A stretch of DNA of 64,000 bases from Gemmatirosa kalamazoonensis (GTDB lineage Bacteria > Gemmatimonadota > Gemmatimonadetes > Gemmatimonadales > Gemmatimonadaceae), in contig NZ_CP007128.1 in NCBI RefSeq assembly GCF_000522985.1, positions 1,224,220-1,288,219 of the forward strand. The letters run 5' to 3'. Each line of letters begins with the position of its first letter. Within the stretch, counting starts at the first letter, position 1. Below are positions 1 through 64,000 of this stretch, piece after piece. The notes under the pieces are model-generated. The model worked only from the letters and a program-made list of their open reading frames with translations, did no database searches and was not told where the DNA came from. Made by a program: the position numbers and the translations under genes.

Positions 1-1830
1 CTGCTCGTTCGCGGGGCGCACGCCGTCCACCCAGATCCCCGTGCGCCCCTGGATGCCGGTCGGCACCTGCCCCGACGCCGCCGCCGCGACGACGCCGGGG
101 AGCGCCCGCAGCCGCTCCTCGTACTGCTGGAAGAACCGCGCACGCGCATCGAGCGACGCGAAGCCGGCGCGCGGGAGCTGCACCGCCACCGCGAGCACGC
201 GGTCGGGGTCGAGGCCCAACGGTCGGGTCGTGATCGCCCACAGCGTGCGGGCGAGCAGCCCGGCGCCAGTGAGCAGGCTGACGCAGAGCGCGATCTGCCC
301 CGCGACGAGCAGCCCACGCAGCGTGCGCGTGCGCCGGCTCTCGGACGTGCCGCGCGTCTCGTCGCGCAGCGTGCCCTGCACGTTCGACCGCCCCGCGGCG
401 ACCGCCGGCGCGATGCCGAACGCGAGCCCCACGGCGACGGCGACGGCGGCCGTCACCATCACCGCGCCCGGATCGAGCGACAGCTCGGCGTACGCGGGGA
501 GCACGTGCGGCGCGATGCGGCGCAGCAGCGCGAGCCCGGCCGACGCGAGCGCGAGTCCCGCGGCGCCGCCGGCGAGCGAGAGCAGGGTGCTCTCGGTGAA
601 CAGCTGCCTGACGAGCCGTCCACGGCCCGCGCCCAACGCGGTGCGGACGGCGAACTCCTTGCGGCGCGAGATCGTACGCGAGAGGAGCGCGCCGGCGAGG
701 TTCGCGCAGGTGATGAGGAGCACGAGGCCGGCGCTCGCCATGAGCACGAGCAGCGGCGTGCGCGTGTCGCCGACCATGTCGTCGCGCAGCGGCGTGGACC
801 ACACGGCGACCTTCGAGTGGAACTGCGGGTACTCGCGTGCGAGCGCGGCGCCGATCGCCGCGACGTCGCGGTTCGCCGCGTCCGCGGTGACGCCCGGCTT
901 CAGGCGTCCCACCAGACCGTGGTTCATGCGGCGGCGCGCGTCCATCGGCGTGCGCATGTACGCGTCGAGCCGCATCGGGAAGTAGACGTCCGCCTCCGCC
1001 ACCGGCCCGACGAAGCCGCGCGGGAGCACGCCGACGACGGTGCGCGGGATGCCGTTGATGCGCACCGGCCGCTCGAGGATGCGCGGGTCGCCGCCGAACA
1101 GCCGCTGCCACGCCGCGTGCGTGAGCACGACGTTGAACGCGGTGTCCGGGGCGGCGTCCTCGTCGCGCAGCACGCGGCCGCGCGCGACGTTCACGCCGAG
1201 CGTCGGGAACAGCGCGGGCTCGGTGTAGTTCATCTTCATCACGACGGGCCCCGTCTCTCCCTCGAGGATCACGTCGCGCGTCTGCGACTCGAACGACGCG
1301 ACGCGGGAGAACGACCGCTGTCGCTCGCGGAGGTCGGTGATCTCGCCCGCGCTGATCGGCGCGTGGTCCATCGAGCCGTCGAGCATCCGGGCGTAGACGC
1401 GCACCAGGCGGCCGGCGTCGGCGTACGGGAGCGCGTCGAGCAGCACCGACTTCAGCACGCCGAACACCGCCGCGTTGGCCCCGATGCCCAGCGCGAGCGT
1501 CACGACGGCGAGGAGGGAGAACAGCGGCGTGCGGCGCAGCGCGCGCACGCCGTACCGCAGATCCTGCCGGAGGTCGGTGAGCCATTCCGTGCGCCCGCGC
1601 TCCGCCACGCGCTCCCGATCGACCGCGCTCATCGCCACGCTCCAGTGATGGGTGTCGCCGAACCGGCGCCGCGCCTCGGCGAGCGCGTCGTCGGGGGTGA
1701 GGCCGCGCGCCGCGAGCTCCGCGGCGCGCATCTCGAGGTGGAACGCCACCTCGTCGTCGATCTCCTGCTCGATGGGCGGCCGCCGCCGAGCGAGGCGGAA
1801 GGCGCGCCGGACCCCGTGCGGGAGGGGCAT
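1..1830 (-). CDS. ADOP-family FtsX/MacB-type permease, 3' part cut by window edge
   Basis: Translating the minus strand from ATG at 1830 gives 610 open codons to the window edge, so the C-terminus is missing. The start reads MPLPHGVRRAFRLARRRP. A cytosolic helical N-terminus (EIDDEVAFHLEMRAAELAARG) is followed by a first membrane segment near residue 100 (LFSLLAVVTLALGIGANAAVF), a MacB-like periplasmic region, then an FtsX helix bundle with LLVLMASAGLVLLITCANL. This is the Acidobacterial Duplicated Orphan Permease pattern: MacB-type permeases lacking their own ATPase. The PadR regulator lies 11 nt upstream, so the two form one unit, as at 52.5-55.6 kb. The exported substrate is unknown. Confidence 0.9.
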   Translation of the reverse strand, partial: MPLPHGVRRAFRLARRRPPIEQEIDDEVAFHLEMRAAELAARGLTPDDALAEARRRFGDTHHWSVAMSAVDRERVAERGRTEWLTDLRQDLRYGVRALRRTPLFSLLAVVTLALGIGANAAVFGVLKSVLLDALPYADAGRLVRVYARMLDGSMDHAPISAGEITDLRERQRSFSRVASFESQTRDVILEGETGPVVMKMNYTEPALFPTLGVNVARGRVLRDEDAAPDTAFNVVLTHAAWQRLFGGDPRILERPVRINGIPRTVVGVLPRGFVGPVAEADVYFPMRLDAYMRTPMDARRRMNHGLVGRLKPGVTADAANRDVAAIGAALAREYPQFHSKVAVWSTPLRDDMVGDTRTPLLVLMASAGLVLLITCANLAGALLSRTISRRKEFAVRTALGAGRGRLVRQLFTESTLLSLAGGAAGLALASAGLALLRRIAPHVLPAYAELSLDPGAVMVTAAVAVAVGLAFGIAPAVAAGRSNVQGTLRDETRGTSESRRTRTLRGLLVAGQIALCVSLLTGAGLLARTLWAITTRPLGLDPDRVLAVAVQLPRAGFASLDARARFFQQYEERLRALPGVVAAAASGQVPTGIQGRTGIWVDGVRPANEQ

Positions 1831-1841
1831 GGCGGCGCTCC

Positions 1842-2195
1842 TTAGGCGAGGCGCAGGGCGGCGAACACCGCTTCGGCGTAGCGCGTCCAGGTCGCGGTCT
1901 GCTGGACGAGCTGCTGCCGGCCGGCGGGGGAGAGCGTGTAGTACTTGGCGCGGCGGTTCGTCTCGGAGACGCCCCACTCGCTCGCCAGCCAGGCGCGCTT
2001 CTCGAGGCGGTGGAGGGCGTGATAGAGCGCCCCCTCCTCGACCTGGAGGGTGCCGCCGGTGACGTCCTCGATCCATCGCGCGACGGCGTAGCCGTGGCGG
2101 GGTCCCCAGGTGAGGGCCTTGAGGATCAGCACGTCGAGCGTGCCGCGGAGGAGGTCGAGGCTGTCGTCGGTGGTCATGCGGGCGGCGCCGGTCAT
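1842..2195 (-). CDS. PadR family transcriptional regulator
   Basis: A 117-residue winged-helix repressor with the family signature LLRGTLDVLILKALTWGPRHGYAVARWIE, then EEGALYHALHRLEKRAWL and NRRAKYYTLSPAGRQQL. It lacks the long C-terminal PadR helix domain (short subfamily, typically paired with ADOP permeases). I chose ATG 2195 because AGGGG lies 5 nt upstream; ATG 2177 is possible. It probably represses itself and the adjacent permease. The effector is unknown. Confidence 0.92.
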   Translation of the reverse strand: MTGAARMTTDDSLDLLRGTLDVLILKALTWGPRHGYAVARWIEDVTGGTLQVEEGALYHALHRLEKRAWLASEWGVSETNRRAKYYTLSPAGRQQLVQQTATWTRYAEAVFAALRLA

Positions 2196-2199
2196 GGTT

Positions 2200-2235
2200 A
2201 CCCCTGAGGTTCTCATACCTGATGTTTTCAGGGGT
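2200..2235. promoter_or_regulatory. Operator-like inverted repeat upstream of padR
   Basis: ACCCCTGA (2200-2207) and TCAGGGGT (2228-2235) are perfect 8-bp arms around 20 bp, directly upstream of the PadR start and overlapping its ribosome-binding site. A smaller palindrome (CCTGA/TCAGG) lies inside. The position suggests autoregulation by PadR and possible influence on the divergent lipoprotein gene at 2313. Binding is inferred. Confidence 0.55.
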
Positions 2236-2312
2236 CCATGCTGTGGGACACGCGAACGAGGGTCAAGGGTTTCTTCGACAACTGTCGCGCGGGCTGGGCC
2301 GTAGGAAGAAGC

Positions 2313-3962
2313 ATGAGCCGCTTTCGACTCCTCGCGCCGATGGTCGGTACGTCCCTCCTGGTCGGCGCCTGCGGCGGGACCGACGTCGAGCCGCCGACGC
2401 CCGCCGCCGTCGTCGCCGGCACCTCGCAATCGGTCAGCGCACGAGTCGGCGATTCTGTCGCCGTGGTGGTGCGCGTCGTCGGCACCGACGGGCGCGGCCT
2501 GCCGGGTCAGACGGTCGCGTTCGCGCCGAGTGCCGGCACCGTGACTGCGCCGACGGCGCTCACCGACGGCGGCGGCGAGGGCCGCACGACGTGGATCGTC
2601 GGCAGCGCCACGGGCACCCAGACGCTCACCGCGACCGCCGGCTCGCTGCCCCCGCTCACCATCAGCGCCACGGTCGGCGCGGGACGCCCGGAGCGGCTCG
2701 AGGTCGCCGCCGGCGACGCCCAGAGCGCGGTCGCCGGCACGGCGGTGGCCGTCCGGCCGGCGGTGCGGGTCCGCGACGTCGGCGGCAACGGGGTGCCCGG
2801 GGTCCGCGTCGCGTTCGTGGTCGAGAGCGGCGGCGGGCGGCTCTCCGGCGACACCGCGACGACCGACGCGACCGGCCTCGCGACGGCCGGGAGCTGGCAG
2901 CTCGGCGCCACCATCGGGACGAACCTGCTACGCGCGCAGGTCGTCGGCGCATCACTGTCGGCGCAGCTCTCGGCCACCGGTCTGGCGGGGGCGCCGGCGG
3001 TCGTGGACGCGCTGTTCTCCTTCCCGGACAGCGCGGTCGTCGGCTCGACGGTCGGCCAACCGTCGGTGCCGTCGGTGCGGGTGCGGGACGCGAACGGGAA
3101 CCCGGTCGCCGGCGTGCCCGTGGCGTTCCTCGTCACGGCCGGGCACGGGACGGTGGTGCCGCTGAGCGCCGTCGGCGGCGCCGACCCGGTCACCGACGCG
3201 CAGGGGCGCGCCTCCGTCGCGTCGTTCACCCTGGACACGGTGGCCGGGCCGAACACGGTGACGGCGGTGGTCGGCGAGAAGCGTCTCGCGTTCACCGTCG
3301 TCGGCCGAGCGGACGTGTTCGCACGCCTCCAGCTCGCGGGTGGAGACGAGCAGCACGCCGCGCCTCACTCGACACTCGCGCTCGGGCTGAGTGTTCGGGC
3401 GGTCGATCGCTACGGCAATGGGGTAGCCGCCGTGCCGATCGACTTCGTCCCGCTGCAGAAGGAGGTCACGGTCGACCACCCACGACAGGTGACGGATCCC
3501 GACGGAATCGCGACGTCGGGGCGCGTGGATATCGGGGCCACCTCCGGCTGGAAGATCGTCGCCGCCATGCGGTCGAGCGCATCGCAACAGCAGGTGTGGT
3601 TCAACATTCGGGTGGCCCCGGGGCCGCCGGCCGCCATCGGGTGGGACTGGCTCACGGTCTACTACGGGCTTCCCTCGGTGCAGTCGGGGTACCGATCGCG
3701 CCCGTTCGACGTGAGCGTACGGGACGCCTACGGCACACCGATACCGAACGCCACGATCAGCTTCGCCGTGTCGCCGGCCGCGGCCGGCGTGGTCTCGACG
3801 CCGAGCCGCGTCCCCGGTACCGCCGTCACCTCGCTGACGACCGGCGCGACCGGCGTGGTGACCGTGGTGCTGGACAGCTACGACTTCGTGGGGGTCGCGA
3901 AGATCACGGCCACCGCGCCGGGCGTCCCGGCGAACGAGTTTCCGATCGTGGTCACCCCATAG
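2313..3962 (+). CDS. Surface lipoprotein with bacterial Ig-like (Big_1/invasin-type) repeats
   Basis: 549 residues from ATG 2313, with AGGAAG just upstream. A short signal peptide ends in a lipobox-like LLVGAC, predicting an outer-membrane or surface lipoprotein. The rest is repeated modules of about 95-100 residues with the Big_1 hallmarks: VRVRDxxGNxVxGVxVAF, then a xTDAxGxAxxxxW strand. At least four are visible (DGRGLPGQTVAF, GGNGVPGVRVAF, NGNPVAGVPVAF, YGTPIPNATISF). No enzymatic motif is present. Such proteins act in adhesion or as extended cell-surface spacers. Confidence 0.82.
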   Translation: MSRFRLLAPMVGTSLLVGACGGTDVEPPTPAAVVAGTSQSVSARVGDSVAVVVRVVGTDGRGLPGQTVAFAPSAGTVTAPTALTDGGGEGRTTWIVGSATGTQTLTATAGSLPPLTISATVGAGRPERLEVAAGDAQSAVAGTAVAVRPAVRVRDVGGNGVPGVRVAFVVESGGGRLSGDTATTDATGLATAGSWQLGATIGTNLLRAQVVGASLSAQLSATGLAGAPAVVDALFSFPDSAVVGSTVGQPSVPSVRVRDANGNPVAGVPVAFLVTAGHGTVVPLSAVGGADPVTDAQGRASVASFTLDTVAGPNTVTAVVGEKRLAFTVVGRADVFARLQLAGGDEQHAAPHSTLALGLSVRAVDRYGNGVAAVPIDFVPLQKEVTVDHPRQVTDPDGIATSGRVDIGATSGWKIVAAMRSSASQQQVWFNIRVAPGPPAAIGWDWLTVYYGLPSVQSGYRSRPFDVSVRDAYGTPIPNATISFAVSPAAAGVVSTPSRVPGTAVTSLTTGATGVVTVVLDSYDFVGVAKITATAPGVPANEFPIVVTP

Positions 3963-4028
3963 ACGAGGGTCGTGGCCGTCGGCACGATCCCGGCAGTCAC
4001 GTGGTGGGTGCATCGTCGGGAGGGATCC

Positions 4029-4538
4029 ATGTCGACTTCCAGACTGGTCGCGGCCGCGCTGCTCGCGCTGCTCGCGCTGCTCGCGCTGACGGTCGCGGGG
4101 TGTGACGACGGCACGTTCGCCGGCAGCCTCGGGCCGACCGGCGCGACGCTCGTCTCGGTCGGCGACCGCGGAGGAGGAACGTTCGCCGGCTCGACGACGA
4201 CCGGCACCAGCGCCGCGGCGCTCGTCGGCCGGTGGACGCACGTCGAGGCGAGCGGCCCCGGTGGCGGTGGGCTGCTCACGCGCATCGAGTGGACGTTCGG
4301 GTCGGACGGCTCGGCATCCCGTGTCGTGACGACGCTCACGCCACTCGGCCAGGCGGTCGCGGTGGACCGCGCGGGCGGGCGCTGGACCGGCGGCGGTGGG
4401 ATCGTGTCGATCACGCTCGCCGCCGCGCCATCGACGCCGTCGGTGACGCTGCGCGCGCGCTTCGCCGTGGAGACGGGGCTCACCGGCACGACGCTGGTGC
4501 TCGACGGGCTCCGCTACCAGCGCTCGGACGGGGTCTGA
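4029..4538 (+). CDS. Small lipoprotein, possible lipocalin-like fold
   Basis: 169 residues starting at ATG 4029 behind GGGAGGG. A strong Leu/Ala-rich signal peptide (ALLALLALLALTVAGC) ends in a clear lipobox with Cys near residue 23. The mature part has LVGRWTHVEASGPGGG, then alternating beta-strand-like segments and an RFAVETGLTG strand near the end, reminiscent of small lipocalin-like domains that open with a GxW motif. Function unknown. It follows the Ig-repeat lipoprotein by 66 nt. Confidence 0.75.
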   Translation: MSTSRLVAAALLALLALLALTVAGCDDGTFAGSLGPTGATLVSVGDRGGGTFAGSTTTGTSAAALVGRWTHVEASGPGGGGLLTRIEWTFGSDGSASRVVTTLTPLGQAVAVDRAGGRWTGGGGIVSITLAAAPSTPSVTLRARFAVETGLTGTTLVLDGLRYQRSDGV

Positions 4539-4579
4539 GCGTCGCCGGAAGGCGTTGACGGCGGGCGTAGGTTGTCGGC

Positions 4580-5164
4580 ATGACCGAGCCCTCGCCGCTC
4601 TCCGCCTGGGAGAGCTTCTACCTGCTGATCGGCACCGCCGCGGCGGCGCTCACCGGCCTGCAGTTCGTGGTGATCGCGTTCATCGGCCAGGAGCAGGCCG
4701 AGGACGCGGTCGGGCTGCGCGAGGAGACGCTGGCGGCGTTCGGCACGCCGACGGTGGTGCACTTCGGCTCCGCGCTGCTGCTCTCCGCGCTGCTCAGCGC
4801 TCCGTGGCCGTCGCTCGAGGCGGCCGGTCTCACGGTGGCGCTGACCGGCGTCGCGGGGCTCGCATACGCGGCGATTGTGGTGGCGCGCACGCGGCGGCAG
4901 CGGGGCTATCAGCCGGTGCTCGAGGACTGGATATGGCACGCGATCCTGCCGGTGATCGCGTACCTCATGGCCGCCGTGGCGGGCCTGTTCACGGTGCGCC
5001 ACCACCCCGACGCGGGGATGTTCTCGCTCGCCGCGGGGACGCTGCTGCTGCTGTTCATCGGCATCCACAACGCCTGGGACACGGCGTCGTACGTCGCGGT
5101 GCGGCGCACGCGCGAGCGCCAGCCGCAGCCCACGCCCGCGGAGAGCGATGCGCCAGCTGCCTAA
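4580..5164 (+). CDS. Conserved four-to-five-helix membrane protein
   Basis: 194 residues with hydrophobic segments near residues 10-37 (YLLIGTAAAALTGLQFVVIAFIG), 60-75, 84-102, 118-135 and 145-160. The C-terminus is short, charged and proline-rich. I do not recognise a catalytic motif; similar small integral membrane proteins are annotated only as hypothetical. It overlaps the following esterase gene by 17 nt, suggesting translational coupling. Confidence 0.75.
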   Translation: MTEPSPLSAWESFYLLIGTAAAALTGLQFVVIAFIGQEQAEDAVGLREETLAAFGTPTVVHFGSALLLSALLSAPWPSLEAAGLTVALTGVAGLAYAAIVVARTRRQRGYQPVLEDWIWHAILPVIAYLMAAVAGLFTVRHHPDAGMFSLAAGTLLLLFIGIHNAWDTASYVAVRRTRERQPQPTPAESDAPAA

Positions 5165-7208
5165 CACGATCGCGGCGGCGTCGCTCGCACTCTCGCTCGC
5201 GACACCGGGGAGCGCGCAGCTCACGATCCGCGCGACGGTGCCGCCGGACACGCCTAACGACGGCACGGTGCACGTCGCGGGGACGTTCAACCGGTGGGAT
5301 CCGGGCGCGTCGCGTTGGGCGCTCGCGCGCGGCGCCGACGGCGTGTGGACGATCACGCTCCCCGACTCGGTGCGCGGCCCGCTGGAGCTCAAGCTCACGC
5401 GTGGCTCGTGGGCCACGGTGGAGACGACGTCGTCGGGCGCGGACGTGCCCAACCGCACGATAACGGTGCCGCCGTCGGGCGCGGCGACGCTCGACGTGAC
5501 GGTGTCGGGATGGCGCGACCGCTCCGCGCGCGCCACGTCCGCGCCGCCGCGGTCGACGGCGTCACCGAACGTGCGCGTGGTGCGCGACTCGTTCCTCATC
5601 CCGCAGCTGGGGCGCGCGCGGCGCGTGTGGATCTACCTGCCGCCCGGCTACGCGACGTCGACGCGACGCTACCCGGTGCTGTACCTGCACGACGGGCAGA
5701 ACGTGTTCGACGCGGCGACGAGCTTCGCCGGCGAGTGGGGCGTCGACGAGTCGCTCGACAGCCTGACGGCGTCTGGCGATCCGGGCGCGATCGTCGTCGC
5801 GGTGGACAACGGCGGCACGCACCGCATGGACGAGTACGACCCGTGGCGCAGCACCGACCGGTCGTTGGGCGGCGGCGAGGGGGACGCGTACGTGGAGTTC
5901 CTCGCGCGCACGCTGAAGCCGTGGGTCGACGCGCACTACCGCACACGCCCCGACGCCGCGCACACGGGCGTGATGGGCTCGAGCATGGGCGGGCTGATCT
6001 CGCTCTACGCAGCGCTGAAGTACCCGAACGTGTTCGGCCGCGCGGGAGTGTTCTCGTGCGCGTGCTGGGTGGCGGGCACGAGGATCCTGTCGTACGCCCG
6101 CGCGCACGCCGGCCCACACGCCGGCGCGCGCGGTGCGGTGCCGCGCCTCTACTTCGTCGTCGGCGCGCGCGAGACGCCGTCGGGCGGACCGGCGGCCGAC
6201 CAGCGTCTCATGGTGGATACGCTGCTCGCCGCGGGCTTCCCGTCGACCGCGGTGCGGTCGATCGTCGCGGAGGACGGCAAGCACGCGGAGTGGTTCTGGC
6301 GGCGCGAGTTCCCCGCCGCGTACCGCTGGCTGTTCGGGCGCGACTCGCTGCCCGGCGCGCGCCCGCTCGACTCCACGCTCACGCGCCGGACGCCGAACTG
6401 CGCCGCGTGCGCGGACTGGAACGTGCCGCAGCGGCCGTTCCGCATCCTCGGCAACGCGTGGTGGGTGGGGACGCACGGCCTCGGCGCGATCCTGCTCACG
6501 TCGCCCGGCGGCCACGTGCTGATCGACGCCGCGCTGCCCGAGTCCGCGCCGCAAATCGCCGCGAACGTGCGCGCGCTCGGCTTCCGGCTCGAGGACGTGA
6601 AGCTGATCGTGAACTCCCACGCGCACTTCGATCACGCGGGCGGCATCGAGGCGCTACGCCGCGCGTCGGGCGCGCGGGTGGCGGCGAGCCCGCCGAGCGC
6701 GCGGTGGCTCGCCGCCGGCGGCATCGCGCGCGACGACCCGCAGGCGGGGATCGTGGCGTCGTACCCGAAAGTGCCTAACGCGCGCGTGCTCGCCGACGGC
6801 GAGACGGTGCGCGTGGCGGGCGTATCGCTCACGGCGCGCTTCACGCCGGGCCACACGCCGGGCGGGACGACGTGGACGTGGCGGTCGTGCGAGGGGGACC
6901 GCTGCCTGGATCTCGTCTACGCCGACAGCCAGACGCCGGTATCGGCGGACGGCTTCGCGTTCGCGGAGAACACGACGTACCCGAACGCGGTGCGCGACTT
7001 CGAGCGCGGCTTCGCGGTGCTGGAGGGCCTCTCGTGCGACGTGCTCCTCACGCCGCACCCGGGCGCGTCCCAGCTCTGGGAGCGCGTCGCGGCGCGCGAC
7101 TCGGGGAACGCGGACGCGCTCGTGGACCGCGAGGCGTGCCGACGGTACGCCGCGACGGGACGGGCGGCGCTGGCGCGTCGGCTCGCGACCGAGAGGGCGG
7201 GTCGTTAG
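5148..7208 (+). CDS. Fusion: secreted esterase (Fes/YbbA-like) + subclass B3-type metallo-beta-lactamase
   Basis: 686 residues with signal peptide MRQLPNTIAAASLALSLA...GSAQ. Residues about 25-125 form a CBM48/E-set-like sandwich (GTFNRWDPGASRWAL). Residues about 145-400 form an alpha/beta-hydrolase esterase (YPVLYLHDGQNVFD, nucleophile elbow GSSMGG), as in enterochelin-esterase-like proteins. Residues about 420-680 form a class B3 metallo-beta-lactamase fold: DWNVPQRPFRILGNAWWVGT, zinc motif HAHFDHAGG, GHTPGGTTW, and a late HPG. Both active sites look intact. The join is one continuous frame without a repeat at the seam. Natural substrates are unknown, and beta-lactam hydrolysis is not assured. 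The stop TAG lies inside a GTTAGGC word. Confidence 0.88.
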   Translation: MRQLPNTIAAASLALSLATPGSAQLTIRATVPPDTPNDGTVHVAGTFNRWDPGASRWALARGADGVWTITLPDSVRGPLELKLTRGSWATVETTSSGADVPNRTITVPPSGAATLDVTVSGWRDRSARATSAPPRSTASPNVRVVRDSFLIPQLGRARRVWIYLPPGYATSTRRYPVLYLHDGQNVFDAATSFAGEWGVDESLDSLTASGDPGAIVVAVDNGGTHRMDEYDPWRSTDRSLGGGEGDAYVEFLARTLKPWVDAHYRTRPDAAHTGVMGSSMGGLISLYAALKYPNVFGRAGVFSCACWVAGTRILSYARAHAGPHAGARGAVPRLYFVVGARETPSGGPAADQRLMVDTLLAAGFPSTAVRSIVAEDGKHAEWFWRREFPAAYRWLFGRDSLPGARPLDSTLTRRTPNCAACADWNVPQRPFRILGNAWWVGTHGLGAILLTSPGGHVLIDAALPESAPQIAANVRALGFRLEDVKLIVNSHAHFDHAGGIEALRRASGARVAASPPSARWLAAGGIARDDPQAGIVASYPKVPNARVLADGETVRVAGVSLTARFTPGHTPGGTTWTWRSCEGDRCLDLVYADSQTPVSADGFAFAENTTYPNAVRDFERGFAVLEGLSCDVLLTPHPGASQLWERVAARDSGNADALVDREACRRYAATGRAALARRLATERAGR

Positions 7209-7227
7209 GCGGGAGCGCACGGCTGCT

Positions 7228-7397
7228 CACGCGGAGGCGCGGAGCACGCGGAGAACCGTTTCTTGTATTGAACCACAGAGGACGCAGAGGACGCAGAGGG
7301 GAACCAATTCTTGTTGGTTTCCTCTGCGTCCTCTGCGTCCTCTGTGGTTAACACACACAGCCGAGGCATTTCTCCGCGTTCTCCGCGCCTCCGCGTG
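7228..7397. repeat. Nested tandem-unit hairpin (one hairpin inside another)
   Basis: The outer arms 7228-7255 and 7370-7397 (unit about GCGGAGAAC) match in 27 of 28 positions. Between them lies a different hairpin, 7270-7350, with arms built from the 9-nt unit CAGAGGACG and closed by AACCAA/TTGGTT. It fills the gap between the convergent esterase and AAC(3) genes. No gene is seen here. A bidirectional terminator role is possible, but there is no T-run. Confidence 0.9.
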
Positions 7398-7402
7398 CGA
7401 CG

Positions 7403-8212
7403 TCACGCGCCGGGGACGCTCGCCCGCGCCATGTCGCACTCCTCGCACTCGCCTAACGGGTGCAGGAACAGCAGCGGCTCGCGGGCGAGTCGTTCGCGGG
7501 CGACGGCGACGACGTCGCGCGAGCGGACGAGGCGCGCATGCGCGGAGCCGACGGGTCCCTCGCGCTGCAGGCCGCGCGCGCGGAGCCAGTCGTCGGCGAG
7601 CGCGAACCGCGCGCAGCAGTGGTCGTTCTCGTCGTAGGCGAGGCGCGTGGGCGCGCCGTCGGGGCCGCGCACGGTGACGTGCTTGCGCGTGCGGTACGGC
7701 ACGCCGGCGAGCAGCTCGGCGAGGTGCAGCGTGGTGTCCGCGTCGTGGCCGACGCCGAGCAGCAGCACGAGGCCATCGACGTCGTGCACGCGTCCGACGG
7801 GGCTCTCGGCGCGATGCGGCGGCAGCGGCAGCGGGTCGGCGGTGATCTCCGCGGCCGCGGGGCCGAGCGCGGCGAACGCGGCGGCGTGCGCGCTCCGTCG
7901 CACGCCGGGAAGCCGTCGGAACTGCTCGGCCACGACGCCGAGGTCCGCCGCGGCCGGCGTGCGCTCGGGATCGAACGGCTGCTCGTCGTCGTCGCCCCAT
8001 GACGGCATGACGAGCGTGCCGGTGGGACCGACCGCGTCGCGCAGCGCGTCGATCAGCCCAGCGGGCCCACCGTCGACGGGACGCACCGCGCGGAACGACG
8101 TGTGGACGAGCAGCACGTCGCCATCGCGCACGCCGAGCGCGCGAAGCTGCGCGACGAGCGTGGCGCGGCTGGCGCCCGGGCGCGCGGCGGATTCATGTTC
8201 GGTATCCGTCAT
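7403..8212 (-). CDS. Aminoglycoside N(3)-acetyltransferase family protein
   Basis: 269 residues, the usual AAC(3)/YokD length. Family features in order: LRALGVRDGDVLLVHTSFRAVRPVDGG near the N-terminus, GTLVMPSWGDD, then RRSAHAAAFAALGP, SPVGRVHDVDGLVLLLGVGHDADTTLHLAE, and YDENDHC near residue 200. The fold transfers acetyl from acetyl-CoA to the 3-amino group of aminoglycosides, though many chromosomal members have unknown substrates. The 8212 ATG lies 9 bp from the divergent NUDIX start, leaving little room for two promoters. Resistance is inferred, not shown. Confidence 0.9.
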   Translation of the reverse strand: MTDTEHESAARPGASRATLVAQLRALGVRDGDVLLVHTSFRAVRPVDGGPAGLIDALRDAVGPTGTLVMPSWGDDDEQPFDPERTPAAADLGVVAEQFRRLPGVRRSAHAAAFAALGPAAAEITADPLPLPPHRAESPVGRVHDVDGLVLLLGVGHDADTTLHLAELLAGVPYRTRKHVTVRGPDGAPTRLAYDENDHCCARFALADDWLRARGLQREGPVGSAHARLVRSRDVVAVARERLAREPLLFLHPLGECEECDMARASVPGA

Positions 8213-8221
8213 CCCTCCAAG

Positions 8222-8659
8222 ATGTCACCCGTCGAGCCGGAGACCATGGAGCGCGCGCCCGAGCGCCGCACGCGTGTGGGCGTGGGCGTGCTGATCTGCC
8301 GCGGCGGCCACGTGCTGCTCGGCCTCCGCCGCGGCAGCCACGGCGCGGGCACGTGGGCGCCGCCGGGCGGGCATCTGGAGTTCGGCGAGAGCGCGGAGTC
8401 GTGCGCGCGCCGCGAGGCGGCGGAGGAGACCGGGCTGCGCTTGGGCGCGGTGGAGCGGGGCCCGTACACGGTCGACACGTTCGCGGCGGAGGGCAAGCAC
8501 TACGTCACGCTGTTCGCCGTGTCGCGCGACGCGTCGGGGGAGCCGCGCGTGCTGGAGCCGGAGAAGTGCGAGCGCTGGGAGTGGCACGCGTGGGAGACGC
8601 TCCCCGAGCCGCTGTTCGCGCCGCTCGCGTCGCTGCGCGCGACGGGGTTCGCGCCGTGA
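8222..8659 (+). CDS. NUDIX hydrolase, NUDT15/MutT-like
   Basis: 145 residues with a complete Nudix box (GHLEFGESAESCARREAAEETG) and the preceding LGLRRGSHGAGTWAPPGG typical of NUDT15-like nucleotide pyrophosphohydrolases. It likely cleaves (d)NTP or other nucleoside diphosphate-X substrates, coordinating Mg2+ through the Nudix glutamates. Start choice is uncertain: ATG 8222 has no clear ribosome-binding site, whereas ATG 8246 has GGAG three bases before it. It is divergent from AAC(3). Confidence 0.92.
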   Translation: MSPVEPETMERAPERRTRVGVGVLICRGGHVLLGLRRGSHGAGTWAPPGGHLEFGESAESCARREAAEETGLRLGAVERGPYTVDTFAAEGKHYVTLFAVSRDASGEPRVLEPEKCERWEWHAWETLPEPLFAPLASLRATGFAP

Positions 8660-9213
8660 GGCCGGCGCGGCGGAGATGCCTAACGATGCTGGCGGGCGCG
8701 GCGTGCGCGTGGGCAGGCATGGGCGCGTGCGTGGGCGCGGAGCGCGGCGCGGCGGCCCGCGTGCCGGTCCGGCCCGACTCGGCCAGTGCGGCGTGGGACT
8801 CGCTGCTCGCGCTCGACGGGCCGCCGCACGCGATCTTCGGGTGCCTAACGGGGGACAGCGCGGTCTACGGCGACGTGCGGCCTGACCCGGAGACGGGGGA
8901 CACGATCGGCGTGTGGCTCACGTTCTACCGTGCGGGCGGCGGCGTGGACGGCATGCGCGTGCTCGGCGGCATCGACCGCGCGGACACGGCGACGTTCCTG
9001 CGCGTGCAGCTGTCGGGCGGCGACTCGCTCGCGTTCGACGTGCCGGCGGTGCCGCTCGATCGGTTCCGTGAGGGGATCGACACGGCGCGGTTCATCGGCC
9101 GCGTGGCGTGCGACCGGTTATGGGGACGGCAGCGCGAGCACCGCGACCAGCCGTCGCGCACGGTGGTGTACCGCCGCGTGGTGCAACCGGTGACGGACGA
9201 GCCGGTGCCGTAG
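8656..9213 (+). CDS. Secreted or lipoprotein-like hypothetical protein
   Basis: 185 residues from GTG 8656, overlapping the NUDIX stop by 4 nt (GTGA), with ATG 8686 as the alternative. The N-terminus has an Arg-rich n-region, an Ala/Gly-rich h-region and MGAC, which could be a lipobox. The mature part is Asp-rich with GDTIGVWLTFYRAGGGVDGMRVLGG and FDVPAVPLDRFREGIDTARFIG. No family recognised. The overlap places it in an operon with the NUDIX gene. Confidence 0.7.
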   Translation: MRPARRRCLTMLAGAACAWAGMGACVGAERGAAARVPVRPDSASAAWDSLLALDGPPHAIFGCLTGDSAVYGDVRPDPETGDTIGVWLTFYRAGGGVDGMRVLGGIDRADTATFLRVQLSGGDSLAFDVPAVPLDRFREGIDTARFIGRVACDRLWGRQREHRDQPSRTVVYRRVVQPVTDEPVP

Positions 9214-9491
9214 CGAGGCGGGCGGCGAGTACGACTGGGGATCCGACGGCAATGAAGAGGATCTCGAGATCTGTTCGATCGCTCCTGGTTCCCCAGGGTA
9301 CTCGCCTGATCTACCTCGTGTTCGGGCGCCACACGGTGGATGCGTGGCGTACGTCGGGCGGCGGCTGCTCGCGTCGGCGGACCGGTTCGTGCGCGACGGC
9401 GCGGCGTGACGAGCGGCCTCCGGCGCCGAGGTCGCGGGCGGCGAGGCCGTGGCTGGCTTGGGCTGGACGACCACTCTCGTCGAGAGACAAC

Positions 9492-10388
9492 ATGAAGCGC
9501 CTCGCGAAGCTCGGCCTAGGCTTTCTGCTCGCGACATCCCCACTCGTCGCCCAGCAGGGCGAGCACGCGCCGCACTCGCGCCTGCTCGACACGCTCCCCC
9601 TCCCCGTCCGCTACGTCCGCGCGTTCGGCCAGCGCCTGGCGTACTACGAGACCGGACCCGCGAGCGCGCCCGTCCTCGTGCTCGTGCCGAACCTCGCGTG
9701 GGACGCGCACATGTTCGCGCAGAACGTGCCCGCGCTCGCGCGCCGCTACCACGTGATCGCCGTCGACCCGTTAGGCCTCGGCCGGTCGGACAAGCCGCTC
9801 GTCGACTACAAGATGGACACGTGGACCGACGGCTTCGCGGAGCTGCTGCGCGCGAAGGGGATCCGGAGCGCGACGTTCGTCGGCGCGGTGATGGGCGGCG
9901 CGCTCGCCGTGCAGATGGCGCTCGATCACCCCGACATGGTCGAGGCGATCGTCGTCGCGGCGTCGAACAGCGGGCCGGGCGCGCACGAGGGGGGCGCGCG
10001 CACGCCGCCGGCGGGGCCGAGCCTCGCCGGCGTGCGCGCGGGCCTGCTCGAGGCCTTCCACGATTCCGCGCTCGTCACGCCGGAGGTCGTGCGCGCGCGG
10101 CTCGCGTACCGGCTCGGCGCAGGCGACGGCTACACCATCCAGCGCCACCTCGCCGACCACCGCGCACCCTACACGCTCGAGGAGCTCGCGCGCGTGCGCG
10201 TGCCGGCGCTGTTCGTGTGGTGCCGCGAGGATCGCACGACGCCGCTGCGGTGGGGTGAGGACTACGCGCGGGCGCTGCCTAACGGGAAGCTCGCCGCGCT
10301 CGACGGCTGCGGACATCTGCCGAACATGGAGCGCCCGGAGGCGTTCGACGCCGCGGTGCTCGCGTTCCTCGACGCGAACCACCGGTGA
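9492..10388 (+). CDS. Exported alpha/beta-hydrolase-fold protein lacking the nucleophile
   Basis: 298 residues from ATG 9492 with signal peptide KLGLGFLLATSPLVAQ. Fold landmarks: LVLVPNLAWDAHMF (oxyanion region), VIAVDPLGLGRSDKP, nucleophile-elbow position FVGAVMGGALA, acid strand PALFVWCREDRTTPLRW and GCGHLPNMERPEAF with the catalytic His. The elbow should read G-x-Ser/Asp-x-G but reads G-A-V-M-G, so the nucleophile is Val; Asp and His remain. Classical hydrolysis is therefore unlikely. The 278-bp upstream gap has no clear gene, although its frame is open to an ATG at 9252 without a family match, and it holds the palindrome CTCTCG-T-CGAGAG (9473-9485). Confidence 0.85.
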   Translation: MKRLAKLGLGFLLATSPLVAQQGEHAPHSRLLDTLPLPVRYVRAFGQRLAYYETGPASAPVLVLVPNLAWDAHMFAQNVPALARRYHVIAVDPLGLGRSDKPLVDYKMDTWTDGFAELLRAKGIRSATFVGAVMGGALAVQMALDHPDMVEAIVVAASNSGPGAHEGGARTPPAGPSLAGVRAGLLEAFHDSALVTPEVVRARLAYRLGAGDGYTIQRHLADHRAPYTLEELARVRVPALFVWCREDRTTPLRWGEDYARALPNGKLAALDGCGHLPNMERPEAFDAAVLAFLDANHR

Positions 10389-10411
10389 CGGCGACCGTCG
10401 GATACGTGACG

Positions 10412-10436
10412 AGGGGGCCCCGACTCGGAGCCCCCT
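10412..10436. terminator. Hairpin between convergent genes
   Basis: AGGGGGC (10412-10418) faces GCCCCCT (10430-10436) across an 11-nt loop containing CGACTCG. It lies between the hydrolase stop at 10388 and the PEP-CTERM stop at 10468, so it could end transcripts from both sides. There is no T-run, so factor-independent efficiency is doubtful. Confidence 0.5.
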
Positions 10437-10467
10437 GGTCGCACGACGAGCGGCGTGATGCCGCGAC

Positions 10468-11019
10468 TCAGCCGTTCGCCTGCGCGCGCGTGCGACGCAC
10501 GACGCCACCGATGACGAGGAGGCCGGTGCCCATGAGCGCGAGCGAGGCCGGCTCGGGCGTCGACGTCACGTCGGCGCGGAAGGCATAGTTCTGGATGGCG
10601 GGGTCCAGGTTCCGCACCGCGCCGTAGCAGTCCTGATGGTCGCACACATACGCCGAGTAGGACGGCCACGCATCATATCCGCCATCCGCGCGGGAGCTCT
10701 GGAAGAAGTCCTGGTCGGCCGGGGTGTAGAGGTACTGCGCGTCGCCGTAGCCATCCAGGTACGCCTTGAAGTTGATCGTCGTCGGGTCGTTGCCGAGCGT
10801 GGAGATGGCGTAGTCCGTCGGCGAGCCGCCGAACAGGTATGCGGCGGTCATGCGGCCGGACATCGCCTGCGGGTTCGTGCTCCAGATCGGACCGTCGCCG
10901 ACGAACCAGCTGCCGACGAACGTGTACGTGGTGACGGGCGCCGCATGCGCGGACGCGACGGGGGTCGACAGGGCGACCGCGAAGACGGCAGCAGCGACGA
11001 CGCGAGCGAGGCGGGACAT
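10468..11019 (-). CDS. PEP-CTERM sorting-domain protein
   Basis: 183 residues from ATG 11019. It has an N-terminal signal peptide (RLARVVAAAVFAVALSTPVASAHA) and a C-terminal sorting signal: TPEPASLALMGTGLLVIGG followed by VVRRTRAQ, that is PEP motif, hydrophobic helix and basic tail. Exosortase/EpsH systems recognise such tails and route the protein to the outer surface or exopolysaccharide. The 120-residue body has no recognised domain and contains one possible disulphide-forming Cys pair (VCDHQDCYG). No exosortase gene lies in this window. Confidence 0.9.
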   Translation of the reverse strand: MSRLARVVAAAVFAVALSTPVASAHAAPVTTYTFVGSWFVGDGPIWSTNPQAMSGRMTAAYLFGGSPTDYAISTLGNDPTTINFKAYLDGYGDAQYLYTPADQDFFQSSRADGGYDAWPSYSAYVCDHQDCYGAVRNLDPAIQNYAFRADVTSTPEPASLALMGTGLLVIGGVVRRTRAQANG

Positions 11020-11186
11020 GGAGGGGCGGCGAGGTTGGGTGAGTGTATGACGGAAGCGCAGGCATTGTGCGACAGCCGCGCGGACGACACAACGGCGCAC
11101 GTGCGCGACGCATTCGTGGCGTCGGCACCACACCCGGGTCGGTCGAGCGTCGCGTTAGGCGGCGCATCACGTCAGGGGTCCATTAC

Positions 11187-11843
11187 ATGAACGTCCTGCT
11201 GTTCGGCGCCACCGGCATGGTCGGTCAGGGCGTGCTGCGCGAGTGCCTGCTCGCGCCCGACGTCGCGCGCGTCGTCACCGTCGGCCGGAGCGCGACGGGG
11301 CAGTCGCACCCGAAGCTGCGCGAGATCGTCGCCACGGATCTGTACGACCTCGCGCCGCTGGAGTCGGAGCTCGTCGGCTTCGACGCGTGCTTCTTCTGCC
11401 TCGGCGTGTCGTCGGCGGGGATGTCCGAGGAGCGCTACACGCGCGTGACGTACGATCTCACGCTCGCCGTCGCGACGACGCTCGCGCGGCTGAACCCGGG
11501 GATGACGTTCGTGTACGTGACGGGCGCCGGCACCGACTCGACGGAGCGCGGGCGCACGATGTGGGCGCGCGTGAAGGGGCGCACGGAGAACGCGCTGCTG
11601 CGGCTTCCGCTGAAGACGTTCCTGTTCCGGCCGGGGATGATCCAGCCGCTGCACGGCATCCGCTCGAAGACGCGGCTCTACCGCGCCGGCTACGCGGTGC
11701 TCGCGCCGTTCACGCCGCTGCTGAAGCGGCGCTTCCCGAACGCGGTGACGACGACGGAGCAGGTGGGACGCGCGATGCTCGCCGTGGCGCGTCGGGGCCA
11801 TCCGACGCCGGTGCTGGAGATGGCGGACATCAACGCGCTGTGA
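11187..11843 (+). CDS. NAD(P)-binding atypical SDR (NAD(P)H-binding/epimerase-like)
   Basis: 218 residues with ATG 11187 behind AGGGGT. Rossmann motif LLFGATGMVGQGVLRECL at the N-terminus, ACFFCLGVSSAGMSEERYTRVTYDL in the middle and FVYVTGAGTDSTERGRTMWARVKGRTENAL where extended SDRs carry the Tyr/Lys region. Here the usual YxxxK is replaced by MWARVK, as in atypical NAD(P)-binding members. The C-terminal part is short, as in the YbjT/HTATIP2-like group. Substrate unknown. Confidence 0.85.
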   Translation: MNVLLFGATGMVGQGVLRECLLAPDVARVVTVGRSATGQSHPKLREIVATDLYDLAPLESELVGFDACFFCLGVSSAGMSEERYTRVTYDLTLAVATTLARLNPGMTFVYVTGAGTDSTERGRTMWARVKGRTENALLRLPLKTFLFRPGMIQPLHGIRSKTRLYRAGYAVLAPFTPLLKRRFPNAVTTTEQVGRAMLAVARRGHPTPVLEMADINAL

Positions 11844-11962
11844 GGTGCCGTGCGCGGCGCTCGCCCGCGCGCGGTGCTGGCCGACCCCGGCGACGGCGTG
11901 CTACTCTATCCGCATCGGCCCGTCCGCACGGGGCCCATCAACCGGATCGCGCGAGGTCGTCC

Positions 11963-12352
11963 ATGAGTGATCCAACCCAACCGCCCACGCGCTACGTGGC
12001 GCTCGTCGGCGCGCTCGCCGGCGAGCGTCGAGTCGCCCAGACCGCGGGCTTCCCTCTCGACCCGTCGAAGATGCTGCCCGTTCCCGACGTGGTGCTCGTC
12101 GTCGCCGACACGACGCCGCGGACCGGGCCAGGGGGTGGGGGCGGCGGCGCGATGCTGTTCCGCTACACGGCGCACGGCGAGCTCGCCGGCGACACCTGGC
12201 ACAGCTCCCTCGCCGACGCGCGCGCGCAGGCGGCCTACGAGTACGGCGACGCGCTCGTGCCGTGGATCGAGGTGCCCGAGGAGATCGGCGACGCGCACGC
12301 GTTCGCGGTGCGGTACGCGTTCGAGCAGCTGAACAGCCGGGGAGACTGGTGA
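11963..12352 (+). CDS. Hypothetical protein
   Basis: 129 residues starting at ATG 11963 (MSDPTQPPTRYVALVGALAG). It is soluble and acidic, with a Gly run (GPGGGGGGAMLFRYTAHGE) and a C-terminus of DTWHSSLADARAQAAYEYGDALVPWIEVPE. That last stretch resembles small conserved proteins of unknown function whose C-terminal segment predicts mixed helix/strand. No catalytic motif, signal peptide or membrane segment. GC3 and composition match its neighbours. Confidence 0.65.
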   Translation: MSDPTQPPTRYVALVGALAGERRVAQTAGFPLDPSKMLPVPDVVLVVADTTPRTGPGGGGGGAMLFRYTAHGELAGDTWHSSLADARAQAAYEYGDALVPWIEVPEEIGDAHAFAVRYAFEQLNSRGDW

Positions 12353-12358
12353 CTGATG

Positions 12359-12432
12359 CTGCGTAGCTGCATGGCTGCGTGGCTGCGTCCTGTTCACAGG
12401 GACGGCACGCAGCCACGCAGCCACGCAGCCGT
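12359..12432. repeat. Tandem-unit hairpin, GCTGCGTGG family
   Basis: The left arm repeats GGCTGCGT three to four times. After a short GTCC-tgttcaca-GGGAC centre, the right arm repeats its complement (ACGCAGCC) three times. It lies 7 nt after the stop of the 129-residue protein and 6 nt before the stop of the small minus-strand gene. The same unit recurs at 55568-55629. Confidence 0.88.
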
Positions 12433-12437
12433 CGTAC

Positions 12438-12635
12438 TCAGTCTCTCTCCGGTCCCGGCTCCAGCTCCGCGCCGCCGCTGCCGGCCGCGCCGAACTTCGG
12501 GCTCGTGATCTTGCCGGTGGTCGTGTGCGGCGGGTTCGCCTCGCCGTTCTCGGTGCCGCGCTCGTCGATCGACGCCGCGTCGGTCTCGTCGGTCGTCCGG
12601 GGCGGGCGCCGGGAGTGTGCATCGTTCCGGTCCAT
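12438..12635 (-). CDS. Small hydrophilic protein, 65 residues
   Basis: It starts at ATG 12635 and is preceded on the minus strand by GGAGGA six bases before the ATG, a strong reason to accept so short a frame. The product (MDRNDAHSRRPPRTTDETDA...) is almost devoid of hydrophobic residues and rich in Thr, Gly, Asp and Glu, so probably disordered. A short KITSPKFG stretch could be a binding motif. No family recognised. Confidence 0.6.
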   Translation of the reverse strand: MDRNDAHSRRPPRTTDETDAASIDERGTENGEANPPHTTTGKITSPKFGAAGSGGAELEPGPERD

Positions 12636-12716
12636 GAGTCCTCCGAGTCGCTGACCGAGACGTCGTCGAGGCAGGGCTCGTGCCGTCCCCCGCTCTCACC
12701 CTCCGCTTTACCGCTC

Positions 12717-13238
12717 ATGGCGATCGCCGACCTGCTGCTCCCGGAGTTCGACGAGGAGATGGCCACCACCCGCCGCGTGCTCGAGCGCGTCCCCGACGGG
12801 GACGGCGTCGGCGAGTGGCGCCCGCACCCGAAGTCGTTCCCGCTCGCCCACCTCGCGCAGCTCTGCGCGATGATGCCGAGCTGGGTGTCGATGATGATGC
12901 GCGAGACCGAGGTCGACATCGCGCCGAAGGACCGTCCGCCCGGCTCGGGCTACACCATCGAGACGACGCCGACGCTGCTCGCGCTGTTCGACCGCAACGT
13001 GGCCGAGGCGCGCGCGGCGCTCGCGGCGTGCACGGACGAGGCGTTCGCCGTCGAGTGGACGATGAAGGCGGCGGGCAACGTCGTCGACCGGAAGAGCCGC
13101 TACCTCATGCTCCGCACGGGCGTGCTGAACCACCTCGTGCACCACCGTGCGCAGCTCGGCGTGTACCTCCGGCTGCGCGACGTGCCGGTGCCGTCGATGT
13201 ACGGGCCGACGGCGGACACGAAGATCGGGGCCGCGTGA
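12717..13238 (+). CDS. DinB superfamily protein
   Basis: 173 residues from ATG 12717. DinB four-helix-bundle pattern: an N-terminal helix with EFDEEMATTRRVLERVP, a first histidine near residue 45 (FPLAHLAQL) and the C-terminal motif NHLVHHRAQLGVYLRL, which supplies two more metal-ligand histidines. The family includes DNA-damage-induced proteins and metal-dependent thiol transferases (bacillithiol, mycothiol); here the cofactor and substrate are unknown. The ATG has no good Shine-Dalgarno. Confidence 0.88.
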   Translation: MAIADLLLPEFDEEMATTRRVLERVPDGDGVGEWRPHPKSFPLAHLAQLCAMMPSWVSMMMRETEVDIAPKDRPPGSGYTIETTPTLLALFDRNVAEARAALAACTDEAFAVEWTMKAAGNVVDRKSRYLMLRTGVLNHLVHHRAQLGVYLRLRDVPVPSMYGPTADTKIGAA

Positions 13239-13247
13239 ACCGCGGCG

Positions 13248-14684
13248 TCAGCGTCGCCCGGGGGTGCCTAACGCTTTCTTCGCGGTGTCCGTGGCGACCG
13301 TCGCCGGCGGCGGGAGCTCGAACTCCTTCTCGGGGATGCGGAAGCCCTTCGCGACCGCGGGATCGCCCTCGGTGCCGAGGGCGCGCTGCGCGACGTACTC
13401 GCCGATCACGGGGCCGAACTTGAACCCTTCCGCGTTGCCGCCGCCGGCGATCCACACGTTCGTCATGTCGGGGTGCCGGTCGACGACGAAGTTGCGGCTC
13501 GAGCTGAGCTCGTAGTGGCAGGCGTGCGTCTGCAGCAGCGGCGCGTCGGCGAGCAGCGGGAAGCGGTGCGCGACGAAGCGGCGCGTGGGCTCGATGCGCG
13601 CCGCGTCGGCCCACCGGTCGCTCGTGTCGGGGTCGAGCTGGCGCGGCGGCGTGGGCGTGTTGCTCGCGCCGGCCCCTCCGGTGCGCGGCCGCGGGCCCGG
13701 CGCGCGCTCGCCGCCGCGCACGCGGAAGCCGCGGCTGTCCACCGGCAGCGAGGCCCATCCGGTGACGCCCGGGAAGTTGAAGCTCGGCAGGTTCGGGTAG
13801 GTGAACCGGTGGTCGCCGGCCGGCGTGCCGAAGTAGCACACGTAGCCGAGCGGCGTGCGCATGCGGTTCGCGAACAGCGTCGGGAACGTCTTGCCGAGCC
13901 ACGGCCCCGGCGCGAACACGAACGTGTCGGCGCGCAGCGTCTCGCCGGTGTCGAGCGCGACGTCCGTTAGGCGGCCGTTCGCCACGCGCCCCGGCCGCGC
14001 GCGCCCGATCGCGATCCGCGCGCCGAGTCGCTCGGCCACCGCGGCGACCGTCTGCACGGAGCGGCGCGCGCGCACCACGCCGGCGTCGGGCTCGTACAGC
14101 ACCGCGGTGATGTCGTCCATCGAGATCACCGGGAAGTCGCGCCGCACGGCCTCGGGGTCGAGGATCTCGTACGGCACCGCGTGCCGCTCCCACCAGTGGC
14201 GCGTGCGATTGAGGAACGGCTCCCAGTCGGGACGCAGGATGAGATCGCCCGTCGTGTGGAACAGGTTGAGCCGCAGGTCCTTGCCCCACTCCGCGTCGAA
14301 CGCCTTCCACCGCGCGATGGCCTCGCGGGCCCACAGCATCCACATCTCGCCCGTGTCGCGGTCGCCGTACGACGAGCGCACGCCGCGCGACTCGTCGCCG
14401 GAGGTGGAGCGCGCGTTGCCGGGGCCGTACGCGTCGACGAGCGTGACCTTCGCGCCCATGCGGCACAGGTGCAGCGCGGTGAAGCTTCCCCAGATGCCGC
14501 CGCCGATGACGACGACGTCGGACGACGAGCCGCCGACTAACGGGCGGCGGCGGTGCGCGAGCCCGGGCACGGGCGCCGCTTCGGCGGTGTCGCACGCGCC
14601 GAGCAGCGCGATCGTCGCGCCGGCGCCGGCGGCCTTCAGGAAGTCGCGCCGCGTGGGAGTCGAGACGTCGGGATCGTCCGCCAT
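13248..14684 (-). CDS. Tat-exported FAD-dependent oxidoreductase (DAO family)
   Basis: 478 residues from ATG 14684. The twin-arginine signal TRRDFLKAAGAGATIALLGAC also carries a possible lipobox Cys. The FAD-binding Rossmann motif SDVVVIGGGIWGSFTALHL sits near residue 55. Typical DAO features follow: STSGDESRGVRSSYGD, a mid-protein FVFAPGPWLGKTFP and the C-terminal FAD motif NVWIAGGGNAEGFKFGPVIGEYVA. It resembles monomeric sarcosine/amino-acid oxidases acting on C-N bonds. Substrate not predictable. A Pro/Gly-rich insert (GERAPGPRPRTGGAGASNTP) lies in the C-terminal third. The 161-bp divergent gap to the cytochrome gene must hold its promoter. Confidence 0.88.
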   Translation of the reverse strand: MADDPDVSTPTRRDFLKAAGAGATIALLGACDTAEAAPVPGLAHRRRPLVGGSSSDVVVIGGGIWGSFTALHLCRMGAKVTLVDAYGPGNARSTSGDESRGVRSSYGDRDTGEMWMLWAREAIARWKAFDAEWGKDLRLNLFHTTGDLILRPDWEPFLNRTRHWWERHAVPYEILDPEAVRRDFPVISMDDITAVLYEPDAGVVRARRSVQTVAAVAERLGARIAIGRARPGRVANGRLTDVALDTGETLRADTFVFAPGPWLGKTFPTLFANRMRTPLGYVCYFGTPAGDHRFTYPNLPSFNFPGVTGWASLPVDSRGFRVRGGERAPGPRPRTGGAGASNTPTPPRQLDPDTSDRWADAARIEPTRRFVAHRFPLLADAPLLQTHACHYELSSSRNFVVDRHPDMTNVWIAGGGNAEGFKFGPVIGEYVAQRALGTEGDPAVAKGFRIPEKEFELPPPATVATDTAKKALGTPGRR

Positions 14685-14845
14685 GACCGTTTGGGTGGGG
14701 TGCGCGGCAATACTGCCGGCCGGTCCACGGGAAGGCAAACCCGTCGCCGCGCCCTTTCGCGCCGCGCGGCAGGACGACACGATCATGGAACCGTCGATGC
14801 GTCGATCCGCTACCCCACACGAGGAGCTCTCATGAACGAGGCGCC

Positions 14846-15355
14846 GTGACACGGGTGACCGAAGCCACGAAGCGTTCCCTGCTCGCGCTCGTGCCGCTCG
14901 TCCTGATCGCCGCGTGCCGCCGCGACACGCCCGACGTGCGCGAGCCGTTAGGCGCGCGGGTGGCGGGGCTCGCGCACCCGGTGCTCTCGACGCACGGCGC
15001 CCGCGCGGTGCCCGCCTCCACGACGTCGCTGCCGCCGGCGAGCTACTCGGCCGACCAGGCGGCGCGCGGGGCGCAGGTCTACAAGGCGACGTGCGCGCGC
15101 TGCCACCCGCCGGGGCAGCTCGACGGCGACGCGTTCGCGGTGGCGTGGAACGAGGCGCGCGTGTCCACGCTCTACACCACCCTTCGCAACACCATGCCGC
15201 AGGACAAGCCCGGAAGCCTCAGCGACTCACAGTACGTGGACGTGATCGCGTACCTCCTGCAGCGGAGTCGCGTGCCGGCGGGCGCGGCCCCGCTGGCGCC
15301 GGACAGCGTGGCGCTCCGTGGGCTGCGGATCGCCGTGACGCCGAGGACGCCATGA
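14846..15355 (+). CDS. Cytochrome c lipoprotein (monohaem class I)
   Basis: 169 residues from GTG 14846. Lipoprotein signal SLLALVPLVLIAAC puts it on the periplasmic face of a membrane. The haem motif CARCH lies near residue 86 (QVYKATCARCHPPG) and the likely axial methionine is in NTMPQDKPGSLSDSQYVDVIAYLLQ. The layout matches small c-type cytochromes that accept electrons from periplasmic quinoproteins or flavoproteins. Its stop overlaps the next start in ATGA. Confidence 0.9.
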   Translation: MTRVTEATKRSLLALVPLVLIAACRRDTPDVREPLGARVAGLAHPVLSTHGARAVPASTTSLPPASYSADQAARGAQVYKATCARCHPPGQLDGDAFAVAWNEARVSTLYTTLRNTMPQDKPGSLSDSQYVDVIAYLLQRSRVPAGAAPLAPDSVALRGLRIAVTPRTP

Positions 15356-16521
15356 GGATCGCGCGTCGGATCGCACGCGGAGCCGCCGAGAGCTTCGGTC
15401 TCATGCGGAGCCGCGGAGCGCGCGGAGAACGGCGAGCGTCGTCGGTGTGCTCCGCGTTCTCCGCAGCTCCGCGTGCGGCCGTCCTGTCGCTGGCGACGGT
15501 CGCCTCGTTGGGCGCGCAGCCGGGCGTGGCGCCGACGAACGACCTGCCGAACCCCTACCGCACCGTGGAGGGGTGGGCGCGGATGCCGGCCGGGCGGACG
15601 TGGGGGTCGACGAGCGCCGTGGACATCGACCGCGACGGACGGAGCGTGTGGGTCGCGGAACGGTGCGGCGCGAACAGCTGCGCGGGGTCGGCGCTGCCGT
15701 CGGTGCTGCTGTTCGATTCCACGGGGACGCTCGTGCGCGCGTTCGGCGCGGGACTGCTCGTCGCGCCGCACGGCATCCACGTCGACCGCGACGGCAACGT
15801 GTGGGTGACCGACTGCGCGTGCACGGGCGGCCGCAACGCGCCGGTGACGCCGGTGACGAAGGACTCCGCGGCGCCGCCGCGCGGCCACCAGGTCTTCGAG
15901 TTCGCGCCCGACGGCCGGCTGCTCCGCACGTTAGGCGCCGCCGGCGGCGCGCGGGCGCCGGGGTACTTCTGGCAGCCGAACGACGTGCTCGTGGCGCCCG
16001 ACGGCTCCGTGTTCGTGTCGGAGGGGCATTCGTCGCAGCCCGGATCCGTCGCCCGGGTGCTGAAGTTCGACCGCGCCGGCACGCTGGTGAAGACGTGGGG
16101 CACGTTCGGCAAGGCGTCTAACGAGATGGACCAGCCGCACGCGCTGGCGATGGACTCGCGCGGGCGGCTGTTCGTCGGCGACCGCGGCAACGACCGCATC
16201 CTGATCTTCGACCAGGACGGCGCGCTGCTCGACACGTGGTATCAGTTCGGGCGGCCGAGCGGGATCTGGATCGACGCGCGCGACACGATCTACGTCGCGG
16301 ACTCCGAGTCGGGCTCGGTGGCGCCGGCGCACGGCGCGTGGAAGCGCGGCATCCGCATCGGGTCGGCGCGCACGGGCGCGGTGACGGCGCTCATCCCCGA
16401 CCCCGCGACGAACCCCCCGAGCACGAGCGCGGCGGAGGGCGTGGCGGTGGACGCGCGCGGCGTGATCTACGGCGCGGAAGTGGGGCCGCGCGCGCTGAAG
16501 CGGTACGAGCGGATCCCGTGA
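15352..16521 (+). CDS. Secreted NHL-repeat six-bladed beta-propeller
   Basis: 389 residues from ATG 15352 (ATGA overlap with the cytochrome). Repeats carry the NHL pattern: PHGIHVDRDGNVWVTD, QPNDVLVAPDGSVFVSE, QPHALAMDSRGRLFVGDRGNDRI and RPSGIWIDARDTIYVADSESG. Related propellers include peptidyl-alpha-hydroxyglycine lyase-like and SMP-30-like proteins, but no catalytic set is certain. The N-terminus is odd: a tandem-unit hairpin (15402-15477) is read as GARGERRASSVCSAFSAAPR between the start and the hydrophobic AVLSLATVASLGAQ signal core, lengthening the n-region to about 40 residues. Confidence 0.82.
   Translation: MRIARRIARGAAESFGLMRSRGARGERRASSVCSAFSAAPRAAVLSLATVASLGAQPGVAPTNDLPNPYRTVEGWARMPAGRTWGSTSAVDIDRDGRSVWVAERCGANSCAGSALPSVLLFDSTGTLVRAFGAGLLVAPHGIHVDRDGNVWVTDCACTGGRNAPVTPVTKDSAAPPRGHQVFEFAPDGRLLRTLGAAGGARAPGYFWQPNDVLVAPDGSVFVSEGHSSQPGSVARVLKFDRAGTLVKTWGTFGKASNEMDQPHALAMDSRGRLFVGDRGNDRILIFDQDGALLDTWYQFGRPSGIWIDARDTIYVADSESGSVAPAHGAWKRGIRIGSARTGAVTALIPDPATNPPSTSAAEGVAVDARGVIYGAEVGPRALKRYERIP
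15402..15477. repeat. In-frame tandem-unit hairpin, GCGGAG family
   Basis: The left arm 15402-15430 (GCGGAGccGCGGAGcgcGCGGAGAAC) and right arm 15451-15477 (TCCGCGTTCTCCGCAGCTCCGCG) lie inside the signal-peptide region of the NHL gene. The reading frame stays open through both arms and the 20-nt loop. It is the same family as the outer arms at 7228-7397 and the elements at 47406 and 60534. Confidence 0.85.
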
Positions 16522-16620
16522 CGGGACGCGCCGCACGAGGTGCCTAACGATGCGCGTTTCGCAAGGCAGAGTACGGCGAATCGTGCGACGTTTGTACGAA
16601 CGACGTCCGTCACTCGGCAC

Positions 16621-16650
16621 TTGACGCACGCGCGGCGCGACCGTTATCGT
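16621..16650 (+). promoter_or_regulatory. Sigma70-type promoter of the cys operon
   Basis: TTGACG (16621-16626) and TTATCG (16644-16649) are separated by exactly 17 bp, close to the TTGACA/TATAAT consensus. Transcription would start near 16655, just upstream of the SAM-II aptamer. The 99 bp between the NHL stop and this promoter hold no gene, only one GCCTAAC word near 16542. Confidence 0.7.
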
Positions 16651-16666
16651 CGCGGAGACAACCGAA

Positions 16667-16719
16667 CACCCGTGGTCATTTGCCGCCTATTGCAGCCACG
16701 TTAAAGAACTGCTAAAACG
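16667..16719 (+). ncRNA. SAM-II riboswitch (S-adenosylmethionine aptamer)
   Basis: The segment follows the SAM-II consensus: CGTGG (16671-16675) pairs with CCACG (16696-16700), enclosing TCATTTG and TTGCAG, then come the conserved TTAAA and GCTAAA (16701-16716), which form the pseudoknot and SAM pocket. Only one conserved base departs (TCATTTG instead of TGATTTG). SAM-II sits upstream of sulfur and methionine genes, mainly in Proteobacteria, and switches expression off when SAM is high. Here it precedes cysH with a terminator immediately downstream. Confidence 0.9.
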
Positions 16720-16724
16720 CGATC

Positions 16725-16752
16725 AGCCCGGCGGCCACCGCCGGGCTTTTTT
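16725..16752 (+). terminator. Intrinsic terminator following the SAM-II aptamer
   Basis: AGCCCGGCGG (16725-16734) and CCGCCGGGCT (16738-16747) form a perfect 10-bp stem with a CCA loop, followed by TTTTTT. It begins six bases after the aptamer, so it is the likely expression platform: the SAM-bound pseudoknot would allow or favour termination. No fully convincing antiterminator for this stem was seen. Confidence 0.88.
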
Positions 16753-16785
16753 GTCCTCCGCGACCACCATTTCGCGCCTTACCAC

Positions 16786-16986
16786 ATGCACGCTCGCACG
16801 CTCACGACCCGGAAGCGGAACGAATGCGCATGCGCGTGCGAATGCGGGTGCGAATGCGCGCGCGCGCGCGCGGACGGCCGGGGACGACGCGTCGATGTCG
16901 ATGACGCGATTCGCCACAGACGCGATCCCTTCCCCGGCCGCTCGCCCAGAGCGGCCGTTCTGTTTTCTCACGGAGGCGTCCCATGA
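16786..16986 (+). CDS. Cysteine-rich leader peptide of the cys operon
   Basis: A 66-codon frame between the SAM-II terminator and cysH. Codons 14, 16, 18, 20, 22 and 24 are all TGC (peptide ECACACECGCEC), six Cys in eleven codons. Its stop overlaps the cysH start as ATGA (16983-16986), so leader translation could couple to cysH. The Cys run ends 17 nt before an RNA segment that can pair in two exclusive ways (16875-16968). Cys-codon leader ORFs that sense cysteinyl-tRNA supply are known in mycobacteria, and classical attenuators use the same logic. Against: no Shine-Dalgarno is visible before ATG 16786, and the frame runs through the terminator. Confidence 0.6.
   Translation: MHARTLTTRKRNECACACECGCECARARADGRGRRVDVDDAIRHRRDPFPGRSPRAAVLFSHGGVP
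16875..16968 (+). promoter_or_regulatory. Attenuator: antiterminator and second terminator before cysH
   Basis: CGGCCGCTC (16935-16943), a GCCCA loop and GAGCGGCCG (16949-16957) form a perfect 9-bp terminator stem followed by TTCTGTTTT. Upstream, CGGCCGGGGA (16875-16884) is a perfect 10-bp complement of TCCCCGGCCG (16931-16940), which includes the first six bases of the terminator's 5' arm. The two stems therefore exclude one another. A ribosome stalled on the Cys codons (16825-16857) would leave 16875 onward free and favour read-through. CCTCCG at 16755 could also pair with the cysH Shine-Dalgarno CGGAGG at 16971. Confidence 0.7.
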
Positions 16987-17690
16987 CCATGCACGACGCC
17001 GACACCCTGCGACACCTGCATCCCGCGGCGATCCTCGCGTGGGCGGTCGAGACGTTCCGCGGCCGCGTGGCGATGACGATCAGCTTCGGCGGACCCGGTG
17101 TCGTGCTCGCGCACCTGCTGAGCCGCATCGACCAGACCGTGCCAGTGATCTTCCTCGACACCGGCCTGCTGTTCGAGGAGACGTACGCGTTCCGGCAGCG
17201 GTTCGCCGAACGCTACGGGCTGCACGTGGTCGACGTGCGACCCGCGGAAGATCCGGGGCCGCTGTACGAGACGGACCCCGACCGCTGCTGCACGATCCGC
17301 AAGGTCGATCCGATGGCGCGCGCGCTCGGCGACTACGATGCGTGGGTGAGCGCGATCCGACGCGACCAGGGCGAGTCGCGCCGCGACGTGGAGGTCGTCG
17401 AGCAGCACGAGGTCGACGGGCGCCCGCTGCTCAAGGTGCACCCGCTCGCGCACTGGGACCGCGCGACGGTGTGGCGCTACATCGTCGAGCACGAGATCCC
17501 GTACCACCCGCTGCTCGACCGCGGCTACACGAGCCTCGGCTGCTGGCCGTGCACGCGGCGCACGCACGCCGGCGAGGGCGAGCGCGCGGGGCGCTGGAGC
17601 GGCCGGGCGAAGACGGAGTGTGGGCTGCACACGTTCACGGCGCGCGCGTCTGCGCCAGCCACCACGAGCCTAACGGAGGCCAGGCCATGA
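16983..17690 (+). CDS. cysH: Assimilatory adenylyl-sulfate (APS/PAPS) reductase
   Basis: 235 residues, ATG 16983 with GGAGG seven bases upstream. It reduces (phospho)adenylyl sulfate to sulfite. The PP-loop-type motif MTISFGGPGVVLAHLL sits near residue 35. CCTIRK (Cys about 102-103) and CWPC (about 187-190) are the four [4Fe-4S] ligands of the bacterial APS-reductase type, and ECGLH near the C-terminus carries the catalytic Cys. The first gene of the operon, it overlaps the sulfite reductase gene by ATGA and is controlled by the SAM-II and Cys-leader region. Confidence 0.95.
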   Translation: MTMHDADTLRHLHPAAILAWAVETFRGRVAMTISFGGPGVVLAHLLSRIDQTVPVIFLDTGLLFEETYAFRQRFAERYGLHVVDVRPAEDPGPLYETDPDRCCTIRKVDPMARALGDYDAWVSAIRRDQGESRRDVEVVEQHEVDGRPLLKVHPLAHWDRATVWRYIVEHEIPYHPLLDRGYTSLGCWPCTRRTHAGEGERAGRWSGRAKTECGLHTFTARASAPATTSLTEARP

Positions 17691-19372
17691 CCGACGTCAC
17701 GGACGATACCGCGACCGACGACCGGAAGGAGACCGCGGCACAGCGCGTCGAGCGCATCAAGCGCGAGAAGGCGCCGTGGTCGATCATGGACGACATCCGC
17801 CGCTACGCACGGGAGGGCTTCGCGTCGATCCCGGTCGAGGACCTCGGCGTGCGCTTCCGCGCGTGGGGGCTGTACACGCAGGGCGACGGGCGGGGCACGC
17901 GCGGCGAGGAGCAGCCGTTCTTCATGATGCGCGTGCGCACGCCGAACGGGCTGCTCACGTCGGCGATGGTGCGCACGATCGCCGACCTCGCCGACCGCTA
18001 CGCGCGCGGCGCCATCGACATCACGAACCGGCAGAACTTCCAGCTCCACTGGCTGCGCATCGAGGACATCCCGACCGTGTGGGATGCGTTGTCGAGCGTC
18101 GGGTGGACGAGCCAGGGCGCGTGCGGCGACAACACGCGCACCGTCACCGGCTGCCCGCTCGCCGGCGTGGACCACGAGGAGCTGATCGACGCCTCGCCGA
18201 TCGCGCTCGCGGTGGACCGCTTCCTCAACGGCAACGCGGACTACGCGAACCTGCCGCGCAAGTTCAAGATCACGATCACCGGCTGCGCGCACTGGTGCAC
18301 GTATCCCGAGATCAACGACGTCGGCGCGACGGCCGTGCGGCGGGCCGACGGCGTGGTGGGCTTCCACGTGCGCGTCGGCGGTGGGCTCTCCACGCGTCCG
18401 CATCTCGCTGTGAAGCTTCCCGCGTTCGTGCTGGCGGAGCAGCTGCCGGAGGTCGTGAACGCGATCGTCGGCATCTTCCGGGACTCCGACGAGCTGCGGC
18501 AGAACCGCGCGAAGGCGCGGATGAAGTTCCTGTTCATCAACCACGGCTGGACCGCGGACAGCTTCCTGGCCGAGATCGAGCGGCGCGTCGGCTACTCGCT
18601 CGCGCCGGCGGTCGAGGAGCACCCGCCGGAGGGACGCTACCGCGACCACCTCGGCGTGCAGCCGCAGAAGCAGCCGGGGCTCCACTACGCGGCGTTCTCG
18701 GTGCTCTCGGGGCGCATCGATCCCGAGCGGCTGCGCGCGGTGGCACGGCTCGCCGACACGTACGGCGACGGCTCGCTGCGGCTCACCGCGACGCAGAACG
18801 TCGTGGTGCCGAACATCCCCGCCGAGCGCCTGACGGCGTTCGAGGCGGAGGCGGCGGTGGTGGGCGCGCTGCGGTCGTCGCCGTTCCAGCGCGGCACGGT
18901 GTCGTGCACGGGCTCGGAGTTCTGCAAGCTCGCGATCGTGGAGACGAAACAGTTCAGCATCCGACTCGCGGAGGCGCTCGAAGCGCGGCTCCCCGGCTTC
19001 TCGGAGTCGATCAAGCTGCACGTCACCGGCTGCCCGAACGCGTGCGGCCAGCACTGGATCGCCGACGTGGGGCTGCAGGGCGTGTTGCTGAACCAGGGCG
19101 GCGAGCAGGTGGAGGGGTTCGATGTGTTCGTGGGCGGTGGCCTCGGCGCGCACAGCGCGACGGCGCACCGCGTCGGCTTCCGCGCCTCGGCGGACGCGCT
19201 TCCCGATGCGCTGGAGCGGCTGTTCTCCGTCTACGACGCGGAGCGCGACGGCGACGAGTCGTTCCGCGAGTGGACGTCGCGCGTGGGCGACGCGGCGGTG
19301 AAGGCGGCGCTCGCGGGCGTGCCGGCCGCGCCGAGCCTGCCTAACGCGAAGGCCGTGGCGGTGCCGGCATGA
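17687..19372 (+). CDS. Ferredoxin-dependent sulfite (nitrite/sulfite) reductase
   Basis: 561 residues from ATG 17687 (ATGA overlap with cysH). Duplicated ferrodoxin-like/sirohaem domains: NRQNFQLHWLRIEDIP in the first half, RLTATQNVVVPNIPAERL in the second. The [4Fe-4S]-sirohaem ligands are in CTGSEFCKLA (Cys near 407 and 413) and TGCPNACGQ (near 448 and 452). Sulfite rather than nitrite is inferred from its position between cysH and sirohaem synthase. It would take six electrons from ferredoxin to make sulfide. A GCCTAAC word overlaps its ribosome-binding region. Confidence 0.92.
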   Translation: MTDVTDDTATDDRKETAAQRVERIKREKAPWSIMDDIRRYAREGFASIPVEDLGVRFRAWGLYTQGDGRGTRGEEQPFFMMRVRTPNGLLTSAMVRTIADLADRYARGAIDITNRQNFQLHWLRIEDIPTVWDALSSVGWTSQGACGDNTRTVTGCPLAGVDHEELIDASPIALAVDRFLNGNADYANLPRKFKITITGCAHWCTYPEINDVGATAVRRADGVVGFHVRVGGGLSTRPHLAVKLPAFVLAEQLPEVVNAIVGIFRDSDELRQNRAKARMKFLFINHGWTADSFLAEIERRVGYSLAPAVEEHPPEGRYRDHLGVQPQKQPGLHYAAFSVLSGRIDPERLRAVARLADTYGDGSLRLTATQNVVVPNIPAERLTAFEAEAAVVGALRSSPFQRGTVSCTGSEFCKLAIVETKQFSIRLAEALEARLPGFSESIKLHVTGCPNACGQHWIADVGLQGVLLNQGGEQVEGFDVFVGGGLGAHSATAHRVGFRASADALPDALERLFSVYDAERDGDESFREWTSRVGDAAVKAALAGVPAAPSLPNAKAVAVPA

Positions 19373-20880
19373 GCGCCACGCCTCGCTACTATCCGGTGAT
19401 GCTCGACCTCACCGGGCGGCTCGCCGTCGTGGTGGGCGGCGGCGCCGTGGCGGCGCAGAAGGCGCGCGAGCTGGCGGAGGCGGGCGCGCGCGTGCGCGTC
19501 GTCGCGCCGGAGGTCGGTCCGGCGATGGCGGAGCTGTCGGGCGTGGTGACGCTCGAGCGGCGCGCGTACCGCGAGGGCGATCTCGCGGGCGCCGCGATCG
19601 CGGTGGCGGCGACGGACGATCGCGCGGTGAACCACGCGGTGTGGGAGGAGGCCGAGGCGGCGCACGTGCTGCTGAACGCGGTGGACGACGTGGCGCACTG
19701 CCACTTCATCGCGCCGTCGGTGCACCGCGAGGGCGACATCACGGTGACCGTGTCGACGGCGGGCCACTGCCCGACGCTCGCCGTGCGGCTGCGCGAGCGC
19801 ATCGCGCGCGTGGTGCGCCGCGAGCACGGCGAGTTCGCGCGGCTCGCCGGTGCGCTGCGCACCGACATCGCGCGGCGCGTGCCCGACTTCGCGGCCCGGC
19901 GCGCGCTCTGGTACCGCATCGTCGACTCGGACGCGATCGACGCGGTGCGGCGCGGGGAGACGGACGAGGCGCTGCTGATCATCGAGCGCCTCGTGCGGGA
20001 GGCCGAGCGTGGAGCGTGGAGCGTGGAGCGTGGAGCGCCCTTCGCTGCCACGCTCCACGCTCCACGCTCCACGCTCGGCGTGGTCCATCTGGTCGGCGCC
20101 GGCCCGGGCGACGCGGAGCTCATCACGATGCGCGGCCTGCGGCTGCTCCGCTCGGCCGACGTCGTCGTGTACGACCAGCTCGTCGGCGCCGAGCTGCTGA
20201 CGTACGCGCGGCCCGACGCGCGGCTCGTCTGCGTGGGGAAGCACGGGCACGGCGCGTTCACGCCGCAGCAGGACATCGACGCGCTGCTGATCGCGGAGGC
20301 GCGCGCGGGGCGGCGCGTGGTGCGGCTCAAGGGGGGCGATCCGTTCGTGTTCGGGCGCGGCGGGGAGGAGATGGCGGCGCTGCGCGCGGCGGGGGTGCGG
20401 TGCGAGGTGGTGCCGGGGGTGTCGTCCGCGGTCGCGGCGCCGGCCGCGGCGGGGATCCCGCTCACGCATCGCGCGCTCGCGTCGGGATTCGCGGTGGTGA
20501 CGGGCCACGAGTGCGGCGAGGGCACGCGACTCGACTGGAGCGCGCTCGCGCGCGTGCCGACGCTCGTCGTGCTCATGGGGCTGCGCGCGCTGCCTAACAT
20601 CGTTGGGCGCCTCGCGGCTCACGGCCTGGACCTGGACACGCCTGCGGCGGTCGTGTCGCGCGGCACGCTCCCCGATCAGCGCGTGGTGACCGGGACGCTG
20701 GCGACGATCGCCGATCTCGCCGCGGCGGCGGATCTCGCGCAGCCGGCGACGCTCGTGATCGGCGAGGTCGTCCGGCTGCGCGACGCGGGCCGCCTAACGA
20801 CCGGGCAGCGCGAGCGCGACGAGGGAAGTGTTCGCGCCGGCGCCGGTGGCGAACACGATGTACTGCTTCCCCTGGTGTAG
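19369..20880 (+). CDS. cysG: Sirohaem synthase: precorrin-2 dehydrogenase/ferrochelatase fused to uroporphyrinogen-III methyltransferase
   Basis: 503 residues. Residues 1-210 form a Met8/CysG-N domain (YYPVMLDLTGRLAVVVGGG, NAVDDVAHCHFIAPS, VSTAGHCPTLAVRLRE). Residues about 235-475 form the SUMT domain (VHLVGAGPGDAELITMRGL, DVVVYDQLV, RLKGGDPFVFGRGGEE, VVPGVSSAVAAPAAAGIPLTHR). Between them a tandem-unit hairpin is translated as the linker ERGAWSVERGAPFAATLHAP. It supplies sirohaem for the upstream reductase (ATGA overlap). The last 29 residues overlap the convergent PQQ dehydrogenase gene by 87 nt, unusual for both. Confidence 0.92.
   Translation: MSATPRYYPVMLDLTGRLAVVVGGGAVAAQKARELAEAGARVRVVAPEVGPAMAELSGVVTLERRAYREGDLAGAAIAVAATDDRAVNHAVWEEAEAAHVLLNAVDDVAHCHFIAPSVHREGDITVTVSTAGHCPTLAVRLRERIARVVRREHGEFARLAGALRTDIARRVPDFAARRALWYRIVDSDAIDAVRRGETDEALLIIERLVREAERGAWSVERGAPFAATLHAPRSTLGVVHLVGAGPGDAELITMRGLRLLRSADVVVYDQLVGAELLTYARPDARLVCVGKHGHGAFTPQQDIDALLIAEARAGRRVVRLKGGDPFVFGRGGEEMAALRAAGVRCEVVPGVSSAVAAPAAAGIPLTHRALASGFAVVTGHECGEGTRLDWSALARVPTLVVLMGLRALPNIVGRLAAHGLDLDTPAAVVSRGTLPDQRVVTGTLATIADLAAAADLAQPATLVIGEVVRLRDAGRLTTGQRERDEGSVRAGAGGEHDVLLPLV
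20005..20076. repeat. In-frame tandem-unit hairpin, GAGCGTG family, inside cysG
   Basis: The left arm 20005-20037 repeats GAGCGTG four times and the right arm 20048-20076 repeats the complement CACGCTC four times around a 10-nt loop. It sits precisely at the boundary between the two enzymatic domains and keeps the frame open, so it either replaced a linker or fused two formerly separate genes. Confidence 0.9.
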
Positions 20881-22953
20881 GAACGTCATCGGCACGGCGG
20901 TGGTGCGCGACGGGATCGTGACGGCGCCGACTTGCTTGCCGGTGGCCTTGTCGACCGCGTAGAGCTGCGGCGGGCCCGGAGGCGCGAAGGAGCGGCCGGT
21001 GCCGTAGATGACGAGCGTCTTCGTCGTGATCACCTGCGGCTGGCCGCGCCCGCCCGTCGACGGCGGGAGCTGCACGCCGGCGAACAGCGGGTCGGTGGTG
21101 GTGACCGGGAGCAGCTTGCCGCCGCTCGGGATCCACCACGCCTTGTCGCCGGAGTTCATGTCGTACGCCGTGACGCCGCCTAACGGCTTCGGCTTCAGGA
21201 TCGACACGCCGCCGATCATCGTGCCGCTCGAGCGCCCCTCGAAGCCGCCGATCGGCCCCTTCGGCGGCGTGTAGCCCGGCGGCGCGGGGAGCGCGCCGAG
21301 CAGGCCGCAGCTGTCGTGCACGGAGCTGTAGCGGAACTCGGAGCACGGATCCTTCTGCACCTGGATGGTGCTCAACCCACTCTGCGCACCGACGTAGAGC
21401 ATCCCCGTCTCCGGGTCGGCCGCGGCGCCGCCGTCGATGTTCACCCCGCCCGACGCGCCCGGCGCGTACCACGAGCAGCGGTAGCCGCTCTTCCCCGTGC
21501 CGTCAGCCAGCGACGCGGGGATGAAGTACGGTCCCATGCGGCAGCGCTGCGCGAGCTTCAGCGCGGAGTCGCGGATCGCCGGCGTGTAGTCGATGAGGTC
21601 CGCCTCCACGAGCCCCTGCTGCGCGTACGGCGCGGGCTTCGACGGGATCGGCTGCGTCGGCGACGTCTCCTCGCCCGGGATCTCGCTCTGCAGCACCGGC
21701 GTCTCCACGATCGGCCAGATCGGCTCGCCGGTGGCGCGGTCGAACGTGTAGACCCACCCCTGCTTCGTCGTCTGCGCGACGACGCGGCGCCGCGCGCCGT
21801 TCACCGTCACGTCGAGCACGTTCGGCGACATCGGCGTGTCGTAGTCCCAGATGTCGTGGTGCACCATCTGGAAGTGCCACTTCCGCTGCCCGGTCTTCAC
21901 GTCGATGGCGACGAGCGAGTTGCCGAACAGGTTGTCGCCCGGTCGGTGTCCCCCGTACTCGTCCATGAGCGGCATGCCGACGGGGATGTAGACGAGGCCG
22001 AGCTCCGGATCGGCGGCATACGTCGCCCACGGGTCGTTCTTGCCGACGCCGTCGGTGCCCAACTTCGTGCCCTTCTTCCACGACGCCGCGCCGAACTCCC
22101 CCGCCTGCGGCACGAGGTCGAACTTCCACAGCTGCTTCCCGGTGCGCACGTCGAAGCCGCGCACGACGCCGGGGAGGTTGTGGGCGCGGATGGGGTAGTA
22201 GCCGTGGATCGACGAGTTGCCGACGACGAAGACGTCGCCCACGACGATCCCCGGCGAAGAGCTCGCGATCTGGCCCAACGCGGGGTCGATGCCGACGGTG
22301 CCGTCGGCGCCGGTGCGCGTGCGCGCGTTCCACCGCTCGCCGGGGCGCGCTCGGCGCGCGGGCGCGGCGTCGGAGACGATCAGCTCACCGGTGTCGTCGA
22401 CGGCGAGCGGCACGAGCGGGAGGCCGAGCCCCTCCATGAGATCGACGACGCCACCCTTGCCGAACTTCGGGTCGGGGACGCCGGTGCGCGCGTCGAGCGA
22501 CGCGAGGTGATAGCCGGGGGTGACGACGAGGACGCGCTCGTTAGGCCCATCGGTCCAGTACGCGAGCCCGCGCCCGGCGAACCGGCGCGGCGCCTTCTGC
22601 CAGCGGATGCCCTCGTCCATCCCCCACTTCCATAGCGTCTTCCCCGTCGCCGGGTCGACGGCGAACGCCATGCGCCGATTGGTGGCGACGGTGAACAGGC
22701 GCCCGTTCGCGTAGAGCGGCGTGGTGCGGTAGTACTCGTCCTCGCCGTACGGGCCGGCGTTCCACTGCCACGCGACCTTGAGCGAGTCGAAGTTCGCGGC
22801 GGTGATCTGGTCGAGCGGCGAGTAGCGCGTGCTCCACGCGTCGGCGGCCCAGTAGCGCCACTCGCCCGGCGGATTGCCGCGAGCGGGCTGCTGCGCTGCG
22901 GCGACGCTCGGCGCGGCGACGAGCAGGAACGTCAGGGCGAGACGTCGGAGCAT
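20794..22953 (-). CDS. Periplasmic PQQ-dependent dehydrogenase (quinoprotein)
   Basis: 719 residues with signal peptide RRLALTFLLVAAPSVAAAQ. It is an eight-bladed beta-propeller with repeated quinoprotein tryptophan-docking segments (GKTLWKWGMDEGIRW, GKQLWKFDLVPQ, GQRKWHFQMVHHDIWDYD). HHDIWDYD and PTQPIPSKPAPYAQQG are typical of membrane-associated glucose-dehydrogenase-like quinoproteins. No N-terminal membrane domain and no cytochrome domain are present; the cytochrome c gene just upstream on the same strand is the likely electron acceptor. The exact alcohol or sugar substrate cannot be read. Confidence 0.9.
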   Translation of the reverse strand: MLRRLALTFLLVAAPSVAAAQQPARGNPPGEWRYWAADAWSTRYSPLDQITAANFDSLKVAWQWNAGPYGEDEYYRTTPLYANGRLFTVATNRRMAFAVDPATGKTLWKWGMDEGIRWQKAPRRFAGRGLAYWTDGPNERVLVVTPGYHLASLDARTGVPDPKFGKGGVVDLMEGLGLPLVPLAVDDTGELIVSDAAPARRARPGERWNARTRTGADGTVGIDPALGQIASSSPGIVVGDVFVVGNSSIHGYYPIRAHNLPGVVRGFDVRTGKQLWKFDLVPQAGEFGAASWKKGTKLGTDGVGKNDPWATYAADPELGLVYIPVGMPLMDEYGGHRPGDNLFGNSLVAIDVKTGQRKWHFQMVHHDIWDYDTPMSPNVLDVTVNGARRRVVAQTTKQGWVYTFDRATGEPIWPIVETPVLQSEIPGEETSPTQPIPSKPAPYAQQGLVEADLIDYTPAIRDSALKLAQRCRMGPYFIPASLADGTGKSGYRCSWYAPGASGGVNIDGGAAADPETGMLYVGAQSGLSTIQVQKDPCSEFRYSSVHDSCGLLGALPAPPGYTPPKGPIGGFEGRSSGTMIGGVSILKPKPLGGVTAYDMNSGDKAWWIPSGGKLLPVTTTDPLFAGVQLPPSTGGRGQPQVITTKTLVIYGTGRSFAPPGPPQLYAVDKATGKQVGAVTIPSRTTAVPMTFLHQGKQYIVFATGAGANTSLVALALPGR

Positions 22954-23025
22954 CGATGCGGTCCTCGTCGGGATTCTCTTCGTGGCGTCTCACGACTCCG
23001 CGTCGGAGACGGCTCCTCGCGTGGA

Positions 23026-23095
23026 GCGCGGATTGCGCGGATCGCGCGGATTCACGCCGATCCGCGTGATCCGCGTGATCCGCGTGATCCGCGTT
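23026..23095. repeat. Tandem-unit hairpin, GCGGATCAC family
   Basis: The left arm repeats GCGCGGATT/c three times and the right arm repeats GATCCGCGT four times in the opposite sense. It lies between the cytochrome c stop (23098) and the PQQ dehydrogenase start (22953) within a same-strand gene group. The remaining gap, 22954-23025, shows nothing else. Confidence 0.85.
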
Positions 23096-23097
23096 CC

Positions 23098-23613
23098 TCA
23101 CGAAGACGGTGGCTTCTTCGCGGGGCCGCGCGCCGGCGCACCGACCTCGATGCGGACGTCTTTCACCGCGTCGGCATCCGGCGGCAGCTCGCTCTCCCCA
23201 GCGGGGAGCTTGTTCATCTTGAGGAGATAGGCCACGACGTCCGCGTACTGCTGCGGATCCAGTCCCCCGGGATCGTTCTTCGGCATCTTCGTGCTCACGA
23301 AGCCGAGCAGGTCGCCGACCGTCTTGCCCTTCCACCACGTGGCGAACGTGACACCGGTGTGTGACGCGGGGGTGTGACATGACTTGCACGACATCACGTA
23401 CACGTCCGCACCGCGCTTCGCCTGCACCTCCGTGTAGACCGCGGAGCGTGTCGTGCGTGCCGCGGGCGTGTCCTTGGCAACGGCTTGCGCCGAGAGGCGA
23501 GATGCGAGGACGAGAAGGAGCATGAACCGCAGCGGACGCAGAGGACGCAGAGGAGAACCAATTCGTCGCTGGTTTCCTCTGCGTCCTCTGCGGTTCAAAT
23601 GTGCTTCACTCAT
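23098..23613 (-). CDS. Periplasmic cytochrome c
   Basis: 171 residues if it starts at ATG 23613, which overlaps the HupE-like stop as ATGA and has GGTGGAGG upstream. ATG 23523 (141 residues) is the alternative but has no ribosome-binding site. The signal core is FMLLLVLASRLSAQ, haem motif CKSCH (VYVMSCKSCHTP), probable axial Met in TKMPKNDPGGLDPQQYADVVAYLL. From 23613 the first 30 residues include RRGRRGNQRRIGSPLRPLRPLR encoded by a tandem-unit hairpin, so the element lies between start codon and native signal peptide. Likely electron partner of the PQQ enzyme. Confidence 0.85.
   Translation of the reverse strand: MSEAHLNRRGRRGNQRRIGSPLRPLRPLRFMLLLVLASRLSAQAVAKDTPAARTTRSAVYTEVQAKRGADVYVMSCKSCHTPASHTGVTFATWWKGKTVGDLLGFVSTKMPKNDPGGLDPQQYADVVAYLLKMNKLPAGESELPPDADAVKDVRIEVGAPARGPAKKPPSS
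23524..23597. repeat. In-frame tandem-unit hairpin, CAGAGGACG family
   Basis: Left arm 23524-23560, right arm 23570-23597, ends GAACCGCAG/CTGCGGTTC, tip ACCA/TGGT. The left arm has three units and the right two, so unit number can change independently in each arm. It is translated within the cytochrome c N-terminus if the coupled start is used. Confidence 0.88.
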
Positions 23614-24956
23614 CGCGCCTCCACCTCGCGCCCGCCGCGCGAGAGCCGCTCGGCCAGCGCCGACATCGCCCACAGCATCAGCACGACGACGAGCAGCAGC
23701 GCCGCGACGCGCATGGTGCCGGCGACGAACGCGCGGTCGAGCGCGGGCCAGGTGAATCGGTACTCGCGGAGCGCGCTCCACCGGTCGAGCATCCAGTGCC
23801 ACGCCGTATGTCCGACGAGCGCGGAGCCGAGGATCACGCCCCCGCGGCGCGGCACTCGGCGGAAGAGGAGCGCGAGCAGCGGCACGGCGACGGCGATCGC
23901 GGCGAGCTGGCCGAGCTCCACGCCGGCGTTGAACGCGAGCAGCGCCGTCGGCAGGTGCGAGCCGGCGAACTGCATCGACTCGCGGAGCGCGAACGAGAAC
24001 GCGAAGCCGTGCACGAGCCCGAAGCCGAACGCCACCGCCCACCGCCGATCGAGCCGGGTGCCCAACGCGTTCTCGCACGCCATGTACACGATCGACGCCG
24101 CGACGAGCAGCTCGACGAGCCGCGGGAACCAGAGCGCATCCGGCGCGAGCCCGAGCGCGCTCGCCGCGAGCGTCACCGAGTGCGCCGCGGTGAACGCCGT
24201 CACCACGCCGACGAGCGGCCGGATCCGTCCGAGCGGGAGCACGAGGCAGAGCACGAACAGCAGGTGATCGACGCCGCCGAGGATGTGCCTAACGCCGAGC
24301 GACAGGAAGGAGAGCGCGGCCTGGTGCCAGCGAGGATCGAGGCGCACGAGCCCCGGGTCGCCGCTCCACGTGAACGCGCGCTCGGCGCCGTCGGGCGGCA
24401 GGAACCGCAGCGCCGTCGTCGTGTGCAGGCCGAGGTGCGCGAGCGCCGGGCGGAGCGACAGGCGCGCATGGTCCGACGGCACGTCGTACTCGATCGCGAC
24501 GTCGAGCATCGCCTGGCGCCACGGAAGCGCGGTCGCCGATGCCAGCGGTGGGCCGATCGTCTCCGCGAGCGCGGTCTCGAACCGCTCGAAGCTCCGGTCC
24601 GACGGCAGCGACGCGCGCGCCGCGGTGACGCGCGGCATGAGCCTAACGTCGTCCGCGCGCAGCTCCAGCCCGCCGGCGACCCACAGCTCGGCCGCGTCGC
24701 GCAGCGCGCGATCGAGCTCCGGGCGCGCGAGGTCGAGGTACACGCCGTCGCGCAGCGGGAGCCGCACGTCACGCATCGCCTCCAGCGGCACGCGCACGAC
24801 GACGCGCAGCAGCCGACCCTGCGGCTTCACGAACGCGAGGATCGCCACGCGCGCCGGGATCTCGTGCGCGAGCGCCCGGCCCGCGGCCACCGCGAGCGCG
24901 AGGCCGAGCAGGAGGAGGCGTACTGGACGACGTCGAGAAATGCGGGATAAGATCAT
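23610..24956 (-). CDS. HupE/UreJ-like membrane protein with N-terminal extracytoplasmic domain
   Basis: 448 residues from ATG 24956. Signal peptide VRLLLLGLALAVAAGRALAHEIP is followed by about 200 residues of beta-rich periplasmic domain. A C-terminal HupE/UreJ_2 membrane domain of some seven helices follows, with GGVDHLLFVLCLVLPLGR, TAFTAAHSVTLAASALG, ENALG and AFGFGLVHGFAFSFAL. The His/Asp residues in the helices resemble HupE metal (Ni/Co) permeases, but this long form has no proven substrate. Grouped with cytochrome c and PQQ dehydrogenase, it may serve metal or cofactor supply to the periplasmic oxidase chain (inference). Confidence 0.85.
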   Translation of the reverse strand: MILSRISRRRPVRLLLLGLALAVAAGRALAHEIPARVAILAFVKPQGRLLRVVVRVPLEAMRDVRLPLRDGVYLDLARPELDRALRDAAELWVAGGLELRADDVRLMPRVTAARASLPSDRSFERFETALAETIGPPLASATALPWRQAMLDVAIEYDVPSDHARLSLRPALAHLGLHTTTALRFLPPDGAERAFTWSGDPGLVRLDPRWHQAALSFLSLGVRHILGGVDHLLFVLCLVLPLGRIRPLVGVVTAFTAAHSVTLAASALGLAPDALWFPRLVELLVAASIVYMACENALGTRLDRRWAVAFGFGLVHGFAFSFALRESMQFAGSHLPTALLAFNAGVELGQLAAIAVAVPLLALLFRRVPRRGGVILGSALVGHTAWHWMLDRWSALREYRFTWPALDRAFVAGTMRVAALLLVVVLMLWAMSALAERLSRGGREVEAR

Positions 24957-25033
24957 GGTCCGTCGGTCCGCGAACTTACAGCGCGCGCACCGCGCAGCAA
25001 CCTCGCCCCGCCCCGCCCCGCAGGAGGAGCTCG

Positions 25034-26209
25034 ATGCGGCGACGTACCCGGTTCTTCGGCGGCACCGTGATCGTGCTCGTCGGCGTGCTCGCGCTCGGCC
25101 AGGGCGTGCTCGCGTCCACGCGCGCGGACACCGTGACGGCGCCGCGCTTCGAGGTCGATCCACTGTGGCCGAAGCCCCTGCCCAACCACTGGGTGCTCGG
25201 CTCCGTGATCGGCGTCGGCGTGGACTCCAAGGACCACGTGTTCATCATCCACCGCGGCGACTCGACGCTGAACCAGCGCACCGAGGTGGGCGCCGACGCC
25301 ACGCCGCCGATCGGCGAGTGCTGCCGCGCCGCGCCGCCGATCCTCGAGTTCGACCCCGAGGGCAATCTCGTGAAGGCGTGGGGCGGCCCGGGGGAGGGAT
25401 ACGTGTGGCCGGTGTCGAACCACGGCATCTCGCTCGACGACAAGGACAACGTGTGGATCGGCGGCAACGGCGTCGGCGACTCGCACATCCTCAAGTTCAC
25501 GCACGACGGCAAGCTGCTCCTGCAGATCGGCGAGCCGCGCCAGGCCGTGAACTCGAACGCCACCGACCACTTCGGCCGCGTGGCGAAGATCACGTTCGAC
25601 GCGAAGGCGAACGAGGCGTACGTGGCCGACGGCTACGGCAACAAGCGCGTCGCGGTGCTCGACATGACGACGGGGAAGATCAAGCGCTTCTGGGGCGCCT
25701 ACGGCCACGTGCCGAACGACTCGAACCTCGGCCGCTACAGCCCGAGCGCGCCGCTCGCGCAGCAGTTCCGCAACCCCGTGCACTGCGCCGAGCCGACGAC
25801 CGATGGGCTGGTGTACGTGTGCGACCGGCCGAACGACCGCATCCAGGTCTTCCGCAAGGACGGCTCGTTCGTGAAGGAGGTGCGCGTCGCGCCGAACACG
25901 TTAGGCGACGGCTCGGTGTGGGACATCGCGTTCTCGCGCGACCCGCAGCAGAAGTACCTGTTCCTCGCCGACGGCAAGAACGAGCGCGTCTACGTTATGG
26001 ACCGGCAGTCGCTCGCCATCCTCACGCAGTTCGGCGACGGCGGCCGTCAGCCGGGACAGTGGTTCGCCGTGCACAGCATCGCCACCGACTCGAAGGGCAA
26101 CCTGTACACGACGGAGACGTACGAGGGCAAGCGCGTGCAGAAGTTCGTGTACCGCGGGCTGGGACAGGTGGAACGGATCCAGGGAGTCGCATGGCCGCGG
26201 GCGAGGTGA
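25034..26209 (+). CDS. Secreted NHL/peptidyl-glycine lyase-like beta-propeller
   Basis: 391 residues, ATG 25034 behind GGAGGAG. The N-terminal signal anchor FFGGTVIVLVGVLALGQGVLA is followed by a six-bladed propeller with repeats such as GVGVDSKDHVFIIHR, HGISLDDKDNVWIGGNG, GLVYVCDRPNDRIQVFRKDG and HSIATDSKGNLYTTETYEGKRVQKFVY. This is the soil-bacterial NHL type with the conserved LWPKPLPNHWVLG opening. No activity is established for the subgroup. It is divergent from the HupE gene; the 77-bp gap must hold both promoters. Confidence 0.88.
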   Translation: MRRRTRFFGGTVIVLVGVLALGQGVLASTRADTVTAPRFEVDPLWPKPLPNHWVLGSVIGVGVDSKDHVFIIHRGDSTLNQRTEVGADATPPIGECCRAAPPILEFDPEGNLVKAWGGPGEGYVWPVSNHGISLDDKDNVWIGGNGVGDSHILKFTHDGKLLLQIGEPRQAVNSNATDHFGRVAKITFDAKANEAYVADGYGNKRVAVLDMTTGKIKRFWGAYGHVPNDSNLGRYSPSAPLAQQFRNPVHCAEPTTDGLVYVCDRPNDRIQVFRKDGSFVKEVRVAPNTLGDGSVWDIAFSRDPQQKYLFLADGKNERVYVMDRQSLAILTQFGDGGRQPGQWFAVHSIATDSKGNLYTTETYEGKRVQKFVYRGLGQVERIQGVAWPRAR

Positions 26210-26227
26210 GGACGCATCATCTTCGTG

Positions 26228-26292
26228 GCGTTACCATGCTTTGCATGACAGCTCGCACCCAGGCCTCGTACCATGCAAATCGATGGTAACGC
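26228..26292. promoter_or_regulatory. Long inverted repeat upstream of dinB-like gene
   Basis: GCGTTACCAT (26228-26237) is a perfect complement of ATGGTAACGC (26283-26292). Inside, CTTTGCATG faces CATGCAAAT, so the arms extend to about 18 bp with two mismatches around a 26-nt centre. It is much AT-richer than its surroundings and ends two bases before the preferred start codon (ATG 26294). Either a dimeric repressor site or an mRNA hairpin blocking initiation. Confidence 0.7.
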
Positions 26293-26293
26293 A

Positions 26294-26839
26294 ATGGAAA
26301 TGATGCGTCCTGAAACCGAAGAGCTGCTGTCCCTGCTCGACCGCGAGCGCGACGCGTTCCTCGCCCAGGTGGCCCGCGTCCCCGCGGCGCGACTTGGCGA
26401 GCGCCCTTCACCCGACGCGTGGTCGGTGGCCGAGGTGGTCGAGCACGTGGCGCGCATCGACCGCGGCGTGGGAAAGATCGTCGCGCTGCGCAGCGCCGAG
26501 CCGCTGACCGCGACGGCGGAGGAGCTGGCGGCGGCGCGACTCACGCCGGAGCGCATCGCGTTCCTGCGCGACCGCACGCAGCGCGTGGAGGCGCCCGAGC
26601 GCGTGCGGCCGAAGGGAACGCTGACGCCCGACGATGCGCTCGCGCAGCTCGCTTCCGCGCGCGAGGAGATGAAGCACGCGTATCGCACCGCCGACCCCGC
26701 GGTGCTCGACGGCGCGATCTGGCCGCACCCGATCATCGGTCCGGTGACGCTGCGCGGCTGGTTCGAGCTCACCGCGCACCACGACGCGCGGCACGCGGGC
26801 CAGATCGCGGAGATCGCCGACGCGTTCGGGCCGGCCTGA
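26294..26839 (+). CDS. DinB superfamily protein
   Basis: 181 residues from ATG 26294; ATG 26273 would begin inside the inverted-repeat arm, so I prefer the later start. DinB_2 bundle: RPSPDAWSVAEVVEHVARIDRGVGK near residue 45 and a C-terminal TAHHDARHAGQIAEI with the remaining metal-ligand histidines. It is unrelated at sequence level to the DinB protein at 12717. Probable metal-dependent thiol-transferase or stress protein. Confidence 0.88.
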   Translation: MEMMRPETEELLSLLDRERDAFLAQVARVPAARLGERPSPDAWSVAEVVEHVARIDRGVGKIVALRSAEPLTATAEELAAARLTPERIAFLRDRTQRVEAPERVRPKGTLTPDDALAQLASAREEMKHAYRTADPAVLDGAIWPHPIIGPVTLRGWFELTAHHDARHAGQIAEIADAFGPA

Positions 26840-27012
26840 CACATCTTTCCGCTCGACAGGATGAACACGACGGACAGGATGAGAACCGCCAACGTTGCCG
26901 GTGTCGTTCGTCGTCGTCGCGTCGGCCCTGGTCATCCCGTCAAGGTCGAGGGACGGGAGCGGCATCCGATCGGCGTGTACCGCGCGACACTCGCGTCGTT
27001 AGGCTGCCGGCC

Positions 27013-28953
27013 GTGACCGCCCCGACGCCCCCCGCGCCTCCGGGCCGCACCTCGCGCGAGCGCTACCACCGCTTCGTCGACGACTACCGGCACCGCCGCC
27101 TCGACGCGCTGGTCGACGCGGCCGAGGGGCGCCGGCTGCTCGGCGAGGAGCGGGCGAAGGCGAACGGCAAGGGAACGGCGCGGCGCGACCGGATGCGCGA
27201 GTACGTGCGGTGGCTGCGCCCGCACCGGTGGGCCGTCGCGGCGTTCTTCGCGCTCGCGCTCACGCGCGCCGGGCTCGAGATGATCGAGCCGCTGTTCATG
27301 CGTTTCATCGTGGACCGCGTGCTGCTGAACCGCGCGCTCGATGCCGCGGCGCGGCTGTCGCGGCTGAATGCCGTGGGGCTCACGTTCCTCACGGTGATCG
27401 TCACGTCGAACCTGATCAACGCGTTCAAGGACAACCGCCAGCGGCGGCTGAACGCGCGCGTGATGCTGACGCTGCGGCGCGCGCTGTTCCAGCGGTTCCT
27501 GCATCTGCCGCTGTCGACGCTCTACGACATGAAGACGGGCGGCATCCTGTCGCGGCTGTCGGGCGACGTGGACACGACGAGCGGGCTGCTCCAGCTCGCG
27601 ATCGTGTCGCCGTCGCTGTCGGTGATCCGGCTCGTCGTCGCCATCGTGGTGCTGCTGTCGATCAACTGGCGGCTCGCGCTCACGGCGCTCGCGATCATCC
27701 CGGGCGTGATGGTGATCAGCTTCGTGTCGTCGAAGCGCGTGCGCCCGATCTATCGCTCCATCCGCAAGGACGCCGAGCGCATCGACGGGCGCGTCGGCGA
27801 GACGTTCTCCGGCATCCGCGTCGTGCGCGCGTTCCGGCAGGAGATGCACGAGCTGCTCGACTACATGCGCGGCCGGCACACCGTGCTGCGCAAGGAGATG
27901 TTCGCGCAGCGGCGCGAGATGGTGCTGTGGACGTCGTGGGGCGTGCTGTTGGGCATCGTGAACGTCGTCATCGTGTGGTACGGCGGCTACCTGAACCTCC
28001 GCGGCCGCGCGTCGATCGGCGACATCATGGCGTTCCAGTGGTACACGTTCCTGCTTCTCGGCCCGGTGTGGCAGATCGTCAACTCGTTCTCCGAGCTCCA
28101 GCGCTCGCTCGCCGCGATGGAGCGCGTATTCGAGGTGCTCGGCATGCCGGAGGACAAGCCGGATCGGCCCGACGCGGTGGACGCGCCGCGCGTGGTGCGC
28201 GAGATCCGCTTCGAGCACGTGCAGTTCGAGTACCGCGAGGGGCGGCCGGTGGTGCGCGACTTCGACGTGACGGTGCCGGGCGGCTCGGTGGTGGCGCTCG
28301 TCGGCCGCAGCGGCGCCGGCAAGACGACGGTGACGGACCTCGTGGCGCGGTTCCACGACCCGACGCGCGGCCGCATCGTGCTGAACGGGATCGACCTGCG
28401 CGATCTCCGGCTGCACACGTACCGCGACCTGCTCGCCATCGTGCAGCAGGACGTCTTCCTGTTCGACGGCTCGGTGCGCGACAACATCGCGTACGGGCGC
28501 CTCGACGCCACGGATGCCGACGTCCTCGACGCCGCGCGCCGCGCGAACGCGCACGAGTTCATCGAGCGGCTGCCGGACGGCTACGAGACGTTCATCGGCG
28601 AGCGCGGGGTGAAGCTCTCCGGCGGCCAGCAGCAGCGGCTCGCGATCGCCCGCGCGCTGCTCGCGCGGCCGCAGATCCTGATCCTCGACGAGGCGACGAG
28701 CAACCTCGATACGGAGAGCGAGCAGCTCATCCAGGCGTCGATGGCGACGCTGCTCGCCGGCCGCACCACGTTCGTGATCGCGCACCGCCTCTCCACGATC
28801 CGGCGCGCGGACCTCATCCTGCTGCTCGAGGACGGCGCGGTGGTCGAGCGCGGCACGCACGACGAGCTGATGGCCGCGCGCGGCACGTACTACGACATGG
28901 TCGCGCGGCAGATGGCCGTCGCGGGACACGAAGGAGAGGAGGCGCTGCGTTGA
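27013..28953 (+). CDS. ABC exporter, fused membrane and ATPase domains
   Basis: 646 residues from GTG 27013. A basic cytosolic N-terminus of about 65 residues is followed by six membrane helices (RWAVAAFFALALTRAGLEMIEPLF onward) and an ATPase with Walker A GRSGAGKTT (about 431), signature LSGGQQQR (about 536), Walker B ILILDEATSNLD and the switch IAHRLST. It is a type IV (MsbA/BmrA-like) half-transporter forming homodimers to export lipids or hydrophobic compounds. No partner half-transporter lies next to it. The preceding gap, 26840-27012, has only GACAGGATGA repeated twice (26858-26881), perhaps a decayed tandem-unit arm. Confidence 0.93.
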   Translation: MTAPTPPAPPGRTSRERYHRFVDDYRHRRLDALVDAAEGRRLLGEERAKANGKGTARRDRMREYVRWLRPHRWAVAAFFALALTRAGLEMIEPLFMRFIVDRVLLNRALDAAARLSRLNAVGLTFLTVIVTSNLINAFKDNRQRRLNARVMLTLRRALFQRFLHLPLSTLYDMKTGGILSRLSGDVDTTSGLLQLAIVSPSLSVIRLVVAIVVLLSINWRLALTALAIIPGVMVISFVSSKRVRPIYRSIRKDAERIDGRVGETFSGIRVVRAFRQEMHELLDYMRGRHTVLRKEMFAQRREMVLWTSWGVLLGIVNVVIVWYGGYLNLRGRASIGDIMAFQWYTFLLLGPVWQIVNSFSELQRSLAAMERVFEVLGMPEDKPDRPDAVDAPRVVREIRFEHVQFEYREGRPVVRDFDVTVPGGSVVALVGRSGAGKTTVTDLVARFHDPTRGRIVLNGIDLRDLRLHTYRDLLAIVQQDVFLFDGSVRDNIAYGRLDATDADVLDAARRANAHEFIERLPDGYETFIGERGVKLSGGQQQRLAIARALLARPQILILDEATSNLDTESEQLIQASMATLLAGRTTFVIAHRLSTIRRADLILLLEDGAVVERGTHDELMAARGTYYDMVARQMAVAGHEGEEALR

Positions 28954-28960
28954 CGACATC

Positions 28961-29040
28961 GAACCGCAGCGGACGCAGAGGACGCAGACGACACCAACGA
29001 GAGTGGTTCTCCTCTGCGTCCTCTGCGTCCTCTGCGGTTC
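28961..29040. repeat. Tandem-unit hairpin, CAGAGGACG family
   Basis: The arms begin GAACCGCAG (28961) and end CTGCGGTTC (29040), with the 9-nt unit repeated about three times each side and an ACCA/TGGT tip. It fills the gap between the ABC exporter stop and the nucleotidyltransferase start. The right arm is open in frame with that gene (LLCVLCVLCGS), so an N-terminal extension is possible from ATG 29003. Confidence 0.9.
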
Positions 29041-29053
29041 AATCCAAAGAGCC

Positions 29054-29974
29054 GTGACCGAGACGCCCCTCGAGCTCCGCTACCATCGCGCCCTCGACGC
29101 GCTCGTCGCGCAGGTGCGCGAGGATCGCTCGGTGGTCGCGGCGATCCTCGGCGGCAGCCTGTCGCACGACACGGTCTGGGAGCGCTCCGACATCGACCTG
29201 GTGCTGGTGACGCAGGACGAGCGGAAGAGCGGGCCGGGGAGCTACACGCTCAGCGCCGACGGCGTGCACGTGCACGCGTGGCTGATCCAGCGGGCCGAGC
29301 TCCGGCGCATCGTCGACGGCGCGCTGCACAACTCGTTCATCCACGCGTTCCTCGCGAAGGGCCGCCTGCTCTACTCGCACGACGACACGCTGGCCGAGCT
29401 GATGGCGCGCGTACGCGACGTCGGCGAGCGCGACACGGAGCTGCAGCTCTTCCAGGCCGGGATCGAGGCGCTCGGCCCGCTCGACAAGGCGCACAAGTGG
29501 ATGATCACGCGCGGCGACCTGCATTACACCGCGCTCTGGATCCTGTACGCCGCGACGCCCATCGCGCGCCTCGAGATCGTCGGCCGCCGGCTCATCGCCG
29601 ACCGCGAGGTGATCCCGCAGGCCGCGAAGCTCGACCCCGCGCTGTTCGACACGATCTACACCGGCCTGCTCGATCGCCCGAAGACGCGCGACGCGGTGCA
29701 GGCGGCGCTCGACGCGGCGTCCGGCTATGTGCGCACGCGCGCGCCGCGGCTGTTCGCGCCGATCGTGGCGCACCTGCGCGACGTGCGCGAGGCACGCTCC
29801 GCCACCGAGATCGACGACCACTTCCGCCGGCACGTCGGCGTCGAGGGCGTGTCGCTCGCCTGCGAGTACCTCGCGCACGAGGGCCTCATCGGCCGCGCGT
29901 CGACGCCCGTCAAGCTCACGAAGCGGAGCAACGTGGAGGTGCAGGAGCTCGCGTTCTACGCGCTCGGCGCATGA
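29054..29974 (+). CDS. Nucleotidyltransferase-fold protein
   Basis: 306 residues from GTG 29054. The MNT-type signature [24 protein letters not shown] gives G-G-S and D-x-D for metal and NTP binding. The C-terminal two-thirds are helical ([30 protein letters not shown]) like kanamycin-nucleotidyltransferase or DUF4037 proteins, ending in a winged-helix-like segment. Target unknown; a resistance or signalling transferase is possible. The upstream hairpin abuts the start. Confidence 0.82.
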
Positions 29975-29984
29975 ATCAGGGCAC

Positions 29985-30056
29985 GCGAAGAGCACCCGAG
30001 GAATCGCTGGGCCTCGTGTGATCTCCGCGTCCTCCGCGGCTCCGCGTGAGACGGCT
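29985..30056. repeat. Half or decayed tandem-unit element, GCGGAG family
   Basis: The right arm TCTCCGCGTCCTCCGCGGCT and CCGCGTGAG (30021-30049) is intact, but the matching left arm is only faintly recognisable around 29985-30005 (CACGCGAAGAGCAC). It suggests one arm can decay or be lost. The gap from 29975 to 30184 has no other feature. Confidence 0.55.
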
Positions 30057-30184
30057 CGGTCCCCAAGTTGTCCGTGTCCCTCGAATGGGCCGCCCACTGC
30101 ACGCCGGTCGCCGCTCCCTGCGGCCGACGTTGCCCGGCGCGGCAGCCAGTGCTACCGTGGCTGTCCCACCCGCGCCGAGCCACC

Positions 30185-33073
30185 GTGAAACGCAACGGCA
30201 AGCGCCCCGCGCCTCGCACCGCGATCTCCGTGCAGGGCGCGCGCGTGCACAATCTGAAGAACGTCTCCGTCGAGATCCCGCGCGACCGGCTCGTCGTCGT
30301 CACCGGTCTCTCCGGATCCGGCAAGTCGAGCCTCGCGTTCGACACCATCTACGCCGAGGGACAGCGGCGGTACATGGAGTCGCTGTCGTCGTTCGCGAAG
30401 CGGTTCGTCGCGCAGGTCGCGAAGCCCGACGTCGACTTCGTGTTCGGGCTCTCGCCGGTCATCTCCATCGAGCAGAAGACCACCGGGAGCAACCCGCGGT
30501 CCACCGTCGGCACGATGACCGACGTCGCGAGCTATCTCAACCTGCTGTTCGCGACCGTCGGCGAGCCGCACTGCCCGCGCACGGGCGAGCCCGCGCCGAG
30601 TCGCAGCACGAGCCAGATCGTGGAGTCGATCCTGTCGCTCCCCGACGGCACGGAGGTGGAGCTGCGCGCGCCGGTGTTCCGCGTCTACGGCGAGGACCTC
30701 GACGTCGTGCTCACCGAGGTGCGCAAGAAGGGCTGCCGTCGCCTCATCGTCGACGGCGTGTCGGTGGACCTCGCGGAGAAGATGGAGCTCGACGAGAGCG
30801 CGGTGCGGCACATGGACGCGGTGGTGGATCGCGTCGTCGTCGCGAAGCGCCACGAGAAGTCGATCAAGGCCGCCGTCGCCGCGGCGCTGCTCGTCGGCGA
30901 CGGGCTGCTCTCGGTGCACGTCGTGAAGGGCGCCGCGGCGGCGCAGACGAAGCGCTTTCACGAGGCGTTCAGCCGCAGGCACCACTTCGCGTACGGCGAC
31001 ATCGGCCCCGAGTGGTTCCAGTTCAACAACCCCGAGGCCGCGTGCCGCACCTGCGGGGGCCTCGGCGTCGACAAGCTCACGCACCCCGAGCTGCTCGTTC
31101 CCGATCCCACGCGGTCCATCCGCGGCGGCTGCTTCGTGAAGGAGGCGTTCCGCTACAACCCCGACACGTGGGACGGGCGCCTCATGTACAGCATGGCGCT
31201 CGCACTGGGCTTCTCGCTCGACACGCCGTGGGCGGCGCTGCCGGAATCCGTTAGGCAGGCGATCCTCTACGGCGTCGGCGTCGACAAGATCGCCGTGCGC
31301 ACGCCCCCCGACGCGAAGACCAAGCGCGAGGAGCACGAGGGCCGCGAGGTCGGCTTCCACGGCATCGCGCGCCGCATCGAGCGGCACTACCGGCGCTATC
31401 GCCAGCGCGGCGAGGGGAGCGCGGGCATGGAAGCGTGGCTCGACCGCGTGATGGTGGAGCACACCTGCCCCGACTGTCAGGGCGCCCGGCTGCGCGCCAC
31501 GCGGCTGCTGTGGACCGTCGGCGGCCGCACGCTGCACGACGTGAACCGCATGCACTTCGACGAGCTGCACGCGTTCCTCGGCGACGTGAAGCCGAGCGGC
31601 CGCGGGGCCGACGCGGGGCGGCAGGTGCTGAAGGAGATCCGCGCGCGGCTCGACGTGCTGCGCGGCATCGGGCTGGACTACCTCAGCTTCGATCGCCGCG
31701 CGGGCACGCTGTCGGGCGGCGAGTCGCAGCGCATCCGCCTGTCGACGCAGATCGGCTCGGGGCTCATGGGCATGCTCTACGTGCTCGACGAGCCGAGCAT
31801 CGGGCTGCACCCGAAGGACAACGTGAAGATGATCGCGACGCTGGAGAGCCTGCGCGACATCGGCAACACCGTCATCGTCGTCGAGCACGACGAGGACACC
31901 ATCCGCGCCGCCGACCACGTCGTGGAGATGGGGCCCGGCCCCGGCGTGCACGGCGGCACCGTCGTCGTGCAGGGGACGATCGACGACGTGCTCGCGTGCG
32001 ACGCGTCGCCGACCGGACAGTTCCTCTCGGGGCGCCGCGCCATCGCGACGCCGAAGAAGCGGCGGCGCGGGAACGGCTACGCGCTCGTCGTGCGCGGCGC
32101 GCGCGAGAACAACCTGAAGGCGATCGACGTCGTGTTTCCGTTAGGCACGCTCACCGCCATCACCGGCGCGAGCGGATCCGGCAAGAGCACGCTCGTGAGC
32201 GACGTGCTGTACAAGGCGCTGTGGAAGCGGCTCGTCGACACGCGCACGCTTCCCGGCGCGCACGACGCGGTGGAGGGGATGGAGCGCGTGCACAAGGTCG
32301 TCAGCATCGACCAGTCGCCGATCGGCCGCAATTCGCGGTCGAACCCGGCGACGTACGTCGGGTTCTACGACGCCATCCGCGACCTGTTCACCGCCGCGCC
32401 GCTCGCCGTGGAGCGCGGCTACAAGCCGGGGCGCTTCAGCTTCAACGTGAAGGGCGGCCGCTGCGAGGAATGCCAGGGCGAGGGCGTCATCACCACGCAG
32501 CTCTACTTCATGCCCGACGTGGAGGTCACGTGCGGCGCGTGCAAGGGCGCGCGGTTCAACGCCGAGACGCTCGAGGTCACGCTCCGCGGCAAGACGATCG
32601 ACGACGTGCTGAACATGTCGGTCGAGGAGGGGGCGCGCTTCTTCGAGGACGACCCCGCGGTGGGCCGCAAGATCGACGTGCTCGTGGACCTCGGGCTCGG
32701 CTACCTCACGTTAGGCCAGTCGGCCACCACGCTCTCCGGCGGCGAGGCGCAGCGCGTGAAGATCGCCACGGAGCTCAGCCGGCTGCAGCGCGCGAAGCAC
32801 ACCGTCTACATCCTCGACGAGCCGACGACCGGGCTGCACCTGGCCGACGTGGAGCGGCTGCTCGAGTCGCTGAACCGCCTCGTCGACGTCGGCCACACCG
32901 TGCTGCTCATCGAGCACCACCTCGACGTCATCAAGACCGCGGACCACGTCATCGACCTCGGCCCCGAGGGGGGGCACGCCGGCGGGGAGGTGGTCGTGAC
33001 GGGGACGCCCGAGCAGGTGGCGGCGTGCCGGGCGTCGCACACCGGGCGGTTCCTCCGGGCGCATCTGCGATAG
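30185..33073 (+). CDS. UvrA-family excinuclease ATPase, divergent paralogue
   Basis: 962 residues from GTG 30185. Two ABC modules: Walker [10 protein letters not shown] and GASGSGKST, signatures LSGGESQR and LSGGEAQR, Walker [11 protein letters not shown] and [10 protein letters not shown]. The C-terminal zinc finger is intact (CEECQGEG...CGACKG). The first zinc finger is not: where UvrA has two CxxC pairs, only CRTCGG remains and the other pair reads HHFAYG. Canonical UvrA binds damaged DNA for nucleotide excision repair. This divergence, and the absence of uvrB/uvrC here, suggests a UvrA2-like paralogue for special lesions or drug tolerance next to a MATE pump. Confidence 0.88.
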
Positions 33074-33103
33074 GGACCGCTCTGGCGCGGAATTACGCCC
33101 GGG

Positions 33104-33109
33104 TATAAT
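33104..33109 (+). promoter_or_regulatory. -10 box of the MATE gene
   Basis: A perfect TATAAT in very GC-rich surroundings, abutting ATG 33110. Transcription would start around 33116, beyond that ATG, so the true start should be ATG 33137 with a leader of about 20 nt. No good -35 box is visible. Confidence 0.55.
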
Positions 33110-33136
33110 ATGGCTCCCTCCTCACCCCGGCGATCA

Positions 33137-34561
33137 ATGGCGAACCTCACCTCCGGCCCGGTCACGCGGCATCTGCTGAAGACCACGAGCTTCATGCTCG
33201 TCACGATGGTCTTCCAGACGCTGTACTTCCTCGTCGACCTGTACTGGGTCGGCCGGCTCGGCACCGACGCCGTCGCGGCGGTCGGCATCGCGGGGAACCT
33301 GAACTTCGTGGTGCTCGCGCTGACGCAGATGCTCGGCGTCGGCACGACGACGCTCGTCTCCCACGCCGCCGGCCGGGGCGACCACGAGCACGCGCTGCTC
33401 GCGTTCAACCAGTCGCAGGTGCTCGCGATGCTGACCGGGCTCGGCGTGCTCGTCGCCGGCCTCGCCGGGCGCGGGGTATACGCGGCGTCGATGGGCGCCG
33501 ATGCGCGCACCGCGGCCCTCGCCGCCGACTACCTGCTCTGGTTCGTGCCCGCGCTCGCGCTGCAGTTCGGGATCGTCGCGATGGGCGCGGCGCTGCGCGG
33601 TATGGGGAACTTCCGCCCCGGCATGATCGTCGGCACGACGACCGTCATCGTGAACACGGTGCTCGCGCCGTTCCTCATCTTCGGCTGGGGGACGGGGCAT
33701 CCGTTAGGCGTCGCCGGCGCCGCGCTGTCGACGCTGATCGCGCTCGCCGTGGGCGTGGCGTGGCTCACGACGTACTTCCTGCCGAAGGACGCGCCGCTGC
33801 GCTTCGTGGTCGCCGACTGGCGGCCGCGGCTCGACCTGTGGAAGCGCATCGTCGCGATCGGGCTGCCGGCGGGCGTCGAGTTCGCGCTCATGGCGGCGTA
33901 CATGATGATCGTCTACGTCATCTCGCGGCCGTTCGGCGCGGCGGCACAGGCGGGGTTCGGCATCGGCCAGCGCGTGGTGCAGTCGGGCTTCATGCCGGTC
34001 GTCGCGTTGGGCTTCTCGGTCGCGCCGGTGGCGGGACAGAACTTCGGCGCGCGCCTCGCCGGCCGGGTGCGCGAGACGTTCCGCGACGCCGCGTGGATGG
34101 CCGGCGGCGTGATGCTCGCGTTCGCGCTGCTGTGCAAGGCGGCGCCGGCGGCGCTCGTCGGGATCTTCTCGCACGACGCGGCGACGATCGCCGTCGGCGT
34201 GGAGTATCTGCGCATCGTGTCGTGGAACTTCGTCGCGTCGGGCGTGGTGTTCGTGACCTCGAGCATGTTCCAGGCGATGGGCAACACCGTGCCGTCGCTC
34301 GCCACGTCGGGGTTGCGCCTGCTCCTCAGCGCGCTGCCGGCGCTCGCGCTGTCACGCGCGCCCGGCTTCCAGCTGTCGTGGGTGTGGTACCTGTCGGTGC
34401 TCTCGGTGTGGGTGCAGCTCGGCGTGGCGCTCCTGCTGCTGCGGCGCGAGTATCGGCTGCGGCTCGCGTTCCCCGCGGCGCCGAGCGCGGAGGCCGCATC
34501 GGCGGGCGTGGCCGCGCCGGCGCACGCGCTCGCGGGCGCCGAGGCGCGGAGCACGGCGTGA
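33137..34561 (+). CDS. MATE family multidrug/Na+-H+ antiporter
   Basis: 474 residues from ATG 33137 (ATG 33110 would overlap the promoter). Twelve hydrophobic segments in two pseudo-symmetric halves. MATE landmarks: TSFMLVTMVFQTLYFLVDLYWVGRLGTDAVAAVG at the N-terminus, GVGTTTLVSHAAGRG, ALRGMGNFRPGM, and in the second half GFSVAPVAGQNFGARLAGRV and FQAMGNTVPSL. It exports cationic or aromatic compounds using an ion gradient. The C-terminal 35 residues are a hydrophilic Ala-rich tail. Confidence 0.92.
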   Translation: MANLTSGPVTRHLLKTTSFMLVTMVFQTLYFLVDLYWVGRLGTDAVAAVGIAGNLNFVVLALTQMLGVGTTTLVSHAAGRGDHEHALLAFNQSQVLAMLTGLGVLVAGLAGRGVYAASMGADARTAALAADYLLWFVPALALQFGIVAMGAALRGMGNFRPGMIVGTTTVIVNTVLAPFLIFGWGTGHPLGVAGAALSTLIALAVGVAWLTTYFLPKDAPLRFVVADWRPRLDLWKRIVAIGLPAGVEFALMAAYMMIVYVISRPFGAAAQAGFGIGQRVVQSGFMPVVALGFSVAPVAGQNFGARLAGRVRETFRDAAWMAGGVMLAFALLCKAAPAALVGIFSHDAATIAVGVEYLRIVSWNFVASGVVFVTSSMFQAMGNTVPSLATSGLRLLLSALPALALSRAPGFQLSWVWYLSVLSVWVQLGVALLLLRREYRLRLAFPAAPSAEAASAGVAAPAHALAGAEARSTA

Positions 34562-34636
34562 GACGCATGCGGATGGCGCGCCGGCCGCGTCCGCATCAGC
34601 TTTCCCGACGACCCAGGCGAGCCAGGAGGTCGCCCC

Positions 34637-34810
34637 ATGCACAAGAAGTCGCCCCGCGGGATCCCGGACTTCTCCCGCCACAAGCCCACCCCGCGCGACG
34701 CCCGCGCGAACGAGCCGACGCCCGACGAGCGGCAGGCGCCCCCCCCCACACCGCGCGCCACCGTGAAGCCACACGCGACGAACGCGAAGTCGGGACGCCG
34801 CGGACAGTAA
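34637..34810 (+). CDS. Small basic Pro-rich protein, 57 residues
   Basis: ATG 34637 is preceded by AGGAGGT, near-perfect Shine-Dalgarno, seven bases away. The product runs MHKKSPRGIPDFSRHKPTP to AKSGRRGQ and is basic, Pro/Arg-rich and likely disordered. I recall small hypothetical proteins with the same HKKSPRGIPDFSR opening and AKSGRRGQ tail from other bacteria, but could not check. Its role is unknown; a nucleic-acid-binding function would fit the charge. Confidence 0.7.
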   Translation: MHKKSPRGIPDFSRHKPTPRDARANEPTPDERQAPPPTPRATVKPHATNAKSGRRGQ

Positions 34811-34811
34811 C

Positions 34812-34898
34812 GGACAGGGCAAGAGGGCAGAGAGGGCACGAGGGCAGGAGAGCCTAACGGTTCTCCTGCCCTCGTGCGCTCCTGCCCTCCTGCCCTCT
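34812..34898. repeat. Tandem-unit hairpin, GAGGGCA family
   Basis: The left arm repeats GAGGGCA(g/c) four times, the loop contains GCCTAACGG, and the right arm repeats TGCCCTC about four times. It lies between the small basic protein and the convergent secreted protein and reaches the latter's stop codon. The units are 7-9 nt and irregularly spaced. Confidence 0.85.
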
Positions 34899-35605
34899 CA
34901 CTTATGCACGGCGGGCGTCATGGAGAAGTTCGTCACGACGGCCTCGGTGTTGTGGCCGAAGCGGATGCCGTACGCGCCGTCGGTCGACTTCAGCTTGCCG
35001 GCGCCCACCAGGTCGGACTTGTTGTAGCTGCCGACGACGGTGCCGTTGATCGAGCAGTCCACCTTGTCGCCGCGCACCGACACGGCGATCTCCTGCGTCA
35101 CCGGCTCGCCCTGCCCGGCCGCCTTGTGCACCGCGTCGTTCGCCTCGCCGCGGCCGTTCAGCTGGAACGGCGCCGGGCCGAAGCCGCGCGCGATGAACCG
35201 CCCGCTCCCGTACGCGGCGCAGTAGAACAGCGACTGGTTGTCGGTCCCCATGTCGTTGCCGCCGATGACGATGCCGTACGGGTGCGGATGGCTGTTCAGG
35301 TTCATGTACTTCGGCTCCGTGAACGTCGCCCGCACCGTGTAGTCGCCCTTCGCCGGGGCGCCGGACTTCCAGTAGGTGATCGCCGGGCCGGTCGTCACGT
35401 GAAAGCCGTTCCCCTCGGCGGCGAACTTCGCGCTGTTCACCGTCTGCCCGGACGACGCCTCGTTCGCGTCGACCTTCCCATTCCATCCCGACACCGAGAT
35501 GCCGCCGCCGGCGACGCTCTTCGAGGCGTCCTGCGCCCGGGCCTCGGCGGCGGTGACGAGCATGACGGCGGTGAGCGCGAGCACGGAACCGTTGACGCGA
35601 CGCAT
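34898..35605 (-). CDS. Secreted hypothetical protein, concanavalin/DUF1080-like fold
   Basis: 235 residues with signal peptide VLALTAVMLVTAAEARAQ. Beta-strand-rich body: GGGISVSGWNGKVDANE, GDYTVRATFTEPKYMNLNSHPHPYGIVIGGNDMG, and near the end YGIRFGHNTEAVVTNFSMTP. This resembles the jelly-roll of glycan-binding or DUF1080-like (3-keto-disaccharide hydrolase-like) proteins, without recognisable catalytic residues. Its 3' end abuts the hairpin at 34812-34898. Confidence 0.75.
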   Translation of the reverse strand: MRRVNGSVLALTAVMLVTAAEARAQDASKSVAGGGISVSGWNGKVDANEASSGQTVNSAKFAAEGNGFHVTTGPAITYWKSGAPAKGDYTVRATFTEPKYMNLNSHPHPYGIVIGGNDMGTDNQSLFYCAAYGSGRFIARGFGPAPFQLNGRGEANDAVHKAAGQGEPVTQEIAVSVRGDKVDCSINGTVVGSYNKSDLVGAGKLKSTDGAYGIRFGHNTEAVVTNFSMTPAVHK

Positions 35606-35741
35606 GGTCTCTCCTCGGATGAAAGGGTGACAGGCGACTACGATACGCGCCGTGTGCGCCGTCCCGCTACCGCCCGACGGGGCCGTGCATCACAGCCGCG
35701 CGGCCTGGCGACCGCGAATCCCGGCGTCCAGTTTGCGCCGC

Positions 35742-36701
35742 ATGCCTCTCGCCCGGCGCCCCCTGACGGCCTGTGCCATCCTGATCGCCGCGTGCACGCA
35801 GGGCTGCGCCGCGCGCCCGCCCGCCCCGGCGCCGCTCCCCGTCGGCGTGGAGGCCGTCTCGCTGCTCGGCGACACGTTGCGCGCCCTGCCGCTCGCCGCC
35901 GACGTGCGCGCGCGCTACGAGCGGCAGCTCGCCGAGGCGCGTCTCGCCTACGAGCACACGCCGCGCGACGCGGACTCGGTCATCTGGCTCGGCCGCCGGC
36001 TCGCCTACCTCGGGCGCTTCCGGGAGGCGATCGACGTCTACACGCGCGGCATCGCCCGCCACCCGTCGGACGCGCGGCTCTACCGCCACCGCGGGCACCG
36101 CTACATCAGCGTGCGCGAGTTCGACCACGCCGTCGCCGATCTCGTGCGCGCCTCGGACCTCGCGTTCGGCACCGCCGACCAGGTGGAGCCCGACGGCCAG
36201 CCGAACGCGCAGAACCGGCCGATCGGCACGCTGCACTCGAACATCGCCTATCACCTCGGCCTCGCGTACTACCTGCAGGGCGACTTCGCACACGCGGCCG
36301 CGGTGTTCGACCGCGAGGTCGACGCCGCGCGCAACGACGACCGCCGCGTCTCCGCGCTGCACTGGCTGTACATGAGCCTTCGCCGGCAGGGGCGCGACGC
36401 CGAGGCGGAGGAGGCGATCGTGCCGGTGAAGCGCGAGATGCAGGTGATCGAGAACGGCACCTACCACCGGCTGCTGCTGATGTACAAGGGGATCCTGCCC
36501 CCCGACTCGCTGCTCACGAGCGGGCCTAACGGGGAGATGTCCGTCACCGACGCGACGGCCGCGTACGGCGTGGCGAACTGGCACCTGTACAACGGCCGCC
36601 GCGCGGAGGCGGAGCGGATCTTCCGCCGCATCGTCGCCGGCGGGCAGTGGGGCGCGTTCGGCTACATCGCCGCCGAGGCGGAGCTGGCCAGGCGTCGGTG
36701 A
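35742..36701 (+). CDS. TPR-repeat lipoprotein
   Basis: 319 residues from ATG 35742. The signal is LTACAILIAACTQGC, with two possible lipidation Cys. Helical repeats follow TPR spacing: DADSVIWLGRRLAYLGRFREAIDVYTRGIARHP, DARLYRHRGHRYISVREFDHAVADLVRA, then NIAYHLGLAYYLQGDFAHAAAVFDRE and later YGVANWHLYNGRRAEAERIFRRIV. A membrane-attached protein-interaction scaffold; partner unknown. Confidence 0.85.
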   Translation: MPLARRPLTACAILIAACTQGCAARPPAPAPLPVGVEAVSLLGDTLRALPLAADVRARYERQLAEARLAYEHTPRDADSVIWLGRRLAYLGRFREAIDVYTRGIARHPSDARLYRHRGHRYISVREFDHAVADLVRASDLAFGTADQVEPDGQPNAQNRPIGTLHSNIAYHLGLAYYLQGDFAHAAAVFDREVDAARNDDRRVSALHWLYMSLRRQGRDAEAEEAIVPVKREMQVIENGTYHRLLLMYKGILPPDSLLTSGPNGEMSVTDATAAYGVANWHLYNGRRAEAERIFRRIVAGGQWGAFGYIAAEAELARRR

Positions 36702-36718
36702 TCGTCGCTTCTTCGTCG

Positions 36719-36947
36719 CACGCGGAGCCGCGGAGGACTGCGTCTTTGCCTCTTCGAATCGAACCGCAGAGGGCCGCGGAGAACATCGACTTCTCTTGAC
36801 CACAGAGGACACAGAGGACACGGAGGAGAACCCTTTCAAAAGGGTGGGTTTCCTCTGTGCCCTCCGTGTCCTCCGTGGTTCAACACGAAGAGGCAGTCCT
36901 CTGCGGCCCTCTGCGGCCCTCCGCGGTTCAATGCTGTTCTCCGCGTG
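36719..36947. repeat. Complex nested tandem-unit hairpin
   Basis: At least three arm pairs: CACGCGGAG (36719) with CTCCGCGTG (36939-36947); GAACCGCAGAGGGCCGCGG (36761) with CCTCCGCGGTTC-type sequence to 36928; and an inner 36799-36880 pair of the CAGAGGAC(A/G) family tipped by CCCTTT/AAAGGG. A further perfect match, TGCCTCTTCG (36747-36756) with CGAAGAGGCA (36886-36895), would cross the second pair. Everything between the TPR gene and the propeller gene is this element; no gene is seen here. Confidence 0.85.
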
Positions 36948-36999
36948 CCTCGCCCGCGTGAGACGTCCAGGCAATCGAGACCTTCAAGGAGCTTCACCG

Positions 37000-39900
37000 G
37001 TGTTCTCCCTGCATCCGCGCCTCGTGGCGCTCGCCCTTCTCGCGCCCGCGGCGCTCGCCGCGCAGGTGCCCGGCACGTTAGGCGCCCGCCCGCGCGACGC
37101 GGCGCGCGGCGTCACCGCCGGCGCGTACGACTCGTCGGCGTTCCGCGCGCTCCAGTGGCGGCTGATCGGCCCGTTCCGCGGCGGACGCGCGAACGCCGTC
37201 GCCGGCGTGCCGTCGCAGCCGCTCGTCTACTACGCGGGCTACACCGGCGGCGGCGTGTGGAAGACGGAGAACGCCGGCCACACGTGGCGACCCGTCTCCG
37301 ACAGCGCGTTCCGCGTCGGCTCCATCGGCGCCATCGCCGTCGCCGAGTCGGATCCGAACGTCGTGTACGTCGGCACGGGCGAGCACGCGGTGCGGGGGCA
37401 GTCCTCGTCGTACGGCGACGGCGTCTACAAGTCCACCGACGCCGGCCGCACGTGGACGCGCGTCGGCCTCGACGCGACGCGGCAGATCTCCGCCGTGCGC
37501 GTGCATCCGCAGAACCCCGACGTCGTCTACGTCGCCGCGCAGGGCGACCGGTGGAAGCCCACGACGGACCGCGGCGTCTACCGCTCCACCGACGGTGGCC
37601 GGACGTGGACGCAGGTTCTCAAGGGGCCTAACGGCACCACCGGGCCGAGCGACCTGTCGATGGATCCGTCGAACCCGCGCATCCTGTACGCCGCGATGTG
37701 GGACCACCAGCGGCTGCCGTGGCAGGTGCGGAGCGGCGGCCCCGGGAGCGGCATCTGGAAGTCGACCGACGGCGGCGACACGTGGACGCGCCTGAGCGAG
37801 GGGCTGCCGAAGGTGATGGGAAAGATCGGCGTCGCGGTGTCGCCGGCGAGCCCCGACCGCGTCTACGCCATCGTGGAGGCCGACAAGGGCGGGCTCTATC
37901 GCTCCGACGACGCCGGCAAGACGTGGCGGCGGCTGAGCGAGGACCGGCTGATCCAGACGCGCGCGTGGTACTACATGAACGTGACGGCGGATCCGCAGAA
38001 CGCCGACGTCGTGTACGTCATGAACGCGCCGATCGTGAAGTCGATCGACGGCGGACGCACGTTCCAGACGCTGCCGGCGACGCACGGCGACAACCACCAG
38101 CTCTGGATCAACCCGCGCGACGCCCGCTTTCTCGTCAACGCGAACGACGGCGGCGTGTCGGTGTCGCTCGACGGCGGCAGGAGCTGGAGCACGCAGGACA
38201 ACCAGCCCACCGCGCAGTTCTACCACGTCATCAGCGACGACGAGTATCCGTACCGCCTCTACAGCGGGCAGCAGGACAACACGTCGGTGATGATCCGCAC
38301 GCGCAGCGACGGCCCCGAGATCGGGGAGCGCGACTGGGACATCGGCCCCGGCTGCGAGAGCGCGAACATCGGCGTGAACCGCGCCGACCCGCGCTACGTC
38401 TACGGCGGCTGCTACCAGGGCATCTTCGAGGAGCTCGACACGCGCACGGATCTCACGCGCTCCATCATGCCGTGGCCCGCGCTGAACCTCACCGAGCCGA
38501 CGAACGAGACGCGCTACCGCTTCAACTGGACCGCGCCGACGCTCGTCTCCGAGCACGACCCGAACGTCATCTACTTCGGCGGCAACGTGCTGTTCCGCAC
38601 GACCGATCGCGGCCGGACGTGGGCACCCGCCTCACCCGATCTCACGCGCAACGACAAGGCGACGCAGGGACTCGGCGGCGTGCCGTTCACGAACGAGGGC
38701 GCCGGCGGCGAGGTGTACGGCACGATCGTGACCATCGAGGAGTCGCCGCTCGACCGCAACACGCTGTACGTCGGCACCGACGACGGCCTCGTGCAGCGCA
38801 CGCGCGACGGGGGGCGCACGTGGACGAACGTGACGCCTAACGGCGTGGGCGTCGGGCTGGCGAACGAGATCGAGGCCTCGCCGCTCGACTCGGGCACCGT
38901 GTACCTCGCGTTCCGCATGGACCGCCACGGCGACTACGCGCCCTACGCGTTCAAGTCCTCCGACTACGGCCGCACGTGGACGCGCATCACGAACGGGCTG
39001 CGCGACGGCGAGCCGGTGCGCGTCGTGCGCGAGGACCGGCAGCGGCGCGGGCTCCTGTTCGCCGGCACCGAGACCGGCGCGTACGTGTCGTTCGACGGCG
39101 GCGCACACTGGCAGTCGCTGCAGCGCAACCTCCCCGCGGTGCCCGTCACCGACCTCGAGATCCGGCACGGCGATCTCTACGCGTCGACCGAGGGCCGCGC
39201 GTTCTGGGCGCTCGACGACCTCTCCGCGCTGCGACAGATGAACGACACGGTGGCGCGCGACTCGGTGCACCTGTTCGCGCCGCGGCGCGCGTTCCTCGCC
39301 GGCGGCCCCGCCGCGCCGACCACCACCGGCGGCCGCAACCCTCCGCCGGGCGCGAACGTCTACATCCTGCTCGCGAAGGCGCCCGACTCGTCGCAGACGG
39401 TGAAGCTCGAGGCGCTCGATTCCGCGGGCCGCGTGCTGCGCACCTACACGCGTCGGCCGAGCGGCGCGCCGGCGGCGTCGGCGCCTGACGCCGCGCCTAA
39501 CGCCGGCCCGAACGCGGCGTCGCGGACGGCGCTCGACCTCAAGGCCGGGCTCAACGCGTTCCAGTGGGACCTGCGCGCCGACCCGCCGACGACGCTCCCC
39601 GGTAACATCAACGTCTGGGGCGGCACGACCACCGGCTATCGCGTGGCGCCCGGTCGCTATCAGATCCGCCTGACGGTGGGGAGCGTCGTCCAGACGCAGC
39701 CGCTCGAGGTGCGGCAGGACCCGCGCCTGCAGACGACCCCCGCCGAGGTCGCGGCGCGCGACTCGATCATGCGGGCGCTGAACGCGCGCGTCGGCGAGAT
39801 CCACGACGCGTTGATCCGGCTGCGCGACGTGAAGGAGCAGGTCTCGCGCTTCGTCGACCGCGCGAAGGACGCGCCGAACGCCACCGCCATCCAGGCGAAG

Positions 39901-40218
39901 GGCAAGGCGATCGCCGCGACGATCGACTCGCTCGAGCCGAAGCTCTCCACGAAGGCCGCGAACGGGCAGGACGTCATCAACTACCGCAACGGCATCAACG
40001 CGCAGTACGCGTTCCTGCTCGGCAACGTGGAGCAGAACGACGTCGTGACGCAGCCGTCGCGCGAGCGGTTCGCGGAGCTCGAGCGGCTGTGGACCGCGCT
40101 CCGCGGCCAGGCCGACGCGGTGGTGCAGAGCGAGGTCGCGGCGTTCAACAAGCTGCTGCAGGACGGCGGCGTCGGCGGCGTCATCGTGCCGACCCCGAAG
40201 CCGAAGGTGGCGATGTGA
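37000..40218 (+). CDS. Secreted sortilin/BNR-repeat beta-propeller protein
   Basis: 1072 residues from GTG 37000, with AAGGA nine bases upstream and signal peptide LHPRLVALALLAPAALAAQ. The N-terminal two-thirds hold many Asp-box (BNR) repeats, S-x-D-x-G-x-T-W: KSTDAGRTWTRV, RSTDGGRTWTQV, KSTDGGDTWTRL, RSDDAGKTWRRL, KSSDYGRTWTRI, forming a VPS10-like ten-bladed propeller. The last third adds an FN3-like and a helical region. Such proteins are common secreted WD40/YVTN/BNR-like products of Gemmatimonadota and Acidobacteriota. Function is unknown; glycosidase activity should not be assumed. An upstream in-frame ATG at 36796 would lie within the hairpin element. Confidence 0.85.
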   Translation: MFSLHPRLVALALLAPAALAAQVPGTLGARPRDAARGVTAGAYDSSAFRALQWRLIGPFRGGRANAVAGVPSQPLVYYAGYTGGGVWKTENAGHTWRPVSDSAFRVGSIGAIAVAESDPNVVYVGTGEHAVRGQSSSYGDGVYKSTDAGRTWTRVGLDATRQISAVRVHPQNPDVVYVAAQGDRWKPTTDRGVYRSTDGGRTWTQVLKGPNGTTGPSDLSMDPSNPRILYAAMWDHQRLPWQVRSGGPGSGIWKSTDGGDTWTRLSEGLPKVMGKIGVAVSPASPDRVYAIVEADKGGLYRSDDAGKTWRRLSEDRLIQTRAWYYMNVTADPQNADVVYVMNAPIVKSIDGGRTFQTLPATHGDNHQLWINPRDARFLVNANDGGVSVSLDGGRSWSTQDNQPTAQFYHVISDDEYPYRLYSGQQDNTSVMIRTRSDGPEIGERDWDIGPGCESANIGVNRADPRYVYGGCYQGIFEELDTRTDLTRSIMPWPALNLTEPTNETRYRFNWTAPTLVSEHDPNVIYFGGNVLFRTTDRGRTWAPASPDLTRNDKATQGLGGVPFTNEGAGGEVYGTIVTIEESPLDRNTLYVGTDDGLVQRTRDGGRTWTNVTPNGVGVGLANEIEASPLDSGTVYLAFRMDRHGDYAPYAFKSSDYGRTWTRITNGLRDGEPVRVVREDRQRRGLLFAGTETGAYVSFDGGAHWQSLQRNLPAVPVTDLEIRHGDLYASTEGRAFWALDDLSALRQMNDTVARDSVHLFAPRRAFLAGGPAAPTTTGGRNPPPGANVYILLAKAPDSSQTVKLEALDSAGRVLRTYTRRPSGAPAASAPDAAPNAGPNAASRTALDLKAGLNAFQWDLRADPPTTLPGNINVWGGTTTGYRVAPGRYQIRLTVGSVVQTQPLEVRQDPRLQTTPAEVAARDSIMRALNARVGEIHDALIRLRDVKEQVSRFVDRAKDAPNATAIQAKGKAIAATIDSLEPKLSTKAANGQDVINYRNGINAQYAFLLGNVEQNDVVTQPSRERFAELERLWTALRGQADAVVQSEVAAFNKLLQDGGVGGVIVPTPKPKVAM

Positions 40219-40220
40219 CG

Positions 40221-41087
40221 ATGGGCTCTTCGTGTGAACCACAGAGGACGCAGCGGGCGCAGAGGAGAACCACTCTTGTTGGTTTCCTCTGCGTCCTCTG
40301 CGTCCTCTGTGGTTCGAACCCACAGCGCACCTTCGCTCAGCCTTCACCGCTCGACCACGCCCACGCGCACAACGACTACGAGCACGCGCGCCCGCTGCTG
40401 GGCGCCCTGGAGCTCGGCTACGGCAGCGTGGAGGCCGACGTGTGGCTCGTGAACGGCGCGCTGCTCGTCGCCCACGCCCGTGACAGCGTGCGCACCGACC
40501 GCACGCTCGAAGCGGTCTACCTCGAGCCGCTGCGCGCGTGGGTGGCCGCGCATGACGGAAGCGTGTACGCGGGGCGCCCGCCGCTCACGCTCCTCGTCGA
40601 CGTGAAGTCGAACGCCGACTCCGCGTACGTCGTGCTGGATTCGGTGCTGCGCCGGTATGACGATCTGTTCACGTCGTGGCACGGCGACTCGGTGACCGAG
40701 CGCCCCGTGGTCGCCGTGATCTCCGGCGAGCGGCCGCTGGTCACGCTCCCGGCGAGCCGCGACCGGTGGGCCGCGCTCGACGGCCGCCTAACGGACCTCG
40801 GCGCGGCGCACGGCACCCCGGCCGCGGCGATGCCGCTCGTGAGCGACGACTGGAAGCACGTCACGAAGTGGCGCGGCGACGGCCCCGCGCCGGCGTCGGT
40901 GCGCCGCACCGTCGCGCGGCTCGTAACGCGCACGCACGCCGAAGGGCGGCGGCTCCGCTTCTGGGGCACGCCCGATCGCGTCGTCGTGTGGCGGCTGCTT
41001 CGTGACGCGGGCGTGGACTTCATCGGTGCCGACGATCTCAACGCGCTGCACGACTTTCTCGTAGGTCGTGACGGACGACGACCGTGA
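40221..41087 (+). CDS. Secreted PI-PLC/GDPD-superfamily phosphodiesterase (AIM6-like)
   Basis: 288 residues from ATG 40221, two bases after the upstream stop. The mature start is LDHAHAHNDYEHARPLLGALELGYGSVEADVWLVNGALLVAHA, the TIM-barrel opening of AIM6/GDPD-like phosphodiesterases (His and Glu-Asp metal/catalytic residues). Middle PPLTLLVDVKSNAD and C-terminal RRLRFWGTPDRVVVWRLLRDAGVDFIGADDL fit. The whole signal peptide is encoded by a tandem-unit hairpin: the left arm gives basic EPQRTQRAQRR and the right arm hydrophobic LVGFLCVLCVLCG. Confidence 0.85.
   Translation: MGSSCEPQRTQRAQRRTTLVGFLCVLCVLCGSNPQRTFAQPSPLDHAHAHNDYEHARPLLGALELGYGSVEADVWLVNGALLVAHARDSVRTDRTLEAVYLEPLRAWVAAHDGSVYAGRPPLTLLVDVKSNADSAYVVLDSVLRRYDDLFTSWHGDSVTERPVVAVISGERPLVTLPASRDRWAALDGRLTDLGAAHGTPAAAMPLVSDDWKHVTKWRGDGPAPASVRRTVARLVTRTHAEGRRLRFWGTPDRVVVWRLLRDAGVDFIGADDLNALHDFLVGRDGRRP
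40236..40315. repeat. In-frame tandem-unit hairpin forming a signal peptide
   Basis: GAACCACAG (40236) to CTGTGGTTC (40315), three 9-nt units per arm and an AACCA/TGGTT tip. Reading frame one gives Arg/Gln-rich residues from the left arm and Leu/Cys/Val from the right arm. These are the charged n-region and hydrophobic h-region of the phosphodiesterase export signal. Confidence 0.9.
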
Positions 41088-41162
41088 GTCGTCGGTCCCC
41101 GTTGGGAGCCGGGCCCGCGAGGGCCGGCCGACGGCCACCGAAGCCTCGTTTGCCGAAGCCGC

Positions 41163-41714
41163 ATGATGATGCATCGCTCCGCGCGCCTCTCGCTCGTCGC
41201 GCTCCTCCTCGCCGTCGGCTGCGACCGGCAGGCGCCGCTCGACCCCGCGCCCGCGCCGTCGCGCCCGAGCGCCGATCTGCTCGGCACCGTCACCGGGGTG
41301 CTGACGCCGGTGGTGCAGCCGCTCCGACTGCTCGTCTGCACCGACGCTCCCGCGCTGTCCGCGACGGCGACCATCGGCCCCGACGGCGGCACGCTCGCGG
41401 CGGGCGGCTTCCGCGTCGACTTCCCGGCCGGCGCCGTCGCGAGCCCGCAGACGTTCACGCTCAGCGTGCCGGCGGGGCGCAACGTCGAGATCGACGTGCA
41501 CGCGGCGGGCTACGAGCACTTCTGGTTCGCCACGCCGGTCACCGTCACGCTCGACGCGTCGCGCTGCGGGGTGCTGCCTTCGGGCCTGCAGGTGTGGAAC
41601 GTGGACGAGGCGACGAAGGCGCCGATCGAGGCGATGGGCGGCGTGGTCGACGCGCTCACCGGCACGGTGCGGTTCCAGACGCCGCACTTCTCCGGCTACA
41701 CGATCGCCTGGTGA
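41163..41714 (+). CDS. Lipoprotein with ZU5-like beta domain
   Basis: 183 residues from ATG 41163. Signal RLSLVALLLAVGC with a clear lipobox. After a Pro-rich linker, the core ATIGPDGGTLAAGGFRVDFPAGAVASPQTFTLSVPAG matches the G-G-x-x-x-x-G-x-x-x-x-x-P-x-G-A pattern of ZU5-like domains, then VEIDVHAAGYEHFWFATPVTVTLDAS and a final HFSGYTIAW strand. Probably a cell-surface structural domain. The TPR gene begins four bases downstream. Confidence 0.78.
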   Translation: MMMHRSARLSLVALLLAVGCDRQAPLDPAPAPSRPSADLLGTVTGVLTPVVQPLRLLVCTDAPALSATATIGPDGGTLAAGGFRVDFPAGAVASPQTFTLSVPAGRNVEIDVHAAGYEHFWFATPVTVTLDASRCGVLPSGLQVWNVDEATKAPIEAMGGVVDALTGTVRFQTPHFSGYTIAW

Positions 41715-41718
41715 CGGC

Positions 41719-42651
41719 ATGTCGATGACGACCGCGCCGAGTCCCGTGTACGCCCCGTCGCTCGAGGAGATCTGCGCGCGCGACGTGCACGAGGCGCTCG
41801 CGTGCGGTCGTCGGTTCGAGTCCGGGGGCGACGTGGCGCGCGCGCTCCGCGCGTACGGTGTCGCGCTGTCGCTCGCCGACACGCCGGCCCTGCGCGCCGA
41901 GGCGGTGCGCCGGGTCGGCGACGCGCACCGCGCGCGCGAGGCGTGGGACGACGCGCGCGCCGCGTACGACGAGAGCCTCGCCATCGCCCGCGCGCACGCG
42001 CTCGCCGAGCTCGAGGCCGAAGCGCTGAACGCCGCCGCGACGGTGGCCATCCTGCGCGGCGATGCGTTAGGCGCCGAGCCGCTGTTCCGTCGGGCGCTCG
42101 CGTGCCGGCCGGGGCCGCGTGTGCGTGGGCTCGCGCTCACGAACCTCGGTCTCTGCGCCGCGCGCGTGGGCGACCACGCGCGCGCGGTGGAGCTGTTCGC
42201 GGCGTCGCTCGACTGCTACCGCGAGGCGGGGTACGAGCGCGGCGTGCTCATGGCGATCAACAACGTCGCCGCGGCGCACATCGAGACGGGCGAGCCGGAG
42301 GCGGCGCTGCCGCTGCTGCGCGAGGCCGCGCACATCGCGCGCGACCTCGTCGAGCTCGACCTGCTCCTGCTCACCGCGCGCAACGAGGCCGAGGCGTGCC
42401 TCAAGCTCGGCCGGCTCGACGAGGCGGAGTCGCGCATCGGCATCGCGCTCGGCCACTTCTCCAGCGCCGGCGCGGAGAGTCGCCGCGCCGAGTGTCTCGT
42501 GATCCTCGGCGACGTGCTCCGCGCGCATCGCATGCCGCAGCAGGACGACGCGGCGACGCGCTGCTACGAGCGCGCCGCCGAGATCGCGGAATCGGCCGGC
42601 GCGGCCCACGTCGCCGCTCGCGCGCGAGCATCGTTGGGCGCGGCGGCCTAA
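41719..42651 (+). CDS. Cytosolic TPR-repeat protein
   Basis: 310 residues from ATG 41719, no signal peptide. About seven TPR-like helix pairs: HEALACGRRFESGGDVARALRAYGVAL, GDAHRAREAWDDARAAYDESLAIARA, TNLGLCAARVGDHARAVELFAASLDCYREAG, NNVAAAHIETGEPEAALPLLREA, and NEAEACLKLGRLDEAESRIG. It resembles the sensor part of MalT/AfsR-type or Rap-type regulators but lacks a DNA-binding domain. Its TAA stop and the TAG stop of the convergent lysyl oxidase gene lie together in a single GCCTAAC word. Confidence 0.85.
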   Translation: MSMTTAPSPVYAPSLEEICARDVHEALACGRRFESGGDVARALRAYGVALSLADTPALRAEAVRRVGDAHRAREAWDDARAAYDESLAIARAHALAELEAEALNAAATVAILRGDALGAEPLFRRALACRPGPRVRGLALTNLGLCAARVGDHARAVELFAASLDCYREAGYERGVLMAINNVAAAHIETGEPEAALPLLREAAHIARDLVELDLLLLTARNEAEACLKLGRLDEAESRIGIALGHFSSAGAESRRAECLVILGDVLRAHRMPQQDDAATRCYERAAEIAESAGAAHVAARARASLGAAA

Positions 42652-43991
42652 CGGCTGCACGCCGGCCCCGGGCCGAGCAGCGCGGCGTGCGGGCTCGCCG
42701 TGGTCATGCCGGTGAGGCGCACGTACACCGCGCCGCAGTTGTTCGACTCGTTCGCCTCGAGGATCGTGTCGTCCGGATCGGCCACCGTCTCCAGCACGTA
42801 CAGCCCGTCCGCGAGCCCGTACACGTCGAGATACTGGTCCGGCAGGAACCAGTCGTAGACGTCGGCCCACCCCGCCGAGAGCCCCTGCAGCAGATAGCCG
42901 CCCGGCGTCGGCTCCAGGCACGCCGGCGCGCTGTAGGTGCGCGGCGCGTCCCCCTTCTCGCCCCACGCGTCGATCTCGATGTCGACGATGCAGAAGCTCA
43001 CCTTGCGGCCCGTCGACGCCGGCGCGCCGATCGTTCCCACGCGGTGGCGCCGCGCGCGCAGCGGCGTCGTGCCGATCTTCTTCCCCGACGCGTCCGTGGC
43101 GAACAGCCGCGACAGCGCGAAGCCCGTGTAGTGGAAGTGCTGGTGCGTCGGATGGAACTCCCACGTGCCACCGGCGCGCGACGTCACGCTGCCGTCGCTG
43201 TGATACACGCGCTGCTCGATCGGCCCCGTCGGCTGCGACATCGGGTCGGCGGGCAGCAGGAAGCGGAACTCCAGCGGCCCCTCGCCCGCGTTCGCGAGCA
43301 CCTGGTCGAAGCGCATGCACAGCCGCGCGCCCTCTTCCGCGATCTCGCTCGGGAAGCAGCTCGTCGTCGGCACGCCCGCCTCGAAGAAGATCGCCGGGGG
43401 CACGTCGAACGTGACGTTGCGCTGCGCGCGCGCCTGCAGATCGGGGAGCAGCGCGCGCGTCGGCTGCGGCTTCGGCGCGTACTCCACCTCGGCCAGCGCC
43501 TCGTACGGGATCTCCGGCGCGAGCGGGGTGCCGAACTGCGCGGCCATGTCGAAGTCGTACGCGACGTACACGCGGTACGCGCCGTTCGCCGGCGCGGGGA
43601 GCAGCACCGACTGCGCCGTGGCGATGATCCCTTCCGACGCGGCGACGCGCGCGCTGCCGCGGTAGACGTAGAGCTTCAGGTTGTTCCCGAAGCCGCTCCA
43701 CCGCACGGCGATCTCCACGCCGCCCGGCTTGTTGCTCCACGCGCCGCTCGGCAGGTCGATCGCGAGGTCGAACCGATCGCACCAGACCGCGGCACATTCG
43801 GGGACCTCGCCGTTAGGCACCCCGTCCCGGAGCGCGGTGCCGGACCACGGCACCGGCTGGGCGGTGTTCTTCAGCGTCGCGGCCCCCGGCGCGGCCGCCA
43901 GCGAGGGCTCTCGCGGTGCGAGGGTGCTCGGCGCGTCGGGCACGCAGCCGGCGAGGGAGACGGCGAGGAGGGCGAGTCGGAAGGGACGCAC
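42648..43991 (-). CDS. Lysyl oxidase family copper amine oxidase, lipoprotein
   Basis: 447 residues from ATG 43991 with signal RLALLAVSLAGC (lipobox). The N-terminal third is a pre-peptidase C-like beta domain. The C-terminal half matches lysyl oxidase (PF01186): LPDLQARAQRNVTFD, the copper motif EFHPTHQHFHYTGF, KVSFCIVDIEID, and GLSAGWADVYDWFLPDQYLDVYGL. Three His ligate Cu; Tyr and Lys for the LTQ cofactor are plausible in this region but not assigned. Bacterial members act outside the cell on amines or protein lysines. It converges on the TPR gene with a 4-nt overlap. Confidence 0.9.
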   Translation of the reverse strand: MRPFRLALLAVSLAGCVPDAPSTLAPREPSLAAAPGAATLKNTAQPVPWSGTALRDGVPNGEVPECAAVWCDRFDLAIDLPSGAWSNKPGGVEIAVRWSGFGNNLKLYVYRGSARVAASEGIIATAQSVLLPAPANGAYRVYVAYDFDMAAQFGTPLAPEIPYEALAEVEYAPKPQPTRALLPDLQARAQRNVTFDVPPAIFFEAGVPTTSCFPSEIAEEGARLCMRFDQVLANAGEGPLEFRFLLPADPMSQPTGPIEQRVYHSDGSVTSRAGGTWEFHPTHQHFHYTGFALSRLFATDASGKKIGTTPLRARRHRVGTIGAPASTGRKVSFCIVDIEIDAWGEKGDAPRTYSAPACLEPTPGGYLLQGLSAGWADVYDWFLPDQYLDVYGLADGLYVLETVADPDDTILEANESNNCGAVYVRLTGMTTASPHAALLGPGPACSR

Positions 43992-44067
43992 GAGGATCTC
44001 CGCGAAAGGGACATCCTATAGGCGCAATCCGCCGCCCGATCCCGACACTCTCGAGGGCCGTGTGAAT

Positions 44068-44102
44068 GAACCGCAGAGGACGCTCTGCGTCCTCTGCGGT
44101 TC
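44068..44102. repeat. Minimal perfect hairpin of the CAGAGGACG family
   Basis: GAACCGCAGAGGACGC and GCGTCCTCTGCGGTTC form a perfect 16-bp stem with a TCT loop: the same ends as the long elements but only one unit per arm. After it, 44109-44137 carries a lone GCGGAG-family right arm (TTCTCCGCGG...). It lies between lysyl oxidase and GH16, both minus; the rest of the 140-bp gap shows nothing. Confidence 0.9.
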
Positions 44103-44131
44103 AATGGTGTTCTCCGCGGCTTCGCGTGCGA

Positions 44132-44974
44132 TCACCGAGCGCCGGCCCGCCGGTACACGCGCACCCAGTCCACCTCGAACCGCGCCGGGAATCTGGTGGC
44201 CGAGGGATCGCCGCCCTGCGTACCGCCGACCGCGAGGTTGAGGATCAGGTGCTGCGGCCGGCGGAGCGGGTTCACGCCGGTGCCGTCGCGGTTCGTCGTC
44301 GCGGCCAGGTCGGTGACGTTCAGCGTGCGGCCGTCGACCGAGAGGCGGATCGCGCGCTCGTCCCAGTCCATGCGCCAGACGTGGAAGTCGCGCGCCCATC
44401 GCGCGCCGCCTAACGAGTCGAGCGGGAGGCGCGAGTCGTCCCATGCCGCGGCGCCGTTCGAGTCGGCCCACGCCACGTTCGCGAGCAGCATGTTGCGGTA
44501 GTACTCCATGACGTCGATCTCGCCGCTCGCCGGCCACCGGCCGCTGTCGCCCACCGTCCAGAACGCGGGCCACATCCCGGGGCGCACGTCGATGCGCCCG
44601 CGCATCTCGAAGCGGCCGTAGCGCCACGAGCGGAGCCCGCGCGTCGTCACGCTCGCCGACGTGACGCGGATCGAGTCGCGGCCGCGACGCCAGTCGGTGC
44701 TCCCCGACACGTACGTCGGGTTCGGCCGCACCTCGCGCCGGGCCTCGATCACCAGCAGGCCTCCGCGCACGACCGCGTTCTCCGGCTGGTACCACTGCAG
44801 CTCGCGGTTCCGCACGAAGCCGCGCTCGTACGTCCAGCTCCGCGGATCCGGCGCGCCGTCGCGATCGAACTCGTCGGACCACACGAGCTCCCACCCCGGC
44901 TCCGGCGTGGCGTTAGGCGCTCGGCGGGCGCAGGAGACGCAGATCGCGAGGAGGGGGAGCAGGAGTCGGCGCAT
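44132..44974 (-). CDS. GH16 family beta-glucanase, lipoprotein
   Basis: 280 residues from ATG 44974. Signal LLLPLLAICVSC with lipobox. GH16 jelly-roll: WELVWSDEFDRDGAPDPRSWTYERG opening, LQWYQPENAVVRGGLLVIEARRE, YGRFEMRGRIDVRPGMWPAFWTVG, catalytic GEIDVMEYY (nucleophile and acid/base Glu in E-x-D-x-x-E), then FHVWRMDWDERAIRLSVDG. It hydrolyses beta-1,3 or mixed-linkage glucans (laminarin, lichenin type) at the cell surface. The upstream polymerase gene ends 17 nt before its start. Confidence 0.93.
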   Translation of the reverse strand: MRRLLLPLLAICVSCARRAPNATPEPGWELVWSDEFDRDGAPDPRSWTYERGFVRNRELQWYQPENAVVRGGLLVIEARREVRPNPTYVSGSTDWRRGRDSIRVTSASVTTRGLRSWRYGRFEMRGRIDVRPGMWPAFWTVGDSGRWPASGEIDVMEYYRNMLLANVAWADSNGAAAWDDSRLPLDSLGGARWARDFHVWRMDWDERAIRLSVDGRTLNVTDLAATTNRDGTGVNPLRRPQHLILNLAVGGTQGGDPSATRFPARFEVDWVRVYRRAGAR

Positions 44975-44991
44975 GGGCGATGTGAGACCAC

Positions 44992-47385
44992 TCAGGAAAG
45001 GGTCGTCGTCAGCACCGTGCGAATCTCCTCTGCCCGCGGCGCGAACAGCGAGAGCTGGTCGGGATCCGCGAACACGACGTCGAAGTCCTCCGGCGCGAGC
45101 CCGCGCGCCAGCCGTGCCGCGTAGGTGTCGAGCAGCACGCGCGCGTAGTGCTCCACGTCGTAGTCGCGCGGGTCGGCGGCGTCGGCGCCACCGGCCTCGT
45201 CGCGCTCCGGCACCACGCCCGCGCCACCGCCCTGCGTGCGGTACACGCGCACGCGCTCGCCCACGCTCCAGTCCGAGCGGCCGCTCGCGAGCAGCGCCTC
45301 GTACGCGAGCTCGCGCCGCGACCCGCGCGACGCCGCGTACTGCGCCGGCGTCTTCGTCAGCCGCACGCGCGACGACACGTCGTGCGTCGGGATCGCCCGC
45401 GCGCGCAGCCGACCCAACGTGTCGAGGTACGCGTCGCGCACCCCCGCCACGTCGCCGGCGAGCAGCCGCTCGAGCGCGCGGCGCAGGAACGCGTCGCCGT
45501 ACGGCTCCGCGCGGCTCGACCGGAACGCCACGCCGCGCAGCAGCAGCCGCCCGTCGTAGGTCAGCAGGGCGTAGTTCTTCGGCTCGTGCGACAGCATCGC
45601 CGCGTACCGTCCCTCGAACTCCAGCTTCACGAGCGGTGGCAGCAGCGCCGCGACCTCGGCCACCACGCGCCGTTCGTCGGCCTCGCTCCACGCGTCGGGG
45701 ACGGCGAAGTACACGCCGTCGGTGTCCGCCTCGAGCAGCGTGACGCCGCGCGCCGCGAGCTCGCGGCACATCAGCCCGAGCGTCTCGCGGCCGCGGCGCG
45801 TCACCTCGTTCGCCGCGTGCACGTCGGCGAAACGCGTCAGCTCCCCGCCCGCGGCGAGATAGCCGTAGGCCGAGTTCACGACGATCTTCATCGCCGCCGA
45901 CACCGCCTCCTGCGTGTGCCGCTCCGCCGATCCGGCCGGCGCGGCGCGCGCCGCGTCCTTCGCCTCCAGTCGCTGCGCCACGAGCCGGTCGACGATCGCG
46001 AGCAGCGCGCCGAGGTGGTCGCGCGCCGGCCCGATGCGGAAGGCGCGCATGAGCGACGGATACAGGCTCGCCACGTCCGCCTTCACGACGTGCCGCGCGA
46101 CGCCGGTCGCGAACAGGTGCAGCGCGGCGCCGCTGTGCGGCGTCCCGTCGCCCGCCTCGTACGCCGGCAGCGCGGCACCCGCGCGCAGGTACGCGCGCAC
46201 GAGCAGCGGGTCGATCACGCCCGTCGCCGCGCCGGCGTCGGCGAGCCGCTCGTAGCGGCGCGGCGCCATCCGGGCGAGCGCGAACGCGGCGCCGCCCAAC
46301 ACCCGCGCCAGCCCCGCGACTTCCTCCACGTCCGCGGTCGCGTAGCGGCGCACGCGCGCCGGGTCGGTGCGATACACGACGTGGATCTGGTCGCCGCGGA
46401 TCAGCTCCCGCTCCGGCCCCGCGAGCCCGAAGTGGCGCGCCACCGCCTTCAGGCCGTGCCCCGGCAGCTCGCGCGCCCCGTGGTCGTAGCGGATCGTCGC
46501 GTCGAGCGTATCGATCAGCTCCCGCCCGGGCGCCACGTATCGGATGCGGTAATCGGGACTCGAGACTCGGGACTCGGGACTCGTGGGCTGCGGACTCCCG
46601 AGTCCCGAGTCCCGAGTCCCGAGTCCCGATGCTCGCACCCCGCGCCGTGCGCCGCGCTGCCGGAGCGGCCCGCCGACGCGGCCTAACGCGAGCGGCACGC
46701 CGAGCACCTGCGCGCGCCGCGCGACGAACGGGAGGTCGAAGCCGTGCAGGTTGTGGTTCTCGATCACGTCGGGGTCGGCCTCGGCGATCGTCGCGGCGAG
46801 TCGGCGAATGAGGTCCGCCTCCGCCGCGTCGCCGGTGCCGCGCGCCTCGATCGTGCCCACGCGTCCGTCGGGATGCCGCACGGCGACGAGGAAGATGCGG
46901 TCGCGCGCCGGGTCGAGCCCCGTCGTCTCGAGGTCGAACTGCAGCCGCCGCAGGTCGTCGAACGCGAGCCCGCGGAAGTACGTGCGCCCCGTCGCGACCA
47001 GGTACTGCTCGTCGGGCGGCAGCGAGAGCACGTGCGCATCGCCGAGGTCGCGGATCTGCCTAACGTTCTCGCCGAGCCGCCGCGACGCGCCGGCGAGCAG
47101 CGCGCGCGTGAGCGCGTTCCCGTCGTCGGCCGAGACGAGAAAGCGCAGCGCCCCCGGCCCGTCGAGCTCCCGCCACGCGAGCCCCGGCACCGCGGCGCCG
47201 CGCAGGTCGTCGAGCCGGTCGAGCAGCAGCCACGGACGGAACCGCTCGTCGTCGCGCTCGAGCACCTTCGTCTCCGGGTCCCGCCGCCACACGATCGCGC
47301 GTCCGTCCGCCTCCGCCCACACGGACACGATCCCCGGTGTCGGATCCCACCCCCACAGCCACTCGTCCTCGTTGGGCGCGGTCAT
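44992..47385 (-). CDS. Family B DNA polymerase
   Basis: 797 residues from ATG 47385. The 3'-5' exonuclease has ExoI FDLETTG, ExoII NHNLHGFDLPF and ExoIII YATADVEEV; the polymerase has motif A KADVASLYPSLM, motif B KIVVNSAYGYLA, the K-x-x-x-EGRY-like KLEFEGRYAAM and motif C EADTDGVYF. All catalytic aspartates seem present, suggesting an active PolB with proofreading, of the type used in damage tolerance or replication restart. A tandem-unit hairpin is translated between ExoII and ExoIII as SGLGTRDSGLGSPQPTSP plus ESRVSSPD, an insertion not seen in normal PolB. Confidence 0.92.
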   Translation of the reverse strand: MTAPNEDEWLWGWDPTPGIVSVWAEADGRAIVWRRDPETKVLERDDERFRPWLLLDRLDDLRGAAVPGLAWRELDGPGALRFLVSADDGNALTRALLAGASRRLGENVRQIRDLGDAHVLSLPPDEQYLVATGRTYFRGLAFDDLRRLQFDLETTGLDPARDRIFLVAVRHPDGRVGTIEARGTGDAAEADLIRRLAATIAEADPDVIENHNLHGFDLPFVARRAQVLGVPLALGRVGGPLRQRGARRGVRASGLGTRDSGLGSPQPTSPESRVSSPDYRIRYVAPGRELIDTLDATIRYDHGARELPGHGLKAVARHFGLAGPERELIRGDQIHVVYRTDPARVRRYATADVEEVAGLARVLGGAAFALARMAPRRYERLADAGAATGVIDPLLVRAYLRAGAALPAYEAGDGTPHSGAALHLFATGVARHVVKADVASLYPSLMRAFRIGPARDHLGALLAIVDRLVAQRLEAKDAARAAPAGSAERHTQEAVSAAMKIVVNSAYGYLAAGGELTRFADVHAANEVTRRGRETLGLMCRELAARGVTLLEADTDGVYFAVPDAWSEADERRVVAEVAALLPPLVKLEFEGRYAAMLSHEPKNYALLTYDGRLLLRGVAFRSSRAEPYGDAFLRRALERLLAGDVAGVRDAYLDTLGRLRARAIPTHDVSSRVRLTKTPAQYAASRGSRRELAYEALLASGRSDWSVGERVRVYRTQGGGAGVVPERDEAGGADAADPRDYDVEHYARVLLDTYAARLARGLAPEDFDVVFADPDQLSLFAPRAEEIRTVLTTTLS
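46553..46629. repeat. In-frame tandem-unit hairpin, GGGACTC family, inside polB
   Basis: The left arm repeats GGGACTC about four to five times (46553-46587) and the right arm repeats its complement GAGTCCC five times (46592-46629). The polymerase frame stays open through both arms. It sits in the exonuclease domain between ExoII and the next strand, likely a surface loop. Confidence 0.9.
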
Positions 47386-47405
47386 GCGGGCCGGTCCGGG
47401 GATGC

Positions 47406-47482
47406 CTCACGCGGAGGCGGGGAGAACGCGGAGAACACCAAGAATAATTGGTCGTTCTCCGCGTTCTCCGCGCCTCCGCGCG
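47406..47482. repeat. Tandem-unit hairpin, GCGGAG family
   Basis: The left arm CTCACGCGGAGGCGGGGAGA onward to 47436 and the right arm 47454-47482 are near-perfect complements; the tip ACCAA/TTGGT pairs further, leaving a tiny loop. It fills the 102-bp gap between the polymerase start and the subtilase stop on the same strand. Confidence 0.9.
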
Positions 47483-47487
47483 CGACG

Positions 47488-50298
47488 TCAGGCCCCCGGC
47501 AGCGCCCGCAGCTCCGGCGTGGAAGGCAGCACGTGCACGTCCGCCGCCGGCAGCGCCGCCGCCTGGCTGGCGCGCGGCAGCTCCATGTGGTCGAGCTGCC
47601 CCGCCTTCAGCAGCGCGCGCTGACGCTCCAGCTCCAGCGACAGCGCCCGGTTCTCGATGCACATGCGGCGGTTCTCCTGCCGCAGCCGCTCGAGGCGCAT
47701 GCGCTCCTCCGCCTCGCGCGTCGGCTCGCACGACGAGCAGTGCGCGAGCTCCGTCTCGTACAGCAGCCCGTCGGTGGGGATCGTCACGAGATGGTGATCG
47801 GTCTTCTGCTCCCCCGGCAGCGGCGCGTCGCCAAGCGACTGCTGCAGCCGCTTCCGGATCTCGTCGTTCACGCCCGCGACGTCGTTCACCGCGCGGAACG
47901 GCCCCTGGTTCCCGGCCCGCCACTCCACCGAGATCACGTGCGTCGTCACGTCGTACAGCTCGTTCACCCGGCGGATGTAGTACGTCACCGCGTAGCAGTG
48001 GTTGTCGTTGCGGAACGAGCGCTGTGTCGTGCTCACATGCTCCGCGTCCTCGAACGTGCTCACCACCACGCCGCGCTCCGCCTCCAGCGACTGCGACGCC
48101 GTGATGGCGAACTGCGTGAACTGCTCCGACACGCTGCTCACCGAGCCGCCGGTGGCGAGCGTCGTCTCCGACACGTCGGACTTGTCGATGGAGCCCGACG
48201 GCGCGCCGAAGAAGCCCGCCAGCCCGCCGCCCACCGAGAGCGAGCTGTCCGTCTCGCTCCGGGCCTTCGTGAGGAAGTCCGTGTACGACGACGCGCTCGT
48301 CGCGCGCCGCGACTGCGACAGCGCGCTCACCGTCTGCCGGAACGACGCGTGCACCGACAGTTGCTCGGTGTGCGACTTCACGCGGCGGTAGCGGTCGAAC
48401 GTGTACAGCCGCACCTGCTCGCCGGGGAGCAGCGTCTGCGTGTAGAGCAGCGGCCCCTGCTGCCGGCCGAGCAGCCGCAGGCAGTGTTCGTAGGTGACGC
48501 GGATCTGGATGCGCCCCTCGTCGAACACGCGCGACTCGTAGAACATCATGCAGCGCTCGCGCGAGAGCCACGGGATCGGCTCGGGACCGCGGCACTCCTC
48601 GGGCGTCGGCTCGATGCACTCGCCGCCGCACCCCGAGCACTCGCGCTCCGCGGCGGCCCTGCCTAACGCGCATGCCGCGAGCAGCGCCCGCTCCACGTTG
48701 ATGCGCCCGTAGCCCACCTCGGCGTTCCAGGTGCCGCTCGGCTTCGTGCCCACGTTCGCGTACGCGTACGTCGCCGGCGAGATCTTGTCGCACGTGCTCT
48801 CGATGAGCTGGCGCGTCTCGACGTTCGTGAGGTTCGGCCGCAGGCTCACGAGCAGCCCGGCGAGCCCCGCGACGTGCGGCGTGGCGGACGAGGTGCCGTT
48901 GAAGAAGTCGTAGTAGTCGCCCCCCGCGTAGCCGGCGGCGCCGAACCGGTCGGTGGTCGGGATCTCGAGGCACGGCGCGACGACGTCGATGTCCGGGCCG
49001 TAGCTCGCGCCCCACCACGCCTCGCTCGAGCTGTCGCCGATCCGCTTGCGCTCGTCGCTCCGGTTGCTGCCGCCGGCGCCGATCGTGCGCGCGTCGCTCC
49101 CTGGGAAGCGCGACACCGGGCCGTTCTCGTTCCCCGTCGCGGCGACGAGCACGAGCCCCTTGTCGTGCGCGTACTGCAGCGCGTCCTGGATGATCGCGAA
49201 GTCCCACATCATCCACGACGCGTACACGCCGAAGCTCATGCTCACCACGCGCGCGCCGTGGTCGGCGGCGAAGTACAGGCCCTCCACGATGTCGGCGTCG
49301 GCCCACGTCGCGGTGGCGATCGCCATCGTGCGCACGCCGCCGGCGACGCCGGCCACGCCGAGCGCGTTGTCGAGCCGCGCGCCGATGATTCCCGCGCACG
49401 CGGTGCCGTGGTTCCCCGTCGGGCCGCCGTTAGGCGTGTCGGTCGACGCGTTCCACGACTGCGGGTGCACGTCGAGGTCGGGGTGCGCGAGCTCGATCCC
49501 CTCGTCGAGCACCGCGACGGTGACGCTCGGCGACCCGCGCGCGATCTGCCAGCCGCGGGGCGCGTTGATGCGCTGCAGCCCCCACTGGATCGCGAACTCC
49601 GGGTCGCTCGGCGTCAGCTCCGACGTCGGCGGGCGGCAGCGTCCCGCGTCGGGACGATACGGGCCGTGCAGCGGATCGGTCGTCGGCGTCGGTGCCGTGA
49701 CCACGTGACATTCCGGCGACAGGTACGGGATGTTCTCGAACCGCACGTCGCCCGGCGCGACGCCTGCGCCGATCTCGCGCGCGGCGCCGATCGCGCCGTC
49801 GACGCGCAGCGTGACGTAGCCGCGCAGCCGGTCGGGCGCCACGTCGAGCGGCGTCGACGCGCCGAGCTTCGCGACCCCGCCGGCCGCGTCGACCGCGCCG
49901 CGCTTCACGTAGATGCGCGTCGGGTTCACGGCGAACAGCGCGGGCACCTCGCGCGTCGCGGCGTCGGCACGCCAGGCCGGGCTCACCCACTCCACGAGCG
50001 GGCTCGCGTTCAGACGCTGCAGCTGTGCGCCGTCGAGCGCGCCGCCGTCGGCACCCTGCACCCACGACAGCGCGTCGGTGCGGTTCACGTGCAGCAGCGG
50101 ACGCCGCTCTCCATCGGTCCCCGCGCCGGCGCTCGCGTGCGTTAGGCCCAGCTCGCGGAGCAGCGCGTCCTTCGTCTCCGCGTCGACGCCGGGCCGCCAC
50201 TGCACCGCGGCACGTGTCGGGTCGCCCACGCACCGGCCGAACGCCGGGTGCCAGAGCTCGTTAGGCACGACGGGCGTCGGCTCGCTTTGCGTTGCCAT
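47488..50298 (-). CDS. Large subtilase (S8 peptidase) with novel C-terminal region
   Basis: 936 residues, ATG 50298 with GGGAGG upstream. No signal peptide: MATQSEPTPVVPNELWHPAF. A prodomain-like N-terminal 230 residues precedes the S8 domain: Asp in VAVLDEGIELAHPDL (about 263), His in NHGTACAGI (about 297), Ser in NGTSSATPHVAG (about 469). The 400-residue C-terminus holds a Cys-rich patch (ECSGCGGEC), a Ser/Thr/Gly-rich stretch (SSLSVGGGLAGFFG, ATGGSVSSVSEQF), an RSFRNDNHCYAVTYYIRRVNELYDVTTHVI module and a terminal coiled coil rich in Arg/Glu. I do not recognise that region. Intracellular use or specialised secretion is inferred. Confidence 0.88.
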   Translation of the reverse strand: MATQSEPTPVVPNELWHPAFGRCVGDPTRAAVQWRPGVDAETKDALLRELGLTHASAGAGTDGERRPLLHVNRTDALSWVQGADGGALDGAQLQRLNASPLVEWVSPAWRADAATREVPALFAVNPTRIYVKRGAVDAAGGVAKLGASTPLDVAPDRLRGYVTLRVDGAIGAAREIGAGVAPGDVRFENIPYLSPECHVVTAPTPTTDPLHGPYRPDAGRCRPPTSELTPSDPEFAIQWGLQRINAPRGWQIARGSPSVTVAVLDEGIELAHPDLDVHPQSWNASTDTPNGGPTGNHGTACAGIIGARLDNALGVAGVAGGVRTMAIATATWADADIVEGLYFAADHGARVVSMSFGVYASWMMWDFAIIQDALQYAHDKGLVLVAATGNENGPVSRFPGSDARTIGAGGSNRSDERKRIGDSSSEAWWGASYGPDIDVVAPCLEIPTTDRFGAAGYAGGDYYDFFNGTSSATPHVAGLAGLLVSLRPNLTNVETRQLIESTCDKISPATYAYANVGTKPSGTWNAEVGYGRINVERALLAACALGRAAAERECSGCGGECIEPTPEECRGPEPIPWLSRERCMMFYESRVFDEGRIQIRVTYEHCLRLLGRQQGPLLYTQTLLPGEQVRLYTFDRYRRVKSHTEQLSVHASFRQTVSALSQSRRATSASSYTDFLTKARSETDSSLSVGGGLAGFFGAPSGSIDKSDVSETTLATGGSVSSVSEQFTQFAITASQSLEAERGVVVSTFEDAEHVSTTQRSFRNDNHCYAVTYYIRRVNELYDVTTHVISVEWRAGNQGPFRAVNDVAGVNDEIRKRLQQSLGDAPLPGEQKTDHHLVTIPTDGLLYETELAHCSSCEPTREAEERMRLERLRQENRRMCIENRALSLELERQRALLKAGQLDHMELPRASQAAALPAADVHVLPSTPELRALPGA

Positions 50299-50469
50299 GC
50301 TGCCTCCCCCGGCCGGTCTCCCGGCCACGACCACAGGTAATGCCCGGCGGACGATCGTCGTCGGCGCTCCGCCGGACGGATCGAACACGACATCGGCATC
50401 GAGTCGCGTTGGCCGGGGCTCCGCGTCGTTAGGCGGGAGGGGGTGGGCCCCGGCGGCGTGGCTAACATG

Positions 50470-50509
50470 CGCCGCCCCGGAGAACGTGGCAACGTTCCCC
50501 GGGGCGGCG
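50470..50509. terminator. Strong GC hairpin downstream of the 62-residue gene
   Basis: CGCCGCCCCGG (50470-50480) pairs with CCGGGGCGGCG (50499-50509), and inside GAACGT pairs with ACGTTC, leaving a few-base loop. It lies 25 nt past the stop of the minus-strand small gene and 172 nt ahead of the subtilase start. No T-run follows on either strand, so it is either a factor-dependent terminator or an mRNA-stabilising stem. The rest of 50299-50533 shows only two GCCTAAC-type words. Confidence 0.55.
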
Positions 50510-50533
50510 GAGTCTTCCGTATGTGATTTTGCG

Positions 50534-50722
50534 TTACTTGCTGCTGCGATCGCCGCGGTCGCCCTGTCCCTTCTTCGACTCGGTCTTCGCGTGACGCTTG
50601 CGGTCCTGCGACAGCGAGCGGCCCACGTCGTCCTGCGAATCGGTGAAGCGTCCCTGCTCGTCGCGACGCACGTACCGCTTGTCGCCCTCGTGCGGCTCGA
50701 TCAGCTCGCGCTCTCGTGCCAT
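50534..50722 (-). CDS. Small charged protein, 62 residues
   Basis: ATG 50722 follows AGGAGG at ideal distance. The product MARERELIEPHEGDKRYVRR then DEQGRFTDSQDDVGRSLSQD and a Lys/Arg/Asp-rich tail is very hydrophilic. The KRYVRRDEQGRFTDSQDDVGRSLS segment resembles small stress-associated conserved hypotheticals found in many soil bacteria. Function unknown; nucleic-acid or membrane-surface binding would fit the basic tail. Confidence 0.75.
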   Translation of the reverse strand: MARERELIEPHEGDKRYVRRDEQGRFTDSQDDVGRSLSQDRKRHAKTESKKGQGDRGDRSSK

Positions 50723-50790
50723 GGATCTGCCTCCTGCGGCTCGGGAAATCGACTTCGACCGAGAAAAAGGCAGAGCGCGTGCCGGCAGGC

Positions 50791-51768
50791 TCAGGCCATG
50801 TGGAATTCCTGCGCGAACGCGACGTCGAACGAGAACGTCTTCGCCCGGCTCCGCGTCTCCATCGCGTCGGCCACGCGGCGCAGCCGGTCGGGGATGCCGA
50901 GGATCTTCTCCTGCGCTCGCTTGCCCATCTCGTCGAGCCCGTCCAGCGCCTCGATCGCCCAGAACTTGATCTGCTCCTCGACGATCTTCAGGTAGTCGCG
51001 CGGCCCGTAGATCTCGGCGCGCCGGATCACGTCCGCCATCTCGCGGAAGTGCGGCATCGTGTAACCCGGCATGTCGATCGACGGCATGATCTCCGCCGCC
51101 GACGCGAGCCCGCGGTTCGGGTCGCGCGCCAGCACTTCCTTGAAGATCGTGCGGTAGAACGCGTAGTGCCGCGCCTCCTCCTTCGCCACGTTCGCGAGCA
51201 CGGTGCCGATCGTCGGCTCGTACTCCCCGGCGAGCTTGCCGGTGTTCGCGTGGCTCACCTGCGTCGCGCGTTCCTGCAGCGACGTGTACACGAACACGCG
51301 GTACGGGTCCTTGTCCCACTCGGGATTGAACCCGGCCTTGAGATACTCGAACTGCATGCGCTCGAGCACCGGGTTGTCGAGGATGCGGCTCTCGCGCGCG
51401 TAGTCGTGCAGCACCGCGCCGTGCCGGTCCTCCTCGGCGGTCCACAGGTTCGTCCACCGCGACCAGAACGTGTCCCCGCCGAGGTACACGGCGAGCAGCC
51501 GGTGGAAGTGCGGCAGCCCTTCCTCGGTGAGGAGGTTCACCGCGAGCGCGATGCGCGCGGGGAGGCCGATGCCCCGCGCGCGCTCGCGCAGCGCGCGGGC
51601 GTGCGCGTCGGGGTCGGTGTCGGGAGCGGGAGCGAGCAGCTCGCTCGGGAACCAGAGGATGCGCTTCGCCTCGTGCACGTCCATCAGGGCGTGGACGACC
51701 TCTTCGAGGTCGGCGAGCACTTCCACCTTCGCCAACGTCTCCGCGGCGGGTTGGGCTATCGTGGTCAT
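50791..51768 (-). CDS. Acyl-ACP desaturase (ferritin-like diiron)
   Basis: 325 residues from ATG 51768. Two diiron helix pairs carry E-E-x-x-H: WTAEEDRHGAVLHDYA and VAKEEARHYAFYRTIF, with the neighbouring Glu ligands in LTEEGLPHFHRL and SLQERATQVSH. This matches plant stearoyl-ACP Delta9 and mycobacterial DesA desaturases, which use O2 and ferredoxin to place a cis double bond. Soluble, no membrane segments. Likely role: membrane-lipid unsaturation under aerobic growth. Confidence 0.93.
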   Translation of the reverse strand: MTTIAQPAAETLAKVEVLADLEEVVHALMDVHEAKRILWFPSELLAPAPDTDPDAHARALRERARGIGLPARIALAVNLLTEEGLPHFHRLLAVYLGGDTFWSRWTNLWTAEEDRHGAVLHDYARESRILDNPVLERMQFEYLKAGFNPEWDKDPYRVFVYTSLQERATQVSHANTGKLAGEYEPTIGTVLANVAKEEARHYAFYRTIFKEVLARDPNRGLASAAEIMPSIDMPGYTMPHFREMADVIRRAEIYGPRDYLKIVEEQIKFWAIEALDGLDEMGKRAQEKILGIPDRLRRVADAMETRSRAKTFSFDVAFAQEFHMA

Positions 51769-51882
51769 GCGGGGAATGTGCGCGGGCGGCGGTCGCGAAG
51801 CAAAGCGAAATGGAGCCGGCGACGATGAAAAGAGCGTGCCCGGCCGTGGCCGCGGGGGCCTGTGAAGCGCAGATTGTCGCGC

Positions 51883-52404
51883 ATGCCGTCCCGTCCCGCG
51901 CCGTTCATCGTCCGCGACGCGCGCGCCGACGAGCGCGATGCGGTGCGCGAGCTCACGCTCCGCGCGTACGGCGAGTACGCCACGGTGATGGCGCCCGCGT
52001 CGTGGGCGGGCCTCGACGGCGCCGTGCGCTCGGCGCTCGCGTTCGACGGGCCGGTGGATCGCATCGTCGCGGTGCGCGACGAGTCGTTGCTCGGCAGCGT
52101 GCACCTGTTCCCGCCGGCGACCGACGCGTATGGCCACCTCGCGGCGCGCGCGCCGTGGCCCGAGCTGCGGCTGCTCGCCGTCGCGCCGGAGGGGCGCGGG
52201 CAGGGCGTCGGCCGCGCGCTCGTGGAGGAGTGCGCGCGTCGCGCCCGCGCGAGCGGCGCGGCGGCGCTCGGCCTCCACACGTCGGAGAGCATGCGCGTCG
52301 CGATGTCGCTCTACGAGCGCATGGGGTTCGAGCGCGCGCCCGACGCCGACTTCCAGCCGCCGGGGGCCGAGCTGGTCCGGGGCTACCGACTGCGCCTGGG
52401 CTGA
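51883..52404 (+). CDS. GNAT family N-acetyltransferase
   Basis: 173 residues from ATG 51883 (GTG 51862 would add seven residues). FIVRDARADERDAVRELTLRAYGEY opens the fold; LRLLAVAPEGRGQGVGRALVEECARRARA is the acetyl-CoA motif A (R/Q-x-x-G-x-G/A), followed by LYERMGFERAPDADF. Acyl acceptor unknown. It is divergent from the desaturase across 114 bp. Confidence 0.92.
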   Translation: MPSRPAPFIVRDARADERDAVRELTLRAYGEYATVMAPASWAGLDGAVRSALAFDGPVDRIVAVRDESLLGSVHLFPPATDAYGHLAARAPWPELRLLAVAPEGRGQGVGRALVEECARRARASGAAALGLHTSESMRVAMSLYERMGFERAPDADFQPPGAELVRGYRLRLG

Positions 52405-52447
52405 GGGGCGACGTGACGAACGGCGATTGACGCCTCGGCCGTTGGAT

Positions 52448-52469
52448 GAAACTTTCAAGGGAAAGCTTC
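52448..52469. promoter_or_regulatory. Operator-like inverted repeat upstream of second padR
   Basis: GAAACTTTC (52448-52456) and GAAAGCTTC (52461-52469) are complementary in 8 of 9 positions with a 4-bp spacer, ending six bases before the PadR start codon. It is an AT-rich island in GC-rich DNA. Its location mirrors the palindrome before the first padR, but the sequence differs, suggesting separate specificities. Confidence 0.55.
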
Positions 52470-52474
52470 AGCCC

Positions 52475-52816
52475 ATGCCGATGAGCGATTCGCTCGCCCC
52501 CATGAAGGGCACCCTCGACGTCCTCGTCCTGAAGACCCTCTCGTGGGGGCCGATGCATGGCGTCGAGATCGTCACCTGGCTCGAGGACCGCTCCGGCGGC
52601 TCCCTCGCCGTCGAGGACAGCGCCATCTACCACGCGCTGCACCGCATGCAGGAGCGTGGCCTCGTGCGGGCCGACTGGGGGCTCACCGAGAACAATCGGC
52701 GGGCCCGCTACTACGAGATCACCGCCGCCGGCCGCGACTGGCTCCAGGAACAGTCCACCCAGTTCCTGCGCTACGCCGAGACCGTCGCCGCGGTGCTCCG
52801 CATCGCCGACCGCTGA
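52475..52816 (+). CDS. PadR family transcriptional regulator
   Basis: 113 residues from ATG 52475. APMKGTLDVLVLKTLSWGPMHGVEIVTWLEDRSGG, EDSAIYHALHRMQERGLVRADWG and NNRRARYYEITAAGRDWLQEQ are the short-PadR winged helix, closely parallel to the regulator at 1842-2195. Its stop overlaps the permease start (TGATG), so the pair is co-translated; it likely represses that permease. Confidence 0.92.
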   Translation: MPMSDSLAPMKGTLDVLVLKTLSWGPMHGVEIVTWLEDRSGGSLAVEDSAIYHALHRMQERGLVRADWGLTENNRRARYYEITAAGRDWLQEQSTQFLRYAETVAAVLRIADR

Positions 52817-55566
52817 TGTCGCCGCGCCGCTTCCGTCGTCTCTTCCGTCTCCCGCGCACCGGCGCCCGCCGCGCCCGCGACGAGATGGACGAGGAGATCC
52901 GCTTCCACCTCGAGGCTCGCGCCGCGCGCCTGGCCGAGCGTGGGTTCTCCCCGGAAGCCGCGACCGCCGAGGCACGCCGCCGCTTCGCCGGCGACGCCGC
53001 GGCGCGCGACGACGGCGAGCTGCTCGCGCGGCGCCGCGCGCTCGCCGACTCCGCCGTCCGCCGGGAGGACCGCATGCATCGCCACGACCTGCTCGAGACG
53101 CTGTCGCGCGACCTCCGCCAGGCGCTCCGGGGACTGCGCCGCGCTCCCGGCTTCACGCTCGCCGTCGCCGTCACGCTCGCGTTGGGCATCGGCGCCAACA
53201 CCGCGGTGTTCAGCGTCGTGCGCGCGGTGCTCCTCCGGCCGCTCCCGTACGCCGATCCCGCGCATCTCGTCGTCGTCTGGAATCACTGGCCCGAGTCGCC
53301 GCGCACCTGGCTGTCGCAGCCCGAGGCGTACGACTACGCCGCGCACCGCACCACGTTCGAGCGCTTCGCCGCGTTCTCCGACAACGCGATGAACGTCACC
53401 GGCGGGTGCGCGCCGGAAGTCGTCGGCTGCGAGGCGGAGCGCGTGCGCGTCGGCGTCGCCGAGGCGTCGCTGCTCGACGTGCTCGGCGTGCGCCCGCTGC
53501 TCGGCCGCAACTTTACGCGCGACGAGGACGTGCCTAACGGAGCGCGCGTCGCGCTGCTGCACGAGGACTTCTGGCGCCGCCGCTACGGCGCCGACCCGCG
53601 CATCGTCGGCCGCACCATCCGGCTCGATGCCACGCCGGTCACCGTGGTCGGCGTGCTGCCGAGCGCGTTCCGGCTGCCGCTGGAGTTCGCCGGTGACCAC
53701 GCGCAGCTCCTCCTCCCGCTGCGACTGGGTCCGCCCGACGAGAACGAGCGCGGCGCCCATCGCCTGAACGCGGTGGCGAAGCTGCCGCCCGGCCTCACGC
53801 CCGCCGCCGCGCAGCGGCGCGTCGACGCGTTCATGGCCGACCTGCGGCGCGAGCACGAGCACGACTACGGCCCGAACTTCGGCGTCACGCTCGTGCCGGT
53901 GGCCGAGCAGGTGCGCGGCGACGTGCGGCCGCTGCTCCTCGTGCTGGTCGGCGCGGTGAGCTTCGTGCTGCTCGTCGGCTGCGCGAACGTGGCGAACCTG
54001 CTCGTCGCGCGCGCGGAGCGGCGCGGCCGCGAGGTCGCGGTGCGCCGGGCGTTGGGCGCCGGCCGCGGACGGCTCGCCGCGCAGGTGCTCATGGAGAGCG
54101 TCGTCCTCGCGCTCGGCGGCGGCGCGCTCGGCCTGCTGCTCGCCGCATGGGCCACGCGCGCGCTCGCCGCAGCGCCCCTGCCGCAGCTCCCGCGACTCGA
54201 TCGCGTCGCGGTGGACGGGCCGGTGCTCGCGTACACGCTCGCCGTGTCGCTCGTCACCGGGCTGCTGTTCGGCCTCGCGCCGGTCGCGCGGCTCGGCGCG
54301 CCTAACGATCCGCTGCGCCAGGGGCGCGGCACGACCGTGGGTCGGCCGCGCGCGCGGCTGCGTCAGCTCCTCGTCGCCGGGCAGCTCGCGCTCGCGGCCG
54401 TGTCGCTCACCGGCGCCGCGCTCATGACGCGGAGCTTCGCGCGGCTAACCGCCGTCTCACCAGGGTTCGCGCCGGAGCACGTGCTCACGCTCCGTCTGTC
54501 GCCGCCGGCGGCGAAGTACGGCAGCAGCTCGGCGGTGCGCGCGTTCTACGCCGCGCTGCTCGAGCGCGTCCGCGCGCTGCCCGGCGTGCGCTCGGCGGGC
54601 GCCGTCTCCGCGCTTCCGTTCGACGGCTCCATCGGCGACTGGGGGTTCTCGATCGAGGGCGTCGCGCGCCCGCGATCCCACCGCCAGCCCGGCCCCGCCG
54701 CCGACTTCCAGGCGGCGACGCCCGGCTACATCGAGGCGATGCGCATCCCGCTCCTCCGCGGCCGCACGCTCACCGACGCCGACCGGCTCGGCGCACCAGC
54801 GGTCGTCGTGGCGAGCGAGTCGATGGCCCGCCGCTGGTTCCCCGGCGGCGACGCGCTCGGTCGGCGCATCCAGCTGCTCGGCGGCGCCGACTCCGTGTGG
54901 CGCACGGTCGTCGGCATCGTCGGCGACGTGCGCCACGGCGGGCTCGCCGAGCCCGCGCACGCGACCATGTACGTGCCGCATGCGCAGGCGATCGCGTCGC
55001 TCCCCGATTCCATCGGCGCGGTGCCGCGGTCGCTCAGCGTGGTGATCCGCGCGGTGGGCGACGAGGAGTCGTTAGGCAGCGCGGTGCGGGCGCTCGTGCG
55101 CCGGCTCGATCCCGACGTGCCGGCGGCGCGTGTGCGACCGCTCGCCGCGGTGGTGAGCGATTCGCTCGCGACGTCGCGGCTCGCGACGCTGCTGCTGCTC
55201 GCGTTCGGCGCGCTCGCGCTCGTGCTGTGCGCGGTCGGCGTCTACGGCGTGATGTCGTACGTCGTCGCGCAGCGCGTGAACGAGATCGGCATCCGCATCG
55301 CGCTCGGCGCACCCCGCGGCGCCGTGATGCGGCGCGTGATGTGGCAGGGGATGCGCCCCGTGCTCGTCGGCCTCGCCGCCGGCGCCGCGCTCGCGTGGGC
55401 CGGCACGCGTCTCATGCGCGGCGTCCTGTTCCAGGTGAGCGCGACCGACCCCGCCTCCTACGCCGCTGCGCTGCTCGCCCTCGTCGCCGTCGCCGCGCTG
55501 GCCAACTGGCGCCCCGCCCGCCGCGCCGCCAAGGTCGATCCGATCGTCGCGCTGCGCGCGGAGTGA
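52816..55566 (+). CDS. ADOP-family FtsX/MacB-type permease, complete
   Basis: 916 residues from ATG 52816. The cytosolic N-terminus has MDEEIRFHLEARAARLAERGFSPEAATAEARRRF. TM1 (FTLAVAVTLALGIGANTAVFSVVRAVLL) is followed by a MacB periplasmic domain (GVRPLLGRNFTRDEDVPNG, LLHEDFWRRRYGADPRIVGRTIRLD), then FtsX helices (LLVGCANVANLLVARAERRGREVAVRRALGAGRGRL). A second MacB/FtsX pair ends in RRAAKVDPIVALRAE. Eight membrane helices in two FtsX blocks; no ATPase is adjacent. It serves as the full-length reference for the truncated copy at the left edge. Confidence 0.93.
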   Translation: MSPRRFRRLFRLPRTGARRARDEMDEEIRFHLEARAARLAERGFSPEAATAEARRRFAGDAAARDDGELLARRRALADSAVRREDRMHRHDLLETLSRDLRQALRGLRRAPGFTLAVAVTLALGIGANTAVFSVVRAVLLRPLPYADPAHLVVVWNHWPESPRTWLSQPEAYDYAAHRTTFERFAAFSDNAMNVTGGCAPEVVGCEAERVRVGVAEASLLDVLGVRPLLGRNFTRDEDVPNGARVALLHEDFWRRRYGADPRIVGRTIRLDATPVTVVGVLPSAFRLPLEFAGDHAQLLLPLRLGPPDENERGAHRLNAVAKLPPGLTPAAAQRRVDAFMADLRREHEHDYGPNFGVTLVPVAEQVRGDVRPLLLVLVGAVSFVLLVGCANVANLLVARAERRGREVAVRRALGAGRGRLAAQVLMESVVLALGGGALGLLLAAWATRALAAAPLPQLPRLDRVAVDGPVLAYTLAVSLVTGLLFGLAPVARLGAPNDPLRQGRGTTVGRPRARLRQLLVAGQLALAAVSLTGAALMTRSFARLTAVSPGFAPEHVLTLRLSPPAAKYGSSSAVRAFYAALLERVRALPGVRSAGAVSALPFDGSIGDWGFSIEGVARPRSHRQPGPAADFQAATPGYIEAMRIPLLRGRTLTDADRLGAPAVVVASESMARRWFPGGDALGRRIQLLGGADSVWRTVVGIVGDVRHGGLAEPAHATMYVPHAQAIASLPDSIGAVPRSLSVVIRAVGDEESLGSAVRALVRRLDPDVPAARVRPLAAVVSDSLATSRLATLLLLAFGALALVLCAVGVYGVMSYVVAQRVNEIGIRIALGAPRGAVMRRVMWQGMRPVLVGLAAGAALAWAGTRLMRGVLFQVSATDPASYAAALLALVAVAALANWRPARRAAKVDPIVALRAE

Positions 55567-55567
55567 A

Positions 55568-55629
55568 GGCTGCGTCGCTGCGTGGCTGCGTGACGGCACG
55601 TCACGGAGCCACGCAGCCACGCAGCAGCC
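55568..55629. repeat. Tandem-unit hairpin, GCTGCGTGG family
   Basis: The left arm GGCTGCGTCGCTGCGTGGCT plus GCGTGACG faces CGTCACGGAGCCACGCAGCC plus ACGCAGCAGCC. It exactly occupies the 64-bp gap between the convergent ADOP and MFS genes, one base from each stop codon. Same unit family as 12359-12432. Confidence 0.9.
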
Positions 55630-55630
55630 G

Positions 55631-56938
55631 TCACGCCGGCGGCGCCATCGGCTGCGCTTCGGCGGGCGACGACCGGGGGGCGGTGCGCGTCTCGGCGCCG
55701 CGGTCGTTGAACGCGAGCGCGAAGAACACGAGCACGAACGCCGCGAACGCCGCCGGGAGCCACCAGAAGCTCTGCCACCGGTCGAGCGTGAGCGCCGTCG
55801 CGCCGGCGAGGAAGCGGTTGTACACCTGCCCCGCCACGTACGCGCCGATCAGCATCCCCACGCCGTACGTCACGAACACGAAGAAGCCCTGCGCCTGTCC
55901 GCGGATCGCCGCCGTGGACTTCTTGTCGACGTAGATCTGCCCCGTCACGAAGAAGAAGTCGTAGCAGACGCCGTGCAGCAGGATGCCCAACGCGATCATC
56001 CAGAACACCGCGTTCGGCGCCGCCGCGGCGAACAGCGCGTAGCGCGCCACCCACGCGGCCATGCCGGCGACCAGCATCCACTTCACGCCGAGTCGGGCGA
56101 ACATGAACGGCATCGCGAGCATGAACAGCATCTCGGACATCTGCCCGAGCGTCTGCGTCGCCGCGATGTTCTGCACCTTCGCCGCCTGCAGGAACAGCTG
56201 CGTGAAGTTGTAGTAGACCGCGAGCGGGATGCAGATCAGGAACGCGCTGATGATGAACACGTAGAACGGCCGGCTGCCGAGCTGCGCGAACGCGTCGAGC
56301 CCGACCACGCTCCGCGCCGACACCGCCTGGCCGCGCGCCGGCGCCGGCGTCTTCGGCAGCGTGAAGCAGTACACGCCGAGCAGCAGGCTCGCGATCGCGG
56401 CGGCGCGCAGCGGCATCGGCGTCTGCTCCGGCTGCGTCGTCGTGAAGCGGCCGAGCACGAAGCTGATGAACAGCCCCGCCACGATCCACCCGATCGTCCC
56501 CCACACCCGGATGCGCGGGAACTGCTTCTCCTGATCCTGGATGTTGTGGAACGCGAGCGAGCTCGAAAGCCCGAGCGTCGGCATGTAGCACAGGTTGTAG
56601 AGCAGCAGCGCGAGCACGAACGCCGTCGGGTTGCCGGTGAGCCCCGGCACCGCGAGCAGCACCAGGCCGCCGACGAGGTGCAGCACGCCGAGCACCTTCT
56701 GCGTCTCGAAGAACCGGTCGGCGACGAGGCCGACGAAGAACGGCGCCGCGACCGCCGCGACGGGGTTCACGGTGAACGGCCAGAACGTCTGCGTCTCCAT
56801 CCCGTGGTTCGCCATGTACACGGCGATCGTCGTGTACCAGGCGCCCCAGATGAAGAACTGGAGGAACATCATCACGCTCAGGCGGAACCCGATTCCCCCA
56901 CCGGAGCGGTCGGACGTGTGCGTGGCGGCGTGGGTCAT
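55631..56938 (-). CDS. MFS transporter, nucleoside:H+ symporter type
   Basis: 435 residues from ATG 56938 (ATGA overlap with the DUF1080 gene). Twelve hydrophobic segments. RLSVMMFLQFFIWGAWYTTIAVYM, PFFVGLVADRFFETQKVLGVLHL, LCYMPTLGLSSSLAFHNI and FPRIRVWGTIGWIVAG are hallmarks of the NupG/XapB-like family. In Bacteroidota and related phyla such proteins often sit in sugar operons, so import of a (keto-)sugar or nucleoside-like substrate is plausible. Last gene of the operon. Confidence 0.9.
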   Translation of the reverse strand: MTHAATHTSDRSGGGIGFRLSVMMFLQFFIWGAWYTTIAVYMANHGMETQTFWPFTVNPVAAVAAPFFVGLVADRFFETQKVLGVLHLVGGLVLLAVPGLTGNPTAFVLALLLYNLCYMPTLGLSSSLAFHNIQDQEKQFPRIRVWGTIGWIVAGLFISFVLGRFTTTQPEQTPMPLRAAAIASLLLGVYCFTLPKTPAPARGQAVSARSVVGLDAFAQLGSRPFYVFIISAFLICIPLAVYYNFTQLFLQAAKVQNIAATQTLGQMSEMLFMLAMPFMFARLGVKWMLVAGMAAWVARYALFAAAAPNAVFWMIALGILLHGVCYDFFFVTGQIYVDKKSTAAIRGQAQGFFVFVTYGVGMLIGAYVAGQVYNRFLAGATALTLDRWQSFWWLPAAFAAFVLVFFALAFNDRGAETRTAPRSSPAEAQPMAPPA

Positions 56939-57630
56939 GGCAGCTCTCGGATGCGGGCGTTGCGGATCGTGAGCGATCCCGTGTGGTCTCCCTGGATCCC
57001 GATGTGGCCGCGCTTTGCGCGACCGTAGCCGGGCCACTCGGCGAACTTGCTCGCCTTCACCTTCGCTTCCCAGTCCGGGCTCCACAGGTCGTACTCCACC
57101 ACCTTCTGGCCGTTGAGCCAGTGCTCGACGTGCGCGCCGCGCGCCACGATGCGCGTATGGTTCCACTCGCCCGCCGGCTTCACGACGCCGGCCGGCGGCG
57201 CGTACAGCCCGTAGTCGGAGCCCGCCGACGTCAGGCGGTTCTTCCCGTCGGGGTGGCGTGCGTCGTCGAGCAGCTGATACTCGGGGCCCGTCCAGTAGAC
57301 CTTGTCCCCCTGCTCCGTCGCGTGGTAGAAGATCCCCGCGTTGCCGCCGGGCGACAGCTTCCAGTCCAGCTCCAGATCGAAGTCGCCGTACTCGTCGCGC
57401 GTCACGAGATCCTCGGTGCCCTTCGTCTTGCCGAACGTCGTCGCGTTCATCTGCGTCCACTCGGCGGGCACCGACTCCTCCTTGTAGCCGCGCCACGCCT
57501 GCAGCGACGACAGCGACTTCCAGCCGCCGCCCCCGCCGTCCTTCGACACGGGCTGCGCGCCGGCCTGCGCGGCGCCTAACAGCAGCGCGTTGGCGAGCAA
57601 CGCGGCGGCGATGAGGACGCGGCGCCTCAT
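56935..57630 (-). CDS. DUF1080 / 3-keto-disaccharide hydrolase family protein
   Basis: 231 residues, signal peptide VLIAAALLANALLLGAAQAGAQ. Concanavalin-like DUF1080 (PF06439) landmarks: YGDFDLELDWKLSPGGNAGIFYHA, GPEYQLLDDARHPDG, GEWNHTRIVARGAHVEHWLNGQKVVEYDL and RGHIGIQGDHTGSLTIRNARIREL. Some characterised members hydrolyse 3-keto-glycosides produced by FAD glycoside 3-dehydrogenases. Exactly that partner set lies upstream. ATGA overlaps on both sides bind it into the operon. Confidence 0.92.
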   Translation of the reverse strand: MRRRVLIAAALLANALLLGAAQAGAQPVSKDGGGGGWKSLSSLQAWRGYKEESVPAEWTQMNATTFGKTKGTEDLVTRDEYGDFDLELDWKLSPGGNAGIFYHATEQGDKVYWTGPEYQLLDDARHPDGKNRLTSAGSDYGLYAPPAGVVKPAGEWNHTRIVARGAHVEHWLNGQKVVEYDLWSPDWEAKVKASKFAEWPGYGRAKRGHIGIQGDHTGSLTIRNARIRELP

Positions 57631-59240
57631 ACGGCCCACCCGCTGCGGTACTGCCGCGTGAGCCACTGGTTCGCGTCGTTCGCGTTCGTCACGCGCATGT
57701 TCGCTCCGTCGTAGAGGATCTTCTTTCCCTGCCCCGATCGCAGCGCGACGATGCCCAACAGCATCGTCTCGGTGAGCTTCGCCGCGTACTCGAACGGCGA
57801 GCTCGCCTTCGTCTGCCCCTTGCACGCCTGCGCGAAGTTCACCTCGTGCGGCACCTCGATGCGCGGCACCGACTTCGCGACCTTCTCCGCCGCCGCGGCG
57901 GTGGAGGCCGGATAGACCTTCGGGTTGTTGCCGTACGTCTCGTAGGTGAGGATCCCCTTCGTGCCCACGAAGTAGCCGCCGCCGCCGTCACCGCCCTGCA
58001 GCGACAGGTCGTCCGGGAGGAACGGGGGACGCGGCGGCAGCATCCCGCTGTCGTACCAGAACAGCTTCACCGGCGGCATCGCGCCGCGGCGCGCGAACTC
58101 GTACTCGGTCGTCATCGCGAGCGGATAGCTCGCCGGGTTGCTCGCCGGGCCGCCCCACATCGTGCTCGAGCTGGAGATGGCCGTCGGGAAGTCGAGGTCG
58201 AGCGCCCAGAACGGCTGGTCGATGAGGTGCGCGCCCATGTCGCCGATCGCGCTCACGCCGAAGTCCACCCAGCCGCGCCACGAGAACGGGTGGTAGACCG
58301 GGTGGTACGGGATGTCGGGCGCCGGGCCTAACCACAGGTCCCAGTGCAGCCCGGGCGGCGGCGTCTGCACGTCCTTCGCCATCTCGTTGATGATCGCCTG
58401 CTCCACCGTGCGCACGTTCCACCGCCGCGGCACGCCGTCCACGTTCGCCTGCTCGCGCACCTGGCTCGCCGCCATCTGCGCGCTCGGCCCCGACGCGCCG
58501 GGACGCGGGATGCCCTGCGCCCAGTAGCGCACCGGGCGGTCGGTCCACACGTGCACCTCGCGGATCGGGCCGAGCACGCCGCTCTGCACGATCTCGCGGA
58601 TGCGGCGCGTGCCGTCCATCGAGTGCCCCTGGTTCCCCATCTGCGTCACGAGCTTCGGGTTGTCGCGCGCCAGCTTGGCGAGCGTCCGCGCCTCGTGCAC
58701 CGAGTAGGTGAGCGGCTTCTGCACGTACACGTGCTTCCCCGCCTGCATCGCCGCGCTCGCGATGACCGCATGCAGGTGGTCGGGCGTCGCCACGACCACG
58801 GCGTCGATGTCCTTCTGCTTGTCGAGCATCTCGCGGAAGTCGGCGTACTTCGCGGCCTTCGTGTACGCCGCCTGCAGCTTCTGCCCCTCGTCGTAGGAGC
58901 GTTGGTTGTTCTGCTCCTGCTGCGCGCGCCACGCGGTGACCTGATCGGGGTTCATCCCCGCCGGCGGGTTCCCCACCGTGCGCTGGCGCGTGCGGCCGCC
59001 GAGCGAGCGCTCCACGTACGGGAAGTCGACGTCGCAGACCGCGACCGTGTTCTCGTTCAGGAACTGCGTCCAGTTGCTCATGCCCATGCCGCCGACGCCG
59101 CAGAACGCGACGTTCAGCGTGTCGCTCGGCGCCTGGTACCCGGGGCCGCCCAGGACGTGGCGCGGGACGATCATCGCCCCGAACGCGAGGGTGCCGGTCG
59201 TGCCGACGAAGTCGCGGCGGCTGACTGGTTGGTCCGACAT
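57627..59240 (-). CDS. Tat-exported Gfo/Idh/MocA family oxidoreductase
   Basis: 537 residues from ATG 59240. Tat signal SRRDFVGTTGTLAFGAMIV; Rossmann start LNVAFCGVGGMGMSNW; DAVVVATPDHLHAVIASAAMQAGKHVYVQKPLT with the conserved E/Q-K-P motif; a long C-terminal beta-sheet domain with SAIGDMGAHLIDQPFWALDL. Large periplasmic Gfo/Idh proteins of this kind usually bind NAD tightly and act on sugars. Likely role: redox step on the 3-keto-sugar. It overlaps the DUF1080 gene by ATGA. Confidence 0.92.
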   Translation of the reverse strand: MSDQPVSRRDFVGTTGTLAFGAMIVPRHVLGGPGYQAPSDTLNVAFCGVGGMGMSNWTQFLNENTVAVCDVDFPYVERSLGGRTRQRTVGNPPAGMNPDQVTAWRAQQEQNNQRSYDEGQKLQAAYTKAAKYADFREMLDKQKDIDAVVVATPDHLHAVIASAAMQAGKHVYVQKPLTYSVHEARTLAKLARDNPKLVTQMGNQGHSMDGTRRIREIVQSGVLGPIREVHVWTDRPVRYWAQGIPRPGASGPSAQMAASQVREQANVDGVPRRWNVRTVEQAIINEMAKDVQTPPPGLHWDLWLGPAPDIPYHPVYHPFSWRGWVDFGVSAIGDMGAHLIDQPFWALDLDFPTAISSSSTMWGGPASNPASYPLAMTTEYEFARRGAMPPVKLFWYDSGMLPPRPPFLPDDLSLQGGDGGGGYFVGTKGILTYETYGNNPKVYPASTAAAAEKVAKSVPRIEVPHEVNFAQACKGQTKASSPFEYAAKLTETMLLGIVALRSGQGKKILYDGANMRVTNANDANQWLTRQYRSGWAV

Positions 59241-59242
59241 CG

Positions 59243-60505
59243 TTAGGCCATCTCCTGTGACGTCTTGTGTGGGTGCCACGTGCCCTGCGCGACGGCAGGA
59301 ACGAATCGGTCGATCCCTTCTGGCGGGAACGGGAGCGTGCGCCCCTGCTCCGCGCTCTGATACGCGGTCATGAGAATCTTCACCACCTCCAGCCCGTCGG
59401 CGGCAGTGAGCCGCAGCGCCTCCTTGCCGAGGAACGCGCGCGCGAAATGCCGGTTCTCCCCCTCGTAGCCGTACACCGACGTCTCGTCCGGCACGACGGG
59501 CATCTGCCCCACCTCGGCGTTCTGCTTCTCGACGAGATCCTCGCCCTCCTTCCCCTGCACGGCGCGGCTGAAGAACAGCTTGAGCCCCGAGTCGAGCGAG
59601 TTCCAGCTCATCGAGTACTCGGGGCCCAACAGCTCTGCCGACAGCCGCAGCCCCGCACCGACGAAGCTCCACGACGTCGTCGCTTCGCCGATCACGATGT
59701 GGCCGTCGTCCGTCTCGAACTCGATCGTCGCGCTCGCGAAGTCCTCCGCCGGCCGGCGGCGGTAGTCGACCTCCGCGCCGAATCGCTCGGTGAGCTGCCG
59801 CGCGTACTCGGGGCGCGACCACTTCAGGCTCGCGATGTGCGCGCTCACCCGCACCGGCCGCACCGTCGACAGCGGCGCGCCCGGCTTCGTGAGCAGGTGC
59901 CGGACGACGAGCGCCGAGTGGCACAGCATGTCGTTCAGCACACCGCCGCCCTGCAGCTCGCCGCGCCAGAACCACGGGGCATGCGGCCCGCTGTGCTCCT
60001 CGGCGGCGCGTGCCAGATACGGCCGACCGGCGACCGACGCGCCGCGGTTCCAGAGCAGCGCGCGCCCCACCGTCACGTGCGGCCCGAACAGCTGGTCCTC
60101 GAGATAACCCGACGCGAGCCCCGCTTCGTCGAGCAGCGCGACGACGCGTTGGGCTTCCGCGACGTTGCGCGCGAGCGGCTTCTCGATCGCGACGCCCTTC
60201 AGCGTGCCGCGCCCGCTCGTCACCGCGGCGCAGATCTCCTCGACGTTCCGCACCCGTGCGTGGTTCGCGCCGCACAGCCAGATCGCGTCGATCGCCGGGT
60301 CGGCGACCATGTCCGCGATGGAGCCGTACGCACGCGCGTCGCCGACGTCGATCTCGCGCGCGTACGCGGCGAGCGACTCCGCGCGCTCCCGGTTGGGGCT
60401 CCAGACGCCGCGCACGTCCGCCTCGCGCACGGCACGGAACGACTGCACGTGGAAGCGCGCGATGAAGCCGCTGCCGACGAAGCCGATGCCCAAACGATCA
60501 GTCAT
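59243..60505 (-). CDS. Gfo/Idh/MocA family oxidoreductase, cytosolic
   Basis: 420 residues, no signal peptide: MTDRLGIGFVGSGFIARFHV. NAD(P) Rossmann motif G-x-G-x-x-A; GVAIEKPLARNVAEAQRVVALL with the catalytic-region EKP; GGGVLNDMLCHSALVVRHLL gives the substrate-side Asp/His. A probable sugar dehydrogenase, completing or reversing the C3 oxidation inside the cell. Its stop TAA lies in a GCCTAAC word two bases before the next gene. Confidence 0.92.
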   Translation of the reverse strand: MTDRLGIGFVGSGFIARFHVQSFRAVREADVRGVWSPNRERAESLAAYAREIDVGDARAYGSIADMVADPAIDAIWLCGANHARVRNVEEICAAVTSGRGTLKGVAIEKPLARNVAEAQRVVALLDEAGLASGYLEDQLFGPHVTVGRALLWNRGASVAGRPYLARAAEEHSGPHAPWFWRGELQGGGVLNDMLCHSALVVRHLLTKPGAPLSTVRPVRVSAHIASLKWSRPEYARQLTERFGAEVDYRRRPAEDFASATIEFETDDGHIVIGEATTSWSFVGAGLRLSAELLGPEYSMSWNSLDSGLKLFFSRAVQGKEGEDLVEKQNAEVGQMPVVPDETSVYGYEGENRHFARAFLGKEALRLTAADGLEVVKILMTAYQSAEQGRTLPFPPEGIDRFVPAVAQGTWHPHKTSQEMA

Positions 60506-62030
60506 GCACGGTCACTCGTGGAGGCTGGTCGAGCTCACGCGGAGACGCGGAGTACGCGGAGAACTGCAACGGATCTTTGTCGGTCTCCGCGTTCTCCGCG
60601 TCTCCGCGTGAGACGCTTTCGATGTGCGCGGCCGCACGCCGCCGCGCTCGCACGTACAACGTCGCGCCTAACAGATTCGCTGCCATCACCAGTCCGCCGA
60701 TCTTGAGCGCGAACGCGAGGCGGCTCTCCACCGCCACGATCGGCACGACGGAGAGCACCACGTACAGCGCGCTCGTCGCGAACCCCGCGAGCGCCGCCGC
60801 GCGCAGCCACCACGGCGCGCGCCCCGCGGCGCGCAGCCCGACGAGCGGCACCGCGAACAGCACGAGGTACGTGAGCCCGTAGAAGATCCCGGCCGCGTTG
60901 TCGAGGAGCTGGAAGGCCTCCTGCTCGCCGACGCCCGCCATCCCCGCCGCGCAGAACACGAGCGCGCAGGCGCCGACGAACAGGATCGAGTTCACCGGCG
61001 TGCGGAAGCGCGGGTGCAGCCGCGCGAACCATCCCGGCATGAGATCGTCCCACCCCGTCACCATCGGCATCCGCGTCGTCGCCGTGAACAGCACGCTGGA
61101 GTTCGCGATCGTGCGCGCCGTGACGGCGAACACCGCGAACGGGATCACGACGCCGAGCGCGCCGCCGAGCGCGCCGAACCCCGCGCGGAACGCCTGCGGG
61201 ATCGGCCCCACGAGGTCGATGCGGTCGATCGGCACGAGCGCGAGCACGGAGCTCGTGCCGAGCATGAACATGAGCGCGATCACGGGCACGGCGACGATCA
61301 CCGACCGCGCGATCGTGCGCTCGGCGTCGCGCGCCTCGCCGGCGAGCACCGCGGCGTACTCGAAGCCGCTCAACCCGCCGACGGCGAGCTTGCTGAACAC
61401 GTTCAGGTTGAACAGCGTGAGCGCCGGCGCGGTCATCCCGAACGGGTGGTAGCTGCGCAGCGTGCCGCGGGCCAGTCCGATGAACGGCAGCGCGACGAGC
61501 AGCGCGAACGCGCCCAGCAGCAGCACGCTGCCCACGTTGTGCACCCACTTCGACAGCGACAGCCCGCGGATCGACACGAGCACGAGCGCCGCGAGCAGGA
61601 CCCCGCTCACCGCGCCCATGAACGCGCGGTTGCCGGAGAGCCACGCCGCGGTGGGGCCTGCTGCATAGATCGCCGCGTTCGCGACCTGGATGCCGAACGC
61701 GCCGAGCAGGACGATCGCGTAGATCCACAGGTTCCACGCGACGAGGAACGCGACGGCGCCGCCGAGTCCGAGCTTGGCCCACTGGTAGAGGCCTCCCTCG
61801 AGCGGGAAGCGGCGGCTGAGGTGGACCACGACCGCGGCCTGCGGCAGATAGAACAGGGCCATCGCCGCGAGCCAGAACGCGATCTGCGCGGTGCCTAACT
61901 TCGCCGCCGTCCCCACCCAGCTCAGACCCACGACGTACAGGATCTGCGTGAGCACGAGGTCCGTGAGCCCGAGCTCCTTCCGGAGCGCGGCGCTGTGGCG
62001 TTCGACGCCCCGGACCTCGGTCGCGGTCAC
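60498..62030 (-). CDS. APC superfamily amino-acid/organocation permease
   Basis: 510 residues from ATG 62030. About twelve membrane segments: LGLTDLVLTQILYVVGLSWVGTAAKLG, RRFPLEGGLYQWAKLGLGGAVAFLVAWNLW, NVFSKLAVGGLSGFEYAAVLAGEARDAERTI and FAVTARTIANSSVLFTATTRMP follow the APC fold. It is unusual in an apparent sugar operon. The final 35 residues (SVSRGDAENAETDKDPLQFS...) come from a tandem-unit hairpin, after which the frame continues to overlap the next start by 8 nt. Confidence 0.9.
   Translation of the reverse strand: MTATEVRGVERHSAALRKELGLTDLVLTQILYVVGLSWVGTAAKLGTAQIAFWLAAMALFYLPQAAVVVHLSRRFPLEGGLYQWAKLGLGGAVAFLVAWNLWIYAIVLLGAFGIQVANAAIYAAGPTAAWLSGNRAFMGAVSGVLLAALVLVSIRGLSLSKWVHNVGSVLLLGAFALLVALPFIGLARGTLRSYHPFGMTAPALTLFNLNVFSKLAVGGLSGFEYAAVLAGEARDAERTIARSVIVAVPVIALMFMLGTSSVLALVPIDRIDLVGPIPQAFRAGFGALGGALGVVIPFAVFAVTARTIANSSVLFTATTRMPMVTGWDDLMPGWFARLHPRFRTPVNSILFVGACALVFCAAGMAGVGEQEAFQLLDNAAGIFYGLTYLVLFAVPLVGLRAAGRAPWWLRAAALAGFATSALYVVLSVVPIVAVESRLAFALKIGGLVMAANLLGATLYVRARRRAAAHIESVSRGDAENAETDKDPLQFSAYSASPRELDQPPRVTVHD
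60534..60611. repeat. In-frame tandem-unit hairpin, GCGGAG family, at the permease C-terminus
   Basis: CTCACGCGGAGACGCGGAGT (60534) onward to 60566 faces GGTCTCCGCG...CCGCGTGAG (60581-60611). The arms are near-perfect complements and lie inside the last codons of the APC permease, adding a hydrophilic tail. Confidence 0.9.
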
Positions 62031-62043
62031 CTCGTGCTCCGGC

Positions 62044-62769
62044 CTAACGCGGTCCCTCGCTCACCTGCACCTGCGACGGGATGCGCGTGTTCATGAGATC
62101 GTGGCTCACGCCGAGCTTCTGCATCGCGGCCGTCGGGCAGCCGCTCCAGTTCGGGTTGAACGTGTTGCCGATGTACTGCACGTCCTTCCACCCGACGGGG
62201 CTCGAGAAGAAGCCCCCCGCCACGAGGTCGCGGAAGCGCGTGAAGAACGCCGTCCCGGCGCGGAACTCCGGCGTCGTCTTGTCGGGGTACGCGATGTCGT
62301 CGAGGATCGCATGGCGCTGCGCCGGCTTCGCCGCCGCGTAGCCGACGCCGAAGCGCCGCTTCGATTCCGTGTCGATCCACCGCAGCCCGCCGTGCATCTG
62401 CACGCGCGTCGCGTCGTCGGTCTCCGGCACCGACATGTGGAAGTCGATGAAGTCGATGACGCCCGCCTCGGTCGCGCTCCCGGACTTCGCGTCGCGCGGG
62501 ATGATGTCGTCGGCGAGCACGCTCGCCGTGCGGAGCTCGCGCGCGTTGAAGAACTTGCGCTGCCGCTGGTTCTTCGGCGGCTGCGGGTTCGTGTTCTGCG
62601 CCGGCGGCTGCGGCGTGACGTGCGGCGTGCTCGGCTGCTGGCCGCCGGTGGCAGGCTGCTGCGCGCCGAGCGCCGCGGCGGCCGGGGTCAGCGCGAGAAC
62701 CTTGAGGACCCGGCGGCGAGAGACGTTAGGCGACCCCTCTGCGCTCTGCGCTCCACGCTCTTCGCTCAT
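62044..62769 (-). CDS. Gluconate 2-dehydrogenase subunit 3-like, Tat-exported small subunit
   Basis: 241 residues from ATG 62769 (ATGA overlap with the GMC gene). Tat-type signal SRRRVLKVLALTPAAAALGA, a Pro/Gln-rich linker, then FFNARELRTASVLADDIIPRDAKSGSATEAGVIDFIDFHM and GLRWIDTESKRRFGVGYAAAKPAQRHAILDDIA, the PF13618 pattern. This subunit carries the FAD-linked GMC partner across the membrane by Tat. The first dozen residues (SEERGAQSAEG) come from a lone repeat arm near 62735-62766. Confidence 0.92.
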   Translation of the reverse strand: MSEERGAQSAEGSPNVSRRRVLKVLALTPAAAALGAQQPATGGQQPSTPHVTPQPPAQNTNPQPPKNQRQRKFFNARELRTASVLADDIIPRDAKSGSATEAGVIDFIDFHMSVPETDDATRVQMHGGLRWIDTESKRRFGVGYAAAKPAQRHAILDDIAYPDKTTPEFRAGTAFFTRFRDLVAGGFFSSPVGWKDVQYIGNTFNPNWSGCPTAAMQKLGVSHDLMNTRIPSQVQVSEGPR

Positions 62770-64000
62770 AAGGCCCCCGCCTTCCGCTGCGCGGTGATGT
62801 AGTCCGCCGTGCGCCACGCGAGCGCGAGGATCGTCCACGTGGGGTTCTTGTCCGCCTGCGACACGAACGGCGCGCCGTCGGTCACGAACAGGTTCTTCAC
62901 GTCGTGCGCCTGGCAGTTCGCGTTCAGCACGCTCGTCTTCGCGTCGGCGCCCATGCGCAGTCCGCCCAGCTCGTGGATGATGCGGCCGCCCGGCGCGAGG
63001 CCGAAGTCCTGCTCCTTCGTCGGCATGTTGGAGGACACCGTGCCCCCCATCGCCTCGATGAGCGACCGGAACGTCTGCTGCATGTGCCGCGACTGGTTGC
63101 GCTCGTAGTCGCTCCACTGCCAGTGGAAGCGCAGCACCGGGATCCCGAACTGGTCCACGACCGTCGGGTCGATCTCCGCGTAGCAGTTGTCGTTCGGGAT
63201 CATCTCGCCGCGGCCGCTGAAGCCGATCGTCGCGCCGTAGTACTTGCGGTAGTCGTCCTTCAGCTTCGCCCCGTAGCCGCCCGCGTTCGGGTAGCGATGG
63301 ATGCCGCCCATGAAGCCGTAACCCGGCGGGTGCAGCCCGCCGCCGACCTCGATGTGGTAGCCGCGCGGGAAGTCGAGCTTCTTGTTGTCGAGCCACCACG
63401 GCATGTACACGTGCATGCCGCCGACGCCGTCCTCGTTGTGCGGCACGTGGTCGACCATCGCCGGGATGAACCCGGACACGTCGGTGCCCGTCGTGTCGGT
63501 GATGTACTTGCCCGCCGTGCCGCTGGAGTTCGCGATCCCCTGCGGGAAGAGCGTCGACTTCGAGTTGAGCACCAGCCGCGCCGACTCCAGCGCGCTCGCC
63601 GCGAGCACCACGACGTTCGCCTCGACGTGCTTGTCCTCGCCGGTGTTCTTGTCGATGTACGCGATGCCGGTCGCCTTGCCGTCCTTGCCGATCGTGACCT
63701 CGCGCGCCATCGCGTTCGTGATGAGCGTGAGCTTCCCCGTGGCGAGCGCCGGCGCGATGAGCACGTCGGGGCTGGAGAAGTTCGCCTTCACCGCGCAGCC
63801 GCGGTTGCACTGGCCGCAGTAGTGGCACGCCTGCCGGCCCGGGAGCGGCCGCGTGATGATCGACAGCCGCGACGGGATGCAGGTGATGTTCAGCTTGTCC
63901 GACGCCTGCTTCACGAGCAGCTCGTAGCACCTCGGCTTCGGTGCCGGGTGGAACTTGCCGTCCGGTTCGTTCGGCAGGTTCTCCTTGCTCCCGAACACGC
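62766..64000 (-). CDS. GMC family FAD oxidoreductase, N-terminus beyond window
   Basis: The C-terminal 411 residues are visible; the FAD-binding N-terminus lies right of the window. CHYCGQCNRGCAVKANFSSP with its Cys cluster, VVLAASALESARLVLNS, and the C-terminal GMC block (HELGGLRMGADAKTSVLN, HDVKNLFVTDGAPFVSQADK, NPTWTILALAWRTADYI) identify the large subunit of gluconate-2-dehydrogenase/glucoside-3-dehydrogenase enzymes. With subunit 3 it likely oxidises the C3 hydroxyl of a glycoside in the periplasm. First visible gene of the operon. Confidence 0.93.
   Translation of the reverse strand, partial: VFGSKENLPNEPDGKFHPAPKPRCYELLVKQASDKLNITCIPSRLSIITRPLPGRQACHYCGQCNRGCAVKANFSSPDVLIAPALATGKLTLITNAMAREVTIGKDGKATGIAYIDKNTGEDKHVEANVVVLAASALESARLVLNSKSTLFPQGIANSSGTAGKYITDTTGTDVSGFIPAMVDHVPHNEDGVGGMHVYMPWWLDNKKLDFPRGYHIEVGGGLHPPGYGFMGGIHRYPNAGGYGAKLKDDYRKYYGATIGFSGRGEMIPNDNCYAEIDPTVVDQFGIPVLRFHWQWSDYERNQSRHMQQTFRSLIEAMGGTVSSNMPTKEQDFGLAPGGRIIHELGGLRMGADAKTSVLNANCQAHDVKNLFVTDGAPFVSQADKNPTWTILALAWRTADYITAQRKAGAL

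Follow-up and report, generated by a model that had tools for sequence, protein, structure and literature searches.

In-frame copies of a dispersed hairpin repeat as the probable source of signal peptide n- and h-regions in Gemmatirosa kalamazoonensis

The origin of new signal peptides is poorly documented. In Yersinia, it was reported that the predicted signal peptide of YPO1552 consists partly of the palindromic repeat YPAL/RU-2, and that other genera carry signals unrelated to the repeat (Delihas 2007, PMC2759123; PMC2229807). This represents one case, with a partial contribution from a 168-bp element, whereas the situation described here involves another element and about 11 genes of a single genome, in which n- and h-region can be replaced and the native start remains traceable in the operon. 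Rickettsia palindromic elements (RPE) are inserted in frame in conserved protein genes (PMC2229807) and resemble the present element in being palindromic, dispersed and in frame with protein genes. However, RPE lie within protein bodies, while the fusions found here are restricted to N-terminal leaders, and for none of 148 hairpins did the overlap with a called coding segment exceed 40 nt, which sets the element apart from RPE. REP sequences, which are 20–40 bp palindromes with a GTAG or CGTC tag (PMC3733652), are likewise high-copy dispersed palindromes located mostly outside genes (PMC3733652), but the element studied here is about 80–100 bp long with TTGAACC ends and does not belong to that class. 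A study of how Enterobacterales gain and lose signal peptides described orthologue N-termini that differ by block insertion or deletion (PMC5952966), and an ISEScan search for transposable elements near those N-termini found none (PMC5952966); compared with that study, the replacing sequence can here be traced to its source. In the literature searched, which covered few subscription journals and is thus weak evidence of absence, no report of recurrent repeat-derived replacement of n- and h-regions was found.

The window analysed, a stretch of 64,000 nucleotides, harbors on its plus strand an ORF (40221..41087, 288 aa from the ORF list and its translation) for an 'AIM6-like' phosphodiesterase with a GDPD/PI-PLC-like barrel. 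Pfam and NCBIfam searches of this protein returned no match. Its AlphaFold model (pLDDT 85) predicts the barrel, from about residue 41 onwards, with confidence and most of residues 1–38 with low confidence, and the best Foldseek matches were glycerophosphodiester phosphodiesterases (1zcc, 3no3; prob 1.0, TM 0.46–0.6). The residues H48, H50, N51, D52, E71, D73 and H85 are conserved and the HAHNDY motif is invariant, and this combination of barrel fold and conserved N-terminal catalytic motif assigns the protein to the GDPD/PI-PLC-like group. The codon-based gene caller detected coding signal at 40347–41056. The ATG at 40221 is placed 2 nt past the TGA (40216–40218) of the upstream VPS10/BNR gene and is the sole in-frame start between this stop and the HAHND motif (about 40359), the next in-frame GTG, near 40440, being already within the catalytic domain.

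Immediately after the first codons (MGSSC, 40221..40235, +, delimited by sequence and flank profile), a hairpin element occupies 40236..40315 (+), as defined by inverted repeat, RNA fold and family alignment. The inverted repeat spans 40235–40317 around this core, and its RNA fold reaches –70.6 kcal/mol with z = –12. Read in the frame of the gene, the N-terminus is MGSSC-EPQRTQRAQRRTTLVGFLCVLCVLCGS-NPQRTFAQPSPLDHAHAHNDYEH, in which the hairpin accounts for codons ~6–32, with EPQRTQRAQRRTTLVGFLCVLCVLCGS as putative n- and h-region, and is followed by NPQRTFA and then Q, within the first 39 codons. The net charge before the h-region is +3, and the h-region VGFLCVLCVL has a Kyte-Doolittle mean of 3.14, in line with the hydrophobic core of about 7–15 residues expected of a Sec signal of the signal peptidase I type; a twin-arginine motif indicative of a Tat signal was not seen by eye. 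The segment NPQRTFA (40317..40337, +) would correspond to a residual native c-region with a putative signal peptidase site A|Q, based on orthologue alignment, although the presence of an Arg in this c-region counts against a signal peptide.

The comparison with orthologues points to the ancestral state. The G343 orthologue, 66% identical, begins with MRPSPIHTAARFVLAALVASALVASASAAAQSPLDRAHAHNDY and has an ordinary signal peptide (...ASASAAAQSPLDRAHAHNDY), and the G040 orthologue begins with MPRTIHGNGEPVKLGTRTIIAIVCAVLVSMQARARSSLDHAHAHNDY; no arm-like motif was found around either of them. Both signals end at the same mature start as the phosphodiesterase, whose TFAQPSPLD aligns with the orthologue AAAQSPLD, and among 27 members of the family in other phyla, 26 present a hydrophobic N-terminus of the ordinary type, so that the family can be predicted to be of an exported type. 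Since the orthologues lack the hairpin and carry ordinary signals, the native n- and h-regions of the phosphodiesterase appear to have been replaced by the element, while the tail of the native signal appears to survive. A sequence-only reading of this DNA had proposed that the signal peptide is made entirely from the repeat hairpin, with no other export signal upstream of the mature start. For the n- and h-region this was supported, given the sole start at 40221, the shared mature start of the orthologue signals and the further replaced genes described below. On the other hand, 'entirely' went too far, as both the start codon and TFA|Q seem to be left over from the ancestral signal. Codons 2–5, within MGSSC, are similar to the poorly conserved sequence that flanks the element on the outside. 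The same reading had named orthologues with an ordinary signal plus an untranslated repeat as evidence against itself; the orthologue signals are ordinary and without the repeat, which represents the ancestral state rather than that contrary case.

The element belongs to a family of dispersed palindromes with ends TTGAACC...GGTTCAA and arms of 9-nt units. In 7.48 Mb, about 300 arm-like 15-mers (up to 2 mismatches) were found per strand, compared with about 35 when the reversed control was used. At least 148 distinct hairpins were counted in stretches of the same genome fetched around copies, a lower bound because it covers these stretches; a covariance search gave at least 150 matches. The many dispersed copies with terminal inverted repeats are in keeping with a small non-autonomous, MITE-like repeat. 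As anticipated from the window alone, the inverted repeat is naturally read as a positive-then-hydrophobic peptide: on either strand, one frame of the consensus gives LNRRGRRGRRG...FLCVLCVLCGS, whereas the other frames give TAEDAED..SSASSAS (acidic, then SASS) and EPQRTQR..PLRPLRPLR (basic, then PLRPLR), and the loop length sets which left-arm reading joins which right-arm reading. The consensus has no internal stop. Using a home-made codon-based gene caller built on the fetched stretches, the hydrophobic frame was found enriched in copies up to 40 nt from coding signal (14 of 24, p = 0.01) and without bias at 40–140 nt (19 of 59), an association that is suggestive only, because some of the copies sampled had been retrieved with a query in the hydrophobic frame. 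In other Gemmatimonadota genomes, element copies were few and no clear signal peptide fusion was seen among the loci read.

A search of the sampled stretches for genes with such elements at their N-terminus yielded about 11 copies that join a start codon in frame to the coding sequence of an exported-type protein, selected by eye for an open frame and a visible upstream start. Besides the phosphodiesterase, they include beta-lactamase-family hydrolases (L264 and L263, PF00144), an M15 D-Ala-D-Ala dipeptidase (L269, PF01427), an OpuAC binding protein (L248, PF04069), a HEAT-repeat protein (L249), a glycoside hydrolase (L237, PF22422), an OEP protein (L215, PF02321) and, assigned by sequence motif, a lipoprotein (L207) and a pseudopilin of the FTLVELL type (L336). 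Two further cases in the window are not mentioned in the earlier reading. The cytochrome c gene (23098..23613, –, PF13442), whose ATG lies in a 4-nt ATGA overlap with the upstream stop, contains in its leader a hairpin copy in the PLRPLRPLR frame (23524..23602, –, detected as an inverted repeat), which forms a basic n-region followed by the native h-region MLLLVLASRLSAQ. The leader of an exported-type protein named NHL-repeat-like by eye (15352..16521, +) holds a hairpin of a different family (about 15400–15492), and its native h-region is retained.

In 10 of the 11 fused genes the start codon lies –1 to +8 nt from the upstream stop, while any ATG at that distance was found for 12% of convergent and 29% of co-directional stops; because the cases were chosen by eye, this comparison is partly circular and provides support rather than a clean test. 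No convincing Shine-Dalgarno motif was identified before the starts of the fused genes. The native h-region is absent in all six fusions in the hydrophobic LCVLCVLCG frame and kept in all five fusions in other frames (Fisher p 0.002, post hoc), and its loss in the hydrophobic frame argues that the hairpin constitutes the core of a Sec signal. The element h-regions reach Kyte-Doolittle values of 2.0–3.3 over 10 residues, against 2.4–3.6 in orthologue signals, and the net charge before the h-region in this group ranges from 0 to +8, in keeping with a positive n-region. However, the charge of 0 in L264 and the length of the leaders (38–42 aa) count against signal peptides. The putative cleavage sites, assigned by inspection for small residues at –3/–1 ahead of the mature start, read T-F-A|Q, L-G-A|Q, L-H-A|Q and L-S-A|Q.

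Orthologues of the other fused genes were also compared, and for OpuAC, the glycoside hydrolase, L264 and cytochrome c their ordinary signals stop where the mature protein begins in this genome. Ordinary signal peptides were present in 18 readable OpuAC orthologues, and the 15 examined for gene order start at the stop of an upstream long ORF, with the same overlap as in this genome. Two glycoside hydrolase orthologues read ...GAQ|VLD and ...RAQ|VLD, versus ...HAQ|VLD here. The G377 orthologue of L264 has an ordinary signal with the N-terminus MSRVRPFTRSMAAVVAATTLVAPLSAQQQ, 18 of 19 cytochrome c relatives read carry an ordinary signal, and the relatives of the NHL-like protein have ordinary signals as well. 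The M15 dipeptidase was set aside as a clean orthologue comparison, since the domain is joined to a serine hydrolase in most relatives, leaving only L358 and L360 comparable. L269 stands alone, whereas in most of its relatives (L355, L357, L361, L362 and L367 were compared) the domain forms the C-terminus of a longer protein that has a serine-hydrolase-like region upstream; the hairpin may have given the detached M15 domain its own signal.

Some further leaders deserve mention in their own right. At L336:2987–3059 (minus strand), the hairpin seems to make a basic prepilin leader before FTLVELLVS, and there is no other in-frame start. L347:2962–3034 and L271:2939–3029 (minus strand) are possible lipoproteins with a cysteine motif (LFAC, LVQSC) after the hydrophobic-frame arm, and translation of L347 could begin at the TTG of the element's own TTGAACC end. 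The glycoside-hydrolase-like L351:3006–3079 (minus strand) has a leader with the hairpin pieces SSASSASSVV and EPQRTQRTQR, followed by the native h-region ALLLSLSLGCSSVVHAQ.

It is very probable, judging from gene anatomy and orthologue comparison, that the dispersed hairpin behind a native start supplies the n- and h-region of a Sec signal whose c-region and cleavage site are native. The element would have been inserted or copied immediately after the native start codon in genes that encode exported proteins, and translation would begin at this native ATG, on or adjoining the upstream stop codon. The left arm would then be translated into an Arg-rich, positively charged n-region, the right arm in one frame into the strongly hydrophobic h-region LCVLCVLCG, and the retained native c-region would offer the signal peptidase cleavage site. 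In the hydrophobic frame, the native core may have become redundant and then been lost, or may have been replaced in one step, while in other frames the hairpin would merely lengthen the basic n-region and the native h-region would remain. On the other hand, a strong hairpin 15 nt past the start codon could hinder translation, which counts against this explanation. Since one frame on either strand gives a basic-then-hydrophobic leader, insertion could in principle generate new export signals; that the family acts as a mobile secretion-signal cassette, creating new signals, re-addressing proteins and persisting in gene-dense operons with the help of its coding potential, is nevertheless doubtful.

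Among the alternatives, the hairpin could have been selected chiefly as an mRNA structure past the start codon, acting in translational pausing or operon coupling, and its coding for a signal would then be incidental. The very stable hairpin located about 6–24 nt past the start codon in the fused genes fits this idea, which is compatible with the hairpin-derived signal, but RNA structure alone would not predict that loss of the native h-region goes with one reading frame, which makes it improbable as the principal explanation. It is also quite improbable that the hairpin is translated as a merely tolerated N-terminal extension of a protein that is now cytosolic, its export having been lost or otherwise driven: extension of the n-region is indeed all that the hairpin provides in the PLRPLR-frame genes, but the six hydrophobic-frame genes have no other h-region, and they include the OpuAC binding protein and the M15 dipeptidase, which must work outside. 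Finally, an untranslated intercistronic element controlling mRNA stability or coupling, its in-frame reading a by-product and the phosphodiesterase a dead gene or one that starts downstream, would agree with the location of most copies outside coding segments and with the chance in-frame joins to neighbouring ORFs expected of an element that is stop-free in most frames, as at the nucleotidyltransferase and L199, but is highly improbable given that no in-frame start separates the element from the catalytic motif, that the gene has stayed intact over its full length and shares 66% identity with an orthologue, and that a family exported elsewhere would here be left without any signal.

The hairpin-derived signal, if its export is confirmed, would mean that repeat DNA has more than once given rise to a functional address label for proteins. 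The source sequence can be seen here and recurs in one genome, with the ancestral state in orthologues, so that the question whether repeats can provide a functional targeting signal becomes directly testable. Additionally, such leaders call for care in annotation: some genes truly encode them, whereas in others they are spurious extensions.

Several copies are not signal peptides. The sequence-only reading had seen the same peptide at 29003, before the nucleotidyltransferase, and the reading itself exists (GTG VLLCVLCVLCGS, hairpin 28961..29041, +). As a signal peptide it was rejected, because the gene (29054..29974, +) is of a cytosolic, Polbeta/NTP_transf_2-like type with its own GTG start at 29054, past the hairpin, and coding signal from 29052, so that no export signal is expected. 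A zinc-finger protein (L345) and a ligase-like protein with its own ATG (L199) were likewise discarded as fusions, both being cytosolic-type with their own downstream starts. The copy upstream of the VPS10/BNR gene (36796..36883, +) leaves the native signal LHPRLVALALLAPAALAAQ further down, and the copy at 7269..7361 (no strand assigned) lies between convergent genes and is fused to neither. A genome-wide arm-plus-AQ pattern gave 10 of 19 matches in frame and was too weak alone; two of its in-frame matches, L218 and L341, are not gene fusions.

An 18-nt flank common to L264 and L269 was considered as a copied module and discarded as evidence, because a strongly over-represented octamer lies inside it. 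This octamer, CGTTAGGC/GCCTAACG, is a HIP1-like highly iterated motif, about 20-fold over-represented with 271 + 247 copies in 763 kb sampled, window included, where base composition predicts about 12 per strand. In the same 763 kb of sampled genome, CGCCTAACG is about 25-fold over-represented and GCGATCGC is enriched too. The window also contains other hairpin families, with arms made of short tandem repeats, of the CGCGGAG, GAGCGTGG and GGACTCGG types, located at 7226/7370, 15400/15448, 47406/47455, 60534/60583, 20002–20079 and 46542–46640; one copy of the CGCGGAG type forms part of the leader encoded at 15352.
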